DNA from: a virus
Strand: one strand, 5' to 3'
Length of the DNA stretch: 25,523 nucleotides
IMG/VR virus record: IMGVR_UViG_3300030012_001648
Location: 1-25,523 of that record
This document shows positions 1 through 25,523 of this stretch, piece by piece. The translations under genes were made by a program, and so were the position numbers. Each line of letters starts with the position of its first letter. Within the stretch, counting starts at the first letter, position 1. The notes beneath the pieces were generated by a model. It did not search any database, had not been told where the DNA came from, and saw only the letters and a program-made list of their open reading frames with translations.

Positions 1-85
1 CGAATTAATTTAAAAAATTGGAAAACTCGAAGATAGGGCTCGTAGAGAATACCTAAAATATACTGATTGGACAGAAGTAATTGCC

Positions 86-163
86 ATGCTTTCTAAAGAA
101 GATGAAGAGGAATATTGGAATCTTATGGACAAATTATATGAAAATAGAGGTGATGAAGAATGA
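86..163 (+). CDS. Short acidic hypothetical protein or 3' end of one
   Basis: An open frame runs from a stop at 11-13 to the TGA at 161-163. The first ATG in it is at 86, giving 25 residues; read from just after the upstream stop it could be about 49 residues with a non-ATG start. It is rich in Glu and Asp and resembles no family I know. Its stop overlaps the next start (ATGA), the arrangement used by most real genes here, and a GAGGTGAT ribosome binding site for the next gene lies in its last codons. I cannot tell whether this is a complete micro-gene or a fragment. Confidence 0.35.
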   Translation: MLSKEDEEEYWNLMDKLYENRGDEE

Positions 164-456
164 ATTTAGAACAAGCAAAAGCAAACGTAGAAAGACTATT
201 AAGCGACAAATACGGTAGTGGTTCAATTAACCAATTGAAACAACTATTTGATGTTCTTATGGCTTGCGGAGTAGGTTATACTGCAAATCGTGAAGATAAG
301 AAATCAGCAAATCATGGGCCATTTGATATACACAACCATGAGGCTTTGATGACTGTTTTATCAGACCGTGAAACGCTTCGTGAATTGGTTCGACGTTGGT
401 ATTATCGAAGAGAAAACAAGGACTTTGACTGTCGGAATGATGAGGAGGAATACTAA
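160..456 (+). CDS. Hypothetical protein, 98 aa
   Basis: I do not recognise this protein. It is soluble and probably mostly helical, with no signal peptide or membrane segment. The N-terminal half has a helix (roughly residues 2-35) and the C-terminal third is rich in Arg and Glu. The start is supported by a GAGGTGAT sequence a few bases upstream and by the ATGA overlap with the preceding frame. Its last residues (Asp-Glu-Glu-Glu-Tyr) are encoded by the GAGGAGGAA sequence that also serves as ribosome binding site for the next gene, which begins directly after this stop. It is the first complete gene in a run of small accessory-type genes. Confidence 0.7.
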   Translation: MNLEQAKANVERLLSDKYGSGSINQLKQLFDVLMACGVGYTANREDKKSANHGPFDIHNHEALMTVLSDRETLRELVRRWYYRRENKDFDCRNDEEEY

Positions 457-711
457 ATGAAACTAACATACATGGATATAGAAGTAAAATATGGAAATAT
501 TATTCACGATGATGGGACGGTTATAAAGAGAACAACCACAAAATATGAAACAATTCAAGACTTACGCCAAGCATGGAATAATTTGTCTAAATCACGCAAT
601 GATTATATGCGTGAAGCCAACATTAAAGAATTAACAATTGAAATACGAGAATACGTTCCTGTGGACGAGTATTTCGATTTATATGATATGTCTCAGGAGG
701 AAGAAGAATGA
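457..711 (+). CDS. Hypothetical protein, 84 aa
   Basis: Unrecognised. The first half has alternating hydrophobic residues (around 1-30) suggesting beta strands, followed by a helical stretch (about 31-55) and a further strand ending in an acidic tail. The ATG follows the previous stop immediately and is preceded by GAGGAGGAA, a strong ribosome binding site. The C-terminal run of four Glu is encoded by the GGAGGAAGAAGAATGA element at 696-711, which also contains the binding site and start codon of the next gene, so the two genes are probably translationally coupled. Confidence 0.7.
   Translation: MKLTYMDIEVKYGNIIHDDGTVIKRTTTKYETIQDLRQAWNNLSKSRNDYMREANIKELTIEIREYVPVDEYFDLYDMSQEEEE
696..711 (+). 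promoter_or_regulatory. Dual-use ribosome binding site / stop-start overlap
   Basis: The 16-base sequence GGAGGAAGAAGAATGA encodes the poly-Glu tail of one gene, supplies the Shine-Dalgarno site, and joins its TGA to the ATG of the next gene. Identical copies occur at 12727-12742 and 15357-15372, with a close variant at 15963-15979. Confidence 0.7.
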
Positions 712-818
712 AGATTAAAATACCAAACCGATGTATTGGATGTAATGTAGTAGTGAGTAGGAAGAACCCTTATTGTTTTTCTTGCTTGAATGAATTAAAA
801 GAAAAGGCAGGTGAATGA
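708..818 (+). CDS. Micro zinc-ribbon-like protein, 36 aa
   Basis: This small gene begins in an ATGA overlap with the previous stop. The product has two CxxC-like pairs (Cys9-x2-Cys12 and Cys23-x2-Cys26) spaced as in a zinc ribbon or knuckle, with little else beyond a basic N-terminus. Such a fold would bind one zinc ion and might contact nucleic acid or a protein. No family can be named at this length. The start has a strong ribosome binding site and the gene fills an otherwise empty interval, so I consider it real. Confidence 0.55.
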   Translation: MKIKIPNRCIGCNVVVSRKNPYCFSCLNELKEKAGE

Positions 819-819
819 A

Positions 820-1071
820 ATGTTTAGTGATGTAGAAAATCAAATACTAGAAAAATTGAAGAAAGAATTTGGCTCAATCCATAAATCAATGGATGAAGAA
901 ATTGTTACAGAAAAGATAGAAATTGCGAAGGCTCTCTATGACCAAGCAATTGAAGACTTTAGGATTAATCAATCAGCAAAGAATTATAATGTTCTAATTC
1001 TTGCTATGGTTTCCTTGCAATATTGGAATCAAAAGAGAACACGTTTCTTTTCAATATCGGAGGATTTCTGA
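820..1071 (+). CDS. Hypothetical helical protein, 83 aa
   Basis: Unrecognised. The sequence is almost entirely helix-forming, with a heptad-like pattern in the first 30 residues and a second hydrophobic helix near residues 55-72. An in-frame GTG lies at 811, but the ATG at 820 is preferred because it follows the upstream TGA by one base and has GGTGA at a good distance. The gene ends in a TGATG overlap with the next start. Confidence 0.65.
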   Translation: MFSDVENQILEKLKKEFGSIHKSMDEEIVTEKIEIAKALYDQAIEDFRINQSAKNYNVLILAMVSLQYWNQKRTRFFSISEDF

Positions 1072-1196
1072 TGTGTGGAGCAATATCTGTTCCTTGTGCA
1101 ACAGAAGGATGCGAAAGATACACAAAAGAAGTACACTGCTTAAAATGTAAAGCAAAACAGATTATTGATTTTTATAAGAATCAACCTGTATGGTGA
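1071..1196 (+). CDS. Micro zinc-binding protein, 41 aa
   Basis: The ATG at 1071 shares a base with the previous stop (TGATG). The 41-residue product carries five Cys (positions 2, 9, 14, 23, 26), the last two as a CxxC, so a single zinc site is likely. A GGAGG ribosome binding site lies about eight bases upstream. The family is unknown. It resembles the neighbouring micro-genes at 708 and 1201 in being a short Cys-rich protein. Confidence 0.5.
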   Translation: MCGAISVPCATEGCERYTKEVHCLKCKAKQIIDFYKNQPVW

Positions 1197-1200
1197 TAAA

Positions 1201-1503
1201 ATGAAATGTAATATTTGTAATGATACTGGTTGGTATGAATTACCCAATCATAGATTAGAATGCATGGAACGTATTCAATGTATGGATTGCTTACTTCAGC
1301 AACAATATAAAGATACACTCAAAGAAGATTTAACTAAGTTATTTAGTAACGCTAGTCATCAAAAACTAGCACAGATTGTGGCTGAATTAGTCATCAATTC
1401 AGTAGATAGAAATGAACATGATGACCTTGATAGAATTAACACAATCATTCAAACTAAGAATATGATAAGCGCAATACAATTAGGCGTAGTATATTCTCAG
1501 TAA
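1201..1503 (+). CDS. Zinc-finger-like hypothetical protein, 100 aa
   Basis: The N-terminus has Cys3-x2-Cys6-x2-Thr-Gly-Trp and then Cys27-x2-Cys30, a pattern like one half of the DnaJ central zinc domain, followed by a helical region to the end. The likely role is a small zinc-stabilised binding protein; partner and function are unknown. I chose the ATG at 1201 (GGTGAT just upstream) rather than an in-frame ATT/ATG-like start at 1165 inside the previous gene. The gene ends eight bases before the tRNA, so the tRNA may be processed from a shared transcript. Confidence 0.6.
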   Translation: MKCNICNDTGWYELPNHRLECMERIQCMDCLLQQQYKDTLKEDLTKLFSNASHQKLAQIVAELVINSVDRNEHDDLDRINTIIQTKNMISAIQLGVVYSQ

Positions 1504-1510
1504 ATACAAT

Positions 1511-1585
1511 GGGCATATGGTGTAATGGATAGCATTTTGGCCTTCTAAGCCGAAGATACGGGTTCGATTCCTGTTATGCCCGCCA
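1511..1585 (+). tRNA. tRNA-Arg (anticodon UCU), CCA encoded
   Basis: A complete cloverleaf can be drawn by hand. A 7-bp acceptor stem pairs GGGCATA with TATGCCC. The D arm has a GTGT/GCAT stem. The anticodon arm TTGGC-CTTCTAA-GCCGA exposes TCT, which reads AGA and AGG. The variable region is four bases, and the T arm ACGGG-TTCGATT-CCTGT is standard. The discriminator G at 1582 is followed by an encoded CCA at 1583-1585. There is no intron. AGA is visibly common among arginine codons in this AT-rich window, so the virus probably carries this tRNA to support its own codon use. Confidence 0.95.
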
Positions 1586-1614
1586 ACTCACAAATAAATA
1601 TAGGAGAAATAAAT

Positions 1615-1968
1615 ATGCATACAATACAAGAATTAAGAGAAACAGCACTGCTTAATGTTTTAGTGCAAAAAGGAAAACAAACATACGAAGAACTTCAAGA
1701 GTGTTTAGATGCTCATGGAGTAGGCGAAGGTTCTAAGAACGTAATTAGAATGAATTGTTATAATCTTGAACGTCGCTTCAAAGATAAATTAGACATTGAC
1801 CTATTTATTACCAGTCCTCAAGTAGCAGTACATGGATTATTGCTTACAAAAGAAGCAAAGGACTTTTGTATGACCGAACTATTAACTGGCATATATGACG
1901 AAGAGGGATGTCTAACGTCTAAATATGTTCAACATCCGATTGTTTTAGAAAGGGAGATGATGATATGA
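1615..1968 (+). CDS. Hypothetical protein, possibly winged-helix, 117 aa
   Basis: The start is the ATG at 1615, preceded by TAGGAGAAATAAAT. An open frame extends upstream into the tRNA but cannot be translated sensibly there. The first 60 residues look like three short helices followed by strands, compatible with a winged helix-turn-helix (a Leu-rich helix, then a Thr-Tyr-Glu-Glu-Leu turn). No named family is recognised. It ends in an ATGA overlap with the next gene. Confidence 0.6.
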   Translation: MHTIQELRETALLNVLVQKGKQTYEELQECLDAHGVGEGSKNVIRMNCYNLERRFKDKLDIDLFITSPQVAVHGLLLTKEAKDFCMTELLTGIYDEEGCLTSKYVQHPIVLEREMMI

Positions 1969-2207
1969 ATATAGAATTTAGATTGATTGATACAAAAGAT
2001 ATGCCACCATTGGTTATTTCTATGACCGAAACAGGCGAGCCAAAGGTTGTGATTAATACATATCATAGAGTTTGGATTAGTTTGCATCGAAGAACGATTG
2101 CAGGAATCATTGACGCTCTTCAAGAAAAGATGGATATGATTCTATCTAGTTATTTAGAAGAACAACTTAATTTTATTAATTTAGATAGAGAGCAAATGGA
2201 GGAATAG
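1965..2207 (+). CDS. Hypothetical protein, 80 aa
   Basis: Unrecognised. The first 45 residues alternate hydrophobic and polar residues as in a beta sheet, and the last 30 form an amphipathic helix rich in Glu. The start overlaps the previous stop (ATGA) with GGGAG upstream. The stop is followed two bases later by the next ATG. It appears to be a soluble accessory protein. Confidence 0.65.
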   Translation: MNIEFRLIDTKDMPPLVISMTETGEPKVVINTYHRVWISLHRRTIAGIIDALQEKMDMILSSYLEEQLNFINLDREQMEE

Positions 2208-2209
2208 AT

Positions 2210-2623
2210 ATGGTAGGTTATACTAAACAATGCAGACAATGTGGTAATAATTTTAAAACAAAGAGTGCAAGAGCAGGAAGATGGCAAACGAAATGCGAAC
2301 AATGTTTTAGTGAAGGTAAGAGAACTCATTATGAAAATCGTAGTCAAGCAATGGTTATGAATGCAGAAGCATCTCTTCGTAAAGACATTAAAAAACTTGA
2401 AGCAAAGGTATCTGATATAGATTTGTTAATTGCTGCTGAAATTAGCAATCACCTCAATAATATTGTTGAGGCTGATATGGTAAAAGAAATGACAGACGCA
2501 GTACTAGAATTAGTTGCTGCAAAAATATCAGAGATGGAGGAAAATTTAAATTCCTTTCAAGAGAAAATTCAAAGACAAATTGTTACATTGAGTAATAGAA
2601 TGTCTTCTCTTGTAAAAGAATAG
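2210..2623 (+). CDS. Zinc-ribbon plus coiled-coil protein, 137 aa
   Basis: The N-terminus carries Cys8-x2-Cys11 and Cys29-x2-Cys32, a zinc ribbon set in a basic region. From about residue 45 to the end the protein is a long amphipathic helix with regular Ile/Leu/Val spacing, so a coiled coil and an oligomer are likely. The layout suggests a small nucleic-acid-binding protein that dimerises through its tail, but no family is recognised. GGAGG lies upstream of the ATG. It is the last gene before the separate transcription unit beginning near 2680. Confidence 0.65.
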   Translation: MVGYTKQCRQCGNNFKTKSARAGRWQTKCEQCFSEGKRTHYENRSQAMVMNAEASLRKDIKKLEAKVSDIDLLIAAEISNHLNNIVEADMVKEMTDAVLELVAAKISEMEENLNSFQEKIQRQIVTLSNRMSSLVKE

Positions 2624-2679
2624 GGAATGGAAACATTGGCGTTGATTGGAGACGTATCACCCCTCAAGTGATGGACTCC

Positions 2680-2687
2680 TTTATATA
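2680..2687 (+). promoter_or_regulatory. Putative archaeal TATA box (TTTATATA)
   Basis: TTTATATA lies in a 100-base non-coding gap, 36 bases before the ATG at 2724. Archaeal TATA boxes sit about 25-30 bases before the transcription start, so initiation would fall near 2705-2715 and give a short leader. Almost every other gene here starts inside or directly after the previous one, so a dedicated promoter is notable. The motif is common by chance in AT-rich DNA, and no clear BRE is visible. Confidence 0.5.
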
Positions 2688-2723
2688 CTTTGGAGAAGTA
2701 GAGAAAATAACGGAAGCGATATT

Positions 2724-2930
2724 ATGATTAAGTTAAGAATTATGAATGAAACAGGCCACACAGAAGTTGTTCTTGCGAGCAATGATGTTATTGAGCAAAT
2801 TGACCGCCACCCTACACATTGGGTTTTTATTGATGGAGAACTGACAAGTCGAGAATCAATCACAGAAATTAACTGGGATTCGATAACATCAGTTGATTTA
2901 ACTCCTGCAATTGTTGGAGGAAATCTCTAA
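2724..2930 (+). CDS. Putative ubiquitin-like (beta-grasp, ThiS/MoaD-type) modifier
   Basis: This 68-residue protein has the expected order for a beta-grasp fold: strand (2-9), turn, strand (13-18), helix (20-29), strand (33-40), and a last strand leading to Thr60-Pro-Ala-Ile-Val-Gly65-Gly66. ThiS and MoaD end in a very similar Pro-x-x-x-Gly-Gly. Here two residues, Asn67-Leu68, follow the Gly pair, as in ubiquitin-like precursors that need trimming. An E1-like enzyme (9902) and a JAMM protease (11606) encoded downstream could supply activation and trimming; this link is inference. The ATG at 2724 is chosen because it lies just after the TATA-like box; a TTG at 2646 would start before it. A hairpin and a terminator follow. 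The similarity is by eye, and a plain sulfur-carrier role is the main alternative. Confidence 0.55.
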   Translation: MIKLRIMNETGHTEVVLASNDVIEQIDRHPTHWVFIDGELTSRESITEINWDSITSVDLTPAIVGGNL

Positions 2931-2959
2931 ATTTAGAGTATTTCTCTTTTCTCCAACAA
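2911..2959 (+). other. Long inverted repeat / hairpin at the 3' end of the Ubl-like gene
   Basis: TTGTTGGAG (2911-2919) pairs perfectly with CTCCAACAA (2951-2959). Inside it, GAAAT (2920-2924) pairs with ATTTC (2940-2944), enclosing the perfect palindrome CTCTAAATTTAGAG (2925-2938). The six bases TCTTTT (2945-2950) bulge on the 3' side. The hairpin covers the last codons and the stop of the preceding gene and could stabilise or end its transcript. Confidence 0.7.
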
Positions 2960-2964
2960 CCTTC

Positions 2965-3009
2965 GGGGGTAGCGTAAGGAATAATCCTCCTTGCGCTATC
3001 CCCTTTTTT
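2965..3009 (+). terminator. Strong hairpin terminator with T6 tail
   Basis: A 16-bp stem pairs 2965-2980 with 2988-3003, with two G-T wobbles and no mismatch, a 7-base loop (ATAATCC) and a TTTTTT run at 3004-3009. It resembles a bacterial intrinsic terminator; in archaea the T run alone can end transcription. Together with the hairpin just upstream it closes the short unit that starts at the TATA-like box near 2680. Confidence 0.75.
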
Positions 3010-3014
3010 GGGTG

Positions 3015-3395
3015 ATGCAACCCGACCTCTTCAATTTTATTGACCAAAATGGATTAAAAATAATGCTAGACCTCAAAGGATGGAAGTTATCATCCTGTAT
3101 TCAGATAAAAGGTTTAGCGATAGTAAAACCCGATTTCTACCCATGTAAGCATATCCTTGCTATGGGTAACAGGGGTTACATTTATGCCGATGGCGTAACT
3201 CGGATAGAATACGCAGGGCAGACGTTTTCATCAACAGACGATTTATTGAATCGTTGTGGTGAAGACGCTATTCTGAATTTTAAGGATTGGGTATTCCTTG
3301 AAGAAAAAGAATGGGTGATAACGGACGGTAATAAGTGGCTATCAACCTTTTCAAACCTTTCTGAATTACCTAAAAGAAGTACATATAGGTGTTAA
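3015..3395 (+). CDS. Hypothetical protein, 126 aa
   Basis: Unrecognised. The product seems to be a small globular alpha/beta protein with several Trp and four Cys but no clear zinc motif. The ATG at 3015 follows the terminator T run directly, with GGGTG touching it, so translation may begin on a very short leader. The codons look somewhat richer in C and G (CCC, CGG, GGG) than those of neighbouring genes, which may mean a separate origin. The stop lies two bases before the reductase ATG, and the sequence AGGTG in its last codons is the reductase ribosome binding site. Confidence 0.55.
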   Translation: MQPDLFNFIDQNGLKIMLDLKGWKLSSCIQIKGLAIVKPDFYPCKHILAMGNRGYIYADGVTRIEYAGQTFSSTDDLLNRCGEDAILNFKDWVFLEEKEWVITDGNKWLSTFSNLSELPKRSTYRC

Positions 3396-3397
3396 AA

Positions 3398-5263
3398 ATG
3401 ACTCAAGCCCCAAACAACAAAATTTTATCAGATATTACAGTTCACATGAAATATGCAAAATACAAACCCGAAGATTTACGAAGAGAAACTTGGGATGAAA
3501 TTGTTGAACGTAATATGGAAATGCACATTCGAACATATCCTCAATTAGAACAAGATATACGAGATGTTTATACTCACTTTGTAAAAACCAAGAAAGTATT
3601 ACCTTCTATGCGTTCTATGCAATTTGGCGGTAAGCCAATTGAAATTAGCCCTAATCGGGTCTATAATTGTGCTTATATGCCAATTGATACTCACATCGCT
3701 TTTAGCGAGGCTATGTTCCTATTATTGGGAGGAACAGGTGTTGGATATTCCGTTCAACGCCATCATGTTGAATTAGTTCAACCTATTCAACATCCTAATC
3801 CTAATCGTCAAAGAAGATATTTAGTTAATGATTCTATTGAAGGTTGGGCTGATGCAGTTAAGATTCTAATGGAATGTTATACTGGTATTAGAACATCAAC
3901 ACCAGTATTTGATTATTCAGATGTTAGACCAAAAGGCTCTCTTTTAAAAACTTCTGGTGGAAAAGCACCTGGCCCTCAACCATTAAGAAAATGCCTTGTT
4001 TTAATTGAAGGAATGCTACAAAACATTCCGAATGGTTCTAACTTAAAACCTATTCAAGCACATGATATTATGTGTCATATTGCTGATGCTGTTCTTAGTG
4101 GTGGTATTCGTCGTGCCGCCATGATTAGTTTGTTTTCGGCAGATGATATGGAAATGATTTCGTGTAAATCTGGTAACTGGTGGGAAAAGAATCCACAAAG
4201 AGGCAGGGCAAACAATTCAGCAGTATTACTACGACATAGAGTAACAAAAGATTTCTTTATGGATTTGTGGAACAGAATTAAAGCATCTGGTTCAGGAGAA
4301 CCTGGAATTTATTTTAATAATGATAAAGACTGGGGAACAAACCCATGTTGCGAAATTGCACTACGACCATATCAATTCTGCAACTTAACTGAAGTAAATG
4401 CTTCAGATATTGTAGACCAAGCCGATTTAGAATCAAGAGTATCTGCCGCAGCGTTTTTAGGAACATTACAGGCTGGATATACCGATTTTCACTATCTTCG
4501 TGAAGTTTGGAGAAGAAATACAGAAAAAGATGCACTATTAGGTGTATCAATGACTGGTATTGCTTCAAATGTCGTAGAGCATTTAGATTTAGAAATGGCT
4601 GCTTATGAAGTAAAAAAGGAGAATGAAAAGGTTGCTAAGTTAATTGGTATCAATCCTGCTTCAAGAACAACCTGTGTAAAACCTGCTGGAACTACCTCTC
4701 TTGTTTTAGGAACATCAAGCGGTATTCACGCTTATCACGACGAGTATTATATTCGTCGCTTGCGTGTTGGTAAGAATGAAGCAATCTATGGTTATCTCTC
4801 TGAAAACCACCCTGAACTAGTTGAAGATGAGTTTTTCAATCCGCACGAACAAGCAGTTATTTCAGTTCCTCAAAAAGCACCAAAAAATGCAATTGTAAGA
4901 CATGAATCAGTATTTGATTTGTTAGAACGAGTAAAGAATTTTAGCATTCGTTGGGTTAGAACTGGACACAAAGATGGTCTAAATACACACAATGTATCAG
5001 CAACAATTTCTATTAAAGATGATGAATGGGAAACTGTTGCCGATTGGATGTGGTTAAACCGACATTATTATAACGGACTGTCCGTACTACCATATGACGG
5101 AGGAACATACACTCAAGCCCCATTCGAGACTTGTGATGAAAAGACTTACAATGAATTAAGTGAAAGTCTTAAAGAAGTTAATTTAGAACAAGTAACAGAA
5201 CTTCAAGATGATACCGACCTCTCAGGTGAATTAGCCTGTGCAGGTGGCTCTTGCGAAATTTAG
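3398..5263 (+). CDS. nrdJ: Class II (adenosylcobalamin-dependent) ribonucleotide reductase
   Basis: This enzyme reduces ribonucleotides to deoxyribonucleotides using a B12 radical. The 621-residue protein has all the expected residues: Cys91 in an Asn-Cys-Ala-Tyr context (first redox Cys), Asn315-x-Cys317-x-Glu319 (the radical and proton-transfer triad), Cys328 eleven residues after Cys317 (redox partner), a Pro-Ala-Gly-Thr-Thr phosphate-binding stretch, and the C-terminal Cys614-x4-Cys619 that re-reduces the active site. The spacing matches the monomeric Lactobacillus leichmannii triphosphate reductase (739 aa), but the protein is shorter, so part of the allosteric or insertion region is probably missing. 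I chose ATG 3398 over a GTG at 3389 because AGGTG lies at proper distance. It would feed dNTPs to viral replication and needs host or environmental B12. Confidence 0.92.
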   Translation: MTQAPNNKILSDITVHMKYAKYKPEDLRRETWDEIVERNMEMHIRTYPQLEQDIRDVYTHFVKTKKVLPSMRSMQFGGKPIEISPNRVYNCAYMPIDTHIAFSEAMFLLLGGTGVGYSVQRHHVELVQPIQHPNPNRQRRYLVNDSIEGWADAVKILMECYTGIRTSTPVFDYSDVRPKGSLLKTSGGKAPGPQPLRKCLVLIEGMLQNIPNGSNLKPIQAHDIMCHIADAVLSGGIRRAAMISLFSADDMEMISCKSGNWWEKNPQRGRANNSAVLLRHRVTKDFFMDLWNRIKASGSGEPGIYFNNDKDWGTNPCCEIALRPYQFCNLTEVNASDIVDQADLESRVSAAAFLGTLQAGYTDFHYLREVWRRNTEKDALLGVSMTGIASNVVEHLDLEMAAYEVKKENEKVAKLIGINPASRTTCVKPAGTTSLVLGTSSGIHAYHDEYYIRRLRVGKNEAIYGYLSENHPELVEDEFFNPHEQAVISVPQKAPKNAIVRHESVFDLLERVKNFSIRWVRTGHKDGLNTHNVSATISIKDDEWETVADWMWLNRHYYNGLSVLPYDGGTYTQAPFETCDEKTYNELSESLKEVNLEQVTELQDDTDLSGELACAGGSCEI

Positions 5264-5272
5264 GTGAAAAAT

Positions 5273-5644
5273 ATGAAACTCTTCAAAAATTATGAAGAGT
5301 ATTTAACAACATTAATAACAATGATAAGAGATTTTTCAGAAGAATCTCACAAAAGAATAAGATTAGCAATAAACGTCTGTTCATCGTTACACGATGATAG
5401 AGAGAAAATATACAGGTTAAATACCTCTTTTAAAGAATGTCTTTGGGAAAAAGATGAAGCAATCATTATGGGATTTCATCAGTACATAGAAAAAGAATAT
5501 AAGAAAACAAGGGGCATTTTAGAATATCACGATGAAAACTGTGAAGGGCATAGTGACTGTGTAATATGTAACGATAGAAATAAAACAATCAAAAGATTGA
5601 GGAATAAAGATGAAAGAAAAGAATCCAGAATATGTTCAGAATAA
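5273..5644 (+). CDS. Hypothetical protein with Cys/His cluster, 123 aa
   Basis: Mostly helical and unrecognised. Near residues 88-101 there is a Cys/His cluster (His-x3-Cys-x2-His-x3-Cys-x2-Cys) that could hold a zinc ion. The ATG at 5273 has AGGTGA six bases upstream; an in-frame GTG at 5264 is part of that binding site. Its 3' end overlaps the next gene by 35 bases, more than the usual 4, so the tail past about residue 110 may be short of function. Confidence 0.6.
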   Translation: MKLFKNYEEYLTTLITMIRDFSEESHKRIRLAINVCSSLHDDREKIYRLNTSFKECLWEKDEAIIMGFHQYIEKEYKKTRGILEYHDENCEGHSDCVICNDRNKTIKRLRNKDERKESRICSE

Positions 5645-5771
5645 AAGAAAGAACAAAAAGGTAGCCACACGTTGTCGTGTGTGTGGAGGGCAACTTCTGA
5701 TTGCATCAGAAATTGCAAAAGAAATGCACGAAATGTGCGATAGAGATAATAAAAATATGTATATGATGTGA
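5610..5771 (+). CDS. Small zinc-knuckle-like protein, 53 aa
   Basis: The ATG at 5610 has TTGAGGAATAAAG upstream, the same style of ribosome binding site used throughout the window. The product begins with a Lys/Arg-rich stretch (residues 2-20), then Cys22-x2-Cys25-Gly-Gly and a helical tail with one further Cys at 43. It could be a small basic nucleic-acid-binding protein, but no family can be assigned. It overlaps the previous gene by 35 bases in another frame. Confidence 0.5.
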   Translation: MKEKNPEYVQNKRKNKKVATRCRVCGGQLLIASEIAKEMHEMCDRDNKNMYMM

Positions 5772-5775
5772 TAGT

Positions 5776-6900
5776 ATGAGATTGAGAATACCAAAACCAG
5801 ATGATAGTAGAACATACTATGATACTAATATTCGTTGTAATACTTACAATTTTGTTAATGAAAAAATTACACAAATAGATAGAAGTGCAAAAGACCCAAT
5901 CCAAAAAGGATTAGAAGATTTTTGGAAAAGTGTTTTATCTACTCGAAAAGGCCGAAGTCATTGGGATAATACCCGTATGTTTATGAATTTTGGACCGACC
6001 TTTAATCATGTTGTATTTATTAATGAATGTCCTGTTCTTCTCTCAAGAGAGGGGATTCGTTATCACTTAAATGGTAAGCCTTACAGTCTTTCTATTATTT
6101 GTTCAGCGTTAGCAAGATTAACATATAAATCTTGTTTTGAAGATAGTCCAGAAGTATTATTGTCTTATCTTTATTCTACTCTTGATTTACCAGAAAATGT
6201 AAAGTATTGCTTAGAAAACCGTGCTCCGTTTCATTTCTATAAAAATTATGAAAAGCAGGATGTTCGCTTGAATGTAATGCAGATTGATGATAAGATGATG
6301 GCAATAGAAATTAGTGATGGTGTTTGGGGAGAAATATCCGCAAAAGATTTAGATACTTATTGTAACTTTTATATTCACAATAAGTCAAGAGGTTCATGGA
6401 AACGCTTGTCTCCAAAGAAACTCTATACTCGTATTATGGGAGTAGAGCCTTCTAATTCTGAATTAGAAGTAATGATTGCTTTTCTTTTACAAAATCGAAT
6501 GCAAGACATTGTTGATTCAAGAGCAATGGAATTAGTAGATGATATGCTTCAACAATATGAAGGCCGTCTTTTTGCTCGCAGGGATGAAAAAGGTACACTA
6601 CAAACCATGTATGTTAAAGGAAGAGACTACGACTGGAAACTAACAAACAATTCATTCAAATCTGGTATTCAAATGGTTTCTACATTTGTTTGGCAACCCG
6701 ATGGCAATGGTATTCCAAAATGGCGTGGGCCAATTTGTATTGACAATATGGCCGAAGGTTCTCCGTTAGGCGACCAATTTGCAACAAGAGCATTAGCATT
6801 ATTAAATGATACTCACACAATTAAAATAGTAAATACGATTAGGACGTATCTATCGTCCCAACCAAATGTATATAGGAATGATGAATATGATGATTTGTGA
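5776..6900 (+). CDS. Large hypothetical protein, 374 aa
   Basis: I do not recognise this protein, although it is one of the longest in the window. It has no signal peptide, membrane segment, P-loop or clear metal-binding cluster. It looks globular with mixed alpha/beta content and many aromatic residues; a region around 95-125 is hydrophobic and helical, and the C-terminal 60 residues hold a Trp-Arg-Gly-Pro-Ile-Cys-Ile-Asp stretch. It sits between two zinc proteins and TFIIB in a tight run, so an early or regulatory role is possible but not shown. The start at 5776 follows the previous stop by four bases; the ribosome binding site is weak. Confidence 0.75.
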   Translation: MRLRIPKPDDSRTYYDTNIRCNTYNFVNEKITQIDRSAKDPIQKGLEDFWKSVLSTRKGRSHWDNTRMFMNFGPTFNHVVFINECPVLLSREGIRYHLNGKPYSLSIICSALARLTYKSCFEDSPEVLLSYLYSTLDLPENVKYCLENRAPFHFYKNYEKQDVRLNVMQIDDKMMAIEISDGVWGEISAKDLDTYCNFYIHNKSRGSWKRLSPKKLYTRIMGVEPSNSELEVMIAFLLQNRMQDIVDSRAMELVDDMLQQYEGRLFARRDEKGTLQTMYVKGRDYDWKLTNNSFKSGIQMVSTFVWQPDGNGIPKWRGPICIDNMAEGSPLGDQFATRALALLNDTHTIKIVNTIRTYLSSQPNVYRNDEYDDL

Positions 6901-7747
6901 AGAATGCAAAAGTGCTGATAACTATTTTGATGAAACTCTAGGTGAAAGAGTTTGCAATATTTGTGGATTAGTTTTAGTCCAAGATATGTTTGAAGAGACT
7001 GTTCATATTCTTGATAGGTCTGGTAATGTTGAACGTTCAGCCGATAAAGGCAAATTAGGTTCAGTTATTACTGGTAAAGGTTCTTATAAATTCAATAAGT
7101 TCGGTAAAAATAGTGTTGTTCCTCAACATATACAAAATGGATTGATGCATTGTAATATGGTTCTTTCTCAAGTAGCACCGAATATGGGTTTAAGAGAAAG
7201 AGTAGAAGAATTATATATGTCTTTACACAATAAGAATATCTTTGGGAGAAGTCAGTATGAAGCAAGAGCAACTGCAATTGTGTATTATGCTCTGAAAGAA
7301 AATGGCACACCACATACATTCAAAGACGTTTGTTCTGAATTTGAACCAAACATTAAAACAGTTAAGAGGCTGGTAAGAAAAATAAACCAAGTCTTTAGAA
7401 ATAAAGTAATCTACAAACCCGCAAATCCACAGTATCTTTTAACACAGACACTTACAAAGATTACTGATGATTTACTTTTTCAAAGACAATGTTTAAAAGT
7501 ATTAGAGTTCTTTGAAGCAAAGATTAGTAAAAACGCCTTCAACAAAGGTCGTTCTTACTATGCAGCGATAATCTGGATTGCTTCAAATATCTATGTAAAT
7601 AATCAGATTACACAAGTTATGCTAACCGAGAAAACTGGATTCTCTCGGTTTAATATACGAAGACAAACCAAACAAATACTTGCGATGGTTGGTTTAGAAT
7701 TAGCAAGTGAAGTAAAAGGAAAACAATTAAGTGAGATAGGTGAATAA
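6887..7747 (+). CDS. tfb: Transcription initiation factor TFIIB (TFB)
   Basis: TFIIB recruits RNA polymerase to TBP-bound promoters in archaea. The N-terminus has the classic zinc ribbon Cys4-x2-Cys7-x15-Cys23-x2-Cys26, with Gly-Glu-Arg-Val-Cys-Asn-Ile-Cys-Gly as in cellular TFBs. Two cyclin-like repeats follow (about residues 85-175 and 190-280), each with several helices, and the total of about 286 residues is close to normal. The linker holding the B-reader is present but divergent. Several in-frame ATGs (6866, 6878, 6881, 6887, 6890) lie inside the end of the previous gene; I chose 6887, which has a GATGA-type site upstream, but 6866 to 6890 are all possible. A viral TFB could direct host RNA polymerase to viral promoters such as the TATA-like box at 2680. 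Confidence 0.93.
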   Translation: MMICEECKSADNYFDETLGERVCNICGLVLVQDMFEETVHILDRSGNVERSADKGKLGSVITGKGSYKFNKFGKNSVVPQHIQNGLMHCNMVLSQVAPNMGLRERVEELYMSLHNKNIFGRSQYEARATAIVYYALKENGTPHTFKDVCSEFEPNIKTVKRLVRKINQVFRNKVIYKPANPQYLLTQTLTKITDDLLFQRQCLKVLEFFEAKISKNAFNKGRSYYAAIIWIASNIYVNNQITQVMLTEKTGFSRFNIRRQTKQILAMVGLELASEVKGKQLSEIGE

Positions 7748-7749
7748 AA

Positions 7750-8133
7750 ATGGAAGAAATATGCGAGAAACACGGACTAGAAATAGTCTCATATAGAGGA
7801 GATGAACCGTATTGTGATGAATGTCACATTGAAGACATTAAATTACAGTTGAAAGGACACACTAAAGATACTATTGCAAGATGGGTGTATAAAAATGCTA
7901 TACTAAATAGCGACACTTGGCCTAGTAACAAACAGAGCCAAATATATACACTCGATATGCTAAAGTATGTAGAAACCTTCGGTCTTGGATTTTATGATTC
8001 AGAAATCTTTGAAAAGGGTATGAGAAGATGGAATGTTATTTCTTGGGAATTACAAGAGATGTCTTGGCCTGATATTCAAGACAAATATAGAGAAAAATAC
8101 AATGAGGATTTAACTCATGATTTTTTTGATTGA
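7750..8133 (+). CDS. Zinc-binding hypothetical protein, 127 aa
   Basis: The N-terminus has Cys5-x2-His8 followed by Cys22-x2-Cys25-His, a likely one-zinc knuckle, and the remainder is helical with many Trp and Tyr residues. The family is not recognised. The start at 7750 follows the TFIIB stop by two bases with AGGTGA upstream, so it is probably cotranscribed with TFIIB. Confidence 0.65.
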   Translation: MEEICEKHGLEIVSYRGDEPYCDECHIEDIKLQLKGHTKDTIARWVYKNAILNSDTWPSNKQSQIYTLDMLKYVETFGLGFYDSEIFEKGMRRWNVISWELQEMSWPDIQDKYREKYNEDLTHDFFD

Positions 8134-8143
8134 GGTGTATTGA

Positions 8144-8326
8144 ATGGGATATATGAGTGAATTACATACTATGCTGAGTAACGGAGCAACTGTTCAAGAA
8201 ATAGCAGATTGGCTTTTCAGTTTGAAGGTAAGTCGAGGCCATGATATCAATGAAGAAACTTTAGAGGATTGTTACTTTACCGCTAAGCATTTTTATACAC
8301 AGTTTCATTACGGGAGTGGTGTTTGA
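8144..8326 (+). CDS. Hypothetical protein, 60 aa
   Basis: A small helical protein that I do not recognise. The segment around residues 14-30 (Ala-Thr-Val-Gln-Glu-Ile-Ala-Asp-Trp-Leu) has the look of a helix-turn-helix first helix, but the protein is too short to be sure. TTGAGGTGTATTGA provides the ribosome binding site. It ends in a TGATG overlap with the next gene. Confidence 0.6.
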   Translation: MGYMSELHTMLSNGATVQEIADWLFSLKVSRGHDINEETLEDCYFTAKHFYTQFHYGSGV

Positions 8327-8841
8327 TGCTTAGAACTAGATTTAGTGATATTAAGAATTTAGGAGTAATCTATGCAATGAAAGATATGTATGAGAGCAAA
8401 CTCTTGACAAAGGAAGAATATGATAATCTTCCCGAAAGACACATGGAAAGAGCAGTTCCTAACGAAATAAAAAGCAAACTGGATTATCATAATAAATTGT
8501 ATAGTTTTTTAGACACGAATCGTGATTCTCCTAGTTTTCCAAATCTATTGGAGTATAGGTCTTTTCATAGAACTATGCAAGCGAGATTGATTAGAGATAA
8601 TCCATATAATACGGCAACTTTTCCCACTATTGAACTTTTTAAACAAAAAGGTGGTTATAATAAGGGTCGCCCAAAGGGAGGAAAAAATTCTCCCAGAATG
8701 TCAAGAATGTTAATAAATTTATTTATATTTTCAGGGATTAAAACTAAAGAAGAAGTAGAGGATATAATTGGTAGAAAACTAACACCCGATGAAATTTATT
8801 CTTATGAACGAGTTGTGGAAGAATATGGTGATAAAAAATGA
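8326..8841 (+). CDS. Hypothetical protein with AT-hook-like motif, 171 aa
   Basis: Unrecognised as a whole. Around residues 111-120 it has Asn-Lys-Gly-Arg-Pro-Lys-Gly-Gly-Lys, close to the AT-hook core Arg/Gly-Arg-Pro that inserts in the minor groove of AT-rich DNA, followed by a helical C-terminal region. A DNA-binding role is therefore plausible in an AT-rich genome. ATG 8326 overlaps the previous stop by one base, with GTGGTG upstream. It ends in an ATGA overlap with the MazG-like gene. Confidence 0.65.
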   Translation: MLRTRFSDIKNLGVIYAMKDMYESKLLTKEEYDNLPERHMERAVPNEIKSKLDYHNKLYSFLDTNRDSPSFPNLLEYRSFHRTMQARLIRDNPYNTATFPTIELFKQKGGYNKGRPKGGKNSPRMSRMLINLFIFSGIKTKEEVEDIIGRKLTPDEIYSYERVVEEYGDKK

Positions 8842-9173
8842 GTGATAAAATGTTTGAAAAAGAATGGAATAAAATAGCAAAACAAATATATAAGAATGCA
8901 GTAAATCATGGTTTCTGGAAAGGAGAAGTCAATGATGGAGAAAGAATGGCTTTAATACACGCTGAAATTAGCGAAGCGTTGGAAGCACTTAGAGAGGGTA
9001 ATCCCTCTTCAAATAAGATTATTGAATTTAGTAATCTTGAAGAAGAATTAGCAGATGCAGTAATTCGTATTATGGATTATGCATTTGGTAAAGATTTAGA
9101 TATTGCAGGTGCAATTCTTGCTAAACTAGAATATAATAAAAGTCGTGAATTTATGCATGGTAAAACTTTTTGA
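8838..9173 (+). CDS. MazG-like nucleotide pyrophosphohydrolase
   Basis: The all-alpha MazG/dUTPase-like family hydrolyses nucleoside triphosphates, including non-canonical dNTPs, to monophosphates. Metal-binding residues are in place: Glu43-x2-Glu46 in Glu-Ile-Ser-Glu-Ala, and Glu70-x2-Asp73 in Glu-Glu-Leu-Ala-Asp. The C-terminal Tyr-Asn-Lys-Ser-Arg with a following His-Gly-Lys matches phage and small archaeal family members, and 111 residues is a usual length for a single-domain enzyme. ATG 8838 (ATGA overlap, GGTGA upstream) is preferred to ATG 8850. It probably cleans or adjusts the nucleotide pool alongside the reductase; an effect on alarmone levels, proposed for some phage MazG proteins, is also possible. 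Confidence 0.88.
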   Translation: MSDKMFEKEWNKIAKQIYKNAVNHGFWKGEVNDGERMALIHAEISEALEALREGNPSSNKIIEFSNLEEELADAVIRIMDYAFGKDLDIAGAILAKLEYNKSREFMHGKTF

Positions 9174-9183
9174 GGGAATCAAT

Positions 9184-9456
9184 ATGAAGAAAAAAACAAG
9201 TTTTGAAGAAATGATTACAGAACTACAAAATAAAGGAACGCAGGTTATTACAGCAGATGCCTGTATGTGCGCTAAATGCGTAGAAAGAAGAAAAAAGCAT
9301 GGAACAATACCAATGAGGGTTGTTCCTGAAAAATCAGATGACCCTATTCAGGAAGCAAACAGAAAAATGGCTATTGATTTAATGGCCGCTACCATGCGTA
9401 AAACTAAACAAGCACAAAGAAAAAGAAAAAATAAAAATAAGAAAAGGGAGAAATAA
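9184..9456 (+). CDS. Basic Cys-rich hypothetical protein, 90 aa
   Basis: The start is ATG 9184 with GAGGG upstream; an upstream in-frame ATG at 9145 lies inside the previous gene. The protein has Cys-Met-Cys-x2-Cys near residues 27-32, a possible metal site, and a strongly basic tail (about residues 72-90) that would bind nucleic acid non-specifically. No family is recognised. Confidence 0.6.
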   Translation: MKKKTSFEEMITELQNKGTQVITADACMCAKCVERRKKHGTIPMRVVPEKSDDPIQEANRKMAIDLMAATMRKTKQAQRKRKNKNKKREK

Positions 9457-9458
9457 AT

Positions 9459-9899
9459 ATGCAATTAGAAATAGGAATAGCAATAGGAAGCCTGACTACG
9501 GGAATAATCTTTATGATTATTAACCGTTTTATCAACCGCCCAACAACTTTTGAAGAGTTAAAACCAACTATACATGATAGGTTCAATACTGTAGTATGGT
9601 CTAAATTAACTAAACAAGGTATAGAGAGAAATAAGAACAACTTTAAATCTTTTACTCAATCAATTTATGGTTGGGATAAAGATGATGAAGGTAACTTAAC
9701 TCCTAATTGGGATGAACAGGCAGTTATTGATGAAATGAGAAGACTGAGAAAGGAGAATAATAGTTGGTCGGGAATCGCTAGAATTTTGAATGAAAAAGGA
9801 TTAAAAGGAAAAAGAGGCGGTAATTTTGGCCCACAAACAGTCAAAAGAACGATGGAAAATCCTTTCCATGATAAGAGAACACAATTTAAGGAGGAATAA
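9459..9899 (+). CDS. Membrane-anchored protein with serine-recombinase-like DNA-binding domain
   Basis: Residues 4-25 form one hydrophobic membrane segment. A linker (about 26-85) follows, and residues 86-136 match the DNA-binding 'Recombinase' domain of large serine recombinases: a helix, then Ile-Ala-Arg-Ile-Leu-Asn-Glu-Lys-Gly-Leu and a Gly-rich turn before a helix ending in Met-Glu-Asn-Pro. The catalytic resolvase domain with its Ser nucleophile is absent, and the N-terminus is a membrane anchor instead. The protein may tether viral DNA to the membrane, or may be a re-used recombinase fragment. GGGAGAAATAAATATG marks the start and GGAGGAATAAATATG starts the next gene. Confidence 0.6.
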   Translation: MQLEIGIAIGSLTTGIIFMIINRFINRPTTFEELKPTIHDRFNTVVWSKLTKQGIERNKNNFKSFTQSIYGWDKDDEGNLTPNWDEQAVIDEMRRLRKENNSWSGIARILNEKGLKGKRGGNFGPQTVKRTMENPFHDKRTQFKEE

Positions 9900-9901
9900 A
9901 T

Positions 9902-10459
9902 ATGAGAAATATATTAGTAATTGGAGCAGGAGGAATTGGAAGTTTTCTAATTCCTATTTTAGATAAAGTTGGTCTTTACCGCATTCATGTGGCTGACCCC
10001 GATGGAGTAGAAACAAAGAATTTACCCTATCAAAACTTTAAGAAAGGACACGTTGGACAGAATAAGGCTCAAGTAATGATGGATTCCTATGAATCTGTTG
10101 GTTCTTTTAGTAAATATCCTATCCTAACACAGAAACAAATGGAAGGATATGATTTAGTAATCTGTTGTGTTGATAATATTGGGGTTAGAAGAACCCTTTA
10201 CAACACAAGTCTTAAATGGCTCGACCTGCGAGCGCAGGGTAGAAACGCTGCACTTATCAGCCATAAGGCTGACGTTATGATGTATGATACACTTTTGAAG
10301 GGCGATGATAGGTCATATTCTTGTCAAGGCGATTCTTGGGATGGAACAAATAGTAATGTTCATTTTATGCAAGTTGCAATTGCAGGATTAGGCGCACAAT
10401 GGACTCAAAGATATTTTAATAATGAAGATGTAAGAGAATATATGGTGGTGAATGTATGA
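9902..10459 (+). CDS. E1-like / ThiF-HesA-MoeB family adenylyltransferase
   Basis: This family uses ATP to adenylate the C-terminal Gly of ubiquitin-like proteins. The protein shows the Rossmann loop Gly8-Ala-Gly-Gly-Ile-Gly-Ser14, Asp32-x-Asp34, then Asn40-Leu-Pro-Tyr-Gln44 where most E1s have Asn-x-x-Arg-Gln, the conserved Lys55 after Val-Gly-x-Asn, and Asp91 after a Cys-Cys-Val strand. At 185 residues it is a minimal adenylation domain, shorter than ThiF (about 250). It lacks paired CxxC zinc sites; Cys141 is the best candidate for a thioester cysteine but may be only structural. The loss of Arg in the Asn-x-x-Arg-Gln motif is a notable change. Its partners may be the modifier at 2724 and the protease at 11606. 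Confidence 0.85.
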   Translation: MRNILVIGAGGIGSFLIPILDKVGLYRIHVADPDGVETKNLPYQNFKKGHVGQNKAQVMMDSYESVGSFSKYPILTQKQMEGYDLVICCVDNIGVRRTLYNTSLKWLDLRAQGRNAALISHKADVMMYDTLLKGDDRSYSCQGDSWDGTNSNVHFMQVAIAGLGAQWTQRYFNNEDVREYMVVNV

Positions 10460-11613
10460 GAGGAAGAAAACCAAATCAAAAGAATTATGGCGGTGGTTCT
10501 AAGTGGACTGATGAGCAAATTGCTTTTCTTGTAGTAAGAAAGGCTATGGGTAATACTCATGCTCAAATTGCTAAAGCATTAAATCGAAAGTTCGGAATAG
10601 CGAGAACAGAAGGTTCTGTTACAGCCAAATACAAGGCTTTAATGAATCCAAAACCAGAAAAAGAACCAAAGTTCTCAAAAGAAGAAAAGGAATTTATTTA
10701 TGCTTGTGTTCGTAACAATTTTTCTGATAGTAGAATTATTGTCGGATTTTTGGAACAATACAAGAAAAATATTGATAAGACAGACATTTTAACAACATAT
10801 CAAGAGATGACAGTAAAAGAAAGAATTCAACATGAAAATAAAGTTGATAAAAATTTGACAAACCTAAAGTCAAAAATCAAGAAAAATCTTGAAAATAAAA
10901 TTAAGGAAAACAAAAAGGTGAAAAAAATGAAACAAATATATGGTGTCAAATGGACACAAGAAGAAGATGAAAAGATTGGAAAGTGCGCTAATGCCGCAGA
11001 AGCAGTATCATTGGGGCTGAACCGAACAGAAAGTGCGGTTCGCCAGCGTTACTATTCAGTTAAGAAAAAGAATAAGATGATGAAAAAGAATGCTCTTGTT
11101 CAAAAGAAAGGAGCAAAGCGTGGTCGAATGACTATTGCTGAACTTAAAATGATTCGTGATTGTGAAACAATCGAAGAAGCATTGGCTTTAAATTTGCGAA
11201 AGCCCGAAACAATTATTCGGCAATTTGCTAAACTTAAGTCACTTAAACCAGAAACTAAGAAGAAAAAGACCGCTAAGACTGAGCGTAAGAAATATACCCC
11301 TCGTTGGACGAAAGAAGAAGATTATGACCTTGTTCTAAACTTTTACGAACTTTCGATTGATGAGGCTCGTAACCGATTTAATCGGTCATATGGTGTTATT
11401 GCATCTAGGTTAGAAAAACTAGTGGATAGCACAGAACCTCATCATATTGAAATGCTTATGGAAGCGTCTAAGGAGATTAAGAAGCGGAAGAATCAGCCAG
11501 CCGTTGAGAAGCCAAAGAGCCGACGTGTCCTTCGTAGAGAGCGAAAAGAAGCAAAGAAATTGGCTAAGTTGCAGAAGAAAATGGCGAAGTTACAGGGTGA
11601 AATGAATGGATGA
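10456..11613 (+). CDS. SANT/Myb-like multi-repeat DNA-binding protein
   Basis: The 385-residue, very Lys-rich protein appears to hold four or five Myb/SANT-like units. The best begin Lys-Trp-Thr-x-Glu/Gln at about 16-62, Lys-Trp-Thr-Gln-Glu-Glu at about 165-203 and Arg-Trp-Thr-Lys-Glu-Glu at about 283-322; weaker units are at about 72-105 and 223-262. Each has the pattern of a Trp/aromatic-led helix, a second helix, and a recognition helix with Arg/Lys. Basic linkers and a C-terminal basic helix (about 345-385) separate and end the units. It is probably a DNA-binding regulator or architectural protein. ATGA links it to the E1-like gene before it, and its 3' end overlaps the JAMM gene start. 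Confidence 0.65.
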   Translation: MRGRKPNQKNYGGGSKWTDEQIAFLVVRKAMGNTHAQIAKALNRKFGIARTEGSVTAKYKALMNPKPEKEPKFSKEEKEFIYACVRNNFSDSRIIVGFLEQYKKNIDKTDILTTYQEMTVKERIQHENKVDKNLTNLKSKIKKNLENKIKENKKVKKMKQIYGVKWTQEEDEKIGKCANAAEAVSLGLNRTESAVRQRYYSVKKKNKMMKKNALVQKKGAKRGRMTIAELKMIRDCETIEEALALNLRKPETIIRQFAKLKSLKPETKKKKTAKTERKKYTPRWTKEEDYDLVLNFYELSIDEARNRFNRSYGVIASRLEKLVDSTEPHHIEMLMEASKEIKKRKNQPAVEKPKSRRVLRRERKEAKKLAKLQKKMAKLQGEMNG

Positions 11614-12139
11614 TGCGGAAGTTCAGTATTTGGAAGAAAAGCGCAAAGAAGCAGAAGATTCAATTAAAGAACACTTTGCTTTAGAGTTGGATAATATTCG
11701 TAGGCAAATTAGCCCTTCTGCAAGAATTGAAGATATTCCAGATGTAGCATTTCATAATCTTTCATTTCATGAAACTATTTGGGAGGCTTCAACAGAAATA
11801 CTCCCTCATCTTGAAGTACAAGTGGTTATCGACAAAAAGAATCAATGTTTTGTAACTACTGGTTCAGCAGGTTATGTTGAATTTGGCATGAATCCACCAT
11901 ATGGTGCAACATTGCCGATTAGATGTTGGATTCATACTCATCCTTTTGGTTCTGCCTATTTTAGTGGCGTTGATATTAGAACAGTATCTATTTGGCAACC
12001 AAACATGGAATGTGCTTATGTTATCGGTGGTATTGGTCATTATGGCTTTTGGGAACAGGATAACCCGAATCAATTAGAAATTACCTTAGATAATAAATTT
12101 CACAAAATACAAAAGTGGGACAAAACAGAGGAGGAATAA
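11606..12139 (+). CDS. JAMM/JAB (MPN+) metalloprotease-like protein
   Basis: JAMM proteases remove ubiquitin-like proteins from substrates or trim their precursors, using zinc. The full motif is present: His110-Thr-His112, then seven residues to Ser120, two more, and Asp123. This is the exact His-x-His-x7-Ser-x2-Asp pattern, with an upstream Glu (Glu92 or another in that strand) as the general base candidate. The fold predicted around it (strands near 70-95 and 105-112) fits the family. Residues 1-35 form an extra charged helix not in minimal JAB domains. It overlaps the SANT-repeat gene by eight bases. It could expose the Gly-Gly of the modifier at 2724. Alternatives are a tail-assembly JAB protein, as in lambda-like phages, or a counter-defence deubiquitinase. 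Confidence 0.87.
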   Translation: MDDAEVQYLEEKRKEAEDSIKEHFALELDNIRRQISPSARIEDIPDVAFHNLSFHETIWEASTEILPHLEVQVVIDKKNQCFVTTGSAGYVEFGMNPPYGATLPIRCWIHTHPFGSAYFSGVDIRTVSIWQPNMECAYVIGGIGHYGFWEQDNPNQLEITLDNKFHKIQKWDKTEEE

Positions 12140-12141
12140 AT

Positions 12142-12387
12142 ATGAAAATGAAAAAAGATATACCAGAACAATTGACAGTAAAGCAGCGACGAGATAGACA
12201 CCTTTTAAGTCATCCTAATGATAAAAACATTAGGAAATCTACAAAGGGTGTTACTTGGTCTAAGAAAACAGAAAGAGATAAGATGTTGAAGCAATTCTAT
12301 AAAGAACACATCTATACTTTTGTTGATGAAAATGACCTTTCAAAAAAGCGTTGGATTCGTATTGCAGGGTATGGTGGAGATGAATGA
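12142..12387 (+). CDS. Small basic hypothetical protein ending Gly-Gly-Asp-Glu
   Basis: An 81-residue protein rich in Lys and Arg, mostly helical, with a strand-like end. The start is ATG 12142 after AGAGGAGGAATAAAT, one of the strongest ribosome binding sites here. Its last residues are Ala-Gly-Tyr-Gly-Gly-Asp-Glu; a Gly-Gly followed by two residues, directly downstream of a JAMM gene, invites comparison with a modifier precursor. However, the rest does not look like a beta-grasp fold, and the Gly-Gly is encoded by the GGTGGAGATG that serves as the next gene's ribosome binding site. A basic DNA- or RNA-binding accessory protein is more likely. Confidence 0.6.
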   Translation: MKMKKDIPEQLTVKQRRDRHLLSHPNDKNIRKSTKGVTWSKKTERDKMLKQFYKEHIYTFVDENDLSKKRWIRIAGYGGDE

Positions 12388-12614
12388 AGGCTATTGGTGA
12401 TTATGCTATTGTAAAGATTGAGAATTCTATTTCTGAATCGGGTATTCAAGTAAAGACTGATGGTATGGGAATTGTAGTGTCATGTCCTAAATATCCAGAT
12501 ATTGAAGGTAAAAGAATTTTATTCGATGACCGCCATCGGTTTCCAACCCACAATGATTTTATATTTGTTAAGATAGAGAATCTTTTGGGAGTATTTGAGG
12601 AGGAAAATGAATGA
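12384..12614 (+). CDS. groES: GroES-like co-chaperonin (Cpn10)
   Basis: The co-chaperonin caps the GroEL ring to enclose a folding chamber. The protein starts Lys-Ala-Ile-Gly-Asp-Tyr-Ala-Ile-Val-Lys-Ile as GroES does, then a short Ser-Glu-Ser-Gly-Ile-Gln-Val segment corresponding to the mobile loop, a Gly-x-Val-Val strand, Gly-Lys-Arg-Ile-Leu-Phe, and the closing Ile-Glu-Asn-Leu-Leu-Gly-Val. At 76 residues it is shorter than GroES (about 97), mainly because the roof hairpin is missing. The start is an ATGA overlap with GGTGGAGAT upstream. It lies 230 bases before the GroEL-type gene, with only two micro-genes between, which supports the call. The similarity is by pattern. Confidence 0.75.
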   Translation: MKAIGDYAIVKIENSISESGIQVKTDGMGIVVSCPKYPDIEGKRILFDDRHRFPTHNDFIFVKIENLLGVFEEENE

Positions 12615-12742
12615 GAGTTTTTTCTGAAGAAAATGCAAAAGATATTATGTGGGAGTTTTGTTTATGGGTATATCAAACACATCCATCTGCTCTTGAGACT
12701 CTTATGGAGGCTTATAAAAAATCAAGGGAGGAAGAAGAATGA
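12611..12742 (+). CDS. Micro-protein, 43 aa
   Basis: A short helical, acidic-tailed protein that starts in an ATGA overlap with the co-chaperonin stop and ends in the GGAGGAAGAAGAATGA element. The N-terminal half has Trp, Phe, Cys and Leu on one helix face, so it may bind another protein. The function is unknown. GAGGAGGAAAATGA gives a strong ribosome binding site, and the tight packing between co-chaperonin and chaperonin supports it as a real gene. Confidence 0.5.
   Translation: MRVFSEENAKDIMWEFCLWVYQTHPSALETLMEAYKKSREEEE
12727..12742 (+). promoter_or_regulatory. Dual-use ribosome binding site / stop-start overlap (copy 2)
   Basis: This is an exact copy of the 16-base GGAGGAAGAAGAATGA element also at 696-711 and 15357-15372. 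It encodes the Glu tail of the upstream micro-protein and the binding site and ATG for the downstream one. Confidence 0.7.
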
Positions 12743-12849
12743 CCTATGAAGAATATGAAAGAATCATAGAAGCGATAAGGGGATGCCCTATGTCTATAAA
12801 AGAAAATATAGCAATTACTAATTTTATTAGAGGATTGGTGAAAGAATGA
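12739..12849 (+). CDS. Micro-protein, 36 aa
   Basis: A 36-residue helical protein beginning Met-Thr-Tyr-Glu-Glu-Tyr-Glu with one Cys. Both ends are ATGA overlaps, with the previous micro-gene and with the chaperonin gene. Its last codons contain the GGTGA ribosome binding site of the chaperonin, so one role may be translational coupling. No family is recognised. Confidence 0.45.
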   Translation: MTYEEYERIIEAIRGCPMSIKENIAITNFIRGLVKE

Positions 12850-14351
12850 TTATTAAAGGAAAAGAAGTTAAAGAAAAACTATTACAAGGAATTAATTTGG
12901 TTGCTGATACAGTAAAACCAACATTAGGGCCACAAGCAAAAACAGTTATTCTTCAAGGAAACCCACCAATTATCATTAATGATGGCGTTACAATTACAAA
13001 GTATGTTTCCCATGAAGACCCTTATGTTCAGATGGGGGTTCAAATGGTTCAAAATCTAGCAAGTCAAGCACAAGATAAATCAGGAGATGGAACAACAACG
13101 GCTTGTATTTTGGCACAGGCTCTTTGCAATAATTTGTTCAACAATCCACCAACAGAAACCGTTCATCAGTTTAATGAGTTGATGGAGAGCCTAAAGGAAT
13201 TTACAATCAATTGGCTTGATGAAATTTCTCTCGATATTGATGATAATAACATTAAGAATGTTGCTACAATCGCATCAAACAATGATGCAAATTTAGGTGA
13301 ATTGATTCAAGCGGCCTTAGCAAAGGTTGGTCGGGATGGTGTTGTTACTGTTGAAGAATCAAATAACTATCAAACACAATTGATTCTTCGTGAAGGTATG
13401 GAGATTCAAGAGGGCTATTTGAGTCATTTGTTCTGTAACACGGAAAATGGAAAGGTTGAATTTGATAATCCTATAATTTTTATGTCTAATATGTCTTTGA
13501 GACAATTTAAAGATGTTATGCCACTTCTTGAATATTCAGCAAGTAATAACCAACCACTTGTGATTATATGCAAAGGCATGGATGGTTCAGCACTTAACAA
13601 TCTACTGATGAATGTTATGAACAAAACAGTTGAATGTGCAGTAATTCTTGCACCAAACTTCGGTGATTCTCAGATTGATGAATTAGGTGATATTCAATCC
13701 TTAGTCGGAGGAAAGGTCTTTGTAGATGAAACAAGGGATGACCCTAAACTATTTACTACGTTTGATTTGGGTACTTGTTCTAAGGTGGTTATTACAAAAG
13801 AAACAACAACATTTGTTGGCGGTGAGGGAGATACTAAAGAAAGAATTAGTGCTTTAAAAGAACAGTCTAAAGAAGTCAAAGGGCATGAATTGGCTAGAAT
13901 TAAATCAAGAGTTGCTCGTCTAAAGGGAGGAGTCGCAACAATTAGAATTGGTGCTTCATCTTCTATTGAGATGAGAGAAAAGAAGGAAAGATTAGACGAT
14001 GCACTTAACGCTACAAAAGCAGCATTAGAAGAAGGTATTGTCGTTGGCGGAGGTAATGCGTTTTATAGATTATCATTTAGACCTTTAGTATCTATTTCAT
14101 TTCCAGAATGGTTTAGAGATGCGTTATTAGAACCAATGAAAACACTTATGCAAAATGGTGGAATTAATCAAAATATTCCTTCATCTCTTGCTACTGATGA
14201 AGGGTTCAATGCTCTTACTGGTAAATTTGAAAATCTTGCAGATGCAGGAATTTTTGACCCAGTAAAGGTAGCAAAGAATAGTTTCTTGGCCGCTATGTCA
14301 ATTGCTCAATTGTTTTATTCAACAGATGTAGCAGTATTGGTGGAGGAATAG
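12846..14351 (+). CDS. groEL: GroEL-type (group I) chaperonin
   Basis: The Hsp60 ring folds proteins using ATP. Key sites are present: Asp46-Gly-Val-Thr (equivalent to GroEL Asp52, needed for hydrolysis), Gly80-Asp81-Gly-Thr-Thr-Thr (equivalent to the Asp87 loop), and the hallmark Asp384-Asp-Ala-Leu-Asn-Ala-Thr followed by Glu-Glu-Gly-Ile-Val-Val-Gly-Gly-Gly, carrying the second ATP-site Asp. The C-terminal Gly-Ile-Phe-Asp-Pro-Val-Lys-Val is also typical. At 501 residues it is shorter than GroEL (about 545), with a reduced apical part and no Gly-Gly-Met tail. Cellular archaea normally use group II thermosomes, so a group I enzyme with its own GroES is notable. It probably folds capsid, tail or replication proteins. 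Confidence 0.95.
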   Translation: MIIKGKEVKEKLLQGINLVADTVKPTLGPQAKTVILQGNPPIIINDGVTITKYVSHEDPYVQMGVQMVQNLASQAQDKSGDGTTTACILAQALCNNLFNNPPTETVHQFNELMESLKEFTINWLDEISLDIDDNNIKNVATIASNNDANLGELIQAALAKVGRDGVVTVEESNNYQTQLILREGMEIQEGYLSHLFCNTENGKVEFDNPIIFMSNMSLRQFKDVMPLLEYSASNNQPLVIICKGMDGSALNNLLMNVMNKTVECAVILAPNFGDSQIDELGDIQSLVGGKVFVDETRDDPKLFTTFDLGTCSKVVITKETTTFVGGEGDTKERISALKEQSKEVKGHELARIKSRVARLKGGVATIRIGASSSIEMREKKERLDDALNATKAALEEGIVVGGGNAFYRLSFRPLVSISFPEWFRDALLEPMKTLMQNGGINQNIPSSLATDEGFNALTGKFENLADAGIFDPVKVAKNSFLAAMSIAQLFYSTDVAVLVEE

Positions 14352-14353
14352 TT

Positions 14354-14476
14354 TTGGAAGATAGACTAATCAATGTATGTATAGATGCTATTACTCTTTT
14401 AGACTTATTAGGCTATCCCGATTTAGCAAATACACTACAAGAAAGAATTGATAAAATAATGGGGTATAAAGCATGA
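14354..14476 (+). CDS. Micro-protein with TTG start, 40 aa
   Basis: A TTG at 14354, two bases after the chaperonin stop, is preceded by GGAGGAATAG and opens a 40-residue frame that ends in an ATGA overlap with the next gene. The product is an amphipathic helical protein with Leu and Ile on regular spacing. No other start fits the 120-base gap. The use of TTG is supported by the PCNA and PC4-like genes, which also appear to use it. The function is unknown. Confidence 0.5.
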   Translation: MEDRLINVCIDAITLLDLLGYPDLANTLQERIDKIMGYKA

Positions 14477-14868
14477 AGAAAGCAGTAACAGTAACTTTAC
14501 CTGCACCTCATAAAGCGAGAGTAAAATGCCCTATTTGTGAAGGAAACAAATGTAAAGTCTGTAAAATGACTGGAGAACTAGCAATTGAAGTAGCCCCAAA
14601 AATTCCAATACAAAGAGCGCATATCATTAAGTATGTTGTAGAAAATATACATGAAGTTGCAAGAGAAATTACTCGTAAATATGGATTAGTTCCAGAAGTA
14701 AATACTGCTGAAGTATTAGAAGTAAATGACGGACAATTTGAAATTGTTCAGGTTTCAAGTCTCGGTGGTGTTTGTTGGGTTGTAAATCGTCTTGATGAAT
14801 TAGATACACCGAGATATTTTACTTCAAAGCAAGACCTTGATAAGTTTAAACAGGGGTGGATGAATTGA
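14473..14868 (+). CDS. Zinc-binding hypothetical protein, 131 aa
   Basis: Residues 19-33 hold Cys-x2-Cys-x4-Cys-x2-Cys followed by Thr-Gly, like a compact DnaJ-type zinc unit. The remainder is an alpha/beta domain with a long helix (about 48-72) and several strands up to residue 115. The family is not recognised. It lies between the chaperonin and the PC4-like gene, starts in an ATGA overlap and ends overlapping the next start. Confidence 0.65.
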   Translation: MKKAVTVTLPAPHKARVKCPICEGNKCKVCKMTGELAIEVAPKIPIQRAHIIKYVVENIHEVAREITRKYGLVPEVNTAEVLEVNDGQFEIVQVSSLGGVCWVVNRLDELDTPRYFTSKQDLDKFKQGWMN

Positions 14869-15074
14869 CAGATGAATTAGAAGTAAAAGGAACAATAGTC
14901 CGTGATGCTCAACAGGACTGTAAAATAAAAATGGGCAAATATTGGAATATTGAAGTCTTAGATATTCGTTGGTACAAAAATGATAAGCCAACAAACAAAG
15001 GCATTCGTATGAATGTTGAAGAAGCAAAACTATTATTACAGATATTAAGGAGAGAATTAGATGACAAAAATTAG
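14865..15074 (+). CDS. PC4/Sub1-like ssDNA-binding transcription cofactor (putative)
   Basis: PC4-type domains bind single-stranded DNA as dimers and stimulate transcription or protect melted promoters. This 69-residue protein shows the family's order: a strand with Cys-Lys-Ile-Lys, then Ile-Glu-Val-Leu-Asp-Ile-Arg-Trp-Tyr, an Asp-Lys-Pro-Thr-Asn-Lys-Gly-Ile-Arg-Met hairpin and a final amphipathic helix. The Leu-Asp-Ile-Arg-x-Tyr and Lys-Gly-Ile stretches match PC4 well. The TTG at 14865 overlaps the previous TGA and has GGGGTGG five bases upstream; a GTG at 14856 would add three residues. With TFIIB in the same window, it may help redirect host RNA polymerase or act on viral ssDNA. The assignment is by eye. 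Confidence 0.6.
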   Translation: MTDELEVKGTIVRDAQQDCKIKMGKYWNIEVLDIRWYKNDKPTNKGIRMNVEEAKLLLQILRRELDDKN

Positions 15075-15372
15075 TATTAAAGAAATTAAAAAGACTGTGC
15101 GAAAGGTTAATCCTAATCGACAGTATGGTAGCAGTTGGAGAAACCAAAATGCCTATAATGGGCTTGCTTTAATGTCGGGCGAATTAGTAGATTTATTTGC
15201 TCAATATGTTGAAGAACAAATGGTTATGCCGCCTAAGAGTGGAGAAGGTTGTAGAGTACAATACAACCACGTTGAAAGATGCTTCGGCAAAATGCGTGAA
15301 GCCATAGACAAATTCATGGCTGAAGAAAGAAAGAAAGTACCAGTATGGTCAATTGAGGAGGAAGAAGAATGA
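15061..15372 (+). CDS. Hypothetical protein, possibly histone-fold-like, 103 aa
   Basis: No certain family. Residues 5-17 are a basic helix, 31-57 a long helix, then Cys-Arg-Val-Gln-Tyr leads into a third helix (69-88). A short helix, long helix, Arg-Val loop and third helix is the order of a histone fold, and the gene at 18379 shows the same order more clearly. The evidence is weak because the first loop is long and Gly-rich. The start overlaps the previous gene by 14 bases with AAGGAGAG upstream. The Glu-rich tail comes from the GGAGGAAGAAGAATGA element. Confidence 0.6.
   Translation: MTKISIKEIKKTVRKVNPNRQYGSSWRNQNAYNGLALMSGELVDLFAQYVEEQMVMPPKSGEGCRVQYNHVERCFGKMREAIDKFMAEERKKVPVWSIEEEEE
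15357..15372 (+). promoter_or_regulatory. Dual-use ribosome binding site / stop-start overlap (copy 3)
   Basis: Third exact copy of GGAGGAAGAAGAATGA. It encodes the five-Glu tail of the upstream gene's product together with the bases just before it, and starts the 50-residue gene at 15369. Confidence 0.7.
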
Positions 15373-15521
15373 ATAAGAAAATAGAAGAATTAAAACATAT
15401 AGAAGAAATGAAAAAGATTATTGCTGATAAAGACCCGAATAGCAGGTTCTATCCTGTATTTCAACACCTTCTAGGTAATCTTAATAAATTAGAAGAAAAA
15501 ATACTAGGTGAAGAAGAATGA
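15369..15521 (+). CDS. Small helical protein, 50 aa
   Basis: A 50-residue, Lys/Glu-rich protein with two amphipathic helices joined by an Asp-Pro-Asn-Ser-Arg turn. It starts in an ATGA overlap and ends in another, with AGGTGAAGAAGAATGA as the coupling sequence to the next gene. No family can be named. The packing and ribosome binding site support it as coding. Confidence 0.5.
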   Translation: MNKKIEELKHIEEMKKIIADKDPNSRFYPVFQHLLGNLNKLEEKILGEEE

Positions 15522-15979
15522 ATGAGTATAATGAATTATTGGATTGGCTACAAAATGAACACAATGAAGTGTTTAATCAATGGGCGCAAATAGAAGAAGT
15601 AATGCGTCTTGAAAAAGAACAAAGGGAAAAGGAAGAACAAAAAGCCCGATTTGAAAGACAAGAAGAACAATTAATTGCTCAACATAAATGGTTTATAGAA
15701 AATTTTGATTCTATTTCTATAAAAGAAGATATGAAAAAAGCAGTTTTGTTGTCGTTTGACTTTATGTTTCAAGCAGTAGAGAATGGAAGGTATGATATGG
15801 TTAGTACATATAAAACTGCTATTCGCTCATTAACCCATGATTCCAATTTAAGTGTGATTGGTTATCTTAAAGATGGAAGGAGAGTAATTACTCCATTTCA
15901 CAGTTGTTGGAGTCATACTCATAGCGATGATATTAAGTATGATTCTAATGCAGAATACGATTGGAGGGAAGAAGAATGA
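15518..15979 (+). CDS. Coiled-coil hypothetical protein, 153 aa
   Basis: Residues 10-60 form a long charged helix rich in Glu, Gln and Lys, probably a coiled coil; residues 65-105 contain two further helices, and the C-terminal 45 residues look like a small beta region with a His-Ser-Cys-Trp-Ser-His-Thr-His cluster that might bind a metal. That cluster is not a JAMM motif because the Ser and Asp spacing is wrong. The family is not recognised. The acidic end comes from the ribosome binding site of the next gene. Confidence 0.65.
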   Translation: MNEYNELLDWLQNEHNEVFNQWAQIEEVMRLEKEQREKEEQKARFERQEEQLIAQHKWFIENFDSISIKEDMKKAVLLSFDFMFQAVENGRYDMVSTYKTAIRSLTHDSNLSVIGYLKDGRRVITPFHSCWSHTHSDDIKYDSNAEYDWREEE

Positions 15980-16338
15980 ATAAAATTTATTTAATTACAA
16001 CCAATGATAAGAAGTTTGATGGATGGTGCAAAGAAATCAAGAAGAAGTTGAAGGCTGAATCTGAAATTGCATTGGAACATTTTAATGTGGGCTACAATGA
16101 TGTAGTAAAGGGTAATTATTTAGCAAGAGCATCTTTTGTTTGTTATTGGGAAATTTATCACAATAACTCTCTTGCAAGATTAGCACCTGCAATTACCCAA
16201 GCCTCTCTTATTCATATGATGCACCGTTTTATGGAATTACAGAAACAAGAAGAAGTGCAGGTTGTTCAACAATTAATGTGGAACTTTCTAAGACTTCTTC
16301 AATCTCTTGAGGGAGAGTATAATAATGAAGAGGAATGA
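15976..16338 (+). CDS. Helical hypothetical protein, 120 aa
   Basis: Unrecognised. After an N-terminal strand (residues 2-8) the protein is helical, with a hydrophobic stretch around 48-80. There is no clear signal or membrane segment. ATG 15976 overlaps the previous stop with GGAGGGAAGAAGA upstream. The next ATG at 16325 lies inside its 3' end, preceded by GAGGGAGAG. Confidence 0.65.
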   Translation: MNKIYLITTNDKKFDGWCKEIKKKLKAESEIALEHFNVGYNDVVKGNYLARASFVCYWEIYHNNSLARLAPAITQASLIHMMHRFMELQKQEEVQVVQQLMWNFLRLLQSLEGEYNNEEE

Positions 16339-16564
16339 CTGGATATACTTGGCAAAAGCCATGTGGGAATATTCAGAAAAACATGAAGGAAAAATCAGTA
16401 ACCTTCTAAAACAACTGATTAAAGAAGTAAATAACAATAAGGAGATGATTACAGATGACATGGGAGAATATGAGCAGAATGCTAGAAGCAACAGACCAAT
16501 TGACACCAACTCAACAGATTACACGGATATCGCGGGATTTAGAGTCAGGGTTTACGACGGTTAA
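16325..16564 (+). CDS. Hypothetical protein overlapping the ligase start, 79 aa
   Basis: The first 45 residues form a plausible helical protein, starting at ATG 16325 with GAGGGAGAG upstream. The last 35 residues are read in a different frame from the first 110 bases of the ligase gene, and look low in structure. Other overlaps in this window are mostly 4 bases, with a few up to about 35, so this one is odd. The frame may be truly double-coding, or the gene may once have ended earlier and run on after losing its stop. Confidence 0.45.
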   Translation: MKRNDWIYLAKAMWEYSEKHEGKISNLLKQLIKEVNNNKEMITDDMGEYEQNARSNRPIDTNSTDYTDIAGFRVRVYDG

Positions 16565-17999
16565 AAGTAATCCTTCTTTGGTGCTTCAAATTCTTGATAA
16601 AGATAAATTAGAAGCAAATAATCTTGGTTTAGCCAAAGCAAAGAAGTGGATGGCTAAAATCTTCGATGTATTCGATGATGAAATTGATGGATTAATGTAT
16701 GCTCACGATGATTTAGGAGAAGCAATTTACCATCTTGACCCATCGGCTGAAAAGCAACGAAACTTTTCAGTCCAGTATGTTCATCGTCTTTTAAATATGA
16801 ACTGTGGAAAGATTGATTCTAATGAATTTTCAATGATTGAAGAATCAATTTTGGCTATGTCTGCAAACGCACGACGCTGGTTTATTCGCTATATGCTCAG
16901 AACTCCGAGAAATGGAATCAACGAAGGAACAGTAGCGAAGATTATTGCTAAGTATTACAGAAAGAAGCAAACAGATGTAAAGAAAGATTTGAACTTTAAT
17001 TCTGTTCAAGTAGTTTGTCAGTATTATGAAGGTGGTCAAAGTCCTCCTTGTAATTTAACTTACGGAAAATTTGTAAAACCAATGCTTGCTAAGGAAGTTC
17101 CGATGAATAAGTGGCCGACTGATTTTGTTGTTGATTATAAATACGATGGAAACAGGTATCAAATTCATATTGATGGTGACAAAACTATGATTTTTAATCG
17201 TAAGGGTAAAATTGTAACACAGCAATTTCCAGATATTGTTGAATTGGTTCAAGCCTATGATGTTGAAAACGCTATTCTTGATGGCGAAATCTATCCCATC
17301 TTAGAAAATGGCTCTCCTGCTCCCCATAAAACAATGGGGACGAGAGTACATTCAAAAAATGTTCAAGAGGCTATGGAACGAGTCAAAGTAGAATGGGTTA
17401 TTTTTGATTGTCTGATGCTCAACAACGAAACAGTCATGGATTTATCATATACACAACGATTAGAGAAGATGAAAGACCTTCCTAATCAAGCACATCGTAT
17501 CACCGAAGGCGACATTATGGCCTTTTATCATGAAGCAATCAATGAAGGATTTGAAGGAATCATCGTTAAAGATGCAAGCCAACCATATCAATCAGGAAAA
17601 CGCTCCGTTTTTTGGGCTAAATACAAACCTCCGCAGATAAACTTGGATGTTGTTATCCTTTCCGCAAAATATGGGGAAGGAAAACGAGCCAATGTTTTCG
17701 GCACTTTTGAATTAGGCGTGAAGGCTGATAATGGTTTTCATAGCGTTGGCTGGTGTGGAACAGGCTTCTCAGATAGCGATTTAGTCCAATTAACCAACAC
17801 ACTAAGACGTAATGTTGAGAACTTCGATAACGGACAATTCTTTGTTTCACCTGTTGTTATTCTTGAAGTTAAGGCTGATTTAGTTAGTCGTGATGCTAAA
17901 GATAACTTAGGACTTAGATTCCCCCGTTGTATTCGCATTCGTGATGATAAGTTTGTTGCGGATATTAACACTTTAGAAGATGTGGAGAGATTAGAATGA
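16455..17999 (+). CDS. lig: ATP-dependent DNA ligase
   Basis: The ligase seals nicks in viral DNA, for example between Okazaki fragments. Nucleotidyltransferase motif I is Lys229-Tyr-Asp-Gly-Asn-Arg234, where Lys229 takes the AMP. Motif III is Leu-Asp276-Gly-Glu-Ile-Tyr, motif IIIa Val-Ile-Phe-Asp-Cys, motif IV Glu-Gly-Ile-Ile-Val-Lys-Asp and motif V Trp-Ala-Lys-Tyr-Lys-Pro. Residues 1-200 form the helical DNA-binding domain of archaeal/eukaryotic ligases, and about 400-514 the OB domain. The total of 514 is a little under the archaeal norm (550-600). I start at ATG 16455, with AAGGAG about ten bases upstream, because the helical domain pattern runs back to about residue 7; ATG 16470 is a weaker choice. 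Confidence 0.95.
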   Translation: MTWENMSRMLEATDQLTPTQQITRISRDLESGFTTVKSNPSLVLQILDKDKLEANNLGLAKAKKWMAKIFDVFDDEIDGLMYAHDDLGEAIYHLDPSAEKQRNFSVQYVHRLLNMNCGKIDSNEFSMIEESILAMSANARRWFIRYMLRTPRNGINEGTVAKIIAKYYRKKQTDVKKDLNFNSVQVVCQYYEGGQSPPCNLTYGKFVKPMLAKEVPMNKWPTDFVVDYKYDGNRYQIHIDGDKTMIFNRKGKIVTQQFPDIVELVQAYDVENAILDGEIYPILENGSPAPHKTMGTRVHSKNVQEAMERVKVEWVIFDCLMLNNETVMDLSYTQRLEKMKDLPNQAHRITEGDIMAFYHEAINEGFEGIIVKDASQPYQSGKRSVFWAKYKPPQINLDVVILSAKYGEGKRANVFGTFELGVKADNGFHSVGWCGTGFSDSDLVQLTNTLRRNVENFDNGQFFVSPVVILEVKADLVSRDAKDNLGLRFPRCIRIRDDKFVADINTLEDVERLE

Positions 18000-18382
18000 A
18001 AAAACAAGCAAATTGGAATGTAAAATATATGCCCGATGCATTAGGACGATGCTTAAAAATATCTGAAATGAATGAAACCCAAGTTAATAAAGCAATTAAA
18101 AATTCTAAAATTAATCTTAGGGTGATTAAGAAAAGAATGCAGTTATTATATCACAGAAGAATGATTCAGATGCATAAGAAAGGCAATATAGAATACAAAC
18201 AAAGAGATGTCAATTTAAAAATTGCTCAGTATCTAAATATTGGTTCAGAGACTTTTAAACCAATCAATGAAGAAGTAGATAGACTAAAACAAATTTTAGA
18301 AACTGCTTTAGATTTTCTTGATAAAGGCAAAAGCCCTGATTTAATAAAGGCAATTTTAGAACAAGCGAGGAATGACTTATGA
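17996..18382 (+). CDS. Basic helical hypothetical protein, 128 aa
   Basis: Unrecognised. Residues 25-60 are strongly basic and helical, and the C-terminal 45 residues form an amphipathic helix with regular Leu and Ile. It may bind nucleic acid. ATG 17996 overlaps the ligase stop, with GGAGAGA upstream, and the gene ends in an ATGA overlap with the histone-fold gene, so the three are probably cotranscribed. Confidence 0.65.
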   Translation: MKKQANWNVKYMPDALGRCLKISEMNETQVNKAIKNSKINLRVIKKRMQLLYHRRMIQMHKKGNIEYKQRDVNLKIAQYLNIGSETFKPINEEVDRLKQILETALDFLDKGKSPDLIKAILEQARNDL

Positions 18383-18825
18383 TACAACAAGGACAAATGA
18401 CGATTATTGATTCTATAACTTATAGATGTCTAAAAATTGATGAGCAGGGATATGCTCATTTAAAAAATATCATGCATGAGCAGGGAAGACCTAAATTAGT
18501 TTTACAAAAGTATTGTCCATATATTACAAAAGATGGAGATTACGTTGTTCCAGAGAAACCTGTTTATCAAAGACCTAAACCTTCAACAAAAATCAATGTA
18601 TCTAAGTTGATTAGAGATAATATTGATTTACCGATTACTAATGAAGCAAAGTTTTTCATAACAGAATGGGTTGAAACGGCCATCATGAACTTAATGGCAA
18701 ACGCAGAAGAAAACGCTATAAATAGGGGCGACTCTCGCATAACTGCGGCACACTTCTATTGGTTGGAGACGAATACTTCACCTAATGGTTATTGGCCTGA
18801 TAATAGCAAGTATATGCAGGATTGA
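18379..18825 (+). CDS. Putative histone-fold protein
   Basis: The C-terminal half matches a histone fold by pattern: a short helix (74-83, Val-Ser-Lys-Leu-Ile-Arg-Asp), a loop with Pro-Ile-Thr, a long central helix (about 87-115), the loop Asp-Ser-Arg120-Ile-Thr122, and a third helix beginning Ala-Ala-His. Archaeal histones have the same order, with Arg-x-Thr in the second loop contacting DNA. The first 70 residues are an extra domain or tail absent from normal archaeal histones (65-70 aa), with Lys-Pro and Arg-Pro stretches. It might package viral DNA, regulate transcription or pair with host histones. There are no close landmarks beyond the fold, so confidence is moderate. Confidence 0.5.
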   Translation: MIQQGQMTIIDSITYRCLKIDEQGYAHLKNIMHEQGRPKLVLQKYCPYITKDGDYVVPEKPVYQRPKPSTKINVSKLIRDNIDLPITNEAKFFITEWVETAIMNLMANAEENAINRGDSRITAAHFYWLETNTSPNGYWPDNSKYMQD

Positions 18826-18831
18826 CTTTAA

Positions 18832-19188
18832 ATGTTCAATGATGAAACAGTCCAACAGTGGATTTTAGAAACAGGTACGGCCACTAGTTTTACTTTTCTC
18901 GTTCTTGGTAATTTAACAGAAGAACAACTCAATACTTTAGTTAAAGGTCTAGTATTTGCCTTAGAGATTCAAGGTAAAGATTATGAAGTTGCTGTGTTTG
19001 AAGAAGAAATTGACGAAGAAAAAGCAGTAGCGTGGAATACTTTTCAAGGTACTTCCATATCAATAGTGCTTCGTGGAAACAAAATAGCATATGAAAAAGA
19101 TGTTAGAATGGTAATAGAAAGTGGTTTGGATTATCTAAAGTATAAATATGAATATTTAGGAAAACATAGAAGTGATTCTTATGTATAG
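18832..19188 (+). CDS. Hypothetical protein, 118 aa
   Basis: Unrecognised small alpha/beta protein, acidic overall. The order appears to be helix, strand, helix, strand (residues 2-60), then two strands and a long helix. There is no clear ribosome binding site; the ATG lies six bases after the previous stop, so translation may depend on coupling. The 3' end overlaps the next start by eight bases. Confidence 0.6.
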   Translation: MFNDETVQQWILETGTATSFTFLVLGNLTEEQLNTLVKGLVFALEIQGKDYEVAVFEEEIDEEKAVAWNTFQGTSISIVLRGNKIAYEKDVRMVIESGLDYLKYKYEYLGKHRSDSYV

Positions 19189-19576
19189 TAAAGACATGTT
19201 AATTGGTATTCTTCTTTCATCTGGAAAGTTGGATTTTAATATAGAAAGAGCCAGTGATTCTCAAATAGGTTATCGTGTGCGAATTAAAATTATAATTCGT
19301 GCGAAAGAGGGATTTCTTAGAGCAGTAGAAAGAACACTTCTTCAACATGAAATTACTTCTTCTTACAAAGAAAAAGAATCAAAGACTAGACCGAAGCCAA
19401 TTCTAAAGATTGGTGGTATCAAAAATCTGTATAAATTGACAGAATTAGTTCCCGATTTACCTGATGCAAAAGGTGAATGGGCAACATTTAGAGAACTCGT
19501 AGAATTAATATCGGAGAATAAACATAGAACATCAAGTGGACTTGATAGAATATTAGAAATAAAAGGGGTAATTTAA
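19181..19576 (+). CDS. LAGLIDADG-fold-like protein, probably inactive nuclease
   Basis: The protein has the layout of a single LAGLIDADG homing-endonuclease domain: Leu7-Ile-Gly-Ile-Leu-Leu-Ser-Ser-Gly15 where active enzymes have Leu-Ala-Gly-Leu-Ile-Asp-Ala-Asp-Gly, then a beta-rich saddle (Tyr31 to Ile39), a helix, a Gly-Gly-Ile strand, and late helices ending His-Arg-Thr-Ser-Ser-Gly-Leu. The catalytic Asp is Ser here, so cleavage is unlikely; such folds can be reused as DNA-binding proteins. ATG 19181 (AGTGA upstream) is preferred to GTG 19172. It directly precedes the RFC-large-like gene. The call is by pattern only. Confidence 0.45.
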   Translation: MYSKDMLIGILLSSGKLDFNIERASDSQIGYRVRIKIIIRAKEGFLRAVERTLLQHEITSSYKEKESKTRPKPILKIGGIKNLYKLTELVPDLPDAKGEWATFRELVELISENKHRTSSGLDRILEIKGVI

Positions 19577-20418
19577 TGGGATTAACCAATATAAATAACA
19601 ATAGAACAATACTACTTACGGGCAAAACTGGAACTGGAAAATCAACTAAAGCACTTACGTTTGTTAATAAACCAGTTATTCTTTATGCAAACGATATTGA
19701 TTTTGACGTTGGTTCCTTTCCTGCGGAAAATGGCATCGTTATCGAAGATGTGCATTACAAGCCTGATAAGTCGGCAATATTGCACATCATGAGAAATTAT
19801 CGTGGTCAAGTAGTATTAACTTCAATTAATCAAAAATCTGTTCCTAAAGAAATAAAGGATATGTGTAAAATTAAAAGAGCAGGTTCTACTAATTTTCTTG
19901 AACAGTCTATCAAAGAGATAGCACCAAATAGCGAAAGTCCTTTTTCCTTTGAAAGAGATACCTATTCAATAGTAAATGGTTTCTTAAAAGAAAAGGATAG
20001 GGATTTAGTCGCTAAAATATTACTTTATAACAAACCATCAGATACACAGATATTGTCTTGGTTATGTGAAAATATGCATCCAAATAGATTAATATTTGTA
20101 GATGGTCAGGTAAAGAGAAGATGGAGTCAGAGATACTTTTACGAGATGTTGGCCTATTGTCATTTAGGTGGTTTTGTGGGACAACTATCAATGCCGAGAA
20201 GAAGACAGTATTCTCAACTACCAAAGTTATCAAGACGTTTAGGGGTAAGAAACCCAACACTACTTCCTTTATTATTAAAGGATGAAGCCTTTAGAGAACA
20301 GGCTAAAAAGAAACTCAACAATGCAGAATGCAGGCTTCTAAAGATTGGTGAAAAAAGAAGGAGAAAAAAGACAACTCCGATTGTAATTAATCAATCTTCT
20401 TTAGAAGATTTTATGTGA
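19576..20418 (+). CDS. rfcL: Divergent RFC large subunit-like clamp loader ATPase with PIP-box
   Basis: Clamp loaders open PCNA and place it on DNA. The protein has Walker A Gly16-Lys-Thr-Gly-Thr-Gly-Lys-Ser-Thr, a weak Walker B (Gly-Ile-Val-Ile-Glu-Asp, 53-58), and a sensor-1-like Val-Leu-Thr-Ser-Ile-Asn. Residues 158-212 resemble the RFC-large collar: Leu-Ser-Trp-Leu-Cys-Glu-Asn, later a Gly-Gly-Phe-Val-Gly segment and Arg-Arg-Arg-Gln-Tyr. It ends Gln273-Ser-Ser-Leu-Glu-Asp-Phe-Met280, a PIP-box-like PCNA-binding tail as in archaeal RfcL. At 280 residues it is far shorter than RfcL (about 400-500), so the AAA+ part is reduced. The RFC small gene follows one micro-gene later, which supports the role. 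Confidence 0.6.
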   Translation: MGLTNINNNRTILLTGKTGTGKSTKALTFVNKPVILYANDIDFDVGSFPAENGIVIEDVHYKPDKSAILHIMRNYRGQVVLTSINQKSVPKEIKDMCKIKRAGSTNFLEQSIKEIAPNSESPFSFERDTYSIVNGFLKEKDRDLVAKILLYNKPSDTQILSWLCENMHPNRLIFVDGQVKRRWSQRYFYEMLAYCHLGGFVGQLSMPRRRQYSQLPKLSRRLGVRNPTLLPLLLKDEAFREQAKKKLNNAECRLLKIGEKRRRKKTTPIVINQSSLEDFM

Positions 20419-20427
20419 GGAATAAAA

Positions 20428-20538
20428 ATGGAATGTTATATTTGTAAAGAAAAAAAAGAATGGTTTATTGATGAAGACACCTGTATGGACTGTTATGATA
20501 GAATCATGGACTGTTATGATAGAATCATGGAGGAATAA
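20428..20538 (+). CDS. Micro zinc-binding protein with internal duplication, 36 aa
   Basis: The ATG at 20428 follows TGAGGAATAAAA. The 36 residues contain Cys3-x2-Cys6, Cys19-x2-Cys22 and a further Cys29. Residues 20-26 (Met-Asp-Cys-Tyr-Asp-Arg-Ile) are repeated exactly as 27-33 because of a 21-base tandem duplication. The Cys pairs suggest one zinc site. It lies between the two clamp-loader genes and may simply be a linker gene; the function is unknown. Confidence 0.5.
   Translation: MECYICKEKKEWFIDEDTCMDCYDRIMDCYDRIMEE
20485..20526 (+). repeat. Perfect 21-base tandem duplication (two copies)
   Basis: Bases 20485-20505 are repeated without a mismatch at 20506-20526, and the next five bases (ATGGA) begin a third partial copy. 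Each unit is a whole number of codons, so the frame is kept. The perfect identity implies a recent slippage event. Confidence 0.95.
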
Positions 20539-20540
20539 AT

Positions 20541-21449
20541 ATGTTATGGACAGAAAAATATAGACCAATGAAATTAAATGAGATTATAGGACAAGAGCAT
20601 TTCGTATCTGATGCAAGAGGTTGGATTGAAGAGAAAAATATGCCTAACGTTTTATTATATGGAAATCCTGGAAATGGTAAAACAGGAGCAGGATTGGTTA
20701 TAGGAAGAGAAATACTAGGTGAAACGTTCAAAGATAATTACTTTGAAGTAAATGCTTCTGATGACCGACGTTTAGAAAATGTACGAACTACTATTAAGAA
20801 TATTGCACAAAGCGGAACAATTGGAGATGCACCATTTAGAATCTTATTGTTGGATGAAATGGATGGTATGACAACGGATGCACAAAACGCACTAAAGCGT
20901 ATCATGGAACGTTACTCAAATAATATTCGTTTCATTATTACTTGTAATGATAGAAATAAAATTATCTTTGCATTACAAAGCAGGTGTGCCAACTATCATT
21001 TCAAACCACTCTCTAATGAAGCAGTATTGGAAGTATTAACTTCAATTCTCAAGGCTGAAGAAATAACTCGATTCTCCCAAGATGAATTGGACTCCTTTAT
21101 ATATGCTATGAATGGTGATATGCGGAGGGCGATTACGGAACTACAAGCGGCAAAAGCAAGCAATTCCACCCTCAAAACACAAATTGATGCAGGACTTAAT
21201 GAATATAAAAAATTATTAATGAAGATTGTAGATAAAGATAACACCGCATTAAGCACAATACACGATTTACTTCATAACGGACTAACAGTTCGTGAAATCT
21301 GTGTTGGCCTACACGATGCAGTTATTGTATCTGATTTAGGCAGTAACTCAAAATTTAAAATTCTTAGAACTATTGGAGAAAGCGAATGGCGTTCAACCAC
21401 TATGACTCCGAAAGTGTTAGCCTCATGGTTAATTAGTCAATTATCATAG
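20541..21449 (+). CDS. rfcS: Replication factor C small subunit (clamp loader)
   Basis: This AAA+ ATPase loads PCNA. It has Walker A Gly41-Asn-Pro-Gly-Asn-Gly-Lys47-Thr, Walker B Leu-Leu-Leu-Asp105-Glu-Met-Asp108, a sensor-1 strand Phe-Ile-Ile-Thr-Cys-Asn, and the Ser147-Arg-Cys arginine-finger motif that gives the RFC boxes their name. The N-terminal Trp-Thr-Glu-Lys-Tyr-Arg-Pro is the usual RFC start. A helical collar domain (about 215-302) follows; the total of 302 is slightly under the archaeal norm of about 320. The start is marked by GGAGGAATAAATATG. It would form a pentamer with the RFC-large-like protein of 19576. Confidence 0.96.
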   Translation: MLWTEKYRPMKLNEIIGQEHFVSDARGWIEEKNMPNVLLYGNPGNGKTGAGLVIGREILGETFKDNYFEVNASDDRRLENVRTTIKNIAQSGTIGDAPFRILLLDEMDGMTTDAQNALKRIMERYSNNIRFIITCNDRNKIIFALQSRCANYHFKPLSNEAVLEVLTSILKAEEITRFSQDELDSFIYAMNGDMRRAITELQAAKASNSTLKTQIDAGLNEYKKLLMKIVDKDNTALSTIHDLLHNGLTVREICVGLHDAVIVSDLGSNSKFKILRTIGESEWRSTTMTPKVLASWLISQLS

Positions 21450-21488
21450 AATTGAACAAAAACAAAACAGAAAAATGGAAGTGTAAAT

Positions 21489-22703
21489 ATGGATGAAAAC
21501 ATGAAAACAGAAATTGAAAAGAGTGCGGAATACATCAGTATGACCGCAGAAGAAGCGATGAACAAATTTGAAGAGATTTGTTCTGAAAACAACGTAGAAA
21601 CAACAAACCCTATTGCTAAGGGTCTTTGGAGAAACTTTGTTGCGAATGTGCGAAGAACACAAAATAGTGGTGATTCAGCATCTTCATCAAACAATGATTC
21701 TTATTACAAAGCAGCATTTGGTTTCTTTGTTTCTTTGGAAGCACCAAGAGATATGATGGCATGGACTCGTAATCGAGCAAAAGAAGAATACATGAGAGAT
21801 GCTGATAATGCTCTTGAACAAGGATATGTAGCAGTAGCCACACAAAATGCTTTAGGTAAGTGGGTTGTTGCTCGTTATCATCATGGAGAATATAATGAAA
21901 AGACAATGGGAACATTGCCTTCGGGAGCAGAAGAAGTCGGTGATGTAGTAATTATTCCTCTTGATAATACACCAACATATATGAATGGTGGAAAGAATAA
22001 TAATTATGGAAAGCCTCTTCCTTCTGAACAAATGCGAAGAAGCGGTATTTTCTTTGGTTCTCTCGGAACTGGAGAAATGAAGCCTTATTATTTCTCTTAT
22101 AAAAATCAAGCAGGAGTAGATTTTGCTCCTAATACATTTGAATGGGTTCATTTCCTTTGTATTGCTAATGATAACGGAACTGATATTTATGGTGCAAAAC
22201 AACTAACATTAGAGAGTCTTTCTCTTAATTCAGAAATGAGTCCTGATAATGAGTTGTATCGAGATATGTCTTCATTTGATTTTGAAGATTGTTTAAGAAA
22301 TAACTTTGACTCTCATCTTGTTCCTTTGGTTGATATTACAAGAGAACATATCAACAGACAGGCTTTACCATCAAAGGAAAGATATGTTATTACTGATGGT
22401 TCAGTTGTAAATATGATTATGACACCAACTAAGAATGGCAATCGAATCATTAACATTTCTGATTTAAATGCAGAAATGGATTTTGAAAGTGATGGTGTAA
22501 CTACCTGTTGGATTCCAGAGCATTTGACTCTTGACTTTGGTATTGGTTCTTCTGTGATTATTCTCGGAAGAACAAGCCAAAGAACAACGGATGAAGGTGT
22601 TGAACCAGTAACAATCAATGTTTCTGGACTTTATTGCGTAAAGCGTGAAGGTTCAGCAGTAGAAGTTTCAGTTCCAGTAGAAGAGGATTTCGACTGGTTT
22701 TGA
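21489..22703 (+). CDS. Probable single-stranded DNA-binding protein, 404 aa
   Basis: No domain is certain. The protein ends in an acidic, aromatic tail (Glu-Glu-Asp-Phe-Asp-Trp-Phe), like the C-terminal tips by which bacterial and phage SSBs recruit replication proteins. A Ser/Asn/Asp-rich linker lies near residues 58-70, and beta-rich regions around 110-225 and 290-390 could be OB folds, the last with a Val-Thr-Ile-Asn-Val-Ser-Gly-Leu-Tyr strand. It has no P-loop or nuclease motif. Its place between the clamp loader and a Sak4-like annealing ATPase is where a viral SSB or RPA-like protein is expected. ATG 21489 follows GGAAGTG. Alternative: an unrelated abundant viral protein. Confidence 0.45.
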   Translation: MDENMKTEIEKSAEYISMTAEEAMNKFEEICSENNVETTNPIAKGLWRNFVANVRRTQNSGDSASSSNNDSYYKAAFGFFVSLEAPRDMMAWTRNRAKEEYMRDADNALEQGYVAVATQNALGKWVVARYHHGEYNEKTMGTLPSGAEEVGDVVIIPLDNTPTYMNGGKNNNYGKPLPSEQMRRSGIFFGSLGTGEMKPYYFSYKNQAGVDFAPNTFEWVHFLCIANDNGTDIYGAKQLTLESLSLNSEMSPDNELYRDMSSFDFEDCLRNNFDSHLVPLVDITREHINRQALPSKERYVITDGSVVNMIMTPTKNGNRIINISDLNAEMDFESDGVTTCWIPEHLTLDFGIGSSVIILGRTSQRTTDEGVEPVTINVSGLYCVKREGSAVEVSVPVEEDFDWF

Positions 22704-22878
22704 TTAAATTCCAGTATTCCCCCCCAGAAATGTCGCATGGGATTTTTCGGGGTATGATGTGTTGGCGACATTACAGAATTCATGTCGGGAATAGGCAGCA
22801 ACAAGTGTAAGTTTAAACTTGTGGAAGAAATTGAGACTCAAATGGGTGCAAAGCCCTATCCCTTCGGAGGGTAAAAAT
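22704..22878 (+). other. Structured non-coding region, possible RNA element or promoter
   Basis: This 175-base gap is the longest in the window. It has a C7 run (22719-22725) and several inverted repeats: TATTCCC (22715-22721) with GGGAATA (22787-22793); AATGTCGC (22729-22736) with GCGACATT (22765-22772); CCCC-GAAA with TTTC-GGGG as a competing stem near 22722-22753; ACAAGT (22801-22806) with ACTTGT (22817-22822); and CCCT-TCGG-AGGG (22860-22871), which covers the ribosome binding site of the next gene. The GTTTAAAC at 22811-22818 could serve as a TATA box. It may end the upstream transcript and control the downstream one. Confidence 0.55.
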
Positions 22879-23130
22879 ATGGAAGATTTAAAAGAAAATA
22901 GATATTTAGTAAAACAAACAAGTTATATTGTTGATTTGAAAGATGTAGATTTCATTACATGGAGTGCTAATGAAAGAGACTTGGGTAAGTTTTTGGCTAA
23001 GTTGCACATCGGAACAAAAGAAACAAGATATATGTGTCAATCCGCAGAAGAATTAAAAGAACTTCTTCAAGGATGGGCAGATGCAAAAGGAAAAGAATTA
23101 GAAATAAAATTAGATGAAATAGAATGGTGA
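22879..23130 (+). CDS. Hypothetical protein, 83 aa
   Basis: Unrecognised small alpha/beta protein: three strands (residues 7-28 and 40-52) and a helix (about 55-70) rich in Glu and Leu. ATG 22879 lies after CGGAGGGTAAAAAT; an in-frame TTG/GTG further upstream would fall in the structured gap and is less likely. Its ribosome binding site is inside a small hairpin, so translation may be regulated. It precedes the Sak4-like gene by four bases and probably shares its transcript. Confidence 0.65.
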   Translation: MEDLKENRYLVKQTSYIVDLKDVDFITWSANERDLGKFLAKLHIGTKETRYMCQSAEELKELLQGWADAKGKELEIKLDEIEW

Positions 23131-23134
23131 TAAC

Positions 23135-23950
23135 ATGGGATTAACAAGTGGAAAAACAAAAATTGATGAAGGAATGGCACAAAACGCAAGGGTTGTGGCT
23201 TTTAAGGATAAACTAGCAAAACAAACGGCAGGGCGATTGGCTCGTAAAAATCGTTTAATTTGTGGTATTTGGGGAGAACCAAAGACCGTTAAAAGCGGTT
23301 TGGCTCTTGATTTTCCAGATAAGCAAATTTATGTTCTTGACTGGGATGATGGTTGTGAACCAACATGGCGACAAAACCATGAAATGACTGCTAGGATTAC
23401 TCTTTGGAATCCTGAAGTGCGAAACAAAAACGGTGAATTGGATATTCAAAAGTCTGAAGCCAATTCGGAAGATTTTGTTCTTTTTGTTAAGTCAAAGATT
23501 GAAGAAGGCGAAGATTGTCTTTTTGTCTTTGACGGTGTAGATAAGTGGCTTGATTGTTGCACATTAAATGTAACTGGCTCTTCAAAAATCGGAAAGCCAC
23601 AAAAGATGAAGTTTGAATGGGGCAAGCGAAACGCTCCATTTTATTCTCTTTTGATGATGTGTAAGAATCTTGATTGCGACCAAATCTACATTACACACGC
23701 AAAGGCTGATTATGGAGCAACGGGTGAAGTAATTGGTTCTAAACCAAATTGGCACAATTGGGGTGATTATCTGTATCAAATTATTTCAACAAGAAGAACA
23801 CGCAAAAAGAATGATGTTGTGTATAAGGCTGAATTACTCAGCAGTAAAACACATACAGATTTAGTGGGCAAATCTTGGGAAACATTGACTGTTGGTAGCG
23901 GTAAAGTTTCTTGGGAAGGAATGCCTGAATTGCGTGAGGGATTGATTTGA
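23135..23950 (+). CDS. Sak4/RecA-like ATPase (putative annealing recombinase)
   Basis: This 271-residue protein has the layout of phage Sak4-type RecA-like ATPases, which assist single-strand annealing and recombination. Walker A is Gly47-Glu-Pro-Lys-Thr-Val-Lys53-Ser54: the usual Gly before the Lys is Val, an unusual change. Walker B is Leu-Phe-Val-Phe-Asp133. A conserved-looking Ile-Thr-His-Ala lies near residue 187, and the Asn-Trp-Gly-Asp-Tyr-Leu region resembles the Sak4 C-terminal half. There is no RadA N-terminal domain. The location between a probable SSB and PCNA fits a role in replication or recombination. An inactive ATPase cannot be ruled out. GGTGATAAC precedes the ATG. Confidence 0.6.
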   Translation: MGLTSGKTKIDEGMAQNARVVAFKDKLAKQTAGRLARKNRLICGIWGEPKTVKSGLALDFPDKQIYVLDWDDGCEPTWRQNHEMTARITLWNPEVRNKNGELDIQKSEANSEDFVLFVKSKIEEGEDCLFVFDGVDKWLDCCTLNVTGSSKIGKPQKMKFEWGKRNAPFYSLLMMCKNLDCDQIYITHAKADYGATGEVIGSKPNWHNWGDYLYQIISTRRTRKKNDVVYKAELLSSKTHTDLVGKSWETLTVGSGKVSWEGMPELREGLI

Positions 23951-24714
23951 AGTTCACAATTAATAGTGATACTCTAAAGAAAGCATTAGAAAGCGTTCAA
24001 GTAAAGGGTAAAGGAACAACGAGTAGCGGTTTTGGTAATTCCAACTTTGGCAGTTATGCCTACATTGTTGCTGATACCGCTTCTATTGAAATATGGAATG
24101 GTAATCCAACTTTCTGTGTCAAAATTGTTATTGATGCGGAGGTTGAAGAACAGGGAAGGGTTTGTGTTGATAGTTCAACAGTAGTTCCCTATCTAAAGAA
24201 TTTTAGCGGAGAAGATATTATTTTCTCCGTTAGTGATTTTGTTCTCATCAATTGTGGCACAAAGAAAGCATCTATTCCTTTGGTTGTTAATCACCCAAAT
24301 GCTGATGCTATTTCAAGACTACAAAATATGCTTAACCCAATTTCATATGAAATTCAGCCTCAGACGCTTTTCAACTTTGGTAAGTCAAAGTTTGAAGGGG
24401 CTTTTACTCTTACACAAAGACAATTACAGGATTCAATCAAAGCCTGTGAATTAGTTAAGAGTGGGGTATATAAGTTTGATTTTAATAAGGGTTTGTTGAA
24501 TATTTCAACACGCCAAAATGTTACGAACAAATACGAAGAAACAATAACTCCTGCTTTTCCTACGGGAGAACCTGCTACGGTGGAGTTTAGTTCGCCAATC
24601 TATGCTTTCTTTGAGAAAGACCAGATGTTGAACTTTTACATGAGAGATGATTTTCCTCTCTTGGTTGTAGCGAATGATAGAATGCTATTGAAAGCACCAC
24701 ATATTTCAGGGTGA
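23947..24714 (+). CDS. pcn: PCNA sliding clamp
   Basis: The clamp encircles DNA as a trimer and holds PolB and ligase. The 255-residue length is that of PCNA (about 245-260), not bacterial beta clamp (about 370). The N-terminus (Lys-Phe-Thr-Ile-Asn-Ser-Asp-Thr-Leu-Lys-Lys-Ala-Leu) has the usual clamp start, and the end Asp-Phe-Pro-Leu-Leu-Val-Val-x-x-x-x-x-Met-Leu-Leu-Lys-Ala-Pro matches the PCNA final strand before Ala-Pro. The start is a TTG at 23947, overlapping the previous TGA, with GTGAGGG upstream; no ATG is suitable. The RFC proteins would load it, and PolB follows directly. Confidence 0.85.
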   Translation: MKFTINSDTLKKALESVQVKGKGTTSSGFGNSNFGSYAYIVADTASIEIWNGNPTFCVKIVIDAEVEEQGRVCVDSSTVVPYLKNFSGEDIIFSVSDFVLINCGTKKASIPLVVNHPNADAISRLQNMLNPISYEIQPQTLFNFGKSKFEGAFTLTQRQLQDSIKACELVKSGVYKFDFNKGLLNISTRQNVTNKYEETITPAFPTGEPATVEFSSPIYAFFEKDQMLNFYMRDDFPLLVVANDRMLLKAPHISG

Positions 24715-24720
24715 ATAATA

Positions 24721-25523
24721 ATGATAATTAATAGAATGGAAGATGGAAATAGAATATACAAATCTTGGAGAGAAAATGGAGAGAAGAAACATGAAATTGT
24801 TCCTTTTCGGCCTTATTTTTATGTAAAAGAAGACAGCGCAGAGCCATTTGAATATAGACCTACTAAATATATTAGTCGGGAGTTTGAGTATATTCGTGGC
24901 GATTGGGTTAATCTTAACAACGAGCCATTAAAGAAAGTAATCGTTGAGACTTCTCACGATATGCGAAAAGCAAAGGATATGTTCGGTGAAACCTATGAAG
25001 CCGATGTTCCTTTTCACTTTCGGTATTGTGTTGATGAGTTAGATGAAATGCCCGAATATAAAATGCGTAAATGGTATTGGGATATGGAATGGCAACAAGG
25101 TGGAGATTATCACGACCAATTGACTACAATTGTTGTTTATGATAACTACGATGAGAAATACTATCAATGGGCTTGGTTCCCTGAAGATGAATGGGTTCCG
25201 AATAAGCAACTTCAAGAAACTGATAATTTTCAGACAAGTTTTGCCTTTTCAGAAAGAACAATGATTGAGTCTTTTATGAACTTTATGATTATCAAAGACC
25301 CCGATATGTTAATTGCTTGGTTTGGTCATTTTGCTGATTTACCAAAGTTGTTTGAACGGGCTTGTGCGTTGGGTCTTGACCCTCGGATTATTTCACCAAC
25401 GGCAACAGTTAAGGGAGTAAAGTCTGTAAAAGATGGCTTTGAGTTCAAATATTCGGAGAAAGGTTTTTCTCCAATTGAACAACCTATTGGTGGACGAATC
25501 ACTCTTTCTTTGGATTTAGCATT
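24721..25523 (+). CDS. polB: Family B DNA polymerase, N-terminal part (cut by window end)
   Basis: The open frame of 267 codons runs off the window. It contains the N-terminal domain (about 1-115) and the 3'-5' proofreading exonuclease: Exo I is Tyr-Trp-Asp121-Met-Glu123-Trp and Exo II lies at Ala-Trp-Phe-Gly-His-Phe-Ala-Asp206-Leu-Pro, where the usual Asn-x-x-x-Phe-Asp has been changed but Asp is kept. Polymerase motifs (such as Asp-Thr-Asp) lie beyond the end. ATG 24721 follows the PCNA stop by six bases with AGGGTGA upstream. It is the presumed replicative polymerase, working with PCNA and RFC encoded just before it. Confidence 0.9.
   Translation, partial: MIINRMEDGNRIYKSWRENGEKKHEIVPFRPYFYVKEDSAEPFEYRPTKYISREFEYIRGDWVNLNNEPLKKVIVETSHDMRKAKDMFGETYEADVPFHFRYCVDELDEMPEYKMRKWYWDMEWQQGGDYHDQLTTIVVYDNYDEKYYQWAWFPEDEWVPNKQLQETDNFQTSFAFSERTMIESFMNFMIIKDPDMLIAWFGHFADLPKLFERACALGLDPRIISPTATVKGVKSVKDGFEFKYSEKGFSPIEQPIGGRITLSLDLA

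Follow-up and report, generated by a model that had tools for sequence, protein, structure and literature searches.

A linked ubiquitin-like modifier, E1-type enzyme and JAMM metallopeptidase in marine archaeal viruses, and the pathway they may form

A stretch of viral DNA (IMG/VR record IMGVR_UViG_3300030012_001648, 25,523 nucleotides; hereafter the window) carries genes for a small ubiquitin-like protein (UBL), a minimal E1/ThiF-type enzyme and a JAMM metallopeptidase. Do the three form the core of a single ubiquitin-like (Ubl) pathway, as had been inferred from the sequence alone?

By gene-set criteria the window is part of the genome of a Magrovirales-type virus (Aoguangviridae-like). Membership was judged against the descriptions in PMC10768690 and PMC5332604, without direct comparison with reference genomes; the criteria met were GroEL/GroES, TFB, the RFC small subunit, DNA polymerase B and an ATP ligase, a length of 90-110 kb and two opposite gene blocks. 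The window itself includes GroEL/GroES, archaeal RFC, TFB and RNR. Poseidoniales are the magrovirus hosts according to the literature; the viruses are reportedly widespread in surface ocean waters and infect uncultured hosts.

The three genes and their products

The UBL gene (2724..2930, + strand) codes for 68 residues. The program-made list of open reading frames began a longer version at a TTG at 2646; the ATG at 2724 was taken as the conserved start, as relatives align from that codon and ribosome-site-like GGAG/GGAAG lies upstream. The product ends in Pro-Ala-Ile-Val-Gly-Gly-Asn-Leu, with Gly66 as the presumed mature C-terminus. AlphaFold2, supplied with an alignment of 57 relatives, predicted a beta-grasp fold (EE-H-EE-H-E, pLDDT 88) with a C-terminal tail of low confidence, superseding a poor single-sequence prediction (pLDDT 53). 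Nearly all top structural matches of the model (Foldseek/VIA) were ubiquitin or Ubl proteins, with Z scores of 5.9 for MoaD, 5.4 for a bacterial Ubl from an E1-E2-Ubl complex, 5.0 each for TtuB and SAMP2, and 4.9 for ThiS. Prediction of another fold had been set in advance as refuting, and was not obtained.

The Z scores are low, for a 68-residue protein, and the beta-grasp is a common fold. No credible family was found for the UBL in Pfam, NCBIfam, PHROGs or PADLOC. A weak PinA-inhibitor match (best 1.4e-4, 34/57 members) stayed below cut-off where a cut-off was shown.

Among 71 distinct UBL copies the Val-Gly-Gly was invariant, each Gly using all four codons. It was followed by no residue in 17, one in four and two in 50, and these residues were hypervariable, which supports the proposal that the Gly-Gly is masked by two residues. 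The UBL thus meets the criteria of a Ubl protein, namely a beta-grasp fold, here predicted, and a flexible tail ending in Gly-Gly or Gly-Gly plus a short extension. Lysine was absent from 20 of the 71 copies and occurred once in 47.

The E1-type gene (9902..10459, + strand, 185 aa) gave a clear match to Pfam ThiF (PF00899, 3.9e-18), and this family scored above cut-off in all 26 viral genomes. The top NCBIfam match was ThiS adenylyltransferase ThiF (2.5e-12), and profile matches included NEDD8-activating UBA3, Cap2, UBA5, MoeB and ThiF. Invariant residues comprise GxGGIGS, D32, D34, N40, K55, D91, R96 and C141, with D91, K55 and C141 unchanged in 70/70 copies. The exception in the ATP site is the Arg of the N-x-x-R-Q motif, which is replaced by Tyr43 in all 70. 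C141 is the sole invariant candidate for a catalytic Cys (70/70); alignment by eye pairs it with a zinc-type Cys of full E1s. Full E1s have an N-terminal part and Zn-binding CxxC pairs that are missing from the viral enzyme, which also carries no rhodanese domain. It is a minimal ThiF/MoeB-type Rossmann domain with a nucleotide motif; that it adenylates is inferred, and is not assured because the N-terminal part and CxxC pairs are missing and the Arg to Tyr change is fixed.

The JAMM gene (11606..12139, + strand, 177 aa) codes for the motif H110-T-H112-x7-S120-x2-D123 with an upstream Glu (E70), and the Glu/His/His/Ser/Asp set was intact in every complete copy. The Prok-JAB match of the window protein (P0003) was weak (0.0024, below the curated cut-off); all 21 aligned relatives matched this family (best 1.7e-4). 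In a profile search of the PDB the top true JAMM match was AMSH-LP (0.003); WD40 matches were judged to be repeat or composition artefacts.

The sequence-only reading had placed the three genes correctly, all on the + strand, and its claims of a 68-residue beta-grasp-like protein ending in Gly-Gly-Asn-Leu (the fold by prediction), a minimal E1/ThiF domain and an exact His-x-His-x7-Ser-x2-Asp motif all held.

Linkage, context and expression signals

The UBL was encoded in 169 viral stretches and the JAMM protein in 316, and order and strand of the UBL, E1 and JAMM genes were conserved in 147/147 loci with all three; with these numbers and this fixed order, the UBL and JAMM genes are not chance reading frames. 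Co-occurrence was free of testable exceptions whether followed from the UBL scan, from the JAMM scan or from an independent marker, the last giving 71/71, 78/78 and 76/76. The marker was a 374-aa protein of unknown function (5776..6900, + strand) found in 70/70 compared loci; it is not claimed as a pathway member. Where the DNA was long enough, no related virus with E1 and JAMM genes was missing the UBL, and none was missing its Gly-Gly. The three genes are therefore linked across a large group of marine archaeal viruses; the co-occurrence that the sequence-only reading had proposed as a check held, and the observation is stronger than had been claimed.

Between E1 and JAMM in the window lies a gene for a Myb-like DNA-binding protein (10456..11613, + strand). 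A unit made up of E1, JAMM and this gene was dropped, and the Myb-like gene is not a core part, since it is missing in lineages where E1 adjoins JAMM. Downstream of JAMM, and given for context only, are a GroES-like gene (12384-12614, + strand; assigned by sequence and position only, without a family match) and a GroEL gene (12846-14351, + strand; family match 7e-93).

The UBL gene is flanked by promoter-like and terminator-like signals of its own, shown at the level of sequence and prediction. A TATA-box-like element (CTTTATATA, 2679..2687, + strand) precedes its start, and a TATA-like hexamer was present at -52..-25 in 50/73 distinct UBL upstream regions, compared with 5% of random windows and 11/90 E1 upstream regions. 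A terminator-like 16-bp hairpin followed by T6 (2965..3003, + strand) lies 3' of the stop codon; the mean folding energy of this region was -32 kcal/mol (70 loci), compared with -14 for random stretches.

Location bears on one alternative, in which the JAMM protein processes the UBL for a structural or assembly role, as with phage lambda tail assembly proteins I and K, and the function of the E1-like protein is a different one, such as that of a peptide-modifying or redox-type Rossmann enzyme. In its favour are the UBL-JAB pairs known from lambda and T1 tail assembly (PMC1779556) and the fixed Arg to Tyr change in E1. Against it, the three genes share the replication/early strand with TFB, RNR and GroEL and are not placed among tail genes; the remaining ATP-site residues of E1 are invariant, and the E1 gene is inseparable from that of the UBL. 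This alternative is considered very unlikely.

The proposed pathway and its rivals

The reading favoured here, as somewhat more likely than not (probability about 0.58), is that UBL, E1 and JAMM constitute a single virus-encoded, E2-less Ubl pathway resembling SAMPylation. The UBL would be produced from its own transcription unit, and the JAMM peptidase would remove the mask of one or two residues where present and so expose the Gly-Gly. The minimal E1 would then adenylate the C-terminal Gly of the UBL, with Cys141 possibly serving as thioester carrier, and the activated UBL would be joined to viral or host proteins without E2 or E3, as in archaeal SAMPylation. The JAMM protein would also detach the UBL from its targets. 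Attachment is expected as single units rather than chains because the UBL is nearly free of lysine. Fold, motifs, invariant Gly-Gly, gene linkage and separate expression signals are shown by sequence or prediction; adenylation, cleavage, conjugation and removal are inferred, without biochemical data. There is archaeal precedent for a Ubl, E1 and JAMM set without E2 in SAMP1/HvJAMM1 (PMC4443979; see also PMC6043591). A search for E2 (UQ_con) in the 26 genomes gave no match, and its positive control was silent too, so that the result is uninformative.

Unmasking, named by the sequence-only reading as an obvious task of the JAMM protein, cannot be its only one: 17/71 distinct UBL copies are unmasked, yet JAMM is kept. 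It was present in all 17 tail-less UBL rows, i.e. in all tail-less lineages sampled, and mapping the tail-less state onto the tree of the E1 requires about six changes, of which well-supported branches force four or more. The JAMM protein therefore has a task beyond unmasking, and a role in unmasking alone was dropped.

The main rival is a viral sulfur carrier. Here the capped UBL would be trimmed by the JAMM protein and adenylated by E1, after which a persulfide donor of the host would convert its C-terminus to a thiocarboxylate, and the sulfur would pass to a host or viral acceptor (e.g. in tRNA thiolation), as in QbsE/QbsD/QbsC of thioquinolobactin or PtmS2/PtmS1/PtmS4. The anatomy of such capped carriers is shared, with Gly-Gly capped by two further residues (MV) or a single one (C) and a JAMM peptidase gene adjoining (PMC6006322); ThiF-type models give the viral E1 its highest scores, and structural matches of the UBL include MoaD, TtuB and ThiS. 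Against this, TtuA/TilS-type PP-loop, rhodanese, MoaE, ThiG and CysM-type PALP proteins were without a match in the 26 viral genomes, in searches whose positive controls did match, the E1 has no rhodanese domain, and JAMM is retained where the cap is missing. CysO-type systems are an exception, having a JAMM protein without a cap; a PALP enzyme would be expected there. Missing viral acceptors do not rule out host ones, and sulfur carriage remains possible, though less likely than the pathway above. Because capped sulfur carriers and their JAMM peptidases (QbsE/QbsD, PtmS2/PtmS1; PMC6006322) match in anatomy, protein tagging is not settled: the inferred link of the three genes as the core of a Ubl-like pathway is supported, and tagging itself is not shown.

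Counter-defence against the host SAMP system was also considered, the viral JAMM protein removing tags that the host has attached and the viral UBL and E1 acting as competitors of SAMP and UbaA in the host. In its favour, many JAMM proteins of archaeal Borg elements have been proposed to act as deSAMPylases and one Borg has a SAMP (PMC12660748), and Ubl conjugation in bacteria is anti-phage (PMC10097602). For stripping, however, JAMM alone would suffice, yet all three genes are co-retained without a testable exception, and the UBL's own Gly-Gly and variable mask appear tuned to its own processing. This explanation is unlikely.

A bolder form of the pathway reading, held with no more confidence than its opposite, is that a whole lineage of abundant archaeal viruses has, as a core function, a complete Ubl conjugation cycle of its own, which runs from a masked modifier through activation without E2 to unmasking and removal by JAMM and serves to tag proteins of host or virus in the course of infection. 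Both the modifier and the minimal E1 would then represent new families.

Comparison with known systems

Like the viral set, the SAMP system (SAMP1-3, UbaA, HvJAMM1) is archaeal and has Ubl proteins with a C-terminal Gly-Gly, one E1, one JAMM protein and no E2 or E3, and SAMP2 is among the structural matches. It differs in being cellular, and archaeal Jab genes, unlike those of the viruses, are seldom linked to Ubl genes (PMC2948915). The viral E1 falls outside the UbaA family (28.4 bits with NF047750, whose cut-off is 450).

The capped sulfur-carrier cassettes (QbsE/QbsD/QbsC; PtmS2/PtmS1/PtmS4) share a Gly-Gly masked by one or two residues, its exposure by a JAMM protein, and ThiF/MoeB-type activation (PMC6006322). 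They are bacterial and have known dedicated sulfur-acceptor enzymes, whereas none was recognised in the 26 viral genomes; unlike these cassettes, tail-less viruses also keep JAMM.

PRTRC plasmid cassettes and bacterial Bil-type operons had been named as known relatives. The former likewise combine ThiF, JAB (protein A) and a small Ubl (protein C), and PRTRC_ThiF is a close relative of the viral E1 (4e-10), the top annotated plasmid matches also being PRTRC. The viral E1 stayed below the PRTRC_ThiF cut-off (39.4 against 144.75 bits), the UBL and JAMM proteins matched no PRTRC model in NCBIfam, and other PRTRC parts were not seen. A PRTRC_B search found no match, and was uninformative as its positive control was also silent. 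Bil/Bub/CBASS operons resemble the viral set in having Ubl, E1 and JAB genes, the top structural matches of the UBL include a bacterial Ubl, and PADLOC E1-E2 models match the viral E1 (4.5e-9). These operons include an E2 and protect cells from phage, whereas the present set is in a virus and no E2 was recognised, in a search without a working control.

Lambda and T1 tail assembly proteins I and K are a viral Ubl and JAB pair (PMC1779556), but are late tail genes without an E1, the JAB being fused to NlpC/P60. Borg deSAMPylases are JAMM proteins on an archaeal mobile element (PMC12660748); they form multicopy families, with a SAMP in one Borg, and a linked UBL-E1-JAMM set is not described there.

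Pairs of UBL and JAB in viruses, and JAMM proteins on mobile elements, were thus known before. What appears new, as far as accessible literature goes, is that modifier, E1 and JAMM occur as a linked set that is fixed in an entire lineage of head-tailed archaeal viruses; no earlier report of such a set was found, as the sequence-only reading had supposed. Ubiquitin, ThiF and JAB are unmentioned in the main text of accessible magrovirus papers, and prior annotation elsewhere (Philosof 2017, Zhou 2023, Prabhu 2025) is not excluded. If protein tagging is true, the set would amount to a viral conjugation system in minimal form; if sulfur carriage is true, these viruses would draw on host sulfur chemistry in an unusual way. 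The core lends itself to reconstitution in E. coli or Haloferax, a rare handle on magrovirus effects on the cell, the hosts being uncultured, and the variable cap after the invariant Gly-Gly offers a simple first test.

In a genome scan the only contigs with the UBL belonged to a single MAG, labelled Altibacter sp. EAC109, and are most likely virus contigs that had been mis-binned.

The modifier, E1 and JAMM genes

The ubiquitin-like modifier (UBL) is encoded at 2724-2930 of the window (68 aa) and ends in PAIVGGNL. The E1 (9902-10459, 185 aa) matched Pfam ThiF at 3.9e-18, and the JAMM metallopeptidase (11606-12139, 177 aa) carries H110-x-H112-x7-S120-x2-D123 with an invariant upstream Glu (E70). 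Searching viral contigs for the E1 gave 28 loci, in which UBL, and likewise JAMM, was found wherever the sequence extended far enough. A UBL profile search returned 169 encoding stretches; E1 was present in 76 and JAMM in 74 of the best 80, the six misses being loci or contigs that stop first. A JAMM profile search returned 316; E1 was present in 75 of the best 80 loci, the five without it beginning less than 700 bases from the JAMM, and none of the 80 lacked UBL given at least 6.7 kb upstream. An unrelated conserved gene (5776-6900) was chosen as bait against circularity, and at its testable loci UBL was present in 71/71, E1 in 78/78 and JAMM in 76/76. The order UBL, E1, JAMM on one strand was kept in all 147 loci with the three genes; UBL-E1 spacing was 2.5-6.7 kb, and E1 directly adjoined JAMM in 25 loci. 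These counts are not independent events, because many loci share contigs, and viruses outside the lineage were not sampled by the bait, since that gene itself belongs to the lineage. The three-protein set proposed by the sequence-only reading thus held in its linkage, with fixed order and no testable exception within the lineage sampled.

In 50/73 distinct loci a TATA-like hexamer precedes the UBL start by 25-52 bases (background: 5% of random windows, 11/90 E1 upstreams). The 90 bases 3' of UBL had a mean fold of -32 kcal/mol vs -14 for random stretches, and in the window the gene is followed by a 16-bp hairpin and then six T. From these signals UBL is likely, judged from sequence alone, to be its own transcription unit.

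Directly 5' of E1, a small ORF (9459-9899) begins with a hydrophobic stretch and contains a segment of the Recombinase family (Pfam 1.6e-6). In many lineages, though not all, E1 and JAMM are separated by a repeated Myb-like DNA-binding protein (10456-11613).

Tagging or sulfur transfer

The UBL was recognised by none of the family libraries searched. An AlphaFold2 model from 57 relatives (pLDDT 88, pTM 0.71) predicted strand-strand-helix-strand-strand-helix-strand, with the end disordered from about residue 62. Foldseek matches were led by ubiquitin, NEDD8 and Ubl domains (best E-value 5.5e-3, weak given the short protein), and VIA-align Z scores were 5.9 for MoaD, 5.4 for bacterial Ubl, 5.0 for TtuB and SAMP2, and 4.9 for ThiS. 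V-G-G was invariant in 71/71 distinct UBL/E1 pairs, and all four codons were in use at each Gly; the constraint therefore acts on the protein. Of the 71 distinct UBLs, 50 have two residues after Gly-Gly, 4 have one and 17 end at Gly-Gly itself; the tails occur in about two dozen spellings. Lysines were absent from 20/71 and single in 47/71 (usually Lys3), so lysine-linked chains are unlikely, as inferred from this content.

All 70 distinct E1s share the GxGGIGS loop, D32, D34, N40, K55, D91, R96 and C141, and all 70 have Tyr43 where other E1s have Arg after Asn (N-x-x-R-Q). Full-length E1s have an N-terminal segment and paired Zn cysteines; by eye, the viral E1 lacks both. Its profile matched structures of bacterial ThiF-type proteins, UBA3, Cap2, MccB, UBA5, MoeB, Uba4 and ThiF. 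The PRTRC_ThiF model of the PRTRC plasmid cassettes matched the E1, but well below its cut-off, as did the ThiF and 6A-MBL Cap2 models.

The window JAMM matched Prok-JAB below cut-off; all 21 relatives matched (best 1.7e-4). The motif was intact in 70/70 complete JAMMs, a 71st being truncated by its contig end. The sequence-only reading was upheld for the minimal E1/ThiF domain (ATP-site residues invariant save Arg to Tyr43) and for the His-x-His-x7-Ser-x2-Asp motif. Its beta-grasp-like modifier held at prediction level, as a Ub/Ubl-type fold; its masking idea was supported too, with 17/71 copies having no mask.

Mapped on the E1 tree, absence of the tail requires some six changes, of which four or more fall on well-supported branches. 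The JAMM was intact in 17/17 tail-less rows and is therefore kept even without a mask to remove. Conjugate removal is the natural reading, though inferred from sequence alone; trimming of other adducts remains possible.

Tagging of proteins is moderately favored (probability about 0.58), by inference from sequence and prediction. A sulfur-carrier system is a possible but less likely rival. The layout is the same in capped sulfur carriers that are paired with a JAMM (PMC6006322), so anatomy alone cannot decide; ThiF-type models scored best on the viral E1, and donor and acceptor could come from the host. Against it, none of the PP-loop ATPase, rhodanese, MoaE, ThiG or PALP families was matched in 26 viral genomes (control genomes gave matches), and JAMM is retained in tail-less lineages.

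Virus identity and other records

The window (25,523 bases, G+C 34.6%) encodes GroEL (7e-93), a GroES-like protein, an archaeal RFC small subunit (5.5e-59), TFB and ribonucleotide reductase (RNR). ATP-dependent DNA ligase and DNA polymerase B were read from the sequence, and both families were confirmed in one relative (G008), where structural and replication genes occupy opposite strands. Relatives are contigs of 85-97 kb. This gene set, size and layout match Magrovirales, and especially the published accounts of Aoguangviridae (PMC10768690) and of the GroEL-bearing MGII virus clades (PMC5332604). Poseidoniales as host is taken by analogy from these papers only. The bait protein (374 aa), encoded between RNR and TFB and present in 70/70 compared loci, matched nothing in Pfam, NCBIfam or the PDB and nothing credible in PHROGs.

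As a kind, Ubl with E1 and JAMM is already known in archaea and bacteria. Lambda TAPI/TAPK is a viral UBL-JAB pair (PMC1779556) and Borgs carry mobile JAMM proteins (PMC12660748), whereas the magrovirus-type set is complete, with UBL, E1 and JAMM. The newness claimed for such a set in an archaeal head-tailed virus met no precedent: no complete, fixed set was found in the literature searched, which did not cover some key magrovirus papers.

In crAss-like phages a JAMM adjoins an E1 in the replication region (PQ006092, 2598-4654; MT074136, Bacteroides phage DAC15, 2551-4660); existing annotation calls the pair hypothetical or E1 family protein. The JAMMs carry HSHNNMPTFFSGTD (Prok-JAB 2e-4) and HSHHTMGAFFSGTD (6.5e-5), and the E1s matched ThiF at 6e-15 and 2e-14, respectively; no partner UBL was identified for either pair. 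A MAG labelled Altibacter sp. EAC109 has UBL on three of its contigs, one of which also encodes E1 and JAMM; these three are likely mis-binned virus contigs, and one of them (L191) has the most divergent UBL copy (48% identity), with IVGG plus two residues kept. Record IMGVR_UViG_3300021958_000021 (184,733 bases), possibly a joined or chimeric assembly, holds two distinct whole-region copies (L012 and L028) about 90 kb apart, with differing UBLs.
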